This document shows positions 1 through 64,000 of a DNA stretch of 64,000 nucleotides, piece after piece. The stretch comes from Alphaproteobacteria bacterium (GTDB lineage Bacteria; Pseudomonadota; Alphaproteobacteria; ATCC43930; CGMCC-115725): contig JAGWNF010000001.1 in NCBI GenBank assembly GCA_028871455.1, forward strand, positions 170,349 through 234,348. Reading direction: 5' to 3'. Under the pieces are notes generated by a model, which worked only from the letters and a program-made list of their open reading frames with translations, was not told where the DNA came from and made no database searches. The first letter of the stretch is position 1. Every line of letters begins with the position of its first letter. Both the position numbers and the translations under genes were made by a program.

Positions 1-953
1 GGCAGCACGATCTGAGCGGTCTCCGGCGCCTTCTCGCGGCTCTGCGCGACCAGGCTTTCGTAGGCCGAAAGCCGCGCTTTACTTTTCGTTTGACGAGCGC
101 GCGGGCTCTGCTTCACCCATTCGAGTTCGCGTTCGAGCGTACGCTGGCGCGCCGCTTCTTGTCGGCCTTCCTGCTCCAGCCGCTTGCGCTTCTGCTCGAG
201 CCAGCCGGAGTAGTTACCCTGGTAGGGAATCCCCTGGCCGCGATCGAGTTCGAGGATCCAACCCGCGACCTCGTCGAGGAAATAGCGGTCGTGCGTCACG
301 GTGACGACCGTGCCCGGATATTCGGCGAGAAACCGCTGGAGCCAGGCGACCGACTCAGCATCGAGATGATTGGTTGGCTCGTCGAGTAGCAGCAGATCGG
401 GCTTTTGCAACAGCAGGCGGCACAGCGCGACTCGCCGCCGCTCGCCGCCTGATAGCTTCGTGACATCGGCGTCGCCCGGGGGACACCGAAGCGCGTCCAT
501 GGCGATCTCTACCATGCGCTCGAGTTCCCAGCCGTTGACGGCGTCGATTTTCTCCTGCAAATCGGCTTGCTCGGCGAGCAATTCATTCATCGCGTCGTCG
601 GATAGGCTTTCGCCGAGCTTGGCGCTGACCGTTTCAAAGCGTTCGAGCAGCGTCTTGATCGTGCCGAGTCCCTCGGTCACGTTGCCGGCGACCGTCTTTT
701 TGGGATCGAGTGCCGGCTCCTGCGGCAGATAGCCGGTGGTGACGCCCTCGGCCGCCCAGGCCTCGCCGGCAAAGTCATGGTCGAGGCCCGCCATGATGCG
801 CAGGAGCGTCGACTTGCCGGCGCCGTTGGCGCCCAGCATCCCGATCTTGGCGCCGGGCAGGAACGACAGCCAAATGTCCTTCAGAATCTCGCGTCCGCCA
901 GCATAGGTCTTGCTCAGACCCTTCATGACGTAGATGTACTGGTAGGCGGGCAT
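1..953 (-). CDS. ettA: Energy-dependent translational throttle protein EttA (ABC-F ATPase), N-terminal part
   Basis: This is the first 317 residues of an ABC-F protein; the rest lies beyond the left edge (the E. coli protein is about 555 residues). The start ATG gives [15 protein letters not shown], which aligns with the EttA N terminus. The first ABC domain has Walker [10 protein letters not shown] at residues 41-49, signature LSGGERRR, and Walker [13 protein letters not shown]. The linker contains the basic RQTKSKARL stretch typical of the arm/linker region of EttA. ABC-F proteins of this type bind the ribosomal E site and gate entry into elongation according to ATP/ADP level. They are soluble and have no membrane domain. 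The identification is firm; the second ATPase domain cannot be checked here. Confidence 0.93.
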
Positions 954-1102
954 GCGGACTCCAACGGCGGGTGCGGACATACAACGTGCAGGGCGGCAAC
1001 CGGTTACGTGGCGCGACCGGCCGTCTAAATGCCGAGCGGACGACGGGTGGCGCCGGATCGAGTCCGGCCTGCCGATGAATCAGTCGGCAACCGTCCGATG
1101 GT

Positions 1103-1561
1103 TCAGAAGTGCATGAAGTGCTTGAACTCGATCAGCATCTGGGGCCAGAGAGCGAGCTGTTCGTCGATATTTTCGGTGGTGCCGCGCGAGATGCGCGCAT
1201 CCATTTCCGCCCAGATGATGTCGCCGGGCTTCCAGTAGACGCGCACGAAGCGTTTGGTCGTGTTCCATTGATTGATTCGCTCGGGAGTCGCGGTGTTGTT
1301 GGACCAGCCGGCAGCGAATTGGATATCGCGGCAGACGCCTTTCGCACACTCATAGAAATACACGTCGAAATTGACTTCAACCACCCGGCTGGAAATGATC
1401 GTCACGCCGTTGCTGTCCTTGCCGATCTTGGCGGGCAGGCCGCGCTTGGACATCAGGTTGGCCATTTCCTGGACGGATATGCCGGCCGGCCCGATCGGAG
1501 CGGCGATTGCCGGCACCGTGAACAGCAACACCGCGATGACGGAAGCAAAAAACTTCCCCAT
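1103..1561 (-). CDS. Secreted YbjN-domain-like protein
   Basis: A 152-residue protein with a clear Sec signal peptide: a short basic start MGKFF, a hydrophobic core, and a likely cut after the alanines near residue 20. The mature part begins with an ISVQEMANLMSKRG stretch followed by a beta-rich segment with two cysteines, in C-A-K-G-V-C spacing. This resembles the YbjN fold, in which an 'evaluate at low resolution' helix is followed by sheet, but the match is a judgement from pattern. The protein is probably periplasmic. It stands alone between ettA and the tRNA gene, on the same strand. Function is unknown. A second YbjN-like gene, without a signal peptide, lies at 45977-46477. Confidence 0.7.
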   Translation of the reverse strand: MGKFFASVIAVLLFTVPAIAAPIGPAGISVQEMANLMSKRGLPAKIGKDSNGVTIISSRVVEVNFDVYFYECAKGVCRDIQFAAGWSNNTATPERINQWNTTKRFVRVYWKPGDIIWAEMDARISRGTTENIDEQLALWPQMLIEFKHFMHF

Positions 1562-1651
1562 TGGATACCCCCTCTTTTGGCCGAGGGCGATTGTCCACCG
1601 AGACCGTGGTGAAAATCAATTTGCCTTGTGACGGCGTCTACGGCCCGGGAA

Positions 1652-1727
1652 TGGTGGGCCCGGCAGGATTCGAACCTGCGACTACACCGTTATGAGCGGC
1701 GCGTTCTAACCGCTGAACTACGGGCCC
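1652..1727 (-). tRNA. ileX: tRNA-Ile (CAU anticodon, lysidine-modified type)
   Basis: Read on the minus strand this is a complete 76-nt tRNA with encoded CCA. The acceptor arm is GGGCCCG paired with CGGGCCC, the T arm carries GGTTCGAATCC, and the anticodon loop is CTCATAA with anticodon CAT. CAT anticodons occur in initiator Met, elongator Met and minor Ile tRNAs. The body (D loop AGTTCAGCGGTTAGAAC, extended match to E. coli tRNA-Ile2) fits the minor isoleucine tRNA, whose C34 is converted to lysidine by TilS so that it reads AUA. It lies 34 bp downstream of rpoD on the same strand. Symbol given by analogy. Confidence 0.9.
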
Positions 1728-1761
1728 GCGCCAATCTAAGCGGCGAGCCCGAGTCCCGTCA

Positions 1762-3723
<1,962 letters not shown>

Positions 3724-3852
3724 GTCGTTCCGCCTTCGCGTCGTTTGCTTAGATCGCCCGTTCAACAGCCGCAAGAAGAACACCGTGCACGATCACTCGC
3801 GCCGCTGTTCTGTTCCAATCGGTTTGTCCGCCTGCCGGCACCGCGCCGTCCA

Positions 3853-5736
3853 TCAACTGAGATCCCCGCTCGCGTCGTCGTCCTTGGCCTGGCTGGCGTA
3901 GAGCATCTCTTGGAGATGTCGCAATCGCGCGAGAGTCTCCTCGTTGGTGTCCACGGCGAGGTTGCGCTCCGCTTCCGCGATCTGAGTCAAAAGACACTGC
4001 TGCTCGTACCGCCGTTTGATGTCGATCCACCCCGACCGAACCGATTCGACATCCGCTTCACCCCTGGCAAAACGGGCAAATTCCAGGACACGCGGGGACA
4101 GGATTCGTTCCACCGCCGGGCCGAATCCTTCGCGAGTTAGGTGGCCTTTCAAGGTCTCCGCGTCAAGGGCGGGATTACGCTGGTGCAGTTCTAGGATTTT
4201 GTGCGAAAGACTGTCAAGTTTTCCGGCTGCTGGAAAGTCGATTTGTGCAAGTTCTTCAGCGGCTTCAGCCAAAAGGAAGGGGTGGTTCAGCAGGTAGGCG
4301 AGTAGAACCTCACCGAGAACCGGCAGCTGGCTTTCAGGATCGGGCGCACGGATCGGCTCCAGGCCGAGCCAATCAGCGGCGCCGAGGAAGGGACGCCGCG
4401 GCATCGATCGGCGTGCCGGTGCGATGCGCCTGCCACCGACGCGGGGCGGGATGCGACGACCAGACGGTGGTGTCTCCATACGAGCCAATTTTTCAAAAAT
4501 GAAATCCGAATACTCTTTTTGGACGGTTGCGTCAGCGATCTGAGCTATGCGGGCTTTCAACTTAGAACGGAAATCAGCGCGTTGTTCTGGGGTTTGCCTC
4601 CCTGGCGAAGCAGAGGTTTGCTCGATTCGTAATAACATCTCAGCGAACGGTACAGCTCCCTCCAATATGGAATGCATCGTCTTCCAACCCTGACGCGCGA
4701 TTAGTGTGTCGGGGTCATCGCCTTTAGGCAAAATTGCAAATCGCAAACTATGGCCTGGCTTGAGCAATGGCATTGCACGATCGAGCGCGCGCGCGGCAGC
4801 GCGCTGGCCGGCGGCGTCGCCGTCGAAGCACAGGATGGGCTCCGGCGCCAAGCGCCACAATTCCTCGATCTGGCTCTCGGTCAGCGCGGTGCCGAGCGGT
4901 GCAACGGCGGTGCCGAAACCGGCGCGCTGCAGCGCAATCACGTCCATATAACCTTCTACGACAATTGCTGTTTCGCTTTTCGCTGCGGCCGCGCGTGCCG
5001 CCGCCCAGCCGTACAGCGTGCGACCCTTGGCGAAGAGCGGCGTCTCCGGCGAGTTGAGATATTTCGGTTGGCCGTCGCCGATGACACGGCCGCCGAAGGC
5101 GATGATCCGGCCGCCGCGATCGCCGATCGGGAAGATGACGCGATGGCGGAAATAGTCGAACGGTGCGCGGCCGTCGTCGCCCTGGTGGATCAGGCCTGTC
5201 TCGATGAGCAGCGGTTCCGGAACCTTGCTGCCGAGCGCCCGCTTGAGAGCATCGCGCCCGTCGGGCGCGTAGCCGAGGCGGAAGCGTTTGATGGCGGCAT
5301 CGTCGAGACCGCGGCTCGCCAGATATTCGCGCGCGACGCGACCTTCGGGCGCACGCAGCTGCGTCTCGAAGAAGGCGCACGCAGCCTCCATCGTGCCTTG
5401 CAGCGTCGCCGCGCGCTCGGCACGTTGACGCTCTTCCGGCGTCGCCTTTGGCACTTCAAGGCCGACCTGGCGCGCGAGCTGTTCGACGGCTTCGGGAAAC
5501 GCCAGATTCTCGGTCTGCATGACGAAGCCGATGACGTCGCCATGCGCGCCGCATCCGAAGCAATGATAGAAGCCCTTGTCCTCGACCACCGAGAACGACG
5601 GCGTCTTCTCGGTATGGAACGGGCAAAGGCCGGTGTACTCGCGGCCGCGGCGGATCAGCTTGACGCGGCGGCCGACGATCTCGGCGAGCGAGACCCGATG
5701 GCGCAACTCGTCGAGGAACCGGGGCGGAAAGGCCAT
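3853..5736 (-). CDS. dnaG: DNA primase DnaG
   Basis: A 627-residue primase that lays down RNA primers at the replication fork. The N-terminal zinc-binding domain has the ligands Cys38, His41, Cys59 and Cys62 (CPFH ... CFGC). The Toprim core shows VVEGYMDVIALQ and CFDGDAAGQRAA, the acidic residues that bind metal. The C-terminal part, with its many Leu-rich helices, is the DnaB-interacting region. The gene is transcribed toward rpoD with a gap of about 130 bp and is preceded by the YqeY-like gene on the same strand, so the three may share transcripts. Confidence 0.97.
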   Translation of the reverse strand: MAFPPRFLDELRHRVSLAEIVGRRVKLIRRGREYTGLCPFHTEKTPSFSVVEDKGFYHCFGCGAHGDVIGFVMQTENLAFPEAVEQLARQVGLEVPKATPEERQRAERAATLQGTMEAACAFFETQLRAPEGRVAREYLASRGLDDAAIKRFRLGYAPDGRDALKRALGSKVPEPLLIETGLIHQGDDGRAPFDYFRHRVIFPIGDRGGRIIAFGGRVIGDGQPKYLNSPETPLFAKGRTLYGWAAARAAAAKSETAIVVEGYMDVIALQRAGFGTAVAPLGTALTESQIEELWRLAPEPILCFDGDAAGQRAAARALDRAMPLLKPGHSLRFAILPKGDDPDTLIARQGWKTMHSILEGAVPFAEMLLRIEQTSASPGRQTPEQRADFRSKLKARIAQIADATVQKEYSDFIFEKLARMETPPSGRRIPPRVGGRRIAPARRSMPRRPFLGAADWLGLEPIRAPDPESQLPVLGEVLLAYLLNHPFLLAEAAEELAQIDFPAAGKLDSLSHKILELHQRNPALDAETLKGHLTREGFGPAVERILSPRVLEFARFARGEADVESVRSGWIDIKRRYEQQCLLTQIAEAERNLAVDTNEETLARLRHLQEMLYASQAKDDDASGDLS

Positions 5737-5843
5737 GATGTCGTTGTCAGCTCGCAGCCGCCAAGTCAGCCTGCACGGCTGAAACAGGCGGGATTCTATC
5801 GCAAAAGCCGCCGTGCCGATAGCCGACGGCGGGTCGACGGGCG

Positions 5844-6296
5844 TCAGCCCGCCAGCAGCTTCTTGACCGTCTGGCTCGCGGCGGCGGGATCGATCTGGCC
5901 GGCGTATTTGGTTCGCAGCGCCGCCATCACCTTGCCCATGTCCTTGATTCCTGTAGCACCGGTTTCCTTGATCGTATCCTTGATCGCCGAGTCGAGCTCG
6001 GCACCGGTCATTTGCGTCGGCAGGAAGCGCTCGATGACGGCGATCTCGCCCTGTTCCTTGGCGGCGAGTTCGGGTCGGTTGCCTTTTTCGTAGAGCTCGA
6101 TCGACTCGCGGCGCTGCTTGATCATCTGCATCAGCATCGCCTGGATCGCCGGATCGTCGATAAACTCGACCTTGGGCCGCGCCTCGATGTCCTTTTCCTT
6201 GAGACGCGCGAGGATGAGGCGCACGGCGGCGACCGTCGCCGGGTCCTTGCTCTTCATCGCCGCCTTAAGCGCCTCATTGAACTGGTCGCGCAGCAT
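5844..6296 (-). CDS. GatB/YqeY domain-containing protein
   Basis: A 150-residue helical protein of the YqeY family, related to the C-terminal tail of the amidotransferase subunit GatB. Typical features are LRDQFNEALKAAMKSKD at the start, LPTQMT in the middle and MGKVMAALRTKYAG near the end. The start is set at MLRDQ because GGAGGC sits just upstream; a longer in-frame reading from 6338 has no such site. YqeY proteins are thought to bind tRNA or aid tRNA-dependent amidation, but the exact role is not settled. It lies upstream of dnaG on the same strand and is divergent from carA. Confidence 0.93.
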   Translation of the reverse strand: MLRDQFNEALKAAMKSKDPATVAAVRLILARLKEKDIEARPKVEFIDDPAIQAMLMQMIKQRRESIELYEKGNRPELAAKEQGEIAVIERFLPTQMTGAELDSAIKDTIKETGATGIKDMGKVMAALRTKYAGQIDPAAASQTVKKLLAG

Positions 6297-6328
6297 GATG
6301 CCTCCGGATTCGCCGCGGGCGGCGGCGC

Positions 6329-6357
6329 TTGACGGCATCCTATCCGCGGTCTATCTC
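6329..6357 (+). promoter_or_regulatory. Possible sigma-70 promoter for carA
   Basis: TTGACG at 6329-6334 is followed after 17 bp by TATCTC at 6352-6357, giving a consensus-like -35 and a weak -10. It would put transcription start near 6364, about 100 nt before the carA ATG, in the divergent gap between the YqeY gene and carA. The -10 matches the consensus at only three positions, so this is tentative. Confidence 0.35.
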
Positions 6358-6464
6358 AATGTCTTCAAGTCCGATCGCATTTCTGCCGCGCCGCCGGATG
6401 TTTCCAGCGGCGCGTTTTGGCGCGGCCGGACATCGACTCTGCACCCGAGGCCCCGTTCGACCAG

Positions 6465-7625
6465 ATGACCATCGCCACCCGCCCCGCCGACGCCACCGCG
6501 GCATTGGTCTTGGCCGACGGTAGTGTCTTTTGGGGGCGCGGCATCGGCGCCGAGGGCGTGCGCGTCGGCGAGGTCTGCTTCAACACCAGCATGACCGGCT
6601 ATCAGGAGATCATGACCGATCCGTCCTATGCCGGTCAGATCATCACGTTCACGTTTCCGCATATCGGCAACGTCGGCGCCAACGCCGAGGACATCGAGAC
6701 CGTGACGCCGGCAGCGCGCGGCTTGGTGCTGCGCGTGGACGTCACGGCGCCGTCGAACTGGCGCGCGGCGCAGCCCTTCGACGCCTGGCTCAAGAAGATG
6801 GATCTGGTTGGAATTTTCGGCGTCGATACACGGGCGCTGACGCGGCGCATCCGCGATCGCGGCGCGCCCAACGGCGCGCTCGTGCACAGCGCGAGCGGCA
6901 AAATCGACGTCGACGATCTGCTGCGGCGCGCACGCACCTGGCCCGGTCTCGAAGGCATGGATCTCGCCAAGGAGGTGTCGTGCCAGCAGAGCTACCAGTG
7001 GACCGAGACTGACTGGAAGCTCGGCAGCGGCTACGGTGCGCTCGCCAAGCCGCGCTTCAAAGTCGTCGCGGTCGATTACGGCGCCAAGCGCAACATCCTG
7101 CGACAACTCGCGAGCGAAGGCTGCGCCGTGACGGTGGTGCCGGCGACCGCGACCACCGAAGACATCCTGCGCCATAGACCGGACGGTGTGTTCCTGTCGA
7201 ACGGTCCGGGCGACCCGGTGGCGACCGGCACCTATGCCGTGCCGGTGATTCGCGACCTGATCGCCAGCGGCAAGCCGGTGTTCGGCATCTGCCTCGGCCA
7301 TCAGCTGCTGGCGCTCGCGCTCGGCGGCCAGACGCGGAAGATGGCGCTCGGCCACCGCGGCGCCAACCATCCGGTGAAGGACCTCGCCACGGGCAAGGTG
7401 GAGATCACCAGCCAGAACCACGGCTTCTGCGTGCTGCCCGAGACCCTGCCCAAGGAGGCCGAGGTCACGCATGTCTCGCTCTTCGACGGCTGCAACGAAG
7501 GCATCCGCCTCAAGGGCAAGCCGGTGTTCTCGGTGCAATACCATCCCGAGGCCAGCCCCGGTCCGCAGGACAGCCACTACCTGTTCCAGCGCTTCGTCAA
7601 GCTGATGGAAAAGCAAAAAGGCTGA
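6465..7625 (+). CDS. carA: Carbamoyl-phosphate synthase small (glutaminase) subunit CarA
   Basis: A 386-residue glutamine amidotransferase subunit that hydrolyses glutamine and passes ammonia to CarB for carbamoyl phosphate synthesis (arginine and pyrimidine pathways). The N-terminal CPSase domain contains [13 protein letters not shown] and [12 protein letters not shown]. The class I amidotransferase domain has the nucleophile loop GICLGHQ and the His-Glu pair in [11 protein letters not shown]. The ATG at 6465 gives an N terminus close to the family; a TTG 48 bp upstream is possible but adds an unlikely extension. carB follows after four bases, so the two are translationally close. Confidence 0.97.
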
Positions 7626-7629
7626 GGCG

Positions 7630-10884
<3,255 letters not shown>

Positions 10885-10966
10885 CGACCAAGCGTCGGCC
10901 AACCCACGGATTTCGCTGGGAAAGTCGGCGTTTTGCCGATTCTGCGAAAGCTTGCTAGGATTCGAT

Positions 10967-11443
10967 ATGGCGAAAATCCCGATGACCAGCGACGGCTATG
11001 TGCGTCTCCAGGACGAGCTGAAACGGCTCAAATCCGTGGATCGGCCGGCGATTATCCGCGCCATCTCGGAGGCCCGCGATCACGGCGACATCTCCGAAAA
11101 TGCCGAGTACATCGCCGCGCGGGAGCGGCAGGGATTCATCGAGGGTCGGGTGCTCGAGCTCGAGGACAAGATCGCGCGGGCGGAAGTCATCGACGTCTCC
11201 AAGCTGTCCGGCAAAGTGGTCAAGTTCGGCGCCACGGTGACGCTGGCCGACGAGGAAACCGACGAAAAGGTCGTCTACCAGATCGTTGGCGAGGACGAAG
11301 CCGACATCGCCGAAGGCCGGCTCTCCGTCACCTCGCCGCTGGCGCGCGCGTTGATTGGCAAGAGCATCTCGGATTCAGTCGAGGTCACGACGCCCCGCGG
11401 CGGCGCGCGCTCCTACGAGATCATCAAGGTTCAATTTCGCTAA
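10967..11443 (+). CDS. greA: Transcription elongation factor GreA
   Basis: A 158-residue factor that rescues backtracked RNA polymerase by stimulating transcript cleavage. The N-terminal coiled coil contains the acidic tip region [17 protein letters not shown], and the C-terminal FKBP-like domain ends in [11 protein letters not shown]. The start at MAKIPMT is supported by AGGA six bases upstream and by family alignment. TTGCCG at 10933-10938 and TAGGAT at 10956-10961 also form a promoter-like pair that would start transcription almost on the ATG, so greA could be read from carB or from its own start. Its stop overlaps that of the convergent lrp gene. Confidence 0.96.
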
Positions 11444-11925
11444 GCTTTGCCGTTGACTTCGATCGGCACGCCGGGCGCGTATTTCGCCGTCCGGATGGCG
11501 AGCGACGAGCGCACATGCGCCACGTTCGGCGCCGGCGTCAGCCGGGTCGTGAGGAATTTCTGGTAGGAATCCCAGTCGTTGGCGACGATCTTCAGCAGGA
11601 AATCGGTTTCGCCGGCCAGCATGTGGACCTCGCGCACCTCGTCCCATTCGGACGCCAGGGCCTCGAAGGTTTTGAGGTCGGCTTCGGCTTGGCTCTTCAG
11701 ACCGACCTGGGCGAAAACCGTGACGCCAAACCCCAGCGCCTCGGGATTGACCTCGGCGTGATAGCCGCGGATATAGCCACCCTCCTCGAGCGCGCGCACG
11801 CGCCGCAGGCACGGTGGTGCCGAGATGCCGGCGCGACCGGCAAGCTCGACATTGGTCATGCGGCCGTTCGCCTGGAGATCACGCAGGATTTGCCGGTCGA
11901 CCCTGTCGAGTTTGATGCGTCGCAT
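11440..11925 (-). CDS. Lrp/AsnC family transcriptional regulator
   Basis: A 161-residue regulator with an N-terminal winged helix-turn-helix ([28 protein letters not shown], with recognition region [16 protein letters not shown]) and a C-terminal RAM ligand-binding domain ([23 protein letters not shown]). Proteins of this family form octamers and sense amino acids. The target is unknown; at this locus in many alphaproteobacteria an Lrp gene sits between greA and trxB. Here the stop codon shares the four bases CTAA with the convergent greA stop. Confidence 0.93.
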
Positions 11926-12014
11926 GGCACCGTCTGGGAAGTCGGCAATGATCTGTCACGGTGAAATACGCACCGGCAACAACCGTTCGATTTTGCCGCG
12001 ACCGCCTGCCCGTC

Positions 12015-12042
12015 ATTGTAGTATACGGTAATAATATTTCAA
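12015..12042 (-). promoter_or_regulatory. Candidate sigma-70 promoter for the Lrp-family gene
   Basis: On the minus strand TTGAAA (12037-12042) is followed after 16 bp by TACAAT (12015-12020), within an AT-rich patch that stands out in this GC-rich region. It would start transcription about 85 nt before the lrp ATG at 11925. The same patch could also serve the divergent ELM1 gene, but I find no well-spaced plus-strand pair. Confidence 0.42.
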
Positions 12043-12114
12043 GGCGGCTGGCCAAGGCGCAGCAGCGACGCCGCGCGAACGTCCGGTTCGCGCTCGCGAC
12101 CGGAACGGCGGAAG

Positions 12115-13074
12115 ATGTCGGCAATCATCTGGGCGGTGCATGACGGCAAGATCGGCATGGCCAATCAGGCGCTCGGTTTGGCCGATGCCGTGGCCGTCGC
12201 CGTGAACGGGACCGTAGTCGAGAAACGCCTCGCGCTGCGGGCGCCCTGGCGTTGGCTTCCGCCGCAAGCTTGGCTCGCGCCGCTGGCGGCGCTCGATCCG
12301 GCCGGCGACCGGCTCACGCCGCCATGGCCCGACATCCTGATTTCGTGCAGCCGGCTCGCCGCCGCACCTGCCCGCGCTGCGAAGCGCGCCAGCGGCGGAA
12401 AGATCTTCTGGGTCCAGGTTCAGGACCCGCATTACGCACGACGCGAGGCGGATCTGATCGTGATGCCGCGGCATGACGGCAACGGCGGCGCCAATGCCTT
12501 TTCCACGCTGGGCGCCGTTCATCGCGTCACACCGGAGCGCCTCGCCGACGGTGCGCGTCGTTTCGGCCCGGCGCTCGCGCACCTCAAGCGACCGCTCGTG
12601 GCGGTGCTGCTCGGCGGCGACAGCCGTGTCTATCGACTCACCCCCGAGCGGCTTTCGACGCTCGCCAAACAGTTGGCAACCCTCGCGACCCAGGGTTATG
12701 GCCTCGCGATCACGACCTCGCGCCGTAGCGGCCCGCGCGTCGCATCGGTGTTACGCCAGGCCTTGCCGGACGCCTTCGTCTGGAGCGGCGACGGCGAAAA
12801 TCCCTATTTCGGCCTGCTCGCGTGCGCCGACGTCTTCGTCGTCACGGCGGATTCAGTGAACATGGTGAGCGAGGCGGCCGCCACCAGAAAGCCGGTTTAC
12901 GTCGCCGAGCTCGAAGGCGGCTCGGCCAAATTCGCTCGTTTCCACACGGCGATGCGCGAAGCCGGCGTGACCCGTCCGTTCACCGGCGCGATCGAGCGCT
13001 GGACCTACACGCCGCCCGATGATACCGCGCGCGCCGCCGCCGAGGTCGCGCGGCGATTGTGGGCAACGCGATGA
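12115..13074 (+). CDS. ELM1 family protein (DUF1022), GT-B-like
   Basis: A 319-residue protein of the 'mitochondrial fission ELM1' family, which is widespread in alphaproteobacteria. Recognisable stretches are IWAVHDGKIGMANQALGLA at the N terminus, FWVQVQDPHYARREADLIVMPRHD in the middle, VAVLLGGDSRVYRL, and VVTADSVNMVSEAAATRKPVYV toward the C terminus. The latter resembles the donor-binding end of GT-B glycosyltransferases. No signal peptide or membrane segment is seen. The bacterial function is not established; a role in envelope glycans is inferred from the fold and from the PAP2 and GT39 neighbours. Its stop overlaps the next gene's ATG (ATGA). Confidence 0.9.
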   Translation: MSAIIWAVHDGKIGMANQALGLADAVAVAVNGTVVEKRLALRAPWRWLPPQAWLAPLAALDPAGDRLTPPWPDILISCSRLAAAPARAAKRASGGKIFWVQVQDPHYARREADLIVMPRHDGNGGANAFSTLGAVHRVTPERLADGARRFGPALAHLKRPLVAVLLGGDSRVYRLTPERLSTLAKQLATLATQGYGLAITTSRRSGPRVASVLRQALPDAFVWSGDGENPYFGLLACADVFVVTADSVNMVSEAAATRKPVYVAELEGGSAKFARFHTAMREAGVTRPFTGAIERWTYTPPDDTARAAAEVARRLWATR

Positions 13075-14387
13075 CGCGCGGCATCGCCATTTTTCTCACG
13101 GCGTTCGTGGCCGCGATGGGAATCCTGGTGCTGTTTCCCGGCATCGACCTTGCGGTGTCGAGCGCGTTCTACAGGCCGGGGATCGGCTTCTCCCATTCCG
13201 CGATCCTGAACGCGATTCACGAGGAGCTGCGCTATTTCGTCGTCGCGGTGGTCGCGACCGCCGGCGCCGCGGCACTGTTCTGGCCCGGGCGACGACGCGC
13301 CGCGATCTTCCTGCTACTCGCTCTGGCACTCGGACCCGGCCTCATCGTCAACACCGTATTCAAGGATCACTGGGGCCGCGCGCGGCCGGCCCAGGTCGTC
13401 GAATTCGGCGGTACCAAGCGGCTGACGCCGGCCTTCGTACCGGCCACCCAATGCACGACCAACTGCTCGTTCCCGGCGGGCGATCCGGCCGTGGGATTCT
13501 TCCTGGTCGCGCCGGCGCTTTTGATGACCGGCATCGCGGCCCGGCGCTGGGCCATCGGCGGCGCAATATTGGTCGGCGCGGCGCTCGGCTTCGTGCGCCT
13601 CGCCCAAGGCGGGCACTTCCTGTCGGATGTCGTCGCCTCGGGTTTCATCGTAAGCGGACTGAGCTGGCTGCTCTACCGCGCGATCGTCGTCGCTGACGGC
13701 CTTGGCGCATTGTGCCGCGCGCTTCGCCGACCATCGCCCGCATTCAAGCGCTGGGCGGCGATCACGGCGGTCACCGGGCTCGGGGGCGTCGTGTCCTTTC
13801 TCTGGCTCGATCAGCCCATCGCGATCGCGTTGCACGACCTCGGGCCGGCATGGCGCTCCGTCATGGCCGTCGTCACCGCGTTCGGTCTCGGCGGCCCTTA
13901 TCTGATCGCGAGCGCGGTGGCGGTCTCGGCGGCGCGCCTGACCGGCCGGATCGACGCGGCGTGGCGGGCCGCCTACGTCTTCCTTGCCGTCGGCGCCTCC
14001 GGCCTCTTTGCCGACATCATCAAGCCGGTGGCCGGCCGCGCGCGGCCAAAGCTGCTGTTTGCGGACCACCTCTACGGCTTCACCGGCATCGGCGCGCCGG
14101 CGGATCACTGGTCGTTTCCGTCGGGCCATTCGGTGACCGCCGGCGCGCTCGCAGTCGCGCTGTCGGTGCTCTATCCGCGGCTTGCGCCGGCCTGGATCGC
14201 CGCCGCGTTGCTGATCGGCTTCAGCCGTCTGGCACTCGATCAGCACTATCTGAGCGACGTCATCGCCGGTCTCTATGTCGGCGCGGTGTTTGCGTGGGCG
14301 ATCGCCGCTACGCTGGAGGCACGCGGCGTCGCACTGCACCGGCGATCAGCGGCGGTCGATATGTCGGCGACGCAACCCCGCGGCTAA
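13071..14387 (+). CDS. Tandem PAP2-family membrane phosphatase (two fused domains)
   Basis: A 438-residue integral membrane protein with two PAP2 phosphatase units. Unit 1 has KDHWGRARP, then FPAGD where PSGH is usual, then the third motif GGHFLSD. Unit 2 has the full set: KPVAGRARPK, SFPSGHS and SRLALDQHYLSD. Each unit carries about five to six hydrophobic helices. Single-domain relatives dephosphorylate lipids such as undecaprenyl pyrophosphate, phosphatidylglycerol phosphate or lipid A; the substrate here cannot be named. The ATG at 13071 overlaps the stop of the ELM1 gene, which argues for coupling, and was preferred over a GTG 12 bases upstream. The stop shares CTAA with the convergent GT39 gene. 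Confidence 0.9.
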   Translation: MTRGIAIFLTAFVAAMGILVLFPGIDLAVSSAFYRPGIGFSHSAILNAIHEELRYFVVAVVATAGAAALFWPGRRRAAIFLLLALALGPGLIVNTVFKDHWGRARPAQVVEFGGTKRLTPAFVPATQCTTNCSFPAGDPAVGFFLVAPALLMTGIAARRWAIGGAILVGAALGFVRLAQGGHFLSDVVASGFIVSGLSWLLYRAIVVADGLGALCRALRRPSPAFKRWAAITAVTGLGGVVSFLWLDQPIAIALHDLGPAWRSVMAVVTAFGLGGPYLIASAVAVSAARLTGRIDAAWRAAYVFLAVGASGLFADIIKPVAGRARPKLLFADHLYGFTGIGAPADHWSFPSGHSVTAGALAVALSVLYPRLAPAWIAAALLIGFSRLALDQHYLSDVIAGLYVGAVFAWAIAATLEARGVALHRRSAAVDMSATQPRG

Positions 14388-15889
14388 TGGCCGCCCTCGC
14401 CGGGCCGATAGCCTTTGAAGTCGTGCAGGAAACGCGCCACGTAGTCCCGCGACGTGCCGCCACCAAGCGGAATGATCACGTGCTGGACCGGCCCGGCGGC
14501 GGCGAAGCGGTTGAGAACGCGCTGGATGTTCTCGGGATGGTGGCTCACCAGCACGAAATCCCGCCCCACGTCGGCCTCGGGATGTGCTTCGAGATCGAAC
14601 TGGTCGTTGATTTGGCGGCTGTCCCCGTTCCACTTCAGCGCGTCGAACGGATGCGGATGCACGTAGTACATCAGCACCGCCAGATCCTCGCGGTCGTCCG
14701 ACAACAGCAGCGCATTCGGGTGCTGCGCCAGGATGCCGCCGATGGCGATCCCGAGCCGGTGCCAGCCCCGCAAGCGATGCAGCGCATCGTAGCGCGCCGG
14801 CGGGCTGTAGCCCGCGGCTCGCGCCGCGTCATAGCCGGTAAAGACGACGACGGACGCGAGCAAGTCGATCGCCACGGCCGCGGCGATCCAGCGTCCATGA
14901 CCGCCGCCGAGCAGCCAGGCGCAGACTAGGATGGCGGCCGACACGTAGACCGGTGCCGCCCAGTTGGGCTCGGCGTGGGTGATGAAACTGACGACCATCA
15001 TCATCGCCAACGTCGGTAGCGCGAAGATCGCCAGCAGCGCCGCCGGCCGCGACGTCAAAGCACGGCGCGCCTTAAATGCGATCAGCAGCAGCGCCGCAAA
15101 TCCAATCGGACCGAAGACGGCGAACTGCGAGCCGACGAATTCGAGGAGATGCGACGGGTTGAACAACGCGCCGTGCGATTCGGCATTCTCGCCGGTGTGA
15201 TGGTACGAGACGAAGCCATGCTGCGCGTTCCAGACGAAATTCGGCGCGTAGATCAGCAACGCCAAGCCGGTGGCGAGAAAAAACCGGCCGAGATGACGGC
15301 GCTCATCGCAGAAAACCAGCAGATAAATGAGCGCCGAGGCCAGCCAATAGGCCATCGCGTATTTGGAGAGCAGGCCGAAGCCGGCGGCGATCCCGACGGC
15401 CCACCACCAGCGCTCGCCGCCGGCCTCGCGCGCGCGCACGAAGGCGTAGAGCGCGACCGCCCAGCACAGCAGCAACGGCGCGTCAGTCGAGATCAACGCC
15501 GCCGACGCCGACACGCCGGGCAAGGTGACATAGAGCAATGCCGACCAGAAGCCGGTGCGCGCATCGTAGAGGCGTTCGGCGACGCGGAATACGACCAGTG
15601 CGGCGGCGAAATGCAACAGCGGCGCCGACAACCGGATCGCGCCCTCACTGTCACCGAATACGTGCGTGGTGAGAGCGATGAGCCAGGCGACGACGGGCGG
15701 CTTCGAGTAGTAGCCGAAGGCCGGGTGCAACGACCACAGCCAGTATTGCGCCTCGTCAGGATAGAGGTCGGCGCCCCCATAGGCGAGCCAGGCGAGGCGC
15801 AGGACGGTGACGACGAACACGGCATTGACGGCATAGAACCAGTAGCGCTCGTCGCTGACGGATTTCGCCGCGTGGTTGCCGAATGCCAT
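14384..15889 (-). CDS. Glycosyltransferase family 39 (ArnT/PMT-like) membrane protein
   Basis: A 501-residue polytopic protein. The first periplasmic loop contains the catalytic acidic motif LYPDEAQYWLWS, followed by YYSKPPVVAWL, as in ArnT-type transferases that use polyprenyl-phosphate sugars. About ten hydrophobic segments follow, then a soluble C-terminal domain (from about residue 360) ending in a His-rich tail. It is likely to move a sugar onto lipid A, another lipid or a protein on the periplasmic side; the acceptor is unknown. It is convergent with the tandem PAP2 phosphatase, with overlapping stop codons, and divergent from the 642-residue unknown gene. Confidence 0.9.
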   Translation of the reverse strand: MAFGNHAAKSVSDERYWFYAVNAVFVVTVLRLAWLAYGGADLYPDEAQYWLWSLHPAFGYYSKPPVVAWLIALTTHVFGDSEGAIRLSAPLLHFAAALVVFRVAERLYDARTGFWSALLYVTLPGVSASAALISTDAPLLLCWAVALYAFVRAREAGGERWWWAVGIAAGFGLLSKYAMAYWLASALIYLLVFCDERRHLGRFFLATGLALLIYAPNFVWNAQHGFVSYHHTGENAESHGALFNPSHLLEFVGSQFAVFGPIGFAALLLIAFKARRALTSRPAALLAIFALPTLAMMMVVSFITHAEPNWAAPVYVSAAILVCAWLLGGGHGRWIAAAVAIDLLASVVVFTGYDAARAAGYSPPARYDALHRLRGWHRLGIAIGGILAQHPNALLLSDDREDLAVLMYYVHPHPFDALKWNGDSRQINDQFDLEAHPEADVGRDFVLVSHHPENIQRVLNRFAAAGPVQHVIIPLGGGTSRDYVARFLHDFKGYRPGEGGH

Positions 15890-16002
15890 GGGCGGCGAGA
15901 CTAGCTTCGGCTCGCCGGACTGACCACCCCATTGCGGCGTGCCGCCGCACCCGCGTCGGCGCGGCGAAGGGGGTAGCCATCGGCCAGCCCGCTTGCTAAG
16001 TC

Positions 16003-17931
16003 ATGGGCGCGCAGGCGCTCATGCAACTCGACATCGAGACCTTCAGCAACGTGCGGGGCGGCAACGCTTTTTTCAAGGCGGTGACGCATCCGCTGGCGGC
16101 AGAACGTGGCCGTGTGCTGTTCGCGCGACTGGCACGGATGAAGCGCGTTGCCATCTACGATCCGGAGAATTGCGTCGGTGCGCTCGGCCAGCTGTACGAT
16201 CTTTCGGGTATCCCCGTCGCTGGACTCTATGCACAGGACGTGACGGCGATCGGGCGTACCGCGCTCGGCCAACGTGCGCAGCCGGTGACGGCGCTGAGGG
16301 ACAGCGGCGCGGACGCCGTGCTAGTCGCGTGCTTCGACGCCGAACGTGTGACCGCGCACATCCGCCACCTGCTGCCGGAGGGCGCAACGGTCGCCAGTCT
16401 CGATGCGCTCCGCTTGCCCGACGCGATGGTGACGAACCGCGGGCGTTATCTCGATCCGATCAACTTCACCACCAATTTCGTATTCTTCCGCGACGCCGAA
16501 GGGCTGTCGACGCGGCTGGTCACGGCGAATTACTGGTCGGGTTATGGCGCCGCGGCTGTCGTACTGTGGTGCGTCCTTTTCGACGGCGCCGGCCGTGAGA
16601 TCGCGCGCTGGGACGAGACGTTGCCGCCGGGCGCCGGTAGCGTCGTCATCGACAGCTGGACGGTGCGCCGGCGTTTCGGCCTCGGTGACTTCGCCGGCCA
16701 GATTTTCCTGCACGCCGTCGGCGCCGCCGGACACGACGTCGTGAAATACGCGCTCGACGTTTACGGCGAAGGTGCGAGCCCGGCGAGTCTGTCGTGCACC
16801 CACGACGCCAATTCTTGGCCGTCGGCCCTCTATGCCGGGCTGCCTGCGCCGAACGACGGCGAAACCGTCACGCTCTGGGTCCAGAATTCGATGCCCTGTG
16901 CGATTCCATCCGGCTCCGTTGGACTCAACCTGATGGGCGATGCGGCCATCACCTATGTGGCGGAGGCAATTCCTGCGTTCGCGAGCCGTGCGCTCGATGT
17001 CGCGACGCTACTGCCCAAGGCGCGTTGGCCGCAGCAGATCGAGATGCAAGCCGGCAAATACCTCGTCCGGCCGCGCTACGAGGTGCGCGGTCGCGGCCGG
17101 CTGCGCATCGCGCACGTGAACGTCGAACGCTCGGATCTGAAGCCCGATCCGAAGATCGCCGAGCTCGGTAACTTGCTCGGTAAAGGCTATTTGCTCCCGG
17201 CGCCCGTGTTGCCGCGCGCGTCCTGGCGCTCGATCGCCCTGCCGACGCCGATGTCGACGGCGCAACAGGACCTGCCGGTTGCGTTGATCGTCTATGACCG
17301 CCGCGGTCGCGAAGCGGCACGGCATGGTTTCGGCCGTTTGGCGCGCCACGACTCGGTAGCAGTCGACGTCGACTCGTTGCTCAACGGCGCCAAGCTGCCC
17401 GACGACTATGGTCACATGGAGCTGGTCTACGACTTCGCGCAGGGTGGTAGCGCCGACGGCTGGCTGCATGCGCTCTTCCGCTACGAGGATCGAGTCAGCG
17501 GCCACGCGGCCGAAACCAGCTTCGGCGCACATGTGTTCAACACCGTGCTCATCTATAACGGCGAGCCGCAATCCTATGCCGGCCGGCCGCCGGGACTATC
17601 GACGCGGCTGTTTCTGCGGCTTGGTGACGCGCCGCATGACACGCTTTGCCATCTGATCTATCCGGCGTCGACGCCCTGGCATGCCGAAAGCGCGACCGAC
17701 TTGGTCCTACACGACCACGCCGGCCGCGAGATTGCACGCGAGCGCATGACGATCGCGTGCTCCGGCTCGCGGTTCTTCCGCTACCACGAGGTTTTCGACG
17801 CCAGGACACGCGAGCGCGCCGGTGAATCGGCTTATATCGTGGTGCGCGACACCACCTGCCGGCTTTTCGGCTATCATGGCCTGATCGGACGCGACGGCGC
17901 TTTCAGTCTCGACCACATGTTCGGCTTCTGA
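16003..17931 (+). CDS. Large protein of unknown family (642 residues)
   Basis: I do not recognise this family. The N-terminal 130 residues look like a Rossmann-type alternating fold (MKRVAIYDPENCVGALGQL, then GADAVLVACFDAERV, then GATVASLDALRLP), similar in rhythm to the small nucleotide- or CoA-binding domains attached to sugar enzymes. After about residue 150 the chain is rich in beta strands with repeated aromatic and GR pairs, e.g. VVLWCVLFDGAGREIARW, LPVALIVYDRRGREAARHG and TDLVLHDHAGREIARERM. These look like three or more related beta-sandwich units. There is no signal peptide or membrane helix. The start could be 16003 or 16021. It ends one base before trxB starts, so the two are probably cotranscribed. 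Confidence 0.85.
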   Translation: MGAQALMQLDIETFSNVRGGNAFFKAVTHPLAAERGRVLFARLARMKRVAIYDPENCVGALGQLYDLSGIPVAGLYAQDVTAIGRTALGQRAQPVTALRDSGADAVLVACFDAERVTAHIRHLLPEGATVASLDALRLPDAMVTNRGRYLDPINFTTNFVFFRDAEGLSTRLVTANYWSGYGAAAVVLWCVLFDGAGREIARWDETLPPGAGSVVIDSWTVRRRFGLGDFAGQIFLHAVGAAGHDVVKYALDVYGEGASPASLSCTHDANSWPSALYAGLPAPNDGETVTLWVQNSMPCAIPSGSVGLNLMGDAAITYVAEAIPAFASRALDVATLLPKARWPQQIEMQAGKYLVRPRYEVRGRGRLRIAHVNVERSDLKPDPKIAELGNLLGKGYLLPAPVLPRASWRSIALPTPMSTAQQDLPVALIVYDRRGREAARHGFGRLARHDSVAVDVDSLLNGAKLPDDYGHMELVYDFAQGGSADGWLHALFRYEDRVSGHAAETSFGAHVFNTVLIYNGEPQSYAGRPPGLSTRLFLRLGDAPHDTLCHLIYPASTPWHAESATDLVLHDHAGREIARERMTIACSGSRFFRYHEVFDARTRERAGESAYIVVRDTTCRLFGYHGLIGRDGAFSLDHMFGF

Positions 17932-17932
17932 C

Positions 17933-18901
17933 ATGGCACAACGCCACCACACCAAATTCCTGATCATCGGTGCCGGCCCGGCCGGCTACACGGCGGCCAT
18001 CTACGCCGCGCGGGCCAATCTGAAGCCGATCCTGGTGCAGGGACTCACGCCTGGCGGCCAGCTCACAATCACCACCGATGTCGAGAACTATCCCGGATTT
18101 GCCAAGGCGGTGCAGGGACCATGGCTGATGGAGCAGATGCAAGAGCAGGCGGCGCATGTCGGCACCACGCTGGTCCACGACATCATCGTCAAGGCCGACC
18201 TGTCGAAGCGGCCGTTCCATTGCGTCGGCGATTCCGGCGACGAGTACGTCGCCGCGACTCTCGCCGTCTGCACTGGCGCCGAGGCGCGCTGGCTGGGCGT
18301 GCCGGGCGAAACGCTGCTGCGCGGCGCGGGCGTCTCGGCATGCGCGACCTGTGATGGGTTCTTCTTTCGCGGCAAGGAGGTGGTTGTCGTGGGCGGCGGC
18401 AATACTGCGGTCGAGGAAGCGCTCTATTTGACGCACCACGCCACCAAGGTGACGGTGATGCACCGCCGCGACCAACTGCGCGCGGAGAAAATTCTCCAGG
18501 CGCGGCTCTTCGCCAATTCGAAAGTCACCATGGTCTGGAACAGCGTCATCGAAGAGATCCTCGGCGGTGGCCAGCCCGCGCATGTCACCGGCGTCCGGGT
18601 CAAGAACGTCAAGACGGGCGGCATTTCTAACCTCGCCTGCGACGGCGTATTCGTCGCTATCGGCCATGACCCGGTCACTGGCCTGTTCAAGAATCAGCTC
18701 AAGATGGATGCGGCCGGTTATCTGATCACCAAGCCGGATTCAACCGCGACCGACATTCCTGGCGTCTTCGCCGCCGGCGACGTCAAGGACAAGGTCTTTC
18801 GCCAGGCGGTGACGGCCGCCGGCATGGGCTGCATGGCCGCGCTCGAAGCCGAGAAGTTCCTCGCGGCGCAAGAGGCCGGCGCTCTGCGTGCCGCGGAATA
18901 G
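17933..18901 (+). CDS. trxB: Thioredoxin-disulfide reductase TrxB
   Basis: A 322-residue flavoprotein that passes electrons from NADPH to thioredoxin. The FAD-binding GAGPAG is at residues 13-18, the redox-active pair is Cys137 and Cys140 (ACATCDG), the NADPH-binding GGGNTAVEEAL follows, and the C-terminal FAD motif is GVFAAGDVKD. Length and motif order are those of the low-molecular-weight bacterial type. It starts one base after the stop of the unknown 642-residue gene and is followed six bases later by a LysR regulator, so all three may share a message. Confidence 0.97.
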   Translation: MAQRHHTKFLIIGAGPAGYTAAIYAARANLKPILVQGLTPGGQLTITTDVENYPGFAKAVQGPWLMEQMQEQAAHVGTTLVHDIIVKADLSKRPFHCVGDSGDEYVAATLAVCTGAEARWLGVPGETLLRGAGVSACATCDGFFFRGKEVVVVGGGNTAVEEALYLTHHATKVTVMHRRDQLRAEKILQARLFANSKVTMVWNSVIEEILGGGQPAHVTGVRVKNVKTGGISNLACDGVFVAIGHDPVTGLFKNQLKMDAAGYLITKPDSTATDIPGVFAAGDVKDKVFRQAVTAAGMGCMAALEAEKFLAAQEAGALRAAE

Positions 18902-18907
18902 GCGCCG

Positions 18908-19801
18908 ATGGACTGGGACAAGCTGCGGGTCTTCCACGCGGTCGCCGAAGCCGGGAGCTTCACGCATGCGGGTGAAGCGCTCAATCTCTCGCAGTCGGCG
19001 GTGAGCCGGCAGATCAGCGCGCTCGAGGATAGCCTCTCGGTGCCGCTGTTTCACCGCCACGCGCGCGGTCTGATCCTGACCGAGCAGGGCGACCTGCTCT
19101 ACCGCACGGCGCGCGAAGTCTTCGCCAAGCTGGCGATGACCGAATCGATGCTCACGGAATCCAAGGATCGGCCGAAGGGACCATTGAAGGTGACGACGAC
19201 CGTCGCTTTCGGCGCATCGTGGCTGACGCCGCGCGTGCGCGAATTCGTCGATCTCTATCCCGAGATCGAGGTCAGCCTCGCGCTCGACGACAGCGAACTC
19301 GACCTATCGATGCGCGAGGCCGATGTGGCGATTCGCATGTCGCCTCCGCGTCAACCGGATTTGGTGCAGCGCCATCTATTGACGGTCCGCTATCTCGCTT
19401 ACGCGTCGCCCGAATACCTGAAAAAGCACGGTACGCCGCGCAATCCCGAAGACCTCGACAAGCACCGCATCATCGTCTACGGGCCCGAAGCGCGGCCGGT
19501 GCGCAACGTCAACTGGGTGCTCGAGGCCGGCGCGCGGCCAGGCTACGAACGACGACCGATTCTGGCAGTGAACAATCTTTACGCCATCGCGCAAGCGATC
19601 CAAGCCGGTCTGGGCATCGGTGCGCTGCCCGATTTCATGATCGCCGAAAGCCACAACCTCGTGCGCGTTCTGCCCGAGGTGAAGCCGGTCGAGGCCGCCG
19701 CCTACTTCGTTTATCCCGAGGAACTGCGCAATTCAAAACGCATCGCGGTGTTCCGCGATTTCCTGCTGCACAAGGTCGGCGAGAACCGTAACGGCGGCTG
19801 A
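18908..19801 (+). CDS. LysR family transcriptional regulator
   Basis: A 297-residue regulator. The N-terminal helix-turn-helix reads MDWDKLRVFHAVAEAGSFTHAG and LSQSAVSRQISALE; the C-terminal part is a periplasmic-binding-like effector domain (LKVTTTVAFGASWLTPRV, AIQAGLGIGALPDFM). It is tightly linked to trxB, a pairing seen in several alphaproteobacteria, which suggests but does not prove a redox-related role. No target site is evident because the gene sits inside a polycistronic run. Confidence 0.94.
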   Translation: MDWDKLRVFHAVAEAGSFTHAGEALNLSQSAVSRQISALEDSLSVPLFHRHARGLILTEQGDLLYRTAREVFAKLAMTESMLTESKDRPKGPLKVTTTVAFGASWLTPRVREFVDLYPEIEVSLALDDSELDLSMREADVAIRMSPPRQPDLVQRHLLTVRYLAYASPEYLKKHGTPRNPEDLDKHRIIVYGPEARPVRNVNWVLEAGARPGYERRPILAVNNLYAIAQAIQAGLGIGALPDFMIAESHNLVRVLPEVKPVEAAAYFVYPEELRNSKRIAVFRDFLLHKVGENRNGG

Positions 19802-19920
19802 ACCGCCCGCCGACAGCTGTAAAGAACACCGGCACTCGACTTCAGTATCGGACGCGCGCTAACCTTAATGAAGATTAACGGGTCGGTGCGGCACGAAGGA
19901 ACCGCGCCTCGAGGATGATG

Positions 19921-20307
19921 ATGCGCGATCGTTGGCCGATGTTCATCGCCCTGACCGTGTCGAGCCTGGCCGTGGTTGCCACGGGCATTACGGGCGGGCT
20001 CGCGTTTACCATGGGCACGCAACCGGCTGTGCTCACCCTCGGCGCAACCGGTATCGTCGTCGCCTCCGCCGGTCTACTGGCGGTGGTCCGCTGGATGCTG
20101 GATGCGGAGGCGATCTATCCCGATTACCGCTATCGCCGCGCCTTGGCGACGGGCTTGGTATCTTTGACCGCCGCGACGACAGGCGATGATGCGCCGCCAC
20201 CGCCGGCGGCCGGGCGCACGCAGCCACTGCGGCCTGAGGGCCTCGGCGATAACGTCGTAATCTTCGATGTCGCTCGCGCCCGGCGAAAGCGCCCCCGCAC
20301 ACGCTGA
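19921..20307 (+). CDS. Small membrane protein of unknown function
   Basis: A 128-residue protein with two hydrophobic helices (roughly residues 8-32 and 38-60), a short basic segment, and a proline- and arginine-rich C-terminal tail (APPPPAAGRTQP ... RARRKRPRTR). Three ATG codons in a row occur at 19915, 19918 and 19921. The Shine-Dalgarno GAGG lies at 19911-19914, so only the third has normal spacing, and I chose it. The family is not recognised. It stands alone between LysR and the HPr-rel-A-type cassette. Confidence 0.7.
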   Translation: MRDRWPMFIALTVSSLAVVATGITGGLAFTMGTQPAVLTLGATGIVVASAGLLAVVRWMLDAEAIYPDYRYRRALATGLVSLTAATTGDDAPPPPAAGRTQPLRPEGLGDNVVIFDVARARRKRPRTR

Positions 20308-20460
20308 CGTTGTCCGGCGGTCGCCGGCACGGCAGGGTTAAAAGAGCTTCACCGTGTTGCGCTGATTCGTCCATTTTTTACCAAAAGCCAATCTTGCTTT
20401 ACGGTCCTTTATCGGGTTTCGCGTTAGAACCGGTACTCAACGCGGCGATCCGACGAGCCC

Positions 20461-21072
20461 ATGAGCAAGCGACGCGATACGACCGACTCTGCACGCCGTG
20501 ACAGCGGGCTGAAATCACCGACCCGCCGGGTAATTCTCGGCGGCATTCCGGTCGCCGTGACGCTGGCCAGCAAACCAGCGCTGGCGATGACCGGCGAATG
20601 CTCCGTATCGAACGCGCTGTCCGGCAATTTGTCGCATCCCCTGCCCGAAGGCACGAATTGCGGCCTGACGCCCGAAAGCTGGATCAAGCTCGCAGGCACC
20701 GAGCAGCTGTGGTCGCGTACCGGCTTTGCGCCGTCGACCAGCTTCCTTTCGGCGTGTGGCGCGCAACCCTTCGGTACCCAATGGACATGCGGCGATCAGT
20801 CGTTGCTCGCGGCGTTGGAAGGCGACCTGACCGTCGGCTGCAAGATCGGCAAGGATACCGCCACGCTCGATGCCACCCGGTTCGGCGCGCAACTCGCCGC
20901 AGCGATTCTCAACGCGGGCTGCTTCTCGCCCACCAACTATCCCGAGACGGTATCGCAAATCCGCAATCTCGTGGCCACGATCTGGTCGAGCCAACCGACG
21001 ACGCGAAACATCGCGCAGTCCGAGCTCGACGCCGCCACCGACCGCGTTTCATCCCTCAACATCAACTCGTAG
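20461..21072 (+). CDS. Tat-exported six-cysteine protein, candidate client of the HPr-rel-A-type cassette
   Basis: A 203-residue protein of unknown family. The N terminus has a twin-arginine motif (SPTRRVILGG, Arg22-Arg23), a modest hydrophobic core and a likely signal peptidase site after KPALA (residue 42). The mature part contains six cysteines, an even number consistent with disulfides outside the cytoplasm, and Trp-containing segments. The chain ends SSLNINS. It is seven bases upstream of a PqqD-like gene and in the same direction as the kinase gene after that, so the three look like one operon. Its role as a substrate of that pair is inference only. Confidence 0.75.
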   Translation: MSKRRDTTDSARRDSGLKSPTRRVILGGIPVAVTLASKPALAMTGECSVSNALSGNLSHPLPEGTNCGLTPESWIKLAGTEQLWSRTGFAPSTSFLSACGAQPFGTQWTCGDQSLLAALEGDLTVGCKIGKDTATLDATRFGAQLAAAILNAGCFSPTNYPETVSQIRNLVATIWSSQPTTRNIAQSELDAATDRVSSLNINS

Positions 21073-21078
21073 GCTCGC

Positions 21079-21384
21079 GTGACTGCGCCCGCGTCGACCT
21101 GCCCGACTGCCGAGACTTGGCAAATCGCCGCCGAGATCGATTGGCGCAGCTGGGACAGCGAGATCGTCGCCTATAACGGCCGGACCGGTGACACGCACCA
21201 TTTCGCGGATTTCGCCGCGTGGCTGTTCACTCGCCTGGCGCGACAGCCGGCAGATGCGGCGGCCCTGGCGGCGGCCGCGACCCAGGCCGTCGAACTGCGG
21301 TCCGGCGAGCTGCCCCGCGTAACGGTCGATCGCACGCTCGCGTTGTTCTGCCAGTTCGATCTGCTCGACCGAATCGCGGTTTGA
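21079..21384 (+). CDS. PqqD family protein, HPr-rel-A system type
   Basis: A 101-residue protein with the PqqD-like winged-helix layout: IDWRSWDSEIVAYNGRTGDTHHFADFAAWLFTRL followed by a helical half and a C-terminal LCQFDLLDRI-like end (here LFCQFDLLDRIAV). PqqD-type domains bind peptide leaders or act as chaperones for enzymes that modify peptides. The family form found beside HprK-related kinases is known by its pairing rather than by a tested function. The GTG start is seven bases after the upstream stop, and the kinase ATG is two bases after its own stop. Confidence 0.82.
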   Translation: MTAPASTCPTAETWQIAAEIDWRSWDSEIVAYNGRTGDTHHFADFAAWLFTRLARQPADAAALAAAATQAVELRSGELPRVTVDRTLALFCQFDLLDRIAV

Positions 21385-21386
21385 CG

Positions 21387-22256
21387 ATGTGGTGCGAGAC
21401 CGTCCATCTTCGGCTCGGTCCATTCACGGCGGCGCTTTCGACTGCTTTCGGCGACGTCGTGACCGCGCTCGAGCGGCTCTATCCGCCGCAGTTCCGCGAA
21501 TGCAAGGGCGACTTCAGCGATTTTCACGTGCAGCTGGTGCCGGGCAAGGGCATGCGCCGCTACGTGCGACCGCAAGCACGACTGCTTATCGACGGCCAGG
21601 ATCCCTTCAAGCCGCTGCCGGCAAATCAGGCATTGCCGTTGATCGAATGGGGACTCAATTATGCGATCGCCGGCTTGGCGCATCAGTATCTGATCGTGCA
21701 TGCCGCGGTAATCGAGAAACATGGTCGTGTCGCCATGCTGCCAGGCGCACCCGGCTCGGGCAAAAGCACGCTTGCGGCGGGGCTCGTGCATTGCGGTTGG
21801 CGGCTGTTGTCGGACGAGCTCGCTTTAATCCGCCGCGACGACGGACGTGTCGTGCCGCTAGCGAGGCCGATCAATCTCAAGAACGAGTCGATCGACGTGC
21901 TGAAAGCCTTCGCGCCCGACGCGGTATTCAGCGATCCGGTCGCCGATACCGTCAAGGGAACAGTCGCCTTGATGCGCGCGCCTGACGACAGCCTGACACG
22001 CGTCGACGAAAGCGCACCAATCGGCTGGATCGTGTTCCCGCGCTGGCGCGCCGATGCGGCGGCAGCGTTTACGCCGTTCTCAAAGGCGGCCGGCTTGATC
22101 GAGATCGGCCATCACGCGATGAACTACAGCCTGCACGGCGCTCAAGGCTTTGGGCTATTGAGTGAAATTCTCGAGCGAAGCGGCTGCTACCGCTTCGTCT
22201 ACGCTAACCTCAACGATGCAGCGCGCGCGTTCGACGCGCTCGCCGCTGCCGCGTGA
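21387..22256 (+). CDS. HprK-related kinase A
   Basis: A 289-residue protein with the P-loop kinase core of HPr kinase. Walker A is GAPGSGKST at residues 120-128, preceded by LIVHAAVIEK, and the acidic LLSDELALI follows near residue 142. The N-terminal 90 residues are specific to this family and have no counterpart in HprK. Classical HPr kinase phosphorylates a serine in the phosphocarrier HPr; here no HPr or PTS gene is nearby and the true substrate is unknown. It is the last gene of the apparent three-gene operon. Related kinases in lasso-peptide clusters phosphorylate a C-terminal serine of the precursor, which gives a testable parallel. Confidence 0.85.
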   Translation: MWCETVHLRLGPFTAALSTAFGDVVTALERLYPPQFRECKGDFSDFHVQLVPGKGMRRYVRPQARLLIDGQDPFKPLPANQALPLIEWGLNYAIAGLAHQYLIVHAAVIEKHGRVAMLPGAPGSGKSTLAAGLVHCGWRLLSDELALIRRDDGRVVPLARPINLKNESIDVLKAFAPDAVFSDPVADTVKGTVALMRAPDDSLTRVDESAPIGWIVFPRWRADAAAAFTPFSKAAGLIEIGHHAMNYSLHGAQGFGLLSEILERSGCYRFVYANLNDAARAFDALAAAA

Positions 22257-22276
22257 CCGCGATGACCGCGATCAAC

Positions 22277-22513
22277 TCAGCGCCACACCGGCTTGCCGAG
22301 ATAGATCTGCGATGGATCGCTGAGCGCACCGGCGGTGGCGCCGAGCGCACCGCCGAATACCGCGCCGGTCAGCGGCATCCCGACCGCCGCGCCGGCCAGG
22401 GCGCCAACGCCGGCGCCCATGACGCCGCCGCTCAAGGCGCGATCGCCCGGGCTCGACCCGCAGCCGGCGAGCAACAGCCCGCCCGCAACCACCAAAATGG
22501 CCATACGACGCAT
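22277..22513 (-). CDS. Small glycine-zipper lipoprotein
   Basis: A 78-residue protein with a lipoprotein signal (LLLAGC lipobox, Cys around residue 17) and a glycine-zipper segment (GGVMGAGVGALAGAAVGMP and further G-x3-G repeats) like YMGG or osmotically inducible outer-membrane lipoproteins. GGGGAG lies seven bases before the chosen ATG; an in-frame start 15 bases upstream would put the ribosome site inside the gene. The prolipoprotein would be processed by Lgt, encoded at 48006. It is convergent with the kinase gene and has its own promoter. Confidence 0.85.
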   Translation of the reverse strand: MRRMAILVVAGGLLLAGCGSSPGDRALSGGVMGAGVGALAGAAVGMPLTGAVFGGALGATAGALSDPSQIYLGKPVWR

Positions 22514-22544
22514 GAGTTCACTCCCCAAAGGCCGAAAGCGCGCG

Positions 22545-22574
22545 AGTATAGGGCGTCGATTTTTTGGAATACAA
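22545..22574 (-). promoter_or_regulatory. Sigma-70 promoter of the glycine-zipper lipoprotein gene
   Basis: On the minus strand TTGTAT (22569-22574) and TATACT (22545-22550) are separated by 18 bp. Transcription would begin near 22538, giving a short leader that includes the GGGGAG ribosome site before the ATG at 22513. The whole 22530-22690 stretch is AT-rich compared with its surroundings, as expected of a promoter region. Confidence 0.6.
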
Positions 22575-22785
22575 GAGTCTCATATAAGTCAATTGGTTGT
22601 ATGTTCGACTTAAAGTCACACAAGAGCAGAATCGAGCTAAATCAAGCAGTTACGCCGATTTCCGATTCGTGCCATCTGCGGGCGCGCCCCGGAACCGGCT
22701 TAGAAACGACGAATCGGGGACCCAGCGAGAACCGCGTCTGTACCGAAGGATGCCATCGACGCCACCCGCACCACGGAGAGTTCAG

Positions 22786-22863
22786 GTGATCTCGCTCTTT
22801 CTCTGGCTGCTGCGCATACCGGTTCCGGTCCTGGTTCTGCTCTACCTGTTCAAGGTGATCTGA
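22786..22863 (+). CDS. Possible 25-residue hydrophobic membrane peptide
   Basis: A GTG at 22786 is preceded by GGAGAG with five bases between, and opens a frame of 25 residues that is almost entirely hydrophobic: MISLFLWLLRIPVPV followed by LVLLYLFKVI. It would form a single membrane helix, broken by an I-P-V-P motif and ending in a lysine. No longer in-frame reading looks protein-like. Tiny membrane proteins of this kind are common but rarely annotated. It is convergent with msrP, 39 bp away. Coding status is uncertain. Confidence 0.45.
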   Translation: MISLFLWLLRIPVPVLVLLYLFKVI

Positions 22864-22902
22864 CCGGTACAGCCGCGCCCGATCAGGCGACGCTTCCGCG
22901 GA

Positions 22903-23871
22903 TCAGCGGAACAGCTGCTCGCCCTTGATGCCGTCGTACATCGTCGCGACGTATTCGCCGTAACCGTTCCAGATCAGCGTGGGCCGCCGCGTGTCTTCGC
23001 CGAGCTCGCGTTCGGTTGCTTGGCTCCAGCGCGGATGCGGCACGGCGGGATTGACATTGGCCCAGAAGCCGTACTCGTTGGATTGCAATGCAGTCCAGAA
23101 AGACACCGGCTGCCGATCGGTGAAGCTGAACTTGACGATCGACTTGATCGACTTGAAGCCGTATTTCCATGGCAGCGCCAAGCGCAGCGGCGCGCCGTCC
23201 TGCTTCGGCACCGGCTTGCCGTACATACCGGTGACGAGAAACGCGAGATCATTGTTGGCTTCGAACATGGTCATGCCCTCGATGTAAGGCCAAGGATAGA
23301 AGAAGGCGCGCTGGCCCGACGCCATCTTCGGGTCCATGAAGGTGACCATCTTGATGTACTTGGCACCGCTGAGCGGTTTCGCCATGTCGACTAGCGTCTT
23401 CAGCGGAAAGCCGGTCCACGGCACCGCCATCGACCACGTCTCCACGCAGCGGTGGCGATAAAGCCGTTCCTCCAGCATCACCTTCTTGAGCAAATCGTCG
23501 ATGCCAAGAGTGAACGGCTTCTCGACCATGCCGTCGATCGAGATCGTCCATGGCCGGATCTTCAGCGCATCGGAATACTCGTAGACGTCCTTGTTGGTCG
23601 TGAACTCGTAGAAATTGTTGTAGGTAGTCGACAGCTTTTGCGGCGTGACCAGCCGATCGAGCGTATATTTCGGGTCGCGCTTCGCCGGATAGAGGCCCGC
23701 CGACGGATCGGCATCGGCGAAAGCCGGCGCCGCTGCGGCCAGTGCGCCGGCGCCACCGGCAGCCGCCATCGCGCCCATGGCCTTGAGCAAGGCACGCCGA
23801 TTGTGGAACACCGCTTCCGGCGTCGATTCGCGCTCGGGGATTTCCCAACCCCGTTTCCGCTTCACCCACAT
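22903..23871 (-). CDS. msrP: Protein-methionine-sulfoxide reductase catalytic subunit MsrP (YedY)
   Basis: A 322-residue periplasmic molybdoenzyme that repairs oxidised methionines in envelope proteins. A Tat-like twin arginine (Arg25-Arg26 in FHNRRALLKAMG) is followed by an Ala/Gly-rich core. The molybdenum-ligating cysteine lies in YRHRCVETWSMAVPWTG, and the oxidoreductase molybdopterin fold continues through GAPLRLALPWKYGFKSIK. The start MWVKRKRG is set by GGAGG upstream. The usual haem membrane partner MsrQ is not adjacent. The cofactor is of the kind made by the moe/moa genes at 36.8-38.8 kb. Confidence 0.96.
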   Translation of the reverse strand: MWVKRKRGWEIPERESTPEAVFHNRRALLKAMGAMAAAGGAGALAAAAPAFADADPSAGLYPAKRDPKYTLDRLVTPQKLSTTYNNFYEFTTNKDVYEYSDALKIRPWTISIDGMVEKPFTLGIDDLLKKVMLEERLYRHRCVETWSMAVPWTGFPLKTLVDMAKPLSGAKYIKMVTFMDPKMASGQRAFFYPWPYIEGMTMFEANNDLAFLVTGMYGKPVPKQDGAPLRLALPWKYGFKSIKSIVKFSFTDRQPVSFWTALQSNEYGFWANVNPAVPHPRWSQATERELGEDTRRPTLIWNGYGEYVATMYDGIKGEQLFR

Positions 23872-23978
23872 GGCCGACCTCCGTCCTTGTGATCGCAGCG
23901 ATATCGTCAAGCCCGGGTCACATCAAGTCACGCTCCCGCGACTGCGGCTGAAACGATTTCAAGGCCCTCGAAACGGCG

Positions 23979-26006
23979 TTATTGCGCGGCTTCGCCGGTC
24001 CGCGCCGCCAGCACCTTCTCGGCCAGCTTGCCGGTCAGCTCCTGCAGCCGGTCGAAATGATGCGTGAAGGTGCCGGTGCCGAGCGTCACCGAGCGCAATT
24101 CGATGATGAGATCGTGCATCTCGGCCAGCGGCATATCCGTCGCCACCACGTCCCATCCGGCCCAATCAGGCTTCGCGTCGTAGCCCAGGATATGCCCGCG
24201 CCGGGCCGAGACAATGCGCTGGACCCGCGAGGTGAAGGCGTTGGGTATCGAGATTTCAACGCGGTGGATCGGCTCGAGCAACACCGGATCGCATTTCGGC
24301 AGCGCCTCGCTCATCGCCTGCCGCGCCACCGTCTTGAAGGCCTGGTCCGAGCTGTCGACAGCGTGGAACTGGCCGGTCACCAGCTTCACCGACAGGTCGA
24401 CCACGAGACTACCCAACGGTCCGTGCCGCAGATATTCCGTGACGCCCTCCTCGACCGCCGGAATGTAGTTACGCGGAATGGCGCCGCCGACCACGGCGTC
24501 GACGAAGGCGAAACCGCCGCCGCGTGGCAGCGGCTTGACCTCGATCTGGATGTCGGCGAACTGGCCATGGCCGCCGGTCTGGCGCTTGAAGCGCGAGTGC
24601 AGCGCGGCGCCCTTGCGGATAGTCTCGCGATAGGGGATCTGCGGACGACGCGCCTGGACAGCGAGGTTGAATTTGTGGCGCAGCCGATCGAGCGCGATCT
24701 GGAGATGGATGTCACCCTGGCCCCAGAGCACCAGTTCCTGGAGTTCCGCGTTCTGCTCGAGCGACAGCGTCGGATCCTCCTCGATCAGCTTCTGGATGGC
24801 GCCGGTGAGCTTGACGTCATCGCTCCGCTTCTCCGCCGCGATTGTCAGACCGAGGACCGGCTTCGGCGGCGTGATCGAGGGCAGCTTCGGCGCCGGTCCG
24901 GTCGCCAGCACGGTGCCCGTGGTGACACCTTCGAGCCGCGCGAGCGCCGCGATCTCGCCCATGCCGGCGCCAGGCAGTTTTTCGGATGCTGCGCCCTGGA
25001 GCCGCAGCACGCCGCCGACCCGCACGCCATTGAGGCTCATGCCTTCATTCACCGTGCCGCGCCAAATCCGGACGAGCGACAGCTTGCCGGCATGCGGCGG
25101 ATTGTAGGTCTTGATCACCTGCGCGACCGTGCCACTGCCGGCGCCAACGCCGAGACGCTCCGCGGTCACGGTGGCCGCTGGAGTTTCGTGCCGCAGCGCC
25201 TTCCACAAGCGGCGCACGCCGTGATCGAGGAGCGCCGAGCCGAGAAATACCGGCACGATCAAATCGCGCCGTAGATCCTGCGTGAGCTGCTTGTAGATCT
25301 CGTCCTTCGACGGCTGGATGTCTTCGAGCAACTGCTCCAGCAGCTTGTCGTCGAAATCCGCGAGTTTCTCAACCAGGCTGGTGCGCGACTCCTGTTCGGC
25401 CGCCGTCATGTCATCGGGCAGCTTGATCAGATCCGAGGCCTTGCCCGGCTGGTAGCGGTAGGCGCGCTCGCTGACCAAGTCGACATAGCCGGCAATGGTG
25501 CTATCCAGACCGGGCAACGGCACCTGGCGCAATACTAGCGGCCGCGCCGAAATCGACTGCAGCGCCGCCAGCACCTCCGAGACACGCGCTGACGTCTGAT
25601 CGATCTTGTTGACGAAGATCATGTGCGGAATTTGGCGATCGTCGAGGAACTTGAGCAGTGGCGACAACGCCAGCACGCGGTCAGGCACGGCCTCGCACAC
25701 CACCACCGCGACATCGGCGGCGAGCATCGCGGTCTGGGCCTCGGTCGCGAGCTCGACCGATCCCGGGCAATCGAGAAAAAACCAACGGTCACCGAGATAA
25801 GTGGCGTGCGCCGGGTTGATCTCGGTCGACATCTGGCGCGCCCGAGCCTCGGGAGCGGAATCGCCGACTGTGGTCTGATCTTTTTGGGTGCCGCGTCGGT
25901 GGATGGCGTCGGCGGCGAAAAGCAGGGATTCGAGGAGGGTTGTCTTGCCGGAGAGGTACGGTCCCGCCAGGGCCGCTACACGCGGCCCGCCTGCCCTTTC
26001 GCCCAT
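23979..26006 (-). CDS. Elongation factor G-like GTPase (EF-G paralogue)
   Basis: A 675-residue protein with the five-domain EF-G layout. The GTPase motifs depart from canonical EF-G: the P-loop is GPYLSGKT (residues 15-22), G3 is DCPGS (79-83) where translocases have a catalytic histidine after DxPG, and G4 is NKID (133-136). The later part contains RKGAALHSRFKRQTGGHGQFADI and the domain IV/V segment AGWDVVATDMPLAEMHDL. It therefore belongs to the EF-G-like group found beside the main fusA in many bacteria, whose role is unclear. It is transcribed toward msrP, with a gap of about 107 bp. Confidence 0.93.
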   Translation of the reverse strand: MGERAGGPRVAALAGPYLSGKTTLLESLLFAADAIHRRGTQKDQTTVGDSAPEARARQMSTEINPAHATYLGDRWFFLDCPGSVELATEAQTAMLAADVAVVVCEAVPDRVLALSPLLKFLDDRQIPHMIFVNKIDQTSARVSEVLAALQSISARPLVLRQVPLPGLDSTIAGYVDLVSERAYRYQPGKASDLIKLPDDMTAAEQESRTSLVEKLADFDDKLLEQLLEDIQPSKDEIYKQLTQDLRRDLIVPVFLGSALLDHGVRRLWKALRHETPAATVTAERLGVGAGSGTVAQVIKTYNPPHAGKLSLVRIWRGTVNEGMSLNGVRVGGVLRLQGAASEKLPGAGMGEIAALARLEGVTTGTVLATGPAPKLPSITPPKPVLGLTIAAEKRSDDVKLTGAIQKLIEEDPTLSLEQNAELQELVLWGQGDIHLQIALDRLRHKFNLAVQARRPQIPYRETIRKGAALHSRFKRQTGGHGQFADIQIEVKPLPRGGGFAFVDAVVGGAIPRNYIPAVEEGVTEYLRHGPLGSLVVDLSVKLVTGQFHAVDSSDQAFKTVARQAMSEALPKCDPVLLEPIHRVEISIPNAFTSRVQRIVSARRGHILGYDAKPDWAGWDVVATDMPLAEMHDLIIELRSVTLGTGTFTHHFDRLQELTGKLAEKVLAARTGEAAQ

Positions 26007-26162
26007 GTGTGCCTCCGCTTTGCGCCATGCGCCGCGTCCGGCCCGGTTTCGACCCGTTTCGGGGCTTTCTCAGGAACGCCCCGCCCGCTGGCGACGCAAT
26101 CTCCAATGAAGATGGTCGCGCCGCCAAGCGGACGAAGCAACGGGAATTTCGGCGAACGCGTC

Positions 26163-27407
<1,245 letters not shown>

Positions 27408-27500
27408 CTAACCGCTCATGCTGCACCGCGCAATGCCGGGCGTGCGCGATTTTCGTCGCATGCCGCTTGACTCGAATCCCGCCTTGCCCGCACTTTCGCA

Positions 27501-27684
27501 TCCGGTGGTTCCCCGTTGGGGGATCAAAAGGGAATGCGGTGCGCGCGTCGCGAGACGTGCAATGCCGTAGCTGCCCCCGCAACTGTAAGCGGCGAGCGCG
27601 GACCCCGTAACGCCACTGGCGGCGACAGCCGCCGGGAAGGCCGGTCCAAGCCAAGACCCGCGAGCCAGGAGACCTGCCACCGGC
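27501..27684 (+). ncRNA. Cobalamin (AdoCbl) riboswitch
   Basis: All the landmark pieces are present in order: GGTGGTTCCC at the 5' end, GGGGATCAAAAGGGAATGCGGTG, GCTGCCCCCGCAACTGTAAGCGG, then GCCACTGG, GGGAAGGCCGG, and the B12 box GAGCCAGGAGACCTGCC at about 27662-27679. It is followed 120 bases later by a TonB-dependent receptor gene of BtuB type. Binding of adenosylcobalamin would shut the downstream uptake genes. Confidence 0.96.
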
Positions 27685-27772
27685 CGTGGTCACGCGCGAG
27701 CGCGTCGGGCGGGGTGCACCGATGGAAGACCGGCCGGCGGGCGCGGCAATGCGTTCGGCGGGCGCCTTCAGT

Positions 27773-27797
27773 TCGCGGTGACGTGCCACCACCGCGA
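27773..27797 (+). promoter_or_regulatory. Hairpin just before btuB start, possible expression platform
   Basis: TCGCGGTG (27773-27780) and CACCGCGA (27790-27797) form a perfect 8-bp stem with a 9-nt loop, ending seven bases before the btuB ATG. The position fits a stem that hides the ribosome entry site when the riboswitch is bound, but no strong Shine-Dalgarno is visible and the switching partner strand was not identified. Confidence 0.45.
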
Positions 27798-27804
27798 GTC
27801 CGCC

Positions 27805-29766
27805 ATGCCCAACCTTGCCCTGTTTTCATCGCGCCGCGCGTCGGCGTTGTCACTTGTCGCTTTCGTCCCCGTCCTCATCTATGCGAGCGGCGCATCGGCC
27901 CAGCAGGCCCAAAGCGCCGGCACGAGTTTTGGCGCGATGACGCCGATTGTCGTCACACCGACTCTGATTCCGACGCCCGTCGCCGAGATCGGCGGCGACA
28001 TCACGGTGATCACGGCTGCCGACATCGCGCGCAAACAGGAACGCACGCTGCCCGACGTGCTCAAGGACGTGCCGGGACTTAACGTCGTGCAGACCGGCGG
28101 GCTCGGCGGTCAAACCTCTGTCTTCATGCGCGGCACCAATTCGAATCACACCAAGGTGCTGATAGACGGCATCGACGTGAGCGATCCGAGCACACCCTCG
28201 GGCGCATTCGATTTCAGCCAGATTCCGACTTGGGACATCGAGCGGATCGAAATCCTGCGCGGCCCGCAAAGCGGCCTCTACGGCTCGGACGCGATCGGCG
28301 GTGTCATCAATATCATCACCAAGCGGGGCGCCGGGCCGGCCAAGTTCAACGCCCTGGCCGAAGGCGGATCCTTTGGCACGTTCAATCAGGCGGCCGGCGT
28401 CAGCGGCTCGCAAGGCCGCGCCAATTACAACTTCAATGTCGTGCACCTGCGCACAGCCGATCTTCCGGTCACACCCGCCGACCTGCTCGCGTCGGGTGAG
28501 GCACGCAACAACGACTTTGCCAGCAACAAGACCTTTTCGGGCAAGGCCGGAGTCGACCTGACCGACAATTTCAGCGTGAACGTCATCGGCCGCTATGTTG
28601 ACACACTGCTGCGCAACACGACGGATACCTCGGCTTTCCCCAGCGCGCCCGAGGCTACACAAGCGACGCAGCGGGAACACGCGTTCTTCACGCGCGGCGA
28701 GGCCAAGCTTCTATCGTTCGATGGCCGGCTCGAGAACAAATTCGGGGTTGCCTTCACTCACTACACGCGCAGCAACACCGACGTCGACTCCGGCAACTCG
28801 CCATCGACCTTCTCGGGTGACCGCACCAAGCTGAACTGGCAGGGCACGGTTCATCTCGGCGCCGACCGCACGATTGTTACCGGCCTCGAAGATGAAACGG
28901 ATCGATTGGCCAACCTCGGACTGACGCCTTCCGTGCGCGACCGTGCCGGTTTTGCCGAACTGCACACGCCGATCCTGCCGAACCTTTTCGCCACCGCCTC
29001 GGTGCGCGTCGACGACAACAGCAGCTTCGGAAAGGCCGTGACCTGGCGGCTTGCGCCGGCCTATCTCGTGCCGGAAACCGATACGCAACTGCGGGCGAGC
29101 TACGGCACCGGATTCAAGGCACCGGAGCTATCGCAGCTCTTCGTAGGAACCTCCGCCAACGCGGCCCTTCGGCCGGAGAAGAGTCGAGGCTGGGATGTCG
29201 GGTTCGAGCAGCCTTTGCTGGGAAACAAGCTTCGGCTTGGCGCCACTTATTTCCACAACAGTATCCACGACCTGATCACGTTTGCGCCGACGGTACCTTT
29301 CCAAAACGTCAACATCAATCAGGCGACAACTTACGGCCTCGAATCTTTCGTGGCCGTGAAGCCGACACAGACCATCGATCTGCGCGCCGACTACACCTAC
29401 ACCGTCGCGCGGAACGACAATACGGGTTCGGCACTGCTGCGCCGACCAAAGAACAAGGCGAGCCTGGATGCGACCTGGCAGCCGGTCGACGCACTCACGT
29501 TGACGACTGAGATCATTTACGTCAGCACTTGGCTCGATGCGACTCGCGATAATCCGACGATCTTCACCGCCCAGGCGGCACCCTACACGCTGGTCAATAT
29601 CGCCGCCGAGTACCGCCTCACGGCGAACGCCACGCTTTTCGGCCGCGTCGATAATCTGCTTGACCGCCACTACCAGGAACCCATCGGCTTTTTGCAGCCG
29701 TCGCTAGGCATATTCGCCGGCATCCGGGTCGCCTGGGGCGGCGCGCCAACGGGGAACGCGAATTGA
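27805..29766 (+). CDS. btuB: TonB-dependent receptor, BtuB-like (vitamin B12 uptake)
   Basis: A 653-residue outer-membrane beta-barrel. A signal peptide ends at ASGASA near residue 32. A TonB-box-like segment (MTPIVVTPT) follows, then the plug domain (LPDVLKDVPGLNVVQTGG, FMRGTNSNHTKVLIDGID, IEILRGPQSGLYGSDAIGGVINIITK) and a barrel with the C-terminal FGRVDNLLDRHYQEP region and last strand. The cobalamin riboswitch upstream points to B12 as ligand; from the protein alone a siderophore receptor would be equally possible. Start at MPNLALF, 27 bases inside a longer frame. An unknown membrane protein gene follows after 49 bp. Confidence 0.93.
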   Translation: MPNLALFSSRRASALSLVAFVPVLIYASGASAQQAQSAGTSFGAMTPIVVTPTLIPTPVAEIGGDITVITAADIARKQERTLPDVLKDVPGLNVVQTGGLGGQTSVFMRGTNSNHTKVLIDGIDVSDPSTPSGAFDFSQIPTWDIERIEILRGPQSGLYGSDAIGGVINIITKRGAGPAKFNALAEGGSFGTFNQAAGVSGSQGRANYNFNVVHLRTADLPVTPADLLASGEARNNDFASNKTFSGKAGVDLTDNFSVNVIGRYVDTLLRNTTDTSAFPSAPEATQATQREHAFFTRGEAKLLSFDGRLENKFGVAFTHYTRSNTDVDSGNSPSTFSGDRTKLNWQGTVHLGADRTIVTGLEDETDRLANLGLTPSVRDRAGFAELHTPILPNLFATASVRVDDNSSFGKAVTWRLAPAYLVPETDTQLRASYGTGFKAPELSQLFVGTSANAALRPEKSRGWDVGFEQPLLGNKLRLGATYFHNSIHDLITFAPTVPFQNVNINQATTYGLESFVAVKPTQTIDLRADYTYTVARNDNTGSALLRRPKNKASLDATWQPVDALTLTTEIIYVSTWLDATRDNPTIFTAQAAPYTLVNIAAEYRLTANATLFGRVDNLLDRHYQEPIGFLQPSLGIFAGIRVAWGGAPTGNAN

Positions 29767-29815
29767 TTGCCTGCGCCGGAAGCCCTAGACTCTCCAACCA
29801 AACGAGGACCACACC

Positions 29816-30361
29816 ATGACGTTCAAATCATCCGCTCTGCCGCCGCTCGCGCGCAACGCACTGTGGCCGGCGCTGCTTGCTGTCGCCGCCGTGGGCGGCA
29901 GCTGGGCGCTTGCCTGTGTGACGCCGTTCGCCGCTTTCGCGGCGATCCTGGCCGAGACCGAGAGGCGAGGCACCGCACTCGCGACGATGGCGCTCATCTG
30001 GCTCGCCAATCAGGCGGTTGGCGTGCTGCTGCTCGGCTATCCGCTGGACATTCACAGCGCAGGCTGGGGTTTGGCCATCGGTGCCGCGGCGCTCTTAGCG
30101 ACGATCGCGGCGTCGGCCGTCACACGGCTCGAGCTGCGGCGCGGTCTGCGTCTAGTATTCGCCTTCGCCACCGCTTTCGCGGTCTACGAGGCGGCGTTGA
30201 TGTTGGTCGCGGCCGCCACCGGCGAACTGGCGGAATTCACGCCGGTCATCGTGGCGCAGCTCGTCCTACTCGAGGCGGCATGGCTTGCGGCTCTGGTCGT
30301 GCTGCACGATGGGCTCGCCCTCGTCGGCTGGCGTCCGGTCGACCGCCGCCTCGCCGCCTAG
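29816..30361 (+). CDS. Unknown integral membrane protein in the B12-controlled unit
   Basis: A 181-residue protein with about five hydrophobic helices (approximately residues 16-36, 40-75, 80-105, 112-135, 145-170), few charged residues in the membrane parts, and no recognised domain. A GAGG lies about ten bases before the ATG. It follows btuB in the same direction after 49 bp, so it is presumably under the same riboswitch. Roles to consider are cobalamin or cobalt passage across the inner membrane; this is inference from context. It does not resemble BtuC, CbtA, NikM or HoxN motifs that I can recall. Confidence 0.75.
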   Translation: MTFKSSALPPLARNALWPALLAVAAVGGSWALACVTPFAAFAAILAETERRGTALATMALIWLANQAVGVLLLGYPLDIHSAGWGLAIGAAALLATIAASAVTRLELRRGLRLVFAFATAFAVYEAALMLVAAATGELAEFTPVIVAQLVLLEAAWLAALVVLHDGLALVGWRPVDRRLAA

Positions 30362-30404
30362 CTCATCTGGCATCGCAGCGGGCGAGTCCTTATCTTAAGG
30401 GGCC

Positions 30405-32558
30405 ATGCCCACACCGTTGCTGACCGTCGACCGGCCGCTTGCCGACCAGGGCCGGCGCTTCGCCATCCAGTCCGAATTCCGCCCAGCGGGTGATCAGCCG
30501 AAGGCGATCGCCGAGCTGGTGCGCGGCATCCGCGAGAACGCACGTGACCAAGTGCTGCTCGGCGTGACCGGCTCGGGCAAAACTTTCACCATGGCGCATG
30601 TCATCGCCGAAACCCAGCGGCCGGCGCTGATTCTGGCACCCAACAAGACTCTGGCAGCCCAGCTCTACGGCGAGATGAAGAGCTTCTTTCCCGAAAATGC
30701 CGTCGAATACTTCGTCTCGTATTACGACTATTACCAGCCCGAAGCCTACGTCCCCCGCACCGACACCTATATCGAGAAGGAATCATCGATCAACGAGCAG
30801 ATCGACCGCATGCGGCACTCCGCGACACGCGCGATTCTCGAGCGCCCCGACACGGTCATCGTCGCCTCGGTGTCGTGCATCTACGGCATTGGCTCGGTCG
30901 AGACCTATTCCGAGATGACGTTCACACTCACGGCGGGCGAGCGCGTTGCGCGCGGCGACTTGCTGGCACGCCTTGTCGAGCTGCAATATCGACGCAATGA
31001 TGCCAATTTTGTCCGCGGCGCGTTCCGCGTGCGCGGCGACACAGTCGAGATCTTTCCCGCTCACTACGAGGACCGCGCCTGGCGTCTGTCGCTCTTCGGC
31101 GATGAGATCGAAACCATCCATGAGTTCGATCCGCTGACCGGCGAAAAGACCACTGCGATCGAATCGATCAAGATCTATCCCAACAGCCATTACGTCACGC
31201 CCAAGCCGACGCTTTACCAGGCCATCGAGCAGATCAAGCGCGACCTCAAGCTGCGCCTTGAGGAATTCCGCGGCCGGGGCAAGCCGCTCGAAGCCGAGCG
31301 CCTCGAGCAGCGCACGACGTTTGATCTCGAGATGATGCAGGCGACCGGCAGCTGCGCCGGCATCGAAAACTATTCGCGCTACCTCACGGGCCGCGCGCCG
31401 GGCGAGCCGCCGCCGACGCTGTTCGAGTACTTGCCCGATGATTGCCTGGTCTTCGTCGACGAAAGTCACGTCACGATTCCGCAGCTCGGCGGCATGTCCC
31501 GCGGCGACTGGGCACGCAAGTCGACGCTCGCCGAATACGGCTTCCGCCTGCCCTCTTGCGCCGACAATCGGCCCTTGAAATTCGAGGAATGGGATGTGAT
31601 GCGCGGCCAGACGGTATGCGTCTCGGCAACGCCGGGACCGTGGGAGTTGGGTCGCACTCAGGGCGTCTTTGTCGAACAGGTGGTGCGGCCGACCGGCTTG
31701 GTCGATCCGGTGCCGATCATTCGGTCAGTCGAAACCCAGGTCGACGACCTGATGGCCGAATGCCGCGATTGCGCCAAAAAGGGCCAGCGCGTCCTGGTGA
31801 CGACGCTGACCAAACGCATGGCCGAAGCGCTGACCGAGTACTTCCACGAGAACGGCATCCGCGTCCGTTACATGCACTCCGATGTCGATACACTGGAGCG
31901 CATCGAGATCATCCGCGACTTGCGGCTTGGCGTCTTCGACGTGCTCGTCGGCATCAACCTGCTACGCGAAGGCCTCGACATTCCCGAATGCACGTTGGTC
32001 GCAATCCTCGACGCCGACAAGGAAGGCTATCTGCGGTCGCGCACGGCGCTGATCCAGACCATCGGCCGCGCCGCGCGCAACGTCGAAGGCCGCGCGATCC
32101 TTTATGCCGACCACACGACGGAGAGCATGAAGGCGGCCATCGAGGAGACCAATCGTCGACGCGAGAAGCAGCAGGCCTACAACGCTGCGCACGGCATCAC
32201 ACCTGAAAGCGTCAAACGCGCCATCGCCGATATCCTCGAAAGCGTCTACGAGCAGGACCACATCACGGTCGAGACGGGCGAGGACGCAGCGCCCCATTAC
32301 CAGGGCCACAACTTGCAAGCAGTGATCGCCGACCTCGAGAGCCGCATGCAATCGGCCGCGGCCGATCTCGAATTCGAGGAGGCGGCGCGGCTCCGGGACG
32401 AGATCCGGCGGCTCGAAGAGTTCCATCTCGGCATCGGCAGTCCGGGCCTGCCGGCAGCCCCGCGTGGCCGCTCGACGGGCGGTCGCGCCGGAACTTCGGC
32501 CAAGGCGCTGGCCAAGGCCAAGGCGGCCAGAAGCCACCGCATGCGCGAGCGTTTTTGA
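30405..32558 (+). CDS. uvrB: Excinuclease ABC subunit B (UvrB)
   Basis: A 717-residue damage-recognition helicase of nucleotide excision repair. Walker A is [10 protein letters not shown] near residue 53. The beta-hairpin region [20 protein letters not shown] inserts between DNA strands, the DEAD-like box lies in [12 protein letters not shown], and helicase motif VI is [12 protein letters not shown]. The C-terminal UVR domain ([18 protein letters not shown]) binds UvrC, encoded about 1.1 kb downstream. I saw no alphaproteobacterial SOS box (GTTC-N7-GTTC) in the short gap before it. The SDR gene start overlaps its stop. Confidence 0.98.
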
Positions 32559-33319
32559 TGTCGGGTCGCAGCGCGCTGGTGACCGGCGGCGCCCGGCGCA
32601 TTGGTCGTGCGATCGCTTTGACCCTCGCCGCCCACGGCTGGGACGTCGCCGTGCATTACGGTGAATCGCGCGAAGACGCCGAGGCGCTGGCGGCTGAGAT
32701 CGGCCAACGCGAGCGTCGAGCCGTGGCGCTTGGCGCCGACTTGACGCGCGAAGCCGACGTGATAGGCCTCGTTCCACGCGCGGCTGCGGCTGTCGGTCCG
32801 TTAACGCTGCTGGTCAACAACGCGTCGCTGTTCGAACGCGACGACGCGCTGACTGTTACGCGCGCCAGCTGGGACCGCCATCTGGAGACCAATCTGCGCG
32901 CGCCGTTCGTGCTGATGCAGGAATTCGCGCGGCAACTCCCCGCCGAAACCGACGGCTCAATCGTGAACATTCTCGACGAGCGCGTCTGGAATCTGACTCC
33001 CTACTTCGTCTCCTATACCGTCAGCAAGACGGCGCTGTGGACGCTGACGCAGACGATGGCGATGGCGATGGCGCCGCGTGTCCGCGTCAACGGCATCGGT
33101 CCGGGCCCGACACTGCCGAGCCCGCGGCAAAGTGACGAGCAATTTCGCCGCCAAGTCGAGCTTCTGCCGCTGCGGCGCAGCACGACGCCGGACGAGATTG
33201 CGCGCGCGGTGACGTTCATTCTGGATTCGCCGGCGATGACAGGCCAGATGATCGCGCTCGATGGCGGCCAACATCTCAACTGGGCACCGACCAGCCGCGT
33301 CCCGCCGGCGAGCGAGTGA
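32558..33319 (+). CDS. Short-chain dehydrogenase/reductase, pteridine-reductase-like
   Basis: A 253-residue SDR. The cofactor motif is TGGARRIGRAIA at the N terminus; NNAS follows near residue 87, and the catalytic Tyr-x3-Lys is in YFVSYTVSKTALW. The segments VRVNGIGPGPTLPSPRQS and MIALDGGQHL recall FolM/PTR1-type pteridine reductases, which suggests NADPH-dependent reduction of a pterin, but other small substrates are possible. The ATG overlaps the uvrB stop (TGATG), so translation is probably coupled. Confidence 0.88.
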   Translation: MSGRSALVTGGARRIGRAIALTLAAHGWDVAVHYGESREDAEALAAEIGQRERRAVALGADLTREADVIGLVPRAAAAVGPLTLLVNNASLFERDDALTVTRASWDRHLETNLRAPFVLMQEFARQLPAETDGSIVNILDERVWNLTPYFVSYTVSKTALWTLTQTMAMAMAPRVRVNGIGPGPTLPSPRQSDEQFRRQVELLPLRRSTTPDEIARAVTFILDSPAMTGQMIALDGGQHLNWAPTSRVPPASE

Positions 33320-33707
33320 CGGATATTTGACGACAGCCGCGTGACAAAGATGGTGCTGTCACGGGCGCGCTGATGCCGTGTCACAAATCGGCTAAGTTTC
33401 TGGATTGCGAGGAATTTTTCGTCTTACCCAGGGGAATATCGGTGGCCAGCAGTTGTCAACAGGCCGAGAACTCCATGGCAGTTCCATGGCACAAACCCCT
33501 TTGTTTCCTTGCTGTTACGGCGGGTTTACAGATTGCGCGGGAAACGCCATGTAAAAACAAATCCCTGGCGTCTCTGCTAATTTTTTGGGCAAGGCGGTCG
33601 GATCGCCGATTCGACCATTAGCCATTTAGCGTGACCGCTCCTTATGAACAAACTTATGCACAGGTTTCGTGGATATCATTGCGGCCTGCCCACGGCCGTT
33701 CCACGCC
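33320..33707. other. Intergenic region before uvrC with short repeats
   Basis: This 388-bp gap is noticeably richer in A and T than its surroundings and has no convincing gene. It holds an inverted pair CGTGACA (33340-33346) / TGTCACG (33357-33363), another TGTCAC at 33379-33384 exactly 22 bp after the first, two copies of TCCATGGCA 11 bp apart (33472-33480, 33483-33491), and TTATGCACA at 33654-33662, one base from a DnaA box. It probably includes the uvrC promoter; the rest is unexplained. Confidence 0.6.
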
Positions 33708-35603
33708 ATGAGTGAAATTTTCGAACCTGACGACGCGCTGGACGGAACCGCGCCGCCGGCCGGTAACTTGGCGCGCGGCGCGGACCTGATCCGGGCAGCA
33801 CTCAAGACCATGCCGCCGGCGCCGGGCGTCTATCGCATGCTCGACGCCAAAGGTGAGGCGCTTTACGTCGGCAAGGCCGCCAATCTCAAAAACCGCGTTG
33901 CCAACTACGCCAACGTCAACGGCTTGGCGCTGCGCCTCAAGCGCATGGTTGCGGAGACACATTCGCTCGAGATTGCCATCACCCATACCGAGGTCGAGGC
34001 GCTGCTACTCGAATGCAACCTGATCAAACGCCTGACGCCGCGCTATAACGTGCTGCTGCGCGACGATAAGTCGTTTCCTTACATCCATCTGACCGGCAAT
34101 CACCCCTTTCCGCAGCTGACCAAGCACCGCGGCGTCCGCGGCCGCGATGGCGACTACTTCGGGCCCTTTGCTTCGGCCGGTGCGGTCAATCGCACTCTCA
34201 TAGCGCTGCAACGGGCGTTCCTGCTGCGCTCGTGCTCCGACAGCGTCTTTGCCGCGCGCACGCGGCCGTGCTTGCTCTTTCAAATCAAGCGTTGCAGTGC
34301 ACCCTGCACCGGCCGTATCGATCGGGCCGGCTACGAGCACTTGATCGACGAAGCGCGCGGCTTCCTGTCGGGACGCAGCCACAAGGTCCAAGCACGTCTG
34401 GCGCGCCACATGCAGGAGCTGTCGGATCGCCGCGAATTCGAAAGCGCGGCGGTGATTCGCGACCGCATCCGCGCTCTGACGCAGGTGCAGGGCCGCCAGG
34501 ACATCAATCTCGACGGCCTCGGCAACGCCGACGTTGTTGCGCTGCACCAAGCTGGCGGCCACAGTTCGATCCAGATCTTCTTCTTCCGCGGTGGACAGAA
34601 CTGGGGCAACCGCAGCTACTTTCCGGCACACGCCCGTGATCTGGAGCCGGCGGACGTTATGGGCGCGTTCCTCGGTCAGTTTTACGACAACAAGTCGCCG
34701 CCGCCGCAGATCCTGGTTAGCCACCGGCCGGCCGAAGCGATGCTGCTTGCCGACGCATTAAGCTCGCGCGCCGGAAGGCGCGTCGAAATCGCCGTACCCG
34801 AGCGCGGCGACAAGCGCAAGCTCGTGGATCAGGCGCTGCTCAACGCGCGCGAGGCGCTGGGCCGGCGCCTGGCCGAAAGCACGGCGCAGCGGCGGCTGCT
34901 TGAAGGCGTCGCTGAGACTTTCGGCCTCGACGGACCGCCGCAGCGCATCGAGGTCTACGACAACAGTCACATCCAGGGCTCGCACGCGATGGGCGCGATG
35001 ATCGTCGCGGGCCCCGAAGGCTTCATCAAGAATGCCTACCGCAAATTCACCATCCGCGGGCCGATCGCGCCGGGTGACGATTACGCCATGATGCGTGAGG
35101 TGCTGGGCCGGCGGTTCGCCCGCGCGCTGAAGGAAAATCCCGAGCGCAGCGGCTTTCCTGACCTGGTCCTGATCGACGGCGGTCAGGGCCAACTGGCCGC
35201 GGCCTGCCAGATACTGGTGGATCTCGGCGTCAATGACGTGCCGGTGATCGGTGTCGCCAAGGGACCGGAACGTAACGCCGGTCGCGAACGCTTCTTCCGC
35301 CCCGGCAAGCCGCCCCGAAGCCTCGACCCTAAGGACCCAGTGCTCTATTTCCTTCAGCGGCTGCGTGACGAGGCACATCGCTTCGCCATCGGCGCCCATC
35401 GCAGCAAGCGCACCAAGGCGATTGGTGCTTCGCCACTTGATGAGATTGCCGGTATCGGCGCTGCGCGCAAGCGGGCGCTGCTGCATCATTTCGGCTCGGC
35501 GCGCGCGGTCGCGGCGGCTGGCCTGCCGGACCTCGAACGCGTCGCGGGGATCAGCAAAATCGTCGCAAAAAAGATTTATGATCATTTCCATGTCGAGGGC
35601 TAA
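33708..35603 (+). CDS. uvrC: Excinuclease ABC subunit C (UvrC)
   Basis: A 631-residue nuclease that makes both cuts in nucleotide excision repair. The N-terminal GIY-YIG domain reads [30 protein letters not shown] motif for UvrB binding lies in [17 protein letters not shown]. The C-terminal RNase-H-like nuclease has [20 protein letters not shown] and [11 protein letters not shown], and tandem helix-hairpin-helix motifs end the protein ([18 protein letters not shown]). The ATG at 33708 is favoured, although a GTG at 33669 is in frame. pgsA follows. Confidence 0.97.
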
Positions 35604-35662
35604 ACTCGGAAACGGATGCGGCCGGGATCAGTGATTCGTCGTCCGGTCAGGTTCGGGAAGCC

Positions 35663-36265
35663 ATGCTGACAACGTTGCCCAATCTGCTGACCCTGTCGCG
35701 GATCGTGGCCATTCCCCTGGTCATTGCGACCTTCTATGTCGCGGCACCGCTCGGGCCGTGGCTCGGCTGCGTCATCTTTGGCCTGGCAGCGATCACCGAT
35801 TGGCTGGACGGCCGGCTCGCCCGGCTATGGCAACAGCAGTCGGAACTTGGCCGCTTCCTCGATCCGGTCGCGGACAAGCTGCTGGTCGCGACGACACTAT
35901 TCATGCTGGCGGCCTACGACCGGCTGTCGGCGATGAGCATCGTGCCGGCGCTAGTCATTCTGACGCGCGAGATCATGGTTTCGGGCCTGCGCGAGCATCT
36001 CGCCGGGCTGCGCGTCGGCATGCCAGTGTCGCGGCTCGCCAAGTGGAAGACATTCATTCAGATGCTCGCGATCGGCTTCCTTCTGGTCGGCGATGCCGGT
36101 CCGGCCGCAATCCACGTCCGCGCCATCGGCGAGCTGCTGCTGTGGATCGCCGCCATCCTCACCGTCAAGACGGGCTATGACTACCTGCGCGCCGGGTTGA
36201 GTCACATCAATCGACCCGTGTCCCAAGGCCCGTCGATCAAGACGGCCAAGCCGAGCGCAACGTGA
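35663..36265 (+). CDS. pgsA: CDP-diacylglycerol-glycerol-3-phosphate 3-phosphatidyltransferase PgsA
   Basis: A 200-residue inner-membrane enzyme that makes phosphatidylglycerol phosphate, the first committed step to phosphatidylglycerol and cardiolipin. The CDP-alcohol phosphotransferase motif is complete: DWLDGRLARLWQQQSELG and then RFLDPVADK, with all conserved Asp and Gly residues. N terminus LPNLLTLSRIVAIPLV is typical, and four to five membrane helices are visible. It is downstream of uvrC, a common alphaproteobacterial pairing. Its TGA overlaps the GTG start of mobB. Confidence 0.96.
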   Translation: MLTTLPNLLTLSRIVAIPLVIATFYVAAPLGPWLGCVIFGLAAITDWLDGRLARLWQQQSELGRFLDPVADKLLVATTLFMLAAYDRLSAMSIVPALVILTREIMVSGLREHLAGLRVGMPVSRLAKWKTFIQMLAIGFLLVGDAGPAAIHVRAIGELLLWIAAILTVKTGYDYLRAGLSHINRPVSQGPSIKTAKPSAT

Positions 36266-36801
36266 GCGTGCCGGCGATGCGGGTCTTCGGCCTTGCCGGG
36301 TGGAGCGGCAGCGGCAAGACGACGCTGCTGATCGAGCTGATTCCCGCGCTTACCGCCATGGGCCTGCGGGTGTCGACCGTCAAGCACGCGCATCACGAAT
36401 TCGACGTCGATCAACCGGGCAAGGATTCGTGGCGCCATCGCAAGAGCGGCGCGACCGAGGTCATGGTTGCGTCGTCGGTACGCTGGGCGCTGATGCACGA
36501 GCACCGCGGCGTGCGCGAACCGGGCCTGCGGGAGCTGCTGGCGAAAATGACGCCGGTCGACCTGGTGCTGGTCGAAGGCTTCAAGGGCGAAGACATCCCG
36601 AAGCTCGAAGTCTACCGGCCGTCGGTCGGCAAGGCGCCGCTCTATCCCGAGGATCCGCACATCGTCGCTTTGGCCTCGGACGAGCGCCTGCCAGCGACGA
36701 AGTTGCCGCAATTCTCGCTCGACGACGTCGACGGTATCGCGCGCTTCATCCTTGAGCAGTGTCGCATTGAACCGATGTTCCATGGCGCAACTGAGCGATG
36801 A
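36262..36801 (+). CDS. mobB: Molybdopterin-guanine dinucleotide biosynthesis adaptor MobB
   Basis: A 179-residue P-loop protein: GWSGSGKTTLLIELIP near residue 10, then VKHAHHEFDVDQPGKDSWRHRKSGA and DLVLVEGFKGEDIPKLEVYRP. MobB binds GTP and assists MobA in attaching GMP to molybdopterin, though it is not strictly essential. The GTG start shares bases with the pgsA stop (GTGA), and the moeA start lies inside the last 20 bases of the gene, so translation is likely coupled through the run. Confidence 0.93.
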   Translation: MSVPAMRVFGLAGWSGSGKTTLLIELIPALTAMGLRVSTVKHAHHEFDVDQPGKDSWRHRKSGATEVMVASSVRWALMHEHRGVREPGLRELLAKMTPVDLVLVEGFKGEDIPKLEVYRPSVGKAPLYPEDPHIVALASDERLPATKLPQFSLDDVDGIARFILEQCRIEPMFHGATER

Positions 36802-38035
36802 TTGTTTCGCCTTCGGCGGACAGTTGATGTCCGCCGGCGATGCGCTGGCGATCCTCAGATCCAAGGTTCAAGCCGTTACCGAGGTCGAAGCCGTTGCCCT
36901 GAACGAGGCCCGCGGCCGCATCCTGGCGGCGCCCGTGGTGGCGACGCGGGACGTGCCGCCGCATGACAACGCTGCGGTCGACGGCTATGCCGTGAATTTC
37001 GAGGATCTCAAGCCCGGCGAGCCGACGATCCTGCCGATCGGCGGTCGCGCCGCAGCTGGTCATCCGCTCGGCCGGCCGGTTCAGCGCGGCGAATGCATCC
37101 GCATCTTCACCGGCGCGCAGATGCCCGAGAGCGCCGATACGGTGCTGATGCAGGAAGACTGCCACGTCGCCGACGGCAAGGTGACGCTGCCGCCAGGCAT
37201 CAAGCGCGGGGCCAATCGGCGCTTTGCCGGCGAGGACGTCAAGCGCGGCGCGACGGTGCTTGCCGCCGGCCGCCGTCTGCGACCGCAGGAGATCGGCCTT
37301 GCCGCCTCGCTCGGCCTGACGACGTTGACCGTGCGGCGCAAGCTGCGCGTCGCGATCTTCTCGACCGGCGATGAGGTGCGCGAGCCAGGCGGCGAGCTGC
37401 CACCGGGCGCGATCTTCGATTCAAACCGCTACACCTTGCGCGCGCTGCTCGAAGGGCTGAGTTGCGCTGTCACCGACCTCGGCATCCTGCCCGACAGCCT
37501 CGATGCGGTGCGCAGCGCGCTCGCCAAAGCCGCCGGGGCACATGACTTGGTGGTGACTTCGGGCGGCATGTCGACCGGCGAAGAGGATCACGTCAAAGCG
37601 GCGATCGAGGCTCTGGGTAAGCTCCATTTCTGGCGACTGGCGATCAAGCCGGGCCGACCCGTGGCCATGGGTCAGATCGGCCGCGTGCCCTTCATGGGCC
37701 TGCCGGGCAATCCGGTGGCGGTGATGGTGACCTTCCTGCTGCTGGCGCGGCCGCTGGTGCTGCTGCTGTCGGGCGCAGAGGATGCACCACCGCGCCTGTT
37801 CCGCGTCACCTCGGGCTTCGCCTACGACAAAAAGGGTAGCCGAACGGAATATCTACGCGCGCGATTGAAGCCGGGCGAAGCCGGCTGGGTCGCCGAGAAA
37901 TTCCCGCGCGACGGCGCCGGCATTCTGACCTCGATGGTCGAATCCGATGGCTTGGTCGAGATTCCCGAGGGCCTGAGCCATGTCGAACTCGGCGGCGCGG
38001 TGAATTTCCTGCCTTTCAGCGAGGTCATCGCGTAA
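36782..38035 (+). CDS. moeA: Molybdopterin molybdenumtransferase MoeA
   Basis: A 417-residue enzyme that inserts molybdate into adenylated molybdopterin. Typical signatures are LNEARGRILAAPVVATRDVPPHDNAAVDGYA, RIFTGAQMPE, IFSTGDEV, the MPT-binding VVTSGGMSTGEEDHVK and GLPGNPVAVMVTF. The ATG at 36782 begins MAQLSDDCF; it overlaps mobB. Neighbouring genes mobB, moaD and moaE form a small cofactor operon; moaA, moaC and mogA-like genes are not in the window. Confidence 0.96.
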   Translation: MAQLSDDCFAFGGQLMSAGDALAILRSKVQAVTEVEAVALNEARGRILAAPVVATRDVPPHDNAAVDGYAVNFEDLKPGEPTILPIGGRAAAGHPLGRPVQRGECIRIFTGAQMPESADTVLMQEDCHVADGKVTLPPGIKRGANRRFAGEDVKRGATVLAAGRRLRPQEIGLAASLGLTTLTVRRKLRVAIFSTGDEVREPGGELPPGAIFDSNRYTLRALLEGLSCAVTDLGILPDSLDAVRSALAKAAGAHDLVVTSGGMSTGEEDHVKAAIEALGKLHFWRLAIKPGRPVAMGQIGRVPFMGLPGNPVAVMVTFLLLARPLVLLLSGAEDAPPRLFRVTSGFAYDKKGSRTEYLRARLKPGEAGWVAEKFPRDGAGILTSMVESDGLVEIPEGLSHVELGGAVNFLPFSEVIA

Positions 38036-38073
38036 GCCTTGCGCCGTCCTGTCGCAGGGCCTAAGTCAGACCC

Positions 38074-38325
38074 ATGCGGCTGCTGTATTTCGCGTGGCTC
38101 AAGACCAAGATCGGCAAAGCCGAGGAAACCCTCGAATTGCCGGCCGACATCGTGACGCCGGCGGCGCTAGTCGATTGGCTGAAAACGCGCGGTCCCGGAT
38201 TCGCCGACGCACTGAAGGATCGACGGACGCTGCGCGTCGCGGTCAATCGCCGGCACGTCGACTGGGATTTCGCACTGAAGCCCGGCGACGAGGTGGCGTT
38301 ATTTCCACCGGTGACGGGCGGCTGA
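38074..38325 (+). CDS. moaD: Molybdopterin synthase sulfur-carrier subunit MoaD
   Basis: An 83-residue ubiquitin-fold protein ending in the required Gly-Gly (PPVTGG), which becomes a thiocarboxylate that donates sulfur to precursor Z. Typical stretches are MRLLYFAWLKTKIGKAEETL and VNRRHVDWDFALKPGDEVALFPP. It lies between moeA and moaE, and MoaE starts seven bases after its stop, matching the subunit pairing in molybdopterin synthase. Confidence 0.95.
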   Translation: MRLLYFAWLKTKIGKAEETLELPADIVTPAALVDWLKTRGPGFADALKDRRTLRVAVNRRHVDWDFALKPGDEVALFPPVTGG

Positions 38326-38332
38326 GGCGACC

Positions 38333-38785
38333 ATGATCCGCGTGCAGCGCGAGGATTTCGACGTCGGCGCGGAAATCGAGCGTCTGGCCCGCGACAAGAC
38401 GACGATCGGCGGCGTCGTCACCTTCGTCGGCACAGTGCGCAGCGCCGGCGGCGCCGACGCAATCACCGCGATGACGCTCGATCACTATCCCGGCATGACC
38501 GAGGACGAGCTCGCTGCCATCGAGGCGGAAGCCAACAAGCGCTGGAAGCTCGAGGCCTCGTTGATCGTGCATCGCTACGGCCGGCTGTTGCCGGGGGAGC
38601 GCATCGTGCTGGTGGTGACGGCGGCGGCACATCGCGCAGCGGCCTTTGCCGCGAATGAGTTCCTGGTCGACTGGCTCAAGACCAAGGCGCCGTTCTGGAA
38701 GCAGGAAGAAACGCCGCAGGGCGCGCGCTGGGTCGAGGCCCAGGACAGCGACGATCAGGCGGCGAAGCGCTGGGCGAAGGGTTAG
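38333..38785 (+). CDS. moaE: Molybdopterin synthase catalytic subunit MoaE
   Basis: A 150-residue subunit that, with MoaD, converts precursor Z to molybdopterin. Features are VTFVGTVRSAGGADAITAMTLDHYPGMTE near residue 30, IVHRYGRLLPGERIVLVVTAAAHR in the middle, and the active-site lysine region WLKTKAPFWKQEETPQGARWVEA. It directly follows moaD. Just after its stop comes a gene of different codon use, so the operon probably ends here. Confidence 0.96.
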   Translation: MIRVQREDFDVGAEIERLARDKTTIGGVVTFVGTVRSAGGADAITAMTLDHYPGMTEDELAAIEAEANKRWKLEASLIVHRYGRLLPGERIVLVVTAAAHRAAAFAANEFLVDWLKTKAPFWKQEETPQGARWVEAQDSDDQAAKRWAKG

Positions 38786-38790
38786 GCGGT

Positions 38791-39390
38791 GTGCTTGGCG
38801 AAATACTCAAGCTCTCTCCGCAAATAATCCAAGCCATATCTATCGCGATGACGGCCTACTTCGCGATTAGATCGCTTCGAGCCTGGAGGACACAACTCGT
38901 CGGGAAAAGGCGCTTTGAGGTTGCCGAGCAAGCGATAGTGGCCGCCTACAAGGCCAAGGAGGCATTGTCGTGGATTCGTAGTCCGCTCTCGTCGAGTGCC
39001 GAAGCGAAGGAGCGACCTCGTGAAAAGGATGAGACTGACTCTCAGTCCCGCTTGCGAGACGCTTACTTCGTGCCCTTTAAGCGAATGAAGGACACGGCCG
39101 ACGATTTTGCTGAACTTCAGAAAGTTCGGCTACTTTGCAAAGTCCATTTTGGTGAAGAGGCAGTGAAGCAGATTGACGTGTTGTTCCGCGCCAGGACCGA
39201 AGTGCGCGTCGCTGCCGAAATGCTTTTCGACGCTGTCGGCCAAGATCCCTATGAGCGCGCCAAATCCGATTTTGATAAGGAATGTAGGCACAAGATTTGG
39301 GCACATGAGGACAACAAGGACGTGCTAACCAAGTTGATCAACACGGCACTCGAAGAGTTGGATAAGTTGCTTACGCCCTATCTGAAATGA
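38791..39390 (+). CDS. Hypothetical membrane-anchored protein, atypical composition
   Basis: A 199-residue protein of unknown family with one N-terminal hydrophobic helix (SPQIIQAISIAMTAYFAI, about residues 9-26) followed by a long, charged, mostly helical region. Codon choice differs from its neighbours: ATA occurs several times at the start, AGA and AGG are used, and the sequence is visibly less GC-rich. It begins with GTG five bases after the moaE stop and ends one base before the convergent ilvE stop. The family is likely an accessory gene gained by transfer; its function is unknown. Confidence 0.75.
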   Translation: MLGEILKLSPQIIQAISIAMTAYFAIRSLRAWRTQLVGKRRFEVAEQAIVAAYKAKEALSWIRSPLSSSAEAKERPREKDETDSQSRLRDAYFVPFKRMKDTADDFAELQKVRLLCKVHFGEEAVKQIDVLFRARTEVRVAAEMLFDAVGQDPYERAKSDFDKECRHKIWAHEDNKDVLTKLINTALEELDKLLTPYLK

Positions 39391-39391
39391 C

Positions 39392-40291
39392 CTACGCCGC
39401 GCTGGCCTTCTCGGCCTCGCGCACCGAGCGATCGAAATCCTCGATCAACTTTTTGGTCAGTGCGCCGGGCGTGAATTTGTATTGGCCGATCTCGCGCACC
39501 GGCGTGATCTCGGCCGCCGAGCCGGTGAGGAATACCTCCGACGCCTTGGCGAGCTCGTCCGGCATGATGGCGCGCTCAACGATCTTGATCTGACGTGCCC
39601 GTGCCAAGCCGATGACGTGTCGGCGCGTGATGCCGTCGAGGAAACAGTCCGGCGTCGGCGTGTGCAGATTGCCGTCGATGTTGAGGAAGATGTTGGCGCC
39701 GGTTGCCTCGGCGATCTGGCCGCGCCAATCGAGCATGAGGGCATCCTCGTAGCCCTCGGCCTCGGCGGCGTGCTTCGACAGCGTGCAGATCATGTAGAGA
39801 CCGGTCGCCTTGGCCTTGGTCGGCGCGGTTGTCGGCGCCGGCCGCGCCCATTTCGCCCAAGCCATGCGGATGCCCTTGAGCCGCGCCTCGGGCGCGAAAT
39901 AGGTGCCCCAGTCCCACGCCGCGACCGCCATGTGGATCTTAGTCTGCTGCGCGGAGACGCCCATCTGCTCCGGACCGCGCCAGGCGATCGGCCGGACGTA
40001 GCCGTCCTTGATGTTCTGCGCCTTGACCGCGGCTTTGCACGCAGCCTCGATCTGATCGCGCGTCCAAGGAATCTCGAAGCCCAGGATACGGCCGGAATCG
40101 ATTAGACGCTGGCTGTGCTCGCGCAGCTTGAAGATCGTGCCACCATAGGCGCGCTCGCCTTCGAAGACCGCGCTGGCGTAATGCAGGGCGTGGGTCAGGA
40201 CATGGACCTTGGCGTCGCGCCACGGCACCAGCTTGCCGTCGAACCAGATGAATCCGTCGCGATCGTCGTAGGGAATGAGGCTCGCAGCCAT
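39392..40291 (-). CDS. ilvE: Branched-chain amino acid aminotransferase
   Basis: A 299-residue fold-type IV PLP enzyme that carries out the last step in valine, leucine and isoleucine synthesis. The N terminus has DRDGFIWFDGKLVPWRDAKVHVLTHALHYASAVFEGERAY. The PLP-lysine is expected in the SKHAAEAEGYEDALMLDWRG segment, and the cofactor-phosphate loop includes LTGSAAEITPV near the C terminus. It is convergent with the atypical gene and divergent from petP across a 151-bp gap. Confidence 0.95.
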   Translation of the reverse strand: MAASLIPYDDRDGFIWFDGKLVPWRDAKVHVLTHALHYASAVFEGERAYGGTIFKLREHSQRLIDSGRILGFEIPWTRDQIEAACKAAVKAQNIKDGYVRPIAWRGPEQMGVSAQQTKIHMAVAAWDWGTYFAPEARLKGIRMAWAKWARPAPTTAPTKAKATGLYMICTLSKHAAEAEGYEDALMLDWRGQIAEATGANIFLNIDGNLHTPTPDCFLDGITRRHVIGLARARQIKIVERAIMPDELAKASEVFLTGSAAEITPVREIGQYKFTPGALTKKLIEDFDRSVREAEKASAA

Positions 40292-40442
40292 GGCCTTACC
40301 TAGCGCGTTCCCGGGCGTTTCGTTCTGCCACGATAGACGATAAAGGTGCCGCCCTGCACCTGCATCGCCTAGGCCGATTATGTGCGATTATGGCCGTGAG
40401 GAAACGCTTCCATCATACCGGCCTTGGCGCATATAAGTCAAC

Positions 40443-40943
40443 ATGGCTGACGTAAAATCCCAGGCCAACCCCTTGTTTCTCCGCGAAGAGGAGCTCCGGC
40501 AGGCCATCGAACTCCTCTATTACGCCTACCGCGACTTCACGGCGGAGCCGGACGCGATGCTGGCGCGTTACAATTTCGGCCGTGCTCATCACCGTGTGAT
40601 CTATTTCGTTGGCCGCCATCCGCAGATGAGCGTCAGCGATCTGCTGGCGATCCTGCGCATCACCAAGCAGAGCCTGTCGCGTGTGCTCGGACAGCTGGTG
40701 CGGCAGGGATTCATCCGGCAGTCACCCGGCAGCCGCGACCGACGTCGCCGCTTGCTCGAGCTGACCGAGAAAGGCGTCGAGCTCGAGCGACAGCTTTCGG
40801 AGAACCAGCGCCAGCGCATCGCCCGGGCATATCGCGAGTCCGGCGCGCAGGCGGTCGACGGATTCCGCAAGGTGATGTTCGGCATCATGTCGAGCGAGGA
40901 GGACCGCAAGCGTGTCGCCCGCCGCACCGAGGTGCCGCGGTGA
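40443..40943 (+). CDS. petP: MarR family transcriptional regulator PetP
   Basis: A 166-residue winged-helix protein. The DNA-binding part reads ISVSDLLAILRITKQSLSRVLGQLVRQGF (with MSVSD at its start) followed by the wing SPGSRDRRRRLLELTEKG. In Rhodobacter capsulatus petP and petR lie together and are needed for growth; the role is not fully explained. Here the response regulator gene petR follows 43 bp downstream and the kinase overlaps petR. TATAAG close to the ATG may be a -10, but I find no matching -35. Confidence 0.9.
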   Translation: MADVKSQANPLFLREEELRQAIELLYYAYRDFTAEPDAMLARYNFGRAHHRVIYFVGRHPQMSVSDLLAILRITKQSLSRVLGQLVRQGFIRQSPGSRDRRRRLLELTEKGVELERQLSENQRQRIARAYRESGAQAVDGFRKVMFGIMSSEEDRKRVARRTEVPR

Positions 40944-40985
40944 CCGGCGCGTGATTCGGCGGCGATGAGAGCTTATACTGACGCC

Positions 40986-41669
40986 ATGGACGCCACGGAG
41001 CCGCATCTCCTGGTCGTCGACGACGATGCGCGGCTAAGAGATTTGCTGCGCCGCTATCTTACCGACCAGGGATTTCGCGTCACCACCGCCGGCGACGCCG
41101 CCGAGGCCCGTCGCAAGCTGGAGGGCATCGCCTTCGATCTGCTGGTGCTCGACGTCATGATGCCGGGCGAGAACGGTCTCCAGCTCACCGCGAGTCTGCG
41201 CGCCTCGAGCCGCGTTCCCATTCTGCTGCTGACGGCCAAGGTCGAGACCGTCGACCGCATCGATGGGCTCGAACGCGGCGCCGATGATTACCTGACCAAG
41301 CCGTTCGAGCCGCGCGAGCTGGTACTGCGCATTCGCAACATTCTGCAACGTTCCGCCACCGAATCCGAGCGTCTCACCGTTCTGCGGCTCGGCGAATATC
41401 GCCTCGATGTGCGCCGCGGCGAATTGCGGCGCGGCGACGAGCCGGTCCGCCTGACCGGCGCCGAGCAGTCGTTGCTGGCGGCGCTCGCGGCGCATCCCGG
41501 CGCCGCGATTTCGCGCGAGGCCTTGGCCGAGGCGACGCAGCTTGGCGGTAATCTACGCGCCGTCGACGTCCAAGTAACGCGCCTCAGGCGTAAGATTGAG
41601 CGCGATCCGAGATTCCCGCGCTATCTCCAGACGGTTCGAGGAACGGGCTATGTCCTCAAGCCCGATTGA
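40986..41669 (+). CDS. petR: Response regulator PetR (OmpR/PhoB type)
   Basis: A 227-residue regulator. The receiver domain has the acidic pair VVDDDAR, the phosphorylation site LLVLDVMMPGENG and the lysine in LTKPFEPREL. The winged-helix output domain reads RLTGAEQSLLAALAAHPGAAISREALAEA and VDVQVTRLRRKIERDPRFPRYLQTVRGTGYVL. The ATG begins MDATEPHLLVV. Its 3' end overlaps the start of the histidine kinase by 20 bases, giving a coupled two-component pair. Confidence 0.95.
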   Translation: MDATEPHLLVVDDDARLRDLLRRYLTDQGFRVTTAGDAAEARRKLEGIAFDLLVLDVMMPGENGLQLTASLRASSRVPILLLTAKVETVDRIDGLERGADDYLTKPFEPRELVLRIRNILQRSATESERLTVLRLGEYRLDVRRGELRRGDEPVRLTGAEQSLLAALAAHPGAAISREALAEATQLGGNLRAVDVQVTRLRRKIERDPRFPRYLQTVRGTGYVLKPD

Positions 41670-43053
41670 ACGGCGCGACGACGGGATCGAGTTATTTCCC
41701 GACTTGGCGGCGCGACACGACCTCGGCCTCAACAGCCACCGGCGCTGGTTCAAGCGAATGCTGCCGCGGTCACTTTATGGCCGTTCCCTCCTGATTCTAA
41801 TCCTGCCGCTGGTACTTGCGCAGTCGATTGCGACATGGATCTTCTACGATCGGCATTGGGAGACAGTGGCGCGCCGGCTGTCGAGCTCGGTGGCCGCCGA
41901 CATTGCCCTGACGCTCGATTCGATCACAATCGCCACCAGCGACCAGAGGCGTGAAGCGATCTTCCAGCGGGCCGACGACGACACCCAGCTGGCGTATGCC
42001 TTCCGTCCCGGCGAGGCCCTGCCGAAAGACATGCGCCAGACCGACGGATCGCGCATCGAAGACACGCTGGCACATGCGGTCAACGAGCGCGTCGGCTTGC
42101 CTTTCGCGATCGGCGGCGAATACGAGCCGCGCGACATCCTGGTCTCGATCCAGACTGACAACGGTGTGCTCCAAGTAGCGATACCGCGTGACCGATTGTT
42201 CACGCCGACGACCTACATCTTCATCATGTGGATGGTGGGCTCGTCGCTGGTGCTGTTCGCGATCGCTTTGGTCTTCATGCGCAACCAGATCAAATCGCTG
42301 CGGCGGCTGGCCGTGGCAGTCGACGATTTTGGCAAGGGCCGGGACGTGCCGAACTTCAAGGTCGAAGGCGCGACCGAAGTGCGGCAGACCGGCACGGCAT
42401 TCTTGCGCATGCGCGACCGCATCCAGCGCGCGATTGCCCAGCGTACCGAGATGCTGGCCGGCGTTTCGCACGATCTGCGAACGCCGCTGACACGGATGCG
42501 GCTGGCGCTCGAGCTGCAGAAGGACGACCCGCGTGCCGCCGAACTCAAGGCTGACGTCGCGGCGATGGAGAGAATGATCCAGGGTTATATCGATTTCGCC
42601 CGCGGCGAAGGCAGCGAGCAGACTCGTCCCGTGGACCTCGTGGCGCTGATCCGGGCGCTGGTTGCCGGATTGGGCCAGACGGGCGCGCCGGTAATGACCG
42701 CGCTACCGGAAGAGTGCGTGCTGCCGCTGCGGCCCGATGCCATGCACCGCTGCCTCGGCAATCTCATCGCCAATGCGCAGCGCCACGGCCGGCATGTCTG
42801 GGTGACGGTGATCGAGGGCAAAGCCCAACTCGAGGTATTGGTCGACGATGACGGCCCGGGGATTCCACCGGCGGATCGCGAGGCCGTTTTCCGACCGTTC
42901 TTCCGGCTCGATCCATCGCGCAATCCGGAGACCGGCGGCACCGGTCTCGGCCTTGCTATCGCCCGCGACGTGGCGCACGCACACGGCGGCGAGATCATGC
43001 TCGAAGATTCGCCGCATGGCGGCCTACGCGCCCGTATCCGGCTGCCAAAATAA
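41650..43053 (+). CDS. Sensor histidine kinase, EnvZ-like
   Basis: A 467-residue inner-membrane kinase with two transmembrane helices (about residues 43-63 and 180-200) around a periplasmic domain of about 120 residues, a HAMP segment (MRNQIKSLRRLAVAVDDFGKG), and a dimerisation helix with the phosphorylated His in GVSHDLRTPLTRMRLAL. The ATPase domain shows the N box LIANAQRHG, DDGPGIP and GGTGLGLAIARDVA. The order of domains is that of EnvZ. The stimulus is unknown. It is the cognate kinase of the PetR-type regulator just upstream. Confidence 0.93.
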   Translation: MSSSPIERRDDGIELFPDLAARHDLGLNSHRRWFKRMLPRSLYGRSLLILILPLVLAQSIATWIFYDRHWETVARRLSSSVAADIALTLDSITIATSDQRREAIFQRADDDTQLAYAFRPGEALPKDMRQTDGSRIEDTLAHAVNERVGLPFAIGGEYEPRDILVSIQTDNGVLQVAIPRDRLFTPTTYIFIMWMVGSSLVLFAIALVFMRNQIKSLRRLAVAVDDFGKGRDVPNFKVEGATEVRQTGTAFLRMRDRIQRAIAQRTEMLAGVSHDLRTPLTRMRLALELQKDDPRAAELKADVAAMERMIQGYIDFARGEGSEQTRPVDLVALIRALVAGLGQTGAPVMTALPEECVLPLRPDAMHRCLGNLIANAQRHGRHVWVTVIEGKAQLEVLVDDDGPGIPPADREAVFRPFFRLDPSRNPETGGTGLGLAIARDVAHAHGGEIMLEDSPHGGLRARIRLPK

Positions 43054-43060
43054 TAACGGC

Positions 43061-43795
43061 ATGCGGTTGACCTTCATCGGCAGCGGCGACGCCTTCGGCA
43101 GCGGCGGCCGGTTCAATACCTGCTTCATGGTGCGTGGCCGCCGATCCTGTTTTCTGATCGATTGCGGCGCCACCAGCCTGATTGCGCTCAAGCGCGCGGC
43201 TGTCGATCTCGATGCCCTCGACGGCGTGATCTTGACGCATCTCCATGGTGATCACTTCGGCGGCCTGCCGTTCCTGCTGCTCGACGCGCAATTGATGAGC
43301 AAGCGCCGGCGGCCGTTCTTCATCTGGGGACCGGACGGCTTCAAGGCACGCCTCGCGGCGCTGCGCGAGGCGCTGTTTCCCGGTTCGTCAACCGTCGCGC
43401 TCAAGTTCGCCATCGAGACCGCGATCCTTCGCGCCGGCATCCGCCACCAAAGTGGCGGAATCGCTGTGACGCCATATCTGGCGGTGCATTCCGCCGGTTC
43501 GCCGTGCTTCGCGCTGCGCGTCGAATGCGACGGCAAGATCATCACCTATTCCGGCGATACCGCCTGGACCGAAACGCTGATCGATGCCGGGCGTGGCGCC
43601 GATCTGTTCATCTGCGAATGTAGCAGCTTCGACCGCGACCTGCCCGGTCACCTGAGCTGGCGCACGCTCGCGGCCAAGCTGCCATCGATCGGCGCCCGGC
43701 GCGTGGTGCTCACACACATGAATCCGGACATGCTGGCCCAAGCAGAGTCATTCGACGTCGAGACTGCATCCGACGGCCTGACACTCGCGGTCTGA
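43061..43795 (+). CDS. MBL-fold metallo-hydrolase
   Basis: A 244-residue metallo-beta-lactamase-fold hydrolase of the RNase Z-like group. It starts MRLTFIGSGDAFGSGGRFNTC, the metal-binding motif is THLHGDHFGGLPF, a further aspartate lies in ITYSGDTAWT, and the later histidine is in VVLTHMNPDML. The substrate is not known; relatives include tRNA 3' processing enzymes and phosphodiesterases, but the exosite arm of RNase Z is not evident. The ATG is seven bases after the kinase stop. A terminator follows. Confidence 0.9.
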   Translation: MRLTFIGSGDAFGSGGRFNTCFMVRGRRSCFLIDCGATSLIALKRAAVDLDALDGVILTHLHGDHFGGLPFLLLDAQLMSKRRRPFFIWGPDGFKARLAALREALFPGSSTVALKFAIETAILRAGIRHQSGGIAVTPYLAVHSAGSPCFALRVECDGKIITYSGDTAWTETLIDAGRGADLFICECSSFDRDLPGHLSWRTLAAKLPSIGARRVVLTHMNPDMLAQAESFDVETASDGLTLAV

Positions 43796-43808
43796 GCGAG
43801 CAAACAAA

Positions 43809-43835
43809 AAGGCCGTCCGTGGGGTGGACGGCCTT
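43809..43835. terminator. Bidirectional intrinsic terminator
   Basis: GGCCGTCC (43811-43818) pairs with GGACGGCC (43826-43833), a perfect 8-bp stem extended by A-T pairs. On the minus strand it is followed by TTTTTGTTTG, a strong tail that would end phasin transcription; on the plus strand the tail is weaker. It lies between the convergent MBL-hydrolase and phasin genes. Confidence 0.85.
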
Positions 43836-43878
43836 CTCGCATGTGTTTCGGCGCGGCCCCTGCGGAGAGACCGGTCGG

Positions 43879-44310
43879 TTACTTCGCGACGCGCTTCTTC
43901 GCCTCGTCGCGAATCTCTTCGAAGCCGGCGGCGACCCGCTTGGCGACGACGTCGAAAGCTTCGGTGTTTGCCTTGGTGAGCATCAGCGTAAGCTCGCGCG
44001 TCGTGGCGAGACCGCGCTCGAAGGTCTGCTTCAGGAGCTCGGCGTTCTTCGCGATGCGGTCTTCGGGCGCCGTCGGCTGCACGATGTCGCGCAGAACCGC
44101 CGAAGCCTCGTCGATCGCCTCGCGAGTGATTTCTGCCTGGCGCCGGGCCACGGCCTGCACGCCCTCGACCGCGAGTTGGTTTGCCTGGGTCAGCGCCTCG
44201 ATATTCTTGCGCTGGCTCGCCAGCACCGCTTCGACGTCAAAGCCGGGCAGGGTGAAGCCGGCAAACGCCTTACTGAAATCCGTATCCAGGAAAGTCTGTC
44301 GGCCATCCAT
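43879..44310 (-). CDS. Phasin family protein
   Basis: A 143-residue helical protein of the phasin_2 type, which coats polyhydroxyalkanoate granules or acts as a related chaperone. Typical stretches are LDTDFSKAFAGFTLPGFDVEAVLASQRKNIEALTQANQLAVEGVQAVARRQ and a C-terminal AAGFEEIRDEAKKRVAK. The start MDGRQTFLD is set by AAGGA eight bases upstream; an in-frame start further up would lie over the promoter. No polyhydroxyalkanoate synthase gene is in the window. Confidence 0.92.
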   Translation of the reverse strand: MDGRQTFLDTDFSKAFAGFTLPGFDVEAVLASQRKNIEALTQANQLAVEGVQAVARRQAEITREAIDEASAVLRDIVQPTAPEDRIAKNAELLKQTFERGLATTRELTLMLTKANTEAFDVVAKRVAAGFEEIRDEAKKRVAK

Positions 44311-44342
44311 GATCTGAGTCCTTGGTTGGGAGCGCAGCCGTA

Positions 44343-44356
44343 TGCTGCACTGCACA
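44343..44356 (-). promoter_or_regulatory. Possible PhaR operator upstream of the phasin gene
   Basis: TGCTGCACTGCACA lies between the -10 element and the phasin ATG, over the expected transcription start. It resembles the TGC/GCA-rich sites at which the granule regulator PhaR represses phasin genes when no polymer is present. The match is from memory of the motif and was not scored; phaR itself is not in the window. Confidence 0.45.
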
Positions 44357-44362
44357 ATGATG

Positions 44363-44391
44363 AATATGATCGCGCCCAAGACCGCCGTCAA
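44363..44391 (-). promoter_or_regulatory. Sigma-70 promoter of the phasin gene
   Basis: On the minus strand TTGACG (44386-44391) and CATATT (44363-44368) are 17 bp apart. This would start transcription close to 44356 and give a leader of about 45 nt. A palindrome GCGCAA-N5-TTGCGC at 44425-44441 lies further upstream and could be another regulator site. Confidence 0.6.
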
Positions 44392-44488
44392 GGGCCAAAA
44401 AGGTCAAGTCCGGTTAATTTTGCGGCGCAACAATATTGCGCGTTGACCGCAGCCCCACATCGCGGCACGAATCGCAGCCCGGATCCGC

Positions 44489-45094
44489 TTAAAGCCCCAG
44501 CAAAGGCTCGATCAAGGACAGGCGCCGGTCGAGCGCCGCCATGGTCTTGGCAAGATCGGCGCTCTCGTCACGCAGGAACACCACGAGAACGGAGAGATAG
44601 GCCAAGGCGAGGATACGGCGTTTTGCCATCCCCGGCAGTCCGGCCGTCGGGATGCCGGCAGCCTCGAGCATCCAACCCATTGAGGTCAGCAGCCGCTTCA
44701 GCGCCAGCACCGCCGCCGGATCGCCGACGCTGTCCCAAACCATCACGCGGACGGCCTTGCGGTGCGGCTTCAGTGCCTCGAACCGCCGCATCAGCAGATC
44801 GAACAGTCGATCCTTGGGCTTATCGTCCTTATCAGCCGGCGGCCCGGCGAGCGCAATCCGGTCGAAATGCCGCAGGCAGGCCGAAAGAATGGCGCCACGG
44901 GAGCGCAAATGGGCGTACAGGTCGGCCAGCGACAGGCCGGCCTCGTGCGCAATTTCGGATAACGTGGTGTGCCGCCAGCCTCGGCGATCCGCCAAGCTGA
45001 GCGCCGCTTCGACCAAGCGGGATTCGGCATCGCCGCCAGCTGCTCGCCAGCCGGCCTTGGCGCGCTTGGACGAGGTTCTGCGTCCCGTCGCCAT
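44489..45094 (-). CDS. TetR family transcriptional regulator
   Basis: A 201-residue regulator with the N-terminal TetR helix-turn-helix (LVEAALSLADRRGWRHTTLSEIAHEAGLSLADLYAHLRSRGAILSA read in parts) and an all-helical ligand-binding domain. The C-terminal half (KPHRKAVRVMVWDS, MGWMLEAAGIPT) is similar in pattern to the COQ9-like group of TetR relatives common in alphaproteobacteria, so an involvement in ubiquinone or lipid metabolism is possible but unproven. The start codon follows a basic N terminus RRTSSKRAKAGWR. Downstream on the same strand is the phasin gene. Confidence 0.85.
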   Translation of the reverse strand: MATGRRTSSKRAKAGWRAAGGDAESRLVEAALSLADRRGWRHTTLSEIAHEAGLSLADLYAHLRSRGAILSACLRHFDRIALAGPPADKDDKPKDRLFDLLMRRFEALKPHRKAVRVMVWDSVGDPAAVLALKRLLTSMGWMLEAAGIPTAGLPGMAKRRILALAYLSVLVVFLRDESADLAKTMAALDRRLSLIEPLLGL

Positions 45095-45164
45095 GGTAAT
45101 AGTTTAGCGCAAGCCGCTGCGCCCGCCAAACCTCAACGCCGAGTCCCTATTACGATGTGCTTCT

Positions 45165-45980
45165 TTAATGCGCCAACTCGCGCGAGCGCCGTGTCGCCGC
45201 CGCCACCGCATCGGCGATGAGGCGACCGAGGCCGTTCTTTGCCATCAGCACGTCGAGTGCCGCCCGCGTCGTGCCGCCCGGACTGGTCACGGCTTCGCGC
45301 AGCTGTGCCGGCGTTTCCTTGGCGATCCGCGCCAGCTCGCCGGCGCCGGCGACCGTTGCGACCGCCAGCCGTCGGGCGAGATCGGGGGCGAGACCTTGTG
45401 CCTCGCCGGCCGCCGCCAGAGTTTCGATCAGCAAAAAGACATAGGCCGGTCCGCTGCCCGATACGGCAGTAACCGGATCAAGCAGTTTCTCGTCCGTGAC
45501 CCAAGCCACTTCGCCCACTGCACCGAGCAGCGCAGCGCAGAGTTTGCGCGCCTCTTGATTCACCTTGGGTCCGGCGCAGGCGACGGTGATGCCGCGGCCG
45601 ATCGCCGCCGGTGTGTTCGGCATAGCCCGCACCGACACCGCGTGCTCGCCCAGCAGCTGCGCCATCGTGCCGAGCGTCTTGCCGGCGGTGATCGACAGCA
45701 TGGCCGCGCCGCCGTCGGCGAAGTGCCGGTAGTGCGGCAATACGGCATCGAAGGCCTGCGGTTTGACCGCAAATACGATCGCTGCCGGCCGCAGTGTTCG
45801 CGGCAACCGCTCGGGATTCGGATAATAGCGTGCACCGTCTCGGCGTCGCGTCGGCGCCGGTTCGACCACATGGAAGGGACCGCTGATGCGCCGGCGAATC
45901 CAGCCGGCCAGCAACGCGCCCCCCATCTTGCCGCAGCCGACCAGCAGCACAGGCGCCGGACGCGTGCGTCGGATCGTCAC
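45165..45980 (-). CDS. proC: Pyrroline-5-carboxylate reductase ProC
   Basis: A 271-residue NAD(P)H-dependent enzyme that makes proline. The N-terminal Rossmann motif is LLVGCGKMGGALLAGW, FAVKPQAFDAVL follows, and the C-terminal dimer domain contains TAVSGSGPAYVFLLIETLAAAGEAQGL and SPGGTTRAALDVL. The start is GTG and overlaps the stop of the upstream YbjN gene (GTGA), so translation is probably coupled. The YbjN-proC pairing is common in alphaproteobacteria. Confidence 0.96.
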   Translation of the reverse strand: MTIRRTRPAPVLLVGCGKMGGALLAGWIRRRISGPFHVVEPAPTRRRDGARYYPNPERLPRTLRPAAIVFAVKPQAFDAVLPHYRHFADGGAAMLSITAGKTLGTMAQLLGEHAVSVRAMPNTPAAIGRGITVACAGPKVNQEARKLCAALLGAVGEVAWVTDEKLLDPVTAVSGSGPAYVFLLIETLAAAGEAQGLAPDLARRLAVATVAGAGELARIAKETPAQLREAVTSPGGTTRAALDVLMAKNGLGRLIADAVAAATRRSRELAH

Positions 45981-46477
45981 GCCTCGCCGACCGGATCGAT
46001 CATGGCTGCAGCGATCGCCTCATGCGCCGACTTGCCTCCCCAAACGACGAGCTGGAAGGCGGGATAAAAACGCTCGCATTCGGCCAGGGAGATGTCCACC
46101 AGGTCCTCGATCTGCTCGACGCTGGCGCCCTGCGCCCCCCGCAAGAGCACCCCCTGCCGGAACGCCGGGTTCTTGTCGTCCGCGAGATCGAAGTGGCCGA
46201 GCCACAACCGCTCGTTGACCGCAGCGAGCAGCTCGTGCATGGCGATGCGCCGACCACGCGGTACCTTGAGCTCGAAGCCGCAGGAATATTGCAGGGCATT
46301 CAGGGACGACTCCCAGACGAAATGCAGCCGGTAAGCACACCAGCGGCCGGCAACCTCGATCACCATCTCGTCGTCGCTCGTCCGGTCATGCGGCCAGGAA
46401 TTCGCCTGCACGATTTCTTCGACCAGATCGATGGGATTGGCGCCCGCGACCCGGGTCTCGAGCGACAGCGTCGTCAT
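45977..46477 (-). CDS. YbjN domain-containing protein
   Basis: A 166-residue cytoplasmic protein of the alphaproteobacterial YbjN family: VWESSLNALQYSCGFELKVPRGRRI, LLAAVNERLWLGHFDLADDKNPAFRQGVLLRG and a C-terminal AFQLVVWGGKSAHEAIAAAMID. The fold is related to the type III secretion chaperone class; the function is not settled. GGAGG is directly upstream of the ATG. Its stop overlaps the proC start. Confidence 0.9.
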   Translation of the reverse strand: MTTLSLETRVAGANPIDLVEEIVQANSWPHDRTSDDEMVIEVAGRWCAYRLHFVWESSLNALQYSCGFELKVPRGRRIAMHELLAAVNERLWLGHFDLADDKNPAFRQGVLLRGAQGASVEQIEDLVDISLAECERFYPAFQLVVWGGKSAHEAIAAAMIDPVGEA

Positions 46478-46613
46478 CCGCCCTCCTTGGCAGCAGGACA
46501 GGGATGTCGACTAATGGTATGGTTACTCCCCGCCAACCACTATGGCTAATCTGCCAAATGGTTTCGAGCCGAGGCAAGGGCCGAATGACGAAAAGCTGTG
46601 GAGGACTCGCGTT

Positions 46614-46925
46614 TTAGCGTGATTTTGACCGCGTCGCGGCACGGCGCCGCGGCCGCGCGGAGGCGGCCTTGCCGGTAGCGATGCCCAACTTGGCCTCGAT
46701 CGCGACGAGCCGCGTGGTGAGCGCCTCTTGCTCGCGTCGCGCCTTGGACGCCATGGCCTGCACCGCGTCGAATTCCTCGCGCCGTACCAGGTTCATGCGC
46801 GACAGCACGCGGTCGACCTGATCCTTGATCTGGGCCTCGAGCTCGTCGCGCAGGCTGGCCAGCGCGCCGGCGGCGCCTTGTGCAACGCGCGCGAAATCCT
46901 CGAACAGACGGTTGTTGGTGGCCAT
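46614..46925 (-). CDS. ubiK: Ubiquinone biosynthesis accessory factor UbiK (BMFP domain)
   Basis: A 103-residue coiled-coil protein: an amphipathic N terminus (NRLFEDFARVAQGAAGALASLRDELEAQIKDQVDRVL, read in parts), a second helix rich in Arg and Glu, and a basic C-terminal tail RPRRRAATRSKSR. This is the membrane-fusogenic/BMFP family, in which E. coli UbiK helps the soluble Ubi enzyme complex under aerobic conditions. GGGAGGAG lies before the ATG. It is divergent from hldD. Confidence 0.88.
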   Translation of the reverse strand: MATNNRLFEDFARVAQGAAGALASLRDELEAQIKDQVDRVLSRMNLVRREEFDAVQAMASKARREQEALTTRLVAIEAKLGIATGKAASARPRRRAATRSKSR

Positions 46926-47004
46926 CGGCGCTCCTCCCTAACGGCAACATAAGCAGGCACGGGGCCGAGGAACAGGCTATAACACCGGCCGCAGGAAACC
47001 AGCC

Positions 47005-47991
47005 ATGATCGTGGTCACCGGCGGCGCCGGCTTCATCGGTTCGAATCTGGTCGCCGCGCTGGAGGAACGCGCGGCGGGCGACATCGTCGTGTCCGATTTT
47101 CTCGGTCAGGACGAGAAATGGCGCAATCTGGCCAAGCGTGAGCTGGCTGCCGTGGTTCCGCCAGACCGGTTGTTCACCTATCTCGACGAGCACGCCAGCG
47201 CGATCGAGACCGTTTTCCACATGGGCGCGATTTCAGCGACGACCGAGCGCGACGTCGACCTAATCGTCGCCAGCAATTTCGCCTTGTCGCAGCGGCTATG
47301 GGATTGGTGTGCGGCGCATCAGGCGCGACTGATCTATGCCTCCTCGGCGGCGACTTACGGCGACGGCAGCGCCGGTTTCGACGACGACTTCGCCCCAGCG
47401 GCTCTGGCGAGGCTACGGCCGCTCAACGCCTACGGTTGGTCGAAACATCTCTTCGACCGCCGGGTCGCCAGGCCGGCCGCCGGCAATGCGTCGCGGCCGA
47501 GGCAATGGGCAGGACTCAAATTCTTCAACGTCTATGGCCCGAACGAGTACCACAAGGGTGCGATGAAGAGTGTCGTGGCGCACATTTATCCGCGCGCCGA
47601 AGCGGGAGGAACGGCGCGGTTGTTCAAGTCGCATAATCCGGCGTATCCCGACGGCGGCCAGAAGCGCGATTTTGTCTATGTACGGGATTGCGTCGCGATG
47701 ATGCTGTGGCTCTACGACCACCCGGACGTGAACGGCCTGTTCAATGCCGGCACCGGCAGGGCGCGCAGCTTTCGGGACTTGGCGAGCGCGGTCTATCGCG
47801 CCCTCGGCAAAGAACCCAAGATCGAATACGTCGACACGCCGATCGAGATCCGCGACAAGTACCAATACTTCACCGAGGCGCGGATGGATCGGATTCGCGC
47901 CGCCGGTTATGCGACACCCGCGACCGAGCTCGAGGATGGCGTGCACCATTACGTCCAGACCTATCTTGCGGCTGCCGATCCCTATCGTTGA
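47005..47991 (+). CDS. hldD: ADP-L-glycero-D-manno-heptose-6-epimerase
   Basis: A 328-residue extended SDR that epimerises ADP-D-glycero-D-manno-heptose, the last step in supplying heptose for the lipopolysaccharide inner core. Rossmann motif TGGAGFIGSNLVAAL, then FHMGAISATTERDVD, YASSAATYGDG, the catalytic Tyr-x3-Lys in YGWSKHLFD, and KFFNVYGPNEYHKGAMKSVVAH, which together are specific for this family. A run of plus-strand genes (lgt, midA-like, pgeF) begins here. Confidence 0.95.
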   Translation: MIVVTGGAGFIGSNLVAALEERAAGDIVVSDFLGQDEKWRNLAKRELAAVVPPDRLFTYLDEHASAIETVFHMGAISATTERDVDLIVASNFALSQRLWDWCAAHQARLIYASSAATYGDGSAGFDDDFAPAALARLRPLNAYGWSKHLFDRRVARPAAGNASRPRQWAGLKFFNVYGPNEYHKGAMKSVVAHIYPRAEAGGTARLFKSHNPAYPDGGQKRDFVYVRDCVAMMLWLYDHPDVNGLFNAGTGRARSFRDLASAVYRALGKEPKIEYVDTPIEIRDKYQYFTEARMDRIRAAGYATPATELEDGVHHYVQTYLAAADPYR

Positions 47992-48005
47992 GGTCTCGTT
48001 CACGC

Positions 48006-48812
48006 ATGCTATTCACGATTCCGTATCCGATCATCAATCCGGTGGCACTCTCGCTCGGACCCTTCGTCGTCCGGTGGTATGCGCTCGCCTACATCGCCGG
48101 CCTGGTCATTGGCTGGCGCTATTGCCTGTGGATCGCCTCGCGGCCGCCGCGCATCGCCCGGCGCGAGGATGTCGACGATTTCCTGATGTGGGCGACGCTG
48201 GGCGTGATCCTCGGCGGCCGCACCGGCTACGTGCTGTTCTACCGGCCGGAATTCTACTTTGCCCATCCCAGCGAGATCTTAAAGCTGTGGCACGGCGGCA
48301 TGTCGTTCCACGGCGGCGCGCTCGGCGTGCTGGTCGCGATCTGGCTCTTCACGCGCCAGCGCAAGATCAACCTGCTCGCCTTCGCCGACATCATCGCGCC
48401 CGCTGTGCCGATCGGCCTGTTCTTCGGCCGCATCGCCAATTTCATCAACGACGAGCTGTGGGGCCGCGTCACCGACGTGCCGTGGGCGATGGTTTTCCCA
48501 TCCGATCCCGCGCATCTGCCGCGCCATCCGAGCCAGCTCTATGAAGCGACGCTCGAGGGCATCGTCCTGTTCTGCGTGCTATTCTTCGTGATGCGGCGCA
48601 CCGACGCCCGGCAACGGTCGGGCGCCTTGTCCGGCACGTTTCTTGTCGGCTATGCGATCGCGCGCATCATCGGCGAGTGCTTCCGCCAGCCCGACGTCAA
48701 CCTTGGATTCATTTTCTGGGACATCACCATGGGCCAGATCCTTTCGGTGCCCGTGCTGATCTTCGGCCTGTGGCTGCTGTGGCGGGCGCGACGGCAACCG
48801 AAGCTGGCGTGA
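48006..48812 (+). CDS. lgt: Prolipoprotein diacylglyceryl transferase Lgt
   Basis: A 268-residue inner-membrane enzyme that transfers diacylglyceryl from phosphatidylglycerol to the lipobox cysteine. Conserved features are LGPFVVRWYALAYIAG, GGRTGYVLFYRPEFY, the essential HGGMSFHGGALG, and the signature FGRIANFINDELWGR followed by RHPSQLYEATLEG. Seven membrane helices are expected. Its phosphatidylglycerol donor depends on pgsA at 35.7 kb. The stop overlaps the GTG start of the next gene. Confidence 0.97.
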   Translation: MLFTIPYPIINPVALSLGPFVVRWYALAYIAGLVIGWRYCLWIASRPPRIARREDVDDFLMWATLGVILGGRTGYVLFYRPEFYFAHPSEILKLWHGGMSFHGGALGVLVAIWLFTRQRKINLLAFADIIAPAVPIGLFFGRIANFINDELWGRVTDVPWAMVFPSDPAHLPRHPSQLYEATLEGIVLFCVLFFVMRRTDARQRSGALSGTFLVGYAIARIIGECFRQPDVNLGFIFWDITMGQILSVPVLIFGLWLLWRARRQPKLA

Positions 48813-49876
48813 ATTCGGCGCTGCTGCTCGAGCATCTGCGCGAACTGATTCGCGCCGATGGGCCGCTGACGGTCGAGCGCTACATGGACATCGCGCTATG
48901 GCATCCCGACTGGGGCTATTACGCCACGCATCAGCCGGTCGGCGCGCGCGGCGACTTCGTTACGGCGCCCGAAATCAGCCAGGTCTTCGGCGAGATGATC
49001 GGCCTCTGGCTCGGCGAAACCTGGCAGCGGCTGAGCGCGCCGAATCCAGTCGTGCTGTGCGAGCTCGGTCCTGGCAACGGCACACTGATGGCGGATTTGC
49101 TGCGCGCTGCCGCAGTCGCGCCGACGTTCCGCCAGGCCGCCCGCATTCACCTGATCGAAACCAGCGCACGCCTGCGGTCGGTGCAGGCGCAGACGCTCGC
49201 CGCAGCCGCTCCAACCTGGCACTATTCGCTTGCGACTGTGCCGACTGGTCCGCTGCTGCTCGTCGCCAACGAATTTCTCGACGCGCTGCCGATCCGCCAA
49301 TTCGAGCGCGGGGCCGACAGCTGGCATGAACGCGGGGTCGGTCTCACTGCCGACGGCGCGCTGAGTTTCGTGCGCAATCCCGCTGGGGCGACCGAGGAGC
49401 TACCAGACTGGCCGGTCGGCAGCATCGTCGAACGCCGGCCAGCGGCGCGCGATCTCGCGCACGATCTCGGTTGCCGGTTGGCACATCAAGGCGGTGCGGC
49501 ACTGTTCATCGACTACGGCTATTTCCCGCCGGCGCCGGGCGACACGCTGCAAGCGGTTGCGCGTCACCGCCGGCACGATCCACTGCGCAACCCCGGCACC
49601 GCCGATCTAACAGCTCATGTCGACTTCGCCGCCTTCGCTGCGGCGACGACCGCAGTCGGCGCGCGCACCTGGGGACCGGTGTCACAGGCGCGCTTCCTCA
49701 AAGCGCTCGGCGTCGAGATTCGCGCCCGCCGGCTGGCCGCCGGCAAGAACATGCAGCAGCAGGCACAGATCGAATCGGGATGTCGCCGCTTGCTTGACGA
49801 GACACAAATGGGCACCTTGTTCAAGGTCCTGGCGATAACCGGTGCCGATGCACCGACGCCGGCCGGCTTTGATTGA
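48809..49876 (+). CDS. SAM-dependent methyltransferase, MidA/NDUFAF7 family
   Basis: A 355-residue protein with LIRADGPLTVERYMDIALWHPDWGYYATHQ at the N terminus, the SAM-binding CELGPGNGTLMADLLRA, LLVANEFLDALPIRQF and FIDYGYF. The mitochondrial relative NDUFAF7 dimethylates an arginine of the complex I subunit NDUFS2; the bacterial substrate is presumed similar but untested. The start is GTG, overlapping the lgt stop as GTGA. The lgt-midA-pgeF order is a frequent alphaproteobacterial arrangement. Confidence 0.93.
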   Translation: MNSALLLEHLRELIRADGPLTVERYMDIALWHPDWGYYATHQPVGARGDFVTAPEISQVFGEMIGLWLGETWQRLSAPNPVVLCELGPGNGTLMADLLRAAAVAPTFRQAARIHLIETSARLRSVQAQTLAAAAPTWHYSLATVPTGPLLLVANEFLDALPIRQFERGADSWHERGVGLTADGALSFVRNPAGATEELPDWPVGSIVERRPAARDLAHDLGCRLAHQGGAALFIDYGYFPPAPGDTLQAVARHRRHDPLRNPGTADLTAHVDFAAFAAATTAVGARTWGPVSQARFLKALGVEIRARRLAAGKNMQQQAQIESGCRRLLDETQMGTLFKVLAITGADAPTPAGFD

Positions 49877-49880
49877 TCTT

Positions 49881-50645
49881 ATGATCCGCCTCGACATTTT
49901 CGACTCAGCCCCCGTCCGCCACGCGTTCTTCACACGTGAGGGCGGTGTCAGCGAGGGTCTCTATGCCTCGCTCAACTGCGGTTTCTCGGCAGCCGACGAT
50001 GCCGCACGTGTCATCGAGAACCGCGCGCGAGCGATGCGCACGCTCGACCTATTGCCCGACCGGCTCGCCACGGCGAAGCAGGTGCACGGTGCCGAAGCAA
50101 TCGTAGTCGAGACACCCTGGTCGCCGGGCGAGGCGCCACGCGCCGACGCGCTGGTCACCCGCGTACCGGGCTTAGCGCTGGGGATTCTCACCGCCGACTG
50201 CGTGCCCGTGCTGTTCGTCGACCCGGAGGCCGGCGTCATCGGTGCGGCCCACGCCGGCTGGCGCGGCGCACTCGCCGGCGTTATCGAGGCGGCGATCGCG
50301 ACGATGGAAGACCTGGGCGCGGCGGCGCATCGCACGGTGGCTGCCGTCGGCCCGGCTATCGCCCAACAATCCTACGAAGTGGGTCCGGAGTTTCCACGTC
50401 GCTTCCTGGCGCAGACCCCTGCCAACTCGACATTCTTCGTGCCGGCTGCCAAGGCCGGCCATTTTCTGTTCGATCTCAAGGGTTATGTTGCGCGGCGACT
50501 CGAGGCGCTCGGCGTCGGCGCCATCGCAGTCGCCGAGGCCGATACCGCCACCGACCCGGACCGTTTCTTCTCCTATCGCCGCGCTTGCCTGCGCGGCGAA
50601 CTCGGCCATGGGCTCGGCCTGTCGGCGATCGTGCTCGCCCCATAG
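49881..50645 (+). CDS. pgeF: Peptidoglycan editing factor PgeF (laccase-domain, YfiH/YlmD family)
   Basis: A 254-residue protein with the conserved metal-site pieces VRHAFFTREGGVS, KQVHGAEA, LTADCVPVLFVD and GAAHAGWRGALAG, plus FFSYRRACLRGELGHGL at the end. Members were long called polyphenol oxidases; the E. coli protein removes wrongly incorporated L-serine from peptidoglycan precursors. The ATG at 49881 lies four bases after the midA-like stop and is preferred to an upstream start that would overlap it. Confidence 0.92.
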   Translation: MIRLDIFDSAPVRHAFFTREGGVSEGLYASLNCGFSAADDAARVIENRARAMRTLDLLPDRLATAKQVHGAEAIVVETPWSPGEAPRADALVTRVPGLALGILTADCVPVLFVDPEAGVIGAAHAGWRGALAGVIEAAIATMEDLGAAAHRTVAAVGPAIAQQSYEVGPEFPRRFLAQTPANSTFFVPAAKAGHFLFDLKGYVARRLEALGVGAIAVAEADTATDPDRFFSYRRACLRGELGHGLGLSAIVLAP

Positions 50646-50680
50646 CTTTGCCGCGACAGCGACGATAAGATCGCTGCCGC

Positions 50681-51541
50681 ATGCGCCGCCTCTGGCTTCT
50701 CGCCCTTCTTTTCCTTGCCGCCTGCAACAGTCCGCCGTTGCCGATCATGGGTCGGTCACCGCCGCCGGTCGCTCTGAGCCCGCCGGATAGCGCCGGCATT
50801 TACGTGCTGCCGACGGAAAACGCACCGTCGCCCGCCGCGGCCGCGCTCGCGGCCGCGATGGCCGCGGCGCTGCAAAAGGCCAACATTCCTGCAAGCGCGC
50901 GCGCCTCGAACCGCGGCAGCTACCGCCTGCAGTCAATTGTCACCGTCACGCCGGGCACCGACGGCCGGGAAAGCATCAGCGTGGTGTGGAATCTGCACAA
51001 CGCGGCCGGCAAGCTGCTGGGTTCGACGCCGTCGCGGCTCGATGCCATTAACGACGCCTGGCAGCGCGGCGACGACAAGCTGGCAACTGCCCTCGCCGCC
51101 CCTGCCGCGCCGGCGATCGCGCAGTTGGTCCAGACCGACCTGCCCTTGCCGCAAGGACAATTGATGCCGGTGGTGGCATTGCGCACGGTCACCGGCGCGC
51201 CGGGTGACGGCGATCGCGCGCTGACCCGCGCCATGGGTATTGCCCTACAGCGGTCGAATCTCGCGCTGGCGACCGCACCCGCCGACAAGGAAGACTTCAT
51301 CGTTACCGGCACGGTCGAGGTGGCACCGCCCGCCGGCCAAAAGCAGCAGGTGAAGGTCACCTGGGTGCTGCGGCGACCGGACGGCAGCGAAGTCGGCCGG
51401 GTCAAGCAAGAGAATTTCGTGCCCATGGGTAGCCTCGACGGCGCGTGGGGGGGTGTCGCCTATGCCGTCACCGACGCTGCCGCGCCGGGCGTCCGGCGGC
51501 TCATCGAAGAGGTCGGGCTAAGTTCCGCCGGACGCTCGTAA
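50681..51541 (+). CDS. Putative lipoprotein of unknown function
   Basis: A 286-residue protein with a lipoprotein signal (LLFLAAC, Cys15) followed by a proline-rich stretch (NSPPLPIMGRSPPPVALSPP) and an Ala-rich helix. The remainder contains two similar blocks, roughly residues 40-155 and 160-275, each with a helix of the type AAALAAAMAAALQKANI / DRALTRAMGIALQRSNL, then a beta hairpin and a WxL-type strand (VVWNLHNAAGKLLGS / VTWVLRRPDGSEVGR) and a DAW or DGAWGG turn. This looks like an internal duplication. Function unknown; prs follows. Confidence 0.85.
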   Translation: MRRLWLLALLFLAACNSPPLPIMGRSPPPVALSPPDSAGIYVLPTENAPSPAAAALAAAMAAALQKANIPASARASNRGSYRLQSIVTVTPGTDGRESISVVWNLHNAAGKLLGSTPSRLDAINDAWQRGDDKLATALAAPAAPAIAQLVQTDLPLPQGQLMPVVALRTVTGAPGDGDRALTRAMGIALQRSNLALATAPADKEDFIVTGTVEVAPPAGQKQQVKVTWVLRRPDGSEVGRVKQENFVPMGSLDGAWGGVAYAVTDAAAPGVRRLIEEVGLSSAGRS

Positions 51542-51590
51542 GGCCCTGCACCGCCGCGACTTTTTGCCTGCCGGCGGGTGGTCAAAGTCG

Positions 51591-51619
51591 TTGCGGCAGC
51601 GAAACCCCTTTGTTACATT
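51591..51619 (+). promoter_or_regulatory. Candidate sigma-70 promoter for prs
   Basis: TTGCGG (51591-51596) and TACATT (51614-51619) are 17 bp apart in the gap before prs, giving a start near 51626 and a leader of about 48 nt. The -35 matches the consensus in three positions and the -10 in four. Confidence 0.45.
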
Positions 51620-51673
51620 CCGCCGCGCTTGGGCGGCCCATCCGGGCGCACTGCCGCGGACGGCGAAACCGAC

Positions 51674-52606
51674 ATGAAAATCCTTGCCTGTAATGCCAAT
51701 CGGCCGCTCGCCGAAGCGATTTCGGCGTACCTGCACACCCCGCTGACCGACGCCAGCGTGCGGCGGTTTTCGGACATGGAGGTGTTCGTCGAAATCCACG
51801 AGAACGTGCGCGGCGAGGACGTTTTCGTCATCCAGCCGACGTCGTATCCGGCGAACGACAATTTGATGGAATTGCTGGTGACGCTCGACGCGCTCAAGCG
51901 CGGTTCGGCGCGCCGTGCCACCGCCGTCATTCCTTACTACGGCTACGCCCGCCAGGACCGCAAATCCGGCCCACGCACGCCGATCTCGGCCAAGCTGGTC
52001 GCCAATATGATCACCGCTGCGGGTGCCGACCGCGTTCTGACGCTCGACCTGCACGCCGGCCAGATCCAAGGCTTTTTCGATATTCCCACCGACAACCTGT
52101 TCTCGGCACCGGTGTTCGCACAGGACATCAAAGAGCGTTTCAACGGCGGCGACATGACCATCGTTTCGCCCGACGTGGGCGGCGTGCTGCGCGCCCGCGC
52201 CATTGCCCGCCGCCTTGACGCCGACCTCGCGATCATTGACAAAAGGCGCGAGCGAGCCGGCGTGTCCGAGGTGATGAACATCATCGGCGACGTGCAGGGT
52301 CGCCGTTGCATCCTGGTCGACGACATCGTCGACAGCGCCGGAACGCTTTGCAACGCCGCCGAGGCGTTGATGGAGCGCGGCGCCAAGTCGGTGTCGGCTT
52401 ATGTCACGCACGGTGTCCTGTCGGGCGGTGCGGTCGCTCGCGTGACCGCGGCACCGATTGAGGCGCTGGTCACCACAGATAGCATCGCCGCGACCGAGGC
52501 GGTGCGTGTCGCGCGCAATATCCGCCGGCTATCAATCGCGCCGCTGATGGCCGAGGCCATCCAGCGGATCAGCGAGGAACGGTCGGTTTCAAGTCTGTTT
52601 GCATAA
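51674..52606 (+). CDS. prs: Ribose-phosphate pyrophosphokinase (PRPP synthetase)
   Basis: A 310-residue enzyme that makes PRPP from ribose 5-phosphate and ATP, feeding purine, pyrimidine, histidine, tryptophan and NAD synthesis. Conserved segments are [44 protein letters not shown], the PRPP-binding loop [16 protein letters not shown], and the C-terminal [10 protein letters not shown]. Length and motifs are standard class I. rplY follows after 23 bp, with pth next, a conserved prs-rplY-pth-ychF order in many proteobacteria. Confidence 0.97.
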
Positions 52607-52629
52607 TTCGCGTAGGAAGGAGTTTCGAC

Positions 52630-53448
52630 ATGGTCGAATTGACCACTTTGAGTGCCAAGCCGCGCAACGGTGCCGGTCGCGGACCGGCCCGTGCCGTGCG
52701 CCGCGAGGGCCGGGTGCCCGGCGTGATCTACGCTGAAGGCAAACCGCCGGTCATGATCTCGGTCGATCCGCAACAGCTGAGCCGTGAGCTGGTGAAGCCG
52801 GGCTTCTTCGCGCGGCTGCTCAACGTCGAGCTCGACGGCGCCAAGGTGCGGGCTCTACCGCGCGAGGTGCAGGTTGATCCGGTCACCGACCAGCCGGTGC
52901 ATGTCGACCTGCTGCGCGTCACCGCTGGCACTCGCATCCGCGTCAACGTACCGGTACGCTTTCTCAATCCCGAGGCATCGCCCGGCATCCGCCGCGGCGG
53001 CATCCTCAACGTCGTGCGCCACGAGATCGAGATGCTTTGCCCGGCGGACGGCATCCCGAGTGAGATCACGGTCGACCTCGAAGGCCTCGAGATCGGCGAT
53101 AGCGTCCACATCAACCAGGTGAAGCTTCCCGCCGGCGTCAAGCCGACATTGACGCGCAATTTCACCGTTGCCTCGGTGACTTCGCCGACGGCTGTGCGCG
53201 AAGAGGCTGCCGCAGCCGCAGCCGCAGCCGCAGCCGCGGCGGCCGCAGCCGCGGCCGCAGCTGAGGCCGGCGTGCCGGCGGAAGGCGAAGCGGCTGCCGC
53301 AGCCGCCGCACCCGGGGCGCCGGGCGCCGCTGCGGGCGCTGCGCCGGGTGCCGCACCAGCGGCTGGTGCCGCGCCAGCAGCTGGCGCCAAACCGGCCGCG
53401 GGTGCTGCGGCGCCCAAGGCGCCGGCGGGCCAGCCGCCGAAGAAGTAA
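52630..53448 (+). CDS. rplY: 50S ribosomal protein L25/general stress protein Ctc
   Basis: A 272-residue protein, against about 190-220 for typical CTC-type L25. The N-terminal 5S-rRNA-binding domain (RNGAGRGPARAVRREGRVPGVIYAEGKPP, read in parts) and the TL5 domain (VPVRFLNPEASPGIRRGGILNVVRHEIEMLCPA) are complete. The last 80 residues are low complexity: 19 alanines in a row from residue 193, then Ala/Gly/Pro repeats and a basic end APKAPAGQPPKK. AGGAG lies before the ATG. Pth follows 12 bp later. Confidence 0.96.
   Translation: MVELTTLSAKPRNGAGRGPARAVRREGRVPGVIYAEGKPPVMISVDPQQLSRELVKPGFFARLLNVELDGAKVRALPREVQVDPVTDQPVHVDLLRVTAGTRIRVNVPVRFLNPEASPGIRRGGILNVVRHEIEMLCPADGIPSEITVDLEGLEIGDSVHINQVKLPAGVKPTLTRNFTVASVTSPTAVREEAAAAAAAAAAAAAAAAAAAEAGVPAEGEAAAAAAAPGAPGAAAGAAPGAAPAAGAAPAAGAKPAAGAAAPKAPAGQPPKK
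53206..53262 (+). repeat. GCAGCC-type simple repeat coding for poly-alanine in L25
   Basis: Nineteen alanine codons in a row, mostly alternating GCA and GCC, so the DNA reads as near-perfect tandem GCAGCC hexamers before drifting to GCG/GCC. Such tracts can change length by slippage in steps of one or two codons without breaking the frame. Confidence 0.9.
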
Positions 53449-53460
53449 TCGGGAGGGGCG

Positions 53461-54057
53461 ATGCGCCTCATCGTCGGGCTCGGCAATCCCGGAGCCCGTT
53501 ACGAGCGCACACGCCACAATGTCGGATTCGTGGCGGCCGACGCGATCCATCGCCGTCACGGCCTCGGTCCGTGGCGCGCCAAATTCCAGGGCCTGCTTGC
53601 CGAAGGCGCGCTCGGCGGCGCACGCGTCTCCCTGCTGAAGCCGCAGACCTTCATGAACGCGTCGGGCGAAAGCGTCGCCGAGGCGGCGCGGTTCTACAAG
53701 ATCGCGCTGGCCGAGACCGTCGTGATCCACGACGACATCGACCTCGATCCCGGCAAGTTGCGTGTCAAGCAGGGTGGCGGCGCCGCGGGCCACAACGGCT
53801 TGCGCTCGATCGACGCGTTGCTCGGCGAGGATTACTGGCGAGTGCGGATCGGCATCGGTCATCCCGGCATTAAGGAGCTGGTTGAGCCCTATGTCTTGCA
53901 GAATTTCTCTGTCGAGGATCGGGATTGGCTGCCGCCGCTGATCGACGCGATCGCCGAGGCATTTCCGATTCTGGTCGCCGACGGCGCCGCGGCGTTCACC
54001 ACCAAGATCGCGCTGATCCTCAAGCCCAACCGTAAAGAGCCCGCGGCCGGGACTTAG
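53461..54057 (+). CDS. pth: Peptidyl-tRNA hydrolase Pth
   Basis: A 198-residue enzyme that frees tRNA from stalled peptidyl-tRNA. The N terminus has [22 protein letters not shown], with the catalytic histidine in [50 protein letters not shown] and a later [11 protein letters not shown] follow. GGAGGGG precedes the ATG. It is followed one base after its stop by ychF. Confidence 0.97.
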
Positions 54058-54058
54058 C

Positions 54059-55159
54059 ATGGGATTCAATTGCGGCATCGTCGGCCTGCCCAATGTCGGC
54101 AAGTCGACACTGTTCAACGCGCTGACGGCAACGCAGACGGCCGAGGCGGCGAACTATCCTTTCTGTACCATCGAGCCGAACGTGGGCCGCGTCGCCGTGC
54201 CCGATCCGCGGCTCGACACGCTCGCAGCGATCGCAAAATCGGCCAAGATCGTGCCGACGCAACTCGAATTCGTCGACATCGCCGGCTTGGTGCGCGGCGC
54301 GAGCAAGGGCGAGGGCCTCGGCAACCAGTTCCTCTCGCACATCCGCGCCGTCGACGCCGTCGCGCAAGTGCTGCGCTGCTTTGATGATCCCAACGTCACG
54401 CATGTCGAAGGCTCGGTCGACCCGATCCGCGACATCGAGACGATCGAGACCGAGCTGATGCTCGCCGATCTCGAAAGCCTCGAGAAGCGCCGCCTAGCCG
54501 CCGAGAAGCGCGCGCGCGGCGCCGACAAAGAGGCGAAGGCCGAGCTGAGCGTCATCGAGCCGGCGCTGGCGGCGCTCACGGCCGGCAAACCGGCGCGCAG
54601 CATCGGTTTGCCGGAAGAGCTCAAACCGGTCCTGAAATCGTTCCAGCTTCTGACTGCCAAACCCGTGCTCTATGTTGCGAACGTCGAAGAATCCGCTGCC
54701 GCTGCCGGCAATGCGCGCTCGCAGCGCGTTGCGCAATACGCGACACATCAGGACGCGCAGAGCGTGGTCATCTCGGCGGCGATCGAAGCCGAGGTCGCGC
54801 AACTCGCCGATCCGGACGAGCGCCGCGCCTTTCTCGAAAGCCTCGGTCTGCACGAGACCGGGCTCGCGCGCATCATCCGCGCCGGCTACGCGCTGCTCGA
54901 CCTCGTCACTTTCTTCACCGTCGGACCCAAGGAAGCGCATGCCTGGACGGTGCGCAAAGGCGCCAAGGCGCCGGAGGCGGCCGGCGCTATCCACAGCGAC
55001 TTCGAGAAGGGTTTCATCCGCGCCGAGGTGATCGGTTATGCGGATTACATCGCCTGCGGCGGCGAGCCGGGCGCCAAGGACGCTGGCAAGCTGCGGATCG
55101 AAGGCGCCGATTACGTCGTCGCCGACGGCGACGTCCTGCATATCCGGTTCAACCTCTAG
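54059..55159 (+). CDS. ychF: Redox-regulated ribosome-binding ATPase YchF
   Basis: A 366-residue Obg-family protein: Walker [15 protein letters not shown] near residue 9, [29 protein letters not shown], the altered G4 motif (VANVEE), which explains the preference for ATP, and a C-terminal TGS domain ([39 protein letters not shown] read in parts). It binds the ribosome and influences stress responses. Universally conserved next to pth. Confidence 0.97.
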
Positions 55160-55217
55160 CGACGCCGCCGCCGGCCCCGTATAGTCCCGGACCCACAAGA
55201 GCCGCGAGGCACGCAGG

Positions 55218-55886
55218 ATGGGGCAGACGGTTTCGCTCACCGCCAAGGACGGGCACAAACTCGACGCCTATGTCGCGACGCCCGCGGGCAAGCCGAAGGG
55301 CGGCTTGGTGGTGATCCAGGAAATCTTCGGCGTTAACCACCACATCCGTAACGTCGCCGACCGCTTCGCGGCGACGGGCTACGCTGCGGTGGCACCGGCC
55401 CTGTTCGACCGCGTCCAGAGGGGCATCGATCTCGGCTATGATCCCGACAGCATCGCCAAGGGCCGGGCGTTGCGCGAAAAGGTGCCGATGGACGGATCCC
55501 TCGCCGACGTCCAGGCGGCGATCGACCATGCCAAGCAGTTCGGCAAGGTCGGCGTCGTCGGCTATTGCTGGGGCGGATCGCTCGCCTTCCTGGCCGCGAC
55601 TCGGCTCAGCGGCGCGACTGCGGCGGTGAGCTATTACGGCGGCATGATCGCCGGCCACGCCACCGAAAAGCCCAAGATTTCCATTGTCCTGCATTTCGGC
55701 GACAAGGATCAGTCGATTCCGATGAGCGACGTCGAAAAGGTGAAGCAGGCGCGGCTGGAGGTGCCGATCTACGTCTACAGCGCCGGTCACGGCTTCTCGT
55801 GCGACGAGCGCGGCGCGTTCGACAAGACCGCGCACGAACTGGCGCTGCAGCGCACGACCGCATTCTTCCGGCAGCACATCGGTTGA
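55218..55886 (+). CDS. Dienelactone hydrolase family protein
   Basis: A 222-residue alpha/beta hydrolase. The nucleophile is a cysteine in VVGYCWGGSLAFL, the acid lies in FGDKDQSIPM and the histidine in YSAGHGFSCDERG, the usual triad of carboxymethylenebutenolidase relatives. The N-terminal KPKGGLVVIQEIFGVNHHIRNVADRFAATGY is characteristic. True dienelactone hydrolases act in chlorocatechol breakdown; with no such genes nearby, a general esterase role is more likely. AGGA precedes the ATG. Confidence 0.92.
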   Translation: MGQTVSLTAKDGHKLDAYVATPAGKPKGGLVVIQEIFGVNHHIRNVADRFAATGYAAVAPALFDRVQRGIDLGYDPDSIAKGRALREKVPMDGSLADVQAAIDHAKQFGKVGVVGYCWGGSLAFLAATRLSGATAAVSYYGGMIAGHATEKPKISIVLHFGDKDQSIPMSDVEKVKQARLEVPIYVYSAGHGFSCDERGAFDKTAHELALQRTTAFFRQHIG

Positions 55887-55902
55887 TTTGCCGCACACCG
55901 CG

Positions 55903-55929
55903 GGCGCGGGCCCGATCTCGGCCCGCGCC
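55903..55929. terminator. GC-rich hairpin between convergent genes, possible terminator
   Basis: GGCGCGGGCC (55903-55912) and GGCCCGCGCC (55920-55929) form a perfect 10-bp stem with a 7-nt loop. It lies between the dienelactone-hydrolase-family gene and the end of mtnA. There is no T tract on either side, so it may stop transcription only with Rho, or protect 3' ends. Confidence 0.5.
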
Positions 55930-57029
55930 TACGGGCGTGCCCAGCGCTCGGGGAAAAGCGACAGCAGACCTTCGCGTGACGCCGCACAGACGCCGCGTTC
56001 GGTGATCAGCGCCGTGACGTACTTCGCCGGCGTGACGTCGAAGGCGTAATTAGCGGCGGCGCTGCCGTCGGGAATCACGCGTACGCGCGCGATCTCGCCC
56101 GAATCGAGCCGACCGGCGATTTCCGAAACTTCGTCGGCATTGCGCTCCTCGATCGGAATGGCGCGGCCATCGGCGAGCGACCAGTCGACGGTCGGCGACG
56201 GCAGAGCGACATAGAACGGCACACCGTTGTCGTGCGCTGCCAGCGCCTTGAGATAGGTGCCGATCTTATTGGCGACGTCGCCGGTCACGGTCGTGCGGTC
56301 GGTGCCGACGATGCAAAGATCGACGCGGCCGCGCTGCATCAGATGGCCGCCGGCGTTGTCGGCGATCACCGTGTGCGGCACGCCGTGCTGACCGAGTTCC
56401 CAGGCGGTGAGGCTGGCGCCCTGGTTGCGCGGCCGGGTCTCGTCGACCCAGACATGTACCGGTACGCCTTCGTCGTGCGCGAGATAGATCGGCGCGAGCG
56501 CGGTGCCCCAGTCGACCGTCGCCAACCAGCCGGCATTGCAGTGCGTCAACACATCGACACGCGTTTTGTCCGCCTTGCGTGCGAGCGCCTGGCTGATCAG
56601 CGGCAGGCCATGGCCGGCGATGGCGCGGTTCATCGCGATATCGGCTTCGGCGATTTCGCCGGCACGGCGATAAGCGGCTTCGACTCGACGCTCAGCCGGC
56701 GTCTGCTGCAGCAGCGTGCGCAAATCCTCCACCGCCCACCGCAGATTGACGGCCGTGGGCCGTGTCGCCAGCAGCAATTCGCTGGCATGTGCGATCGCCG
56801 CATCGGACGGATCGGCGCGCACCGCCAGCGCCATGCCGTAGGCGGCCGTCGCGCCGATCAATGGCGCGCCACGCACCAGCATGGCGCGGATCGCGTGCGC
56901 CGCCTCCTCGACGGTGATGAGCCGCTGCGTCCGCAGCTCGAACGGCAGGCGCATCTGGTCGATGATGCCGACCCCGACGCCATCGGCTTCGAGCCAGATG
57001 CTGCGCATGGACTGGCCCGCGACCTTCAT
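55929..57029 (-). CDS. mtnA: S-methyl-5-thioribose-1-phosphate isomerase MtnA
   Basis: A 366-residue member of the eIF2B-like aldose-ketose isomerases. It converts methylthioribose 1-phosphate to the ribulose form in methionine salvage. The active-site cysteine is in LTHCNAGWLATVDWGTALAP, and the catalytic aspartate in CIVGTDRTTVTGDVANKIGTY. N-terminal LPFELRTQRLITVEEAAHAIRAMLVRGAPLIGATAAYG is typical. It follows mtnP with four bases between stop and ATG region. Later pathway genes (mtnB, C, D, K) are not in the window. Confidence 0.95.
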   Translation of the reverse strand: MKVAGQSMRSIWLEADGVGVGIIDQMRLPFELRTQRLITVEEAAHAIRAMLVRGAPLIGATAAYGMALAVRADPSDAAIAHASELLLATRPTAVNLRWAVEDLRTLLQQTPAERRVEAAYRRAGEIAEADIAMNRAIAGHGLPLISQALARKADKTRVDVLTHCNAGWLATVDWGTALAPIYLAHDEGVPVHVWVDETRPRNQGASLTAWELGQHGVPHTVIADNAGGHLMQRGRVDLCIVGTDRTTVTGDVANKIGTYLKALAAHDNGVPFYVALPSPTVDWSLADGRAIPIEERNADEVSEIAGRLDSGEIARVRVIPDGSAAANYAFDVTPAKYVTALITERGVCAASREGLLSLFPERWARP

Positions 57030-57033
57030 CGGC

Positions 57034-57936
<903 letters not shown>

Positions 57937-57997
57937 GCCGATTTCCCCGCCATGCGGGGCGCAGTCAACCAGTCCAGCGGTCCGCCGACAACCGGAA

Positions 57998-58801
57998 TCA
58001 GTGCTCGACGTCGGACCAGACGCGGCGCTTGGCGCCGTAAAGCACGCCGGTCATCGCCAACAGGAACAGAATGACCTTGGCGCCTGTCTGCTTGCGCTGT
58101 TCCATCGTCGGGTCGGACGCCCAGGTGAGGAAGGTCACGACGTCGTGCGCCTCCTGGTCGAGCGTTGCCTTGGTGCCGTCGGAATATGTCACCACGTTGT
58201 CCTGCAACGGCGGCGGCATGGCGATGACATGGCCGGGGAAATAGAGATTGTAGTAGCGGCCGGAGGGCACGTGGAAACCCTTGGGCGGCTCGCGGAAGCC
58301 CGTGAGTATGCCGTAGACATACCGCTCGTGGCCGTCGCGCGCCTTGATGATGTCCGACAGGTCGGGCGGCGCCGTCCCCCCGAAGCCCGCGCCAGCCGCC
58401 TTCTCATTCGGGAACGGCGGGACGAAATGATCCGACGGCAGCGCCGGCCGCATTGCCGGCTGTCCTTCCTTGTTGATCGTCGGAACCTGCTTCTGCGCCG
58501 CGATCGCCTTGACCTCAGCCTCGGTGTAGCCGAGCCCATCCGGACCGGCGAGGTCATCGTAGGTGAGCAGGTTCATCGAATGGCAGGTCGAGCAGACCTG
58601 ACTGTAAATCTGGAAACCGCGTTGCAGCGCGGCGCGGTCGAAGGTGCCGAACGGACCCTCGAACGACCACGACACATCGGGCAGCGCCGGCGCGCCTTCC
58701 TCTGCTGCCTGCGCCCGCGCCAGCTGAGCCGGCTGCGCCAGTGCTGCCACGGCGATTACGGCGCCGATGAGCAGCGCTGGCATGGCCAAGTGCGGTCTCA
58801 T
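57998..58801 (-). CDS. petC: Cytochrome c1 of the bc1 complex
   Basis: A 267-residue cytochrome c1. The signal peptide runs to about residue 31 (ARAQAAEEG), the haem site is CSTCH (in [20 protein letters not shown]), the sixth-ligand region contains [16 protein letters not shown] and a C-terminal anchor helix is [22 protein letters not shown]. It accepts electrons from the Rieske protein and passes them to a soluble cytochrome c. The ATG overlaps the stop of petB (ATGA). In some alphaproteobacteria cytochromes b and c1 are fused; here they are separate. Confidence 0.96.
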
Positions 58802-60063
58802 GGCTTGCTCCGCGTCGCGGCGACGCCAGTCAAGGCGCCCTCGCCGCCGCGCTTCTGCTTCTTTTTTAGAACCGCCTCCGAGATGCTTGGCGGTAGCGGC
58901 AGCGGCCGCTCGAACCAGCCGATCAACGGCATCAGCACGAGGAAATGGAAGAAGTAATAGAACGTGCCGATGCGGCCGATGTAGATCCAAAAGCCCTCGG
59001 GCCGGTGCGCGCCGACCGCGCCGAGCGCGAAAGCGTCGATCACCAACAGCCAGAACACCCACTTATAGATCGGGCGGAAATAGGCGCTGCGCACCTTCGA
59101 GGTATCGAGCCACGGCACGATGAACAGGATGAAGATCGAGGCGAACAGCGCGCAGACGCCGAGCAACTTGTTCGGGATCGCGCGCAGAATCGCGTAGAAC
59201 GGCAGCAAGTACCATTCCGGCACGATTTCCGGCGGCGTGTGCAGCGGATTGGCCGGGATGTAATTCTGCGGATCGCCCAGCACGTTCGGGAAATAGAACA
59301 CGAAGATCGCGAAGACGACCAGGAACACGCTCAGGCCGAACATGTCCTTGTAGGTGTAGTACGGATGGAACGGCACGCTGTCCTGCGGTCCCTTGCGATC
59401 GATGCCGAGCGGATTGTTGGAGCCGTGCTGGTGCAGCGCCATCATGTGCAGGCCGACGACGCCGAGGATCACGAACGGCAGCAGGTAGTGGAGCGAGTAG
59501 AACCGATTGAGCGTCGGATTGCTGACGGCGAAGCCGCCCCACAGCCAGGTTACGATGTCCTTGCCGACGACCGGAAACGCCGAGAACAAGTTGGTGATGA
59601 CGGTCGCACCCCAGAAGCTCATCTGGCCCCAGGGCAGCACATAGCCCATGAAAGCCGTCATCATCATCAGCAGGACGATGACCACGCCCAGCATCCACAG
59701 CAGCTCGCGCGGCGCCTTGTAGGAGCCGTAGTAGAGCCCGCGGAAGAGATGGATGTAGACGACGATGAAGAAGAACGACGCGCCGTTCATGTGGATATAG
59801 CGGATGAGCCAGCCGTAATTCACCTCGCGCATGATGCGCTCGACTGATTGGAAGGCGTCGCCGACGTTCGGATCGTAATTCATCGCCAGGAAGATGCCGG
59901 TGAGAATCATGATCGTCAGCATGATCCCGGCGAGCGAACCGAAGTTCCACCAGTAGTTCAGGTTCTTCGGCGTCGGATACTCGTTGAGCTCGTGATCGAG
60001 AAAGGAGAACACCGGCAGGCGGTATTCGATCCATTGCACGAGCTTGTTCTGCGATACCGCCAT
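58798..60063 (-). CDS. petB: Cytochrome b of the bc1 complex
   Basis: A 421-residue membrane subunit with eight helices and two haems b. Conserved features are [24 protein letters not shown], the quinol-site segment [25 protein letters not shown], haem-ligand histidines in [19 protein letters not shown] and [24 protein letters not shown], and [22 protein letters not shown] for the Qo-site PEWY motif. Cytochrome b sits between the Rieske and c1 genes in the transcribed order petA-petB-petC. Confidence 0.97.
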
Positions 60064-60072
60064 GACGCCGCC

Positions 60073-60726
60073 TCAGATCTGCACGATCGAACCGAATTCC
60101 CACGCCACGTTCGGCGGATTCTCGCCGATCCGGACGGTGGTCTCGTTGACGAAACGATGGGGCGGCACCGGCAAATTGTAGGGCGCGGGTACACCGGTGA
60201 AGACACGGCCCGACAAATCGTATTTCGAGCCGTGGCAGGGACAGAAATATCCGCCGGGCCACCCCGGACCGAGCGTACCGCCGGGCTCCGGTGTGAATTC
60301 CGGAATGCAGCCGAGATGGGTGCAGATGCCGACGAGAACCAGATACTCGGGCTTAATCGAGCGATGCCAGTTCTGCGCGTAAGGCGGCTGCTGCTCGACT
60401 TCGGATTGCGGATCGCGCAACAGCCCCGTATCGTTCGGCTCCTGGAGCTTCTTGAGCTCAGCTGGGGTGCGGTTAACGATGAAGATCGGCCGCGACCGCC
60501 ACAGCACGAGAATCTGCTGACCGGGCTTCAGACTTGACAGATCGACGTCGATTGGCGCGCCGGCAGCGATCACGTCCCTGGCGGGATTCATGCTCGAGAC
60601 CAGCGGCCAGGCCGTGCAGGCCGCGCCGATGCCGAGCAGCGCGTTGCCGGCGATTACCAGGAAGTCGCGTCGTGTGCCGCCCGTTTCGTGCGTGTCGGCC
60701 GTCGTCGAATGCGCCGAATCCGCCAT
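60073..60726 (-). CDS. petA: Ubiquinol-cytochrome c reductase iron-sulfur (Rieske) subunit
   Basis: A 217-residue protein. A twin-arginine motif TRRDFLVIAGNALLGIG and one hydrophobic helix anchor it; the 2Fe-2S cluster ligands are in CTHLGCIP and CPCHGSKYD. GAGGGG precedes the chosen ATG at MADSAHS. It is the first gene of the bc1 operon, divergent from trmL. The C-terminal FVNETTVRIGENP is usual for the family. Confidence 0.97.
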   Translation of the reverse strand: MADSAHSTTADTHETGGTRRDFLVIAGNALLGIGAACTAWPLVSSMNPARDVIAAGAPIDVDLSSLKPGQQILVLWRSRPIFIVNRTPAELKKLQEPNDTGLLRDPQSEVEQQPPYAQNWHRSIKPEYLVLVGICTHLGCIPEFTPEPGGTLGPGWPGGYFCPCHGSKYDLSGRVFTGVPAPYNLPVPPHRFVNETTVRIGENPPNVAWEFGSIVQI

Positions 60727-60883
60727 CAATCCCCTCTTCGCCCGGCTCAAAAGCTGGGGCGCAAGCTACAGGCTTGAACGAAAGCTTCTATGCGACATCC
60801 TGCCGCACGAACGGCTAAAACCCAAGCTGTCGCGCCGCGCGCAAGACTTGCCAAGGCGACGTATCCGTCCCCAAGGTGCCGAC

Positions 60884-61342
60884 ATGCGGCTGGCCCTCTA
60901 CGAGCCCGACATTCCGCAGAACGCGGGCGCCATCCTGCGCCTCGGCGCGTGCTTCGGGGTCGCCATCGATATCATCGAACCTTGCGGCTTCCTGCTCGAC
61001 GACCGTCACTTGAAACGCGCGGCGATGGATTATCTCGACCGCGTCGCGATCGCGCGCCATGCGTCATGGGAGACGTTTCGGCGCTCGCAACCCGGCCGAT
61101 TGGTGCTGCTTTCGACCAAAGCGCCCCTCCCCTATCATCGCTTTGCCTTCGCCCGCGACGACGTCCTGCTGCTCGGGCGCGAGACCGCGGGCGTGCCGCC
61201 GAAGGTGACCGAAATGGTGGATGCGAGCGTAGTGATACCGATGCGGCCGGGATTGCGCTCACTCAACGTCGCGCTGGCCGCGGCGATCGTGCTAGGCGAA
61301 GCGCTGCGCCAGACCGCGCTGTTGCCGGAGCCGGCGGTTTGA
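60884..61342 (+). CDS. trmL: tRNA (cytidine(34)-2'-O)-methyltransferase TrmL
   Basis: A 152-residue SPOUT methyltransferase that modifies the wobble base of leucine tRNAs. It opens [36 protein letters not shown], and has the knot motifs [26 protein letters not shown] and [21 protein letters not shown] (quoted in parts of the family pattern). The ATG at 60884 is used since the longer upstream reading lies across the petA promoter region. Its stop overlaps the TTG start of hemF. Confidence 0.93.
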
Positions 61343-62187
61343 GCGACGCCGCGCAGCAGCAGGAGGCCGCGCACTGGTTCGCGGAGCTGCGCGACCGGCT
61401 GTGCGCGGTGTTCGAAGCGATCGAGGACGAATACGCCGCGGCGCGGCCCGAGGACGGCTCTGCCGGCCGCTTCGTGCGCCAGGACTGGCAGCGCGAAGGC
61501 GGCGGCGGCGGGACCGTGGCGCTGATGCACGGCCGGGTGCTGGAGAAAGTCGGCGTCAACGTCTCGACGGTGTGGGGCGAATTCTCGCGCGAGTTTCGCG
61601 CGCAGATTCCCGGCGCCGCCGAAGATCCGCGCTTCTGGGCAGCGGGTATTTCACTGGTGGCGCATCCGCGCTCGCCACTGGTGCCAGCGGCACACATGAA
61701 CACGCGGCACATCCGCACGACGAAGGCCTGGTTCGGCGGTGGCGCCGATCTGACGCCGGTATTTCCGGAAGAGGCCGACACGCGCGACTTCCACGCCGCG
61801 CTGCAAGGTGCTTGTGCGGCGCACGATCCGGCCTACTACCCGCGGTTCAAGGCGTGGTGCGACGAGTATTTCTTTTTGAAGCACCGCAACGAGCCGCGCG
61901 GCGTCGGCGGCATCTTCTACGACGATCTGGCAACCGGCGATTGGCATCGCGATTTCGCCTTCACCCGTGCCGTCGGTGAAGCCTTTCTGCGCATTTATCC
62001 CCGACTGGCGCGCCGGAACATGCTGCGGCCGTGGACCGACGAGCAACGCCGGGCGCAACTCGTCAAGCGCGGCCGCTACGTCGAGTTCAACCTGCTTTAC
62101 GACCGCGGCACGCTGTTCGGCCTCAAGACCGGCGGCAACGCCGAAGCGATCCTGATGTCACTGCCGCCCGTCGTACTGTGGCCTTAG
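61339..62187 (+). CDS. hemF: Oxygen-dependent coproporphyrinogen III oxidase HemF
   Basis: A 282-residue enzyme that decarboxylates coproporphyrinogen III to protoporphyrinogen IX in aerobic haem synthesis. Signature segments are [62 protein letters not shown] and [31 protein letters not shown]. The start is TTG, sharing bases with the trmL stop (TTGA). It ends one base before the convergent MFS gene. Confidence 0.96.
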
Positions 62188-62188
62188 C

Positions 62189-63406
62189 TCATGGGCGTTC
62201 CTCCGGCGGCTTGCGGCCGCCGAAGCACGCCAGCAACAGCAGGTCGTAGACCGCCTTGATGCTGCCGGCGAGCAGCACCGGCCAGCCGAACGGCGATACC
62301 GTCAGCAGCCAGCCGGCCAGCACCGGCGCCAGCGCCGCGGCGAGACTACGCGGCACCGCTGTCGCGCTCGCCGCCGCGGCGCGCTCGGCCGGAGTCACCA
62401 CCGCCATGACATACGAGGTGCGCGTCGGCACATCCATTTGCGACAGCGACGAGCGCACCAGCCACAGCGCGACGGCGATCCACAATTTGGGAGCGAAGGC
62501 CATTGCAACCAGGCACAGGTTCGACGGCAGGTGCGTGAACACCATCGTGTTGACGAGGCCGATGCGCGCGGCGATACGGCCGGCCGCCACATAGGATGCC
62601 GCCGAGGCCAGGCCGCTCCAGAAGAAGATCGTGCCAGCAGTCGCGAGCGAGAGACCGAAGCGCTGGAAGAACCACAACGCGAGCAGAGACCGGACGATCA
62701 GTCCGCCGCCGAAGGCATCGAGGCTGAACAGCGCGGCCAGGCCCAACACGACGTTGCGCGACGGGCCGAGCGGCGGCGCCGGCGTCTCCGCTTTCGGATC
62801 GAGGCCGACCGGCAGGCGCCGGTACAGGTGATAGCTGGCGAGGCCGAGCAACGCGTAAAGGCCGAACATCCAGCGCAGCGCGTCGACGAGGTCGAGGCCA
62901 AACCAGCCGCCGGCGGCCTCAGGCAGGCCCGCGGCGAGCGCGCCCAGCGCGCCCACCAGCGAACCGACGAGGCTGTAGACCACGAAGGCGCTGGTGCGTG
63001 CGCGCGCCGGCGCCGCTTCGGCAAGCAGGGCCTGCTCCAGCGGCAAGAACAGGCTCACGTCGCTCGTCGACGGATTGAGCGTGCCGCAGAACGCAATCAG
63101 CGCCAGCGGCCAGAAGCGCTCGAAGCCCGCAAAGCCGAGGCCGGTGCCGATCATCAGCAGCGTCGCGATCACCAGGAGCCGGCTGCGGCCGTAGCGATGG
63201 GCGGTGAAGCCGACCACGGTGGTGGCCGCCGCCGAGCCGATGAGCGTCACGGCCGCGATCAGGCCGATCTGGAAGGCGTCGAAGCCGAGCGCCTTCAAAT
63301 AGACCGGCAGCAGCAGGCTGACGAAGCCATCGCCGAAAGCGCGCAGGCCGCGCGCCCAATAGAGCGTCGTTGCAGCCGGCGCAACGTCCACAGGCAGGAT
63401 GCGCAC
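62189..63406 (-). CDS. MFS transporter
   Basis: A 405-residue protein with about twelve hydrophobic helices and a central basic loop (YRRLPVGLDPKAE). The loop between helices 2 and 3 has TAHRYGRSRLLV, an MFS motif A-like segment, and VPTRTSYVMAVVTPAERAAAASATAVPRSLAAALAP near helix 10 (read in parts). Start is GTG. The substrate cannot be named; alphaproteobacterial relatives are annotated only as MFS. It follows the chromate transporter gene on the same strand after seven bases. Confidence 0.88.
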   Translation of the reverse strand: MRILPVDVAPAATTLYWARGLRAFGDGFVSLLLPVYLKALGFDAFQIGLIAAVTLIGSAAATTVVGFTAHRYGRSRLLVIATLLMIGTGLGFAGFERFWPLALIAFCGTLNPSTSDVSLFLPLEQALLAEAAPARARTSAFVVYSLVGSLVGALGALAAGLPEAAGGWFGLDLVDALRWMFGLYALLGLASYHLYRRLPVGLDPKAETPAPPLGPSRNVVLGLAALFSLDAFGGGLIVRSLLALWFFQRFGLSLATAGTIFFWSGLASAASYVAAGRIAARIGLVNTMVFTHLPSNLCLVAMAFAPKLWIAVALWLVRSSLSQMDVPTRTSYVMAVVTPAERAAAASATAVPRSLAAALAPVLAGWLLTVSPFGWPVLLAGSIKAVYDLLLLACFGGRKPPEERP

Positions 63407-63413
63407 GACGCCG

Positions 63414-64000
63414 TTAGCTCAGCCGGGCCAGCGCCTCGCCGCCGAGCGCCCCCAGGATGACAACGGCCCAGGGCGGCACGCGGATCCGCAGCAGGACCAA
63501 GGCCGCAGCCGCGAAGGCGAGATCGCGCCAGTTGAACACCGCGCTGACGAAGACGGGCCGGTACAGCGCAGCCAATAACAGGCCGACGACCGCCGCGTTG
63601 ACTCCCTTGAGCGTCGACTGCATCGCCTGGTTGCGCCGCAGCTCGCTCCAGAATGGCAGAGTGCCCAGAATGAGCAGCGAGCCGGGCAGAAAGATGGCGA
63701 CAAGCGCGATCAAGCCGCCGATCAGGCCGCCGGGCGATGGCTGCATCGCCACGCCGAGAAACGCGGCAAAGGTGGACAGCGGTCCCGGCAGGGCCTGGGT
63801 CGCGCCATAGCCGGCGAGAAAAGTGTCCTGGCTCACCCAGCCCTTCGGCACCACGACGGCATCGAGCAGCGGTAGGATTAAATGGCCGCCGCCGAATACC
63901 AGCGAGCCAGACCGATAGAAGCCATCAAAGAGCTGCGCCGAGGTCGCATGTGTCGCCGCTGCCACCACGGGCGACAACGCGAGCAGGACACCAAACGCGA
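63414..64000 (-). CDS. chrA: Chromate transporter ChrA, C-terminal half (truncated by window edge)
   Basis: The frame is open to the right edge, with 195 codons visible. The visible part is one ChrA repeat unit: LFDGFYRSGSLVFGGGHLILPLLDAVVVPKGWVS, then GYGATQALPGPLSTFAAFLGVAM, and four to five further helices ending in LGGEALARLS. The preceding 20 codons are a hydrophobic, signal-like linker typical of the second half of long, two-domain ChrA proteins (CHR family), which expel chromate. The N-terminal half must lie beyond 64000. Confidence 0.88.
   Translation of the reverse strand, partial: AFGVLLALSPVVAAATHATSAQLFDGFYRSGSLVFGGGHLILPLLDAVVVPKGWVSQDTFLAGYGATQALPGPLSTFAAFLGVAMQPSPGGLIGGLIALVAIFLPGSLLILGTLPFWSELRRNQAMQSTLKGVNAAVVGLLLAALYRPVFVSAVFNWRDLAFAAAALVLLRIRVPPWAVVILGALGGEALARLS

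What the first reader, a model, noticed from the sequence alone, without database searches (positions are those of the whole stretch)
20461..22256. Compact HPr-rel-A-type cassette with a built-in candidate client protein
Three same-strand genes within a few bases of each other: a Tat-exported protein with six cysteines, a PqqD-like protein, and an HprK-related kinase with Walker A GAPGSGKST at residues 120-128. PqqD-type domains usually present a peptide or protein to a modifying enzyme. HprK-type kinases phosphorylate serine. The sequence shows the arrangement; that the kinase acts on the first gene's product is inference. Known HPr-rel-A neighbourhoods, as I recall them, carry extra genes such as a nucleotidyltransferase, which I do not see here, so this may be a minimal form.
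Basis: partly seen in the sequence, partly recalled or inferred. Interest (0 to 1): 0.75.

Follow-up and report, generated by a model that had tools for sequence, protein, structure and literature searches.

The report
Kinase cassette with exported partner protein
A three-gene bacterial cassette encodes a predicted exported protein, a small adaptor and a serine-kinase relative; the exported protein belongs to a so far unnamed family that travels with this kind of kinase and keeps one nearly unchanging serine, which makes it the likely target.

Summary
Window 20461-22256 carries a predicted Tat-exported protein (P0001), a PqqD-related protein (TIGR04353, over cut-off) and HprK-related kinase A (TIGR04352, over cut-off), 6 and 2 bases apart: the named HPr-rel-A system, absent by name from the papers searched. 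The first gene is not incidental: 137 of 152 assessable kinase loci have a Tat-signal 'client' upstream; of 14 phylum genomes matching a client profile and not used to build it, 13 are kinase-positive; a congeneric genome lost client body, PqqD and most of the kinase and also lacks the nucleotidyltransferase. Clients come in two types without Pfam or NCBIfam match in the members scanned: type I (ours) with C47-x-x-S50 (Ser in 90 of 92), type II with [ST]C[WFYLMI]xS near the C-terminus (7 of 7 later-found clients). The kinase tree follows client type. The 'missing' nucleotidyltransferase sits in this genome's exosortase/exopolysaccharide locus: a split form, not a minimal one. Most likely mechanism, by analogy with lasso-peptide tailoring: PqqD presents the client, the kinase phosphorylates its conserved serine, the nucleotidyltransferase caps it, Tat exports it. 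All chemistry is inferred.

The parts
20461..21072 (+). Client gene (P0001), predicted Tat-exported, type I, 203 aa
   Evidence: no Pfam or NCBIfam family passed its cut-off; in the order, matches over most of the protein only in 7 of 43 genomes, all kinase-positive
20461..20586 (+). Tat-type signal/leader, residues 1-42, RR at 22-23 (cleavage after A42 judged by eye)
   Evidence: R22 and R23 in 92 of 92 type I clients; 11 matches of the client profile that end before position 130 of 214 are all in kinase-positive genomes
20599..20610 (+). C47-S48-V49-S50, conserved C-x-x-S; Ser50 is the predicted phosphoacceptor
   Evidence: C47 in 89 of 92, S50 in 90 of 92 type I clients; the two exceptions are L137 (Thr) and L175 (Leu)
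21079..21384 (+). PqqD_rel_X (P0002), 101 aa, GTG start
   Evidence: TIGR04353 40.2 bits, cut-off 35
21387..22256 (+). HprK-related kinase A (P0003), 289 aa
   Evidence: TIGR04352 334.4 bits, cut-off 200; model pLDDT 92.9, Foldseek matches PEPCK and, weaker, HprK
21744..21770 (+). Walker A GAPGSGKST, residues 120-128 (K126)
   Evidence: K126 in 22 of 22 (A6) and 9 of 9 (A1)
21699..21701 (+). His105, aligned with a His of HprK
   Evidence: 22 of 22 (A6), 9 of 9 (A1)
21813..21818 (+). Asp143-Glu144, aligned with an Asp-Asp of HprK
   Evidence: 22 of 22 (A6), 9 of 9 (A1)
20567..22023 (.). Segment absent from congeneric genome G225 (ends good to a few bases)
   Evidence: blastn of window 17501-24500 against L157: aligned 17502-19931, 20332-20566, 22024-24500; a second, smaller unaligned gap is 19932-20331

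Best explanation
The operon encodes a client and its dedicated modification enzymes. P0001 is made with a Tat-type signal that also serves as the leader recognised by the PqqD-like protein P0002. P0002 presents it to the HprK/PEPCK-fold kinase P0003, which phosphorylates the conserved serine of a C-x-x-S motif just behind the signal (Ser50). The nucleotidyltransferase, encoded in the exosortase/exopolysaccharide locus of this genome, then extends the phosphoserine with a sugar or nucleotidyl group, and the modified, folded protein is exported by Tat, probably to serve the cell surface or exopolysaccharide. Shown: gene content, co-occurrence, co-loss, family membership, conservation, link of kinase clade to client type. 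Inferred: leader recognition, the kinase target, the nucleotidyltransferase step, export and the surface role.
For: Family assignments. Client upstream of the kinase in 137 of 152 assessable loci, two truncated loci left out of 154. Five of the 15 loci without one have a client+PqqD pair elsewhere in the genome or on the opposite strand. Client profile: 24 of 396 genomes match, 23 kinase-positive; ten of the 24 supplied rows of the profile, and without them it is 13 of 14 (p 1e-11, relatedness not corrected). G225 lacks P0001 body, PqqD and most of the kinase and has no PF14907 match. Nucleotidyltransferase in 135 of 153 fetched loci and in 9 of 9 kinase-positive against 8 of 34 other genomes of the order. 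Ser50 in 90 of 92 type I clients, more conserved than any column but the twin Arg. Type II motif [ST]C[WFYLMI]xS in the last 45 residues: 41 of 45 non-type-I clients against a shuffled mean of 0.28 (maximum 3 of 45 in 500 shuffles) and 1 of 92 type I clients; it also helped to define the class, so the fairer test is the 7 of 7 clients found later through signal or type I profile. Kinase tree: label 'type I' needs 5 changes, shuffled mean 47.9. Kinase keeps His105, Lys126, Asp143, Glu144. Precedent: lasso kinases phosphorylate serine, B1 (PqqD-like) binds the leader, PsmN is credited with hexoses on phosphoserine (PMC8498205, PMC9266682, PMC10368454, passages); PF14907 is also fused to a lasso B2 domain in one record.
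Against: No biochemistry. Ser50 may be structural. Type I and II clients were not shown to align and C-x-x-S is short, so a shared site may be coincidence. Ten of 15 client-less loci stay unexplained: nine not followed, one (G299) with a PqqD elsewhere but no client beside it. Five of them form a Thiobacillaceae/Hydrogenophilales clade with kinase, PqqD and nucleotidyltransferase. 38 of 61 kinase-positive phylum genomes did not match the type I client profile, as expected if they carry type II, but not tested there by a type II profile. 29 of 61 kinase-positive genomes show no exosortase. 7 of 61 show no TIGR04353 match at 1e-5, and 8 TIGR04353-matching genomes have no TIGR04352 kinase at 1e-40. 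8 of 34 kinase-less genomes of the order have PF14907 too. Client calls were made partly by eye. The named loci are the 80 most similar to P0003 of 342, which favours type I. Shared descent alone could make the kinase tree follow client type.
Confidence: 0.5

Rival explanations
1. The kinase and nucleotidyltransferase act on a small molecule (a sugar or lipid of exopolysaccharide synthesis); the first gene is an exported protein of the same pathway and is not modified.
For: Foldseek's best matches of the kinase model are PEPCK, a small-molecule enzyme; exopolysaccharide-type markers lie within 36 of 73 and 38 of 80 fetched loci; the G000 nucleotidyltransferase is inside an XrtA-type locus.
Against: A PqqD-type adaptor is hard to explain without a peptide or protein substrate; PqqD pairs with the client when the kinase is elsewhere; kinase clade follows client type; near-invariant Ser in the client.
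Confidence: 0.22
2. The client is a RiPP-like precursor: the exported protein, or its C-terminal piece, is a modified peptide product such as a signal or toxin.
For: Conserved leader with variable body and conserved short motif; the smallest type II client (L098) has only about two dozen residues behind its signal; lasso-type enzymes.
Against: No peptidase B2 or cyclase domain in the flanking proteins scanned; type I clients have a conserved core whose helices are in part confidently modelled; Tat-type signal.
Confidence: 0.13
3. P0003 is an ordinary HPr kinase used in carbon or nitrogen regulation and the neighbours are incidental.
For: Distant similarity to HprK.
Against: G000 has a separate PF07475 gene over the cut-off while P0003 is under it; strong co-occurrence with client and PqqD.
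Confidence: 0.03
4. The genes are co-inherited for expression reasons only and the client is an unmodified secreted protein.
For: Adjacency alone would allow it.
Against: Client+PqqD pairs persist apart from the kinase; genome-level exclusivity; absence of a nucleotidyltransferase from the genome that lost the cassette.
Confidence: 0.06

Closest known systems
HPr-rel-A system (NCBIfam TIGR04352 HprK_rel_A, TIGR04353 PqqD_rel_X)
   Same: Kinase and PqqD-like protein score over both curated cut-offs.
   Different: Nucleotidyltransferase not adjacent but in another locus. The tool prints only family names, so what the curators list as further parts was not seen; no paper in the library holds the names searched.
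Lasso peptide phosphorylation/glycosylation (PadeK, ThcoK, SyanK, PsmK with PsmN; B1 as PqqD-like leader binder)
   Same: HPr-kinase homologue, PqqD-like protein, nucleotidyltransferase; PF14907 fused to a lasso B2 domain in one Deinococcus record; serine target in the precedent (passages).
   Different: Substrate would be an exported protein (82 to nearly 290 aa among those called) with a Tat signal; no cyclase or B2 in the flanks scanned; Glu at the second position of the Asp-Asp pair of HprK. No lasso kinase sequence was compared directly.
HPr(Ser) kinase/phosphorylase HprK
   Same: Fold class, His, P-loop Lys, Asp.
   Different: Under the PF07475 cut-off; a gene over it is present separately.
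XrtA/PEP-CTERM exopolysaccharide loci
   Same: Genomic home of this genome's nucleotidyltransferase; exopolysaccharide-type markers near about half of the loci.
   Different: P0001 has no PEP-CTERM-like end; exosortase not found in 29 of 61 kinase-positive genomes.

Membership tests
HPr-rel-A system | TIGR04352 kinase over cut-off | tested here: met
   334.4 bits against 200
HPr-rel-A system | TIGR04353 PqqD-like protein over cut-off | tested here: met
   40.2 bits against 35
HPr-rel-A system | Nucleotidyltransferase in the genome (usual companion: 135 of 153 loci) | tested here: met
   PF14907 192.1 bits at G000:C17:149050-149817
HPr-rel-A system | Nucleotidyltransferase adjacent to the kinase | tested here: not met
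   None in the cassette or flanks; also away from the kinase in G204, G205, G226, G227
HPr-rel-A system | Tat-signal client upstream (found here, not part of a curated definition that I saw) | tested here: met
   P0001; 137 of 152 loci
Lasso peptide cluster | B2 transglutaminase-like peptidase and asparagine-synthetase-like cyclase next to the precursor | tested here: not met
   Eight flanking proteins scanned carry no such domain; rest of the genome not searched
Lasso peptide cluster | Short precursor with C-terminal serine as kinase target | tested here: not met
   P0001 is 203 aa; it ends in Ser, but the end residue varies among clients
Lasso-type serine kinase | His-Lys-Asp-Asp catalytic residues (PMC9266682, passage) | tested here: inconclusive
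   H105, K126, D143 in 22 of 22; next residue Glu144 in 22 of 22; no lasso kinase sequence was aligned
HPr(Ser) kinase/phosphorylase | PF07475 over cut-off | tested here: not met
   21.0 bits against 33.3; genomic frame 21.6
XrtA/PEP-CTERM substrate | C-terminal PEP motif, membrane helix, basic tail (definition recalled) | tested here: not met
   P0001 ends ...ATDRVSSLNINS, read by eye
Tat substrate | Export by the twin-arginine pathway | not testable with these tools
   Only the RR motif and hydrophobic stretch are seen

The most novel reading that the evidence does not exclude
HPr-rel-A is a widespread pathway that phosphorylates and then glycosylates (or nucleotidylates) a serine on a Tat-exported protein, moving lasso-type RRE/kinase/nucleotidyltransferase chemistry from small peptides to secreted proteins and tying a protein to exosortase-type exopolysaccharide, possibly as its primer or anchor.
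Probability: 0.22. Interest if true: 0.87.

Novelty: new variant of a known kind. Interest (0 to 1): 0.66.

Why it matters
The kinase and PqqD families have curated names, and no paper in the library searched holds those names. The analysis supplies a concrete candidate substrate family with a named residue, an explanation for the 'missing' gene, and an experiment that needs only three or four genes. If right, it would be a protein modification system of cell surfaces spread through Pseudomonadota and a few other phyla, and it would extend lasso-peptide tailoring chemistry to whole secreted proteins.

Tried and rejected
Considered and rejected: the six cysteines as the defining feature (only C47 and C67 are conserved); Ser at the very C-terminus, as reported for paeninodin, as a general client rule (ends vary); anti-phage defence (PADLOC gives one weak P-loop match to TRIP13, E 0.00087); plain HPr kinase; a minimal system without nucleotidyltransferase.

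Led nowhere: fold of the client. Foldseek found no match under E 1 and the second look's best Z was 3.1, mostly against designed helical proteins and others, over residues 79-203; this neither shows nor excludes a known fold. PDB sequence search of P0001 and P0002 gave nothing reliable; the best P0002 match, TfuB1 (a lasso B1 protein by its name), has E 0.7. Promoter/terminator scan found no site of either kind. Two literature searches for a link of exosortase with PqqD or HPr kinase found no paper, and one three-of-four-term search gave one unrelated paper (listing only). The first regex and hydropathy callers missed many clients; others were then picked from printed ORFs by eye.

Limits: loci L111 and L131 are cut at the kinase and were left out of the 152. 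No client is shared as a near-copy between the two sets. A5 holds 62 of 73 named clients plus P0001; left out were L219 (fragment-like) and L174, L175, L177, L184, L189, L191, L192, L223, L225, L230 (divergent, long or near-copies). L175 is one of the two clients without Ser50, so the invariance of S50 in A5 is partly owed to that choice; the 92-row count (90 of 92) includes all of them except L219. Four clients (L103, L117, L142, L219) were set aside by me as neither type. One kinase (L131) fell out of the tree for length. L132 has a chance match to the type II pattern and was kept as type I. Fisher values ignore relatedness. Searches examined 398 genomes, one search examined 396. The labels of exopolysaccharide markers (Wza-, Wzz-, PrsT-like, epimerase, two glycosyltransferases) are mine from resemblance; epimerases and glycosyltransferases are not specific to such loci.

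Full report
WHAT IS THERE. Three same-strand genes fill window 20461-22256: P0001 (203 aa), P0002 (101 aa, GTG start) and P0003 (289 aa), with 6 and 2 bases between them. P0002 and P0003 pass the curated NCBIfam cut-offs for PqqD_rel_X (40.2 against 35 bits) and HprK_rel_A (334.4 against 200). P0001 passes no Pfam or NCBIfam cut-off; it has a twin-arginine signal and six cysteines. Flanks are a pyridine nucleotide-disulphide oxidoreductase, LysR and a 130-aa ORF upstream, and a lipoprotein-like ORF, a molybdopterin oxidoreductase, an EF-G-like gene and an aminotransferase on the other strand downstream.

HOW COMMON. TIGR04352 is over its cut-off in 7 of 190 genomes of the class, 9 of 43 of the order and 61 of 398 of the phylum. 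By record title the named ones are mostly Beta- and Gammaproteobacteria (Massilia, Duganella, Noviherbaspirillum, Thiobacillus and others), some Alphaproteobacteria, Malonomonas rubra and a Planctomycetaceae MAG.

THE FIRST GENE IS A SYSTEM PART. With the window there are 154 loci, two cut at the kinase. Of 152, 137 have a Tat-signal ORF upstream of the kinase, in most cases just before PqqD. In five of the 15 others a client+PqqD pair lies elsewhere (G246, G288, G341, G480) or beside the kinase on the opposite strand (G353). In G299 a PqqD lies elsewhere without a client. The other nine were not followed. A profile of 17 type I clients (A4) matched 24 of 396 phylum genomes at 1e-4; 23 are among the 61 kinase-positive ones. 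Ten of these genomes had supplied rows to the profile; without them it is 13 of 14 (p 1e-11). Eleven matches end before position 130 of 214, resting mainly on the signal region, and all eleven are in kinase-positive genomes. The exception, G551, matches only in the body: a TPGYWK...LLNA domain near the end of a long ORF, without the leader. So the body domain exists outside the system; leader plus body did not in this sample. 38 kinase-positive genomes did not match this type I profile. In the order, P0001 matched over most of its length only in 7 of 43 genomes, all kinase-positive; in G229 the match is not at the kinase locus; partial matches in G225, G197 and G190 are a remnant (G225) or weak hits with a stop inside.

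CO-LOSS. In G225, of the same genus, the LysR and oxidoreductase flanks align with the window and bases 20567-22023 are absent: the signal-coding start and the kinase end remain, the rest is gone. A second, smaller stretch (19932-20331, upstream of the client) is also not aligned and is shorter in G225, so the region has changed more than once. G225 has no TIGR04352 and no PF14907 match, while G000, G226 and G227 have both. G225 is listed as 100% complete with 5% contamination.

TWO CLIENT TYPES. Type I (92 sequences, ours included): R22 and R23 92 of 92, S50 90, C47 89, S54 86, L150, N151 and C67 85 each, W84 79, W74 and S58 75 each; shape C-[ST]-x-S...SGNxS...C-G-x-[ST]-P-G-[YFW]-W...W...LLNA. 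Type II (41): Tat signal, variable middle, [ST]C[WFYLMI]xS near the C-terminus; 41 of 45 non-type-I clients carry it, against a mean of 0.28 in shuffles of the same tails and 1 of 92 type I clients. The pattern helped define the class, so the fairer test is later finds: seven clients found by the signal model (G246, G288, G341, G353, G387, G480 and a second one in G398; G288's first through the type I profile) all carry it; some of these genomes are close kin of genomes already in the set. Both types share C-x-x-S; whether this is common ancestry or chance is open. The 17 type I members scanned matched no client family in Pfam or NCBIfam (one match of one member to glutenin at E 0.0018), nor did three type II members.

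KINASE FOLLOWS CLIENT. On a quick tree of 153 kinases (SH-aLRT support only) the label 'type I' needs 5 changes (shuffled mean 47.9) and 'type II' 10 (36.3). One starred set holds 98 rows, 91 type I and 7 without client. Genomes of the window's class fall on both sides (the window's family f1 with type I, family f14 with type II), so the split is not simply by class. Shared descent alone could also give this pattern.

THE NUCLEOTIDYLTRANSFERASE. A relative of the L002 nucleotidyltransferase lies within 57 of 73 and 78 of 80 fetched loci. The window's genome has a PF14907 gene at G000:C17:149050-149817, in a locus with XrtA-type polysaccharide export (TIGR03027), chain-length (TIGR03007) and outer-membrane (TIGR03016) proteins over their cut-offs and an exosortase about 8 kb away. 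In the order 9 of 9 kinase-positive genomes have PF14907, on the kinase contig close by in G202, G224, G228 and G229 and on another contig in G000, G204, G205, G226 and G227; 8 of 34 kinase-less genomes have it too. So, in this sample, the split form belongs to the window's genus and genus g171. Exopolysaccharide-type markers lie within 36 of 73 and 38 of 80 loci. Exosortase is found in 32 of 61 kinase-positive and 47 of 337 other phylum genomes (p 3e-10, relatedness ignored).

MECHANISM. The kinase model (pLDDT 92.9) matches PEPCK (best E 2.8e-8) and, weaker, HprK (E 1.3e-3), and keeps His105, Lys126, Asp143 and Glu144 in 22 of 22 relatives; the PDB sequence search puts them over a His, the P-loop Lys and an Asp-Asp of HprK. 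Reviews and a paper whose passages I read report that HPr-kinase homologues phosphorylate serine of lasso precursors, that B1 PqqD-like proteins bind the leader, and that the nucleotidyltransferase PsmN is responsible for hexoses on the phosphoserine, with the caveat that it may nucleotidylate first (PMC8498205; PMC9266682; PMC10368454, where the kinase acts on Ser3 of the core). A Deinococcus plasmid carries PF14907 fused to a lasso B2 domain, with a PqqD gene about 4 kb away. By analogy: leader binding, Ser50 phosphorylation, capping, Tat export. Each chemical step is inference. A Tat route would fit modification in the cytoplasm before export of a folded protein (general knowledge of Tat).

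NOVELTY. HPr-rel-A is a curated name; no paper in the library holds 'HPr-rel-A', 'HprK-related kinase', the two TIGR numbers or the model names. What is added: the client families, the C-x-x-S site, PqqD-client pairing apart from the kinase, and the split nucleotidyltransferase. I rate it a new variant of a known kind (RRE-guided serine phosphorylation), not a new category, since the chemistry is untested.

Noticed in passing
L285 1095-2454 (- strand numbering), genome G303: A 453-aa ORF joins an HprK-like domain and a PqqD-like domain in one chain, next to a small ORF with a Tat-like signal rich in Arg and Ser; the genome has no TIGR04352 match. Possibly a fused cousin of the system.
   Followed up: no
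L284, genome G230: An HprK-like ORF, a PqqD-like ORF and an ORF that looks like a radical SAM enzyme (by eye) in a row; a different PqqD/kinase combination.
   Followed up: no
L173, L182, L185, L190, L197: A Thiobacillaceae/Hydrogenophilales kinase clade has kinase, PqqD and nucleotidyltransferase next to genes that look like prmC or hslV (by eye) but no client beside them.
   Followed up: partly
G398:C66 (L286): A second client+PqqD pair in a genome that also has a client at its kinase locus (L094), so one kinase may serve two clients.
   Followed up: partly
L098: Smallest type II client, 82 aa, essentially a signal plus a short tail ending in SCLDSFNGL; a convenient test substrate.
   Followed up: partly
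L263 4782-6122: Deinococcus psychrotolerans plasmid: PF14907 nucleotidyltransferase fused to a lasso B2 peptidase domain, with PqqD and a hypothetical gene a few kb away.
   Followed up: partly
19915-20307: A 130-aa membrane-protein-like ORF upstream of the cassette with look-alikes at the same place in L134, L135, L136 and L138; no Pfam or NCBIfam match; largely unaligned in G225, which lost the cassette.
   Followed up: no
G229:C357 (L152, L158): A second type I client-like ORF away from that genome's kinase locus, near a contig end.
   Followed up: no
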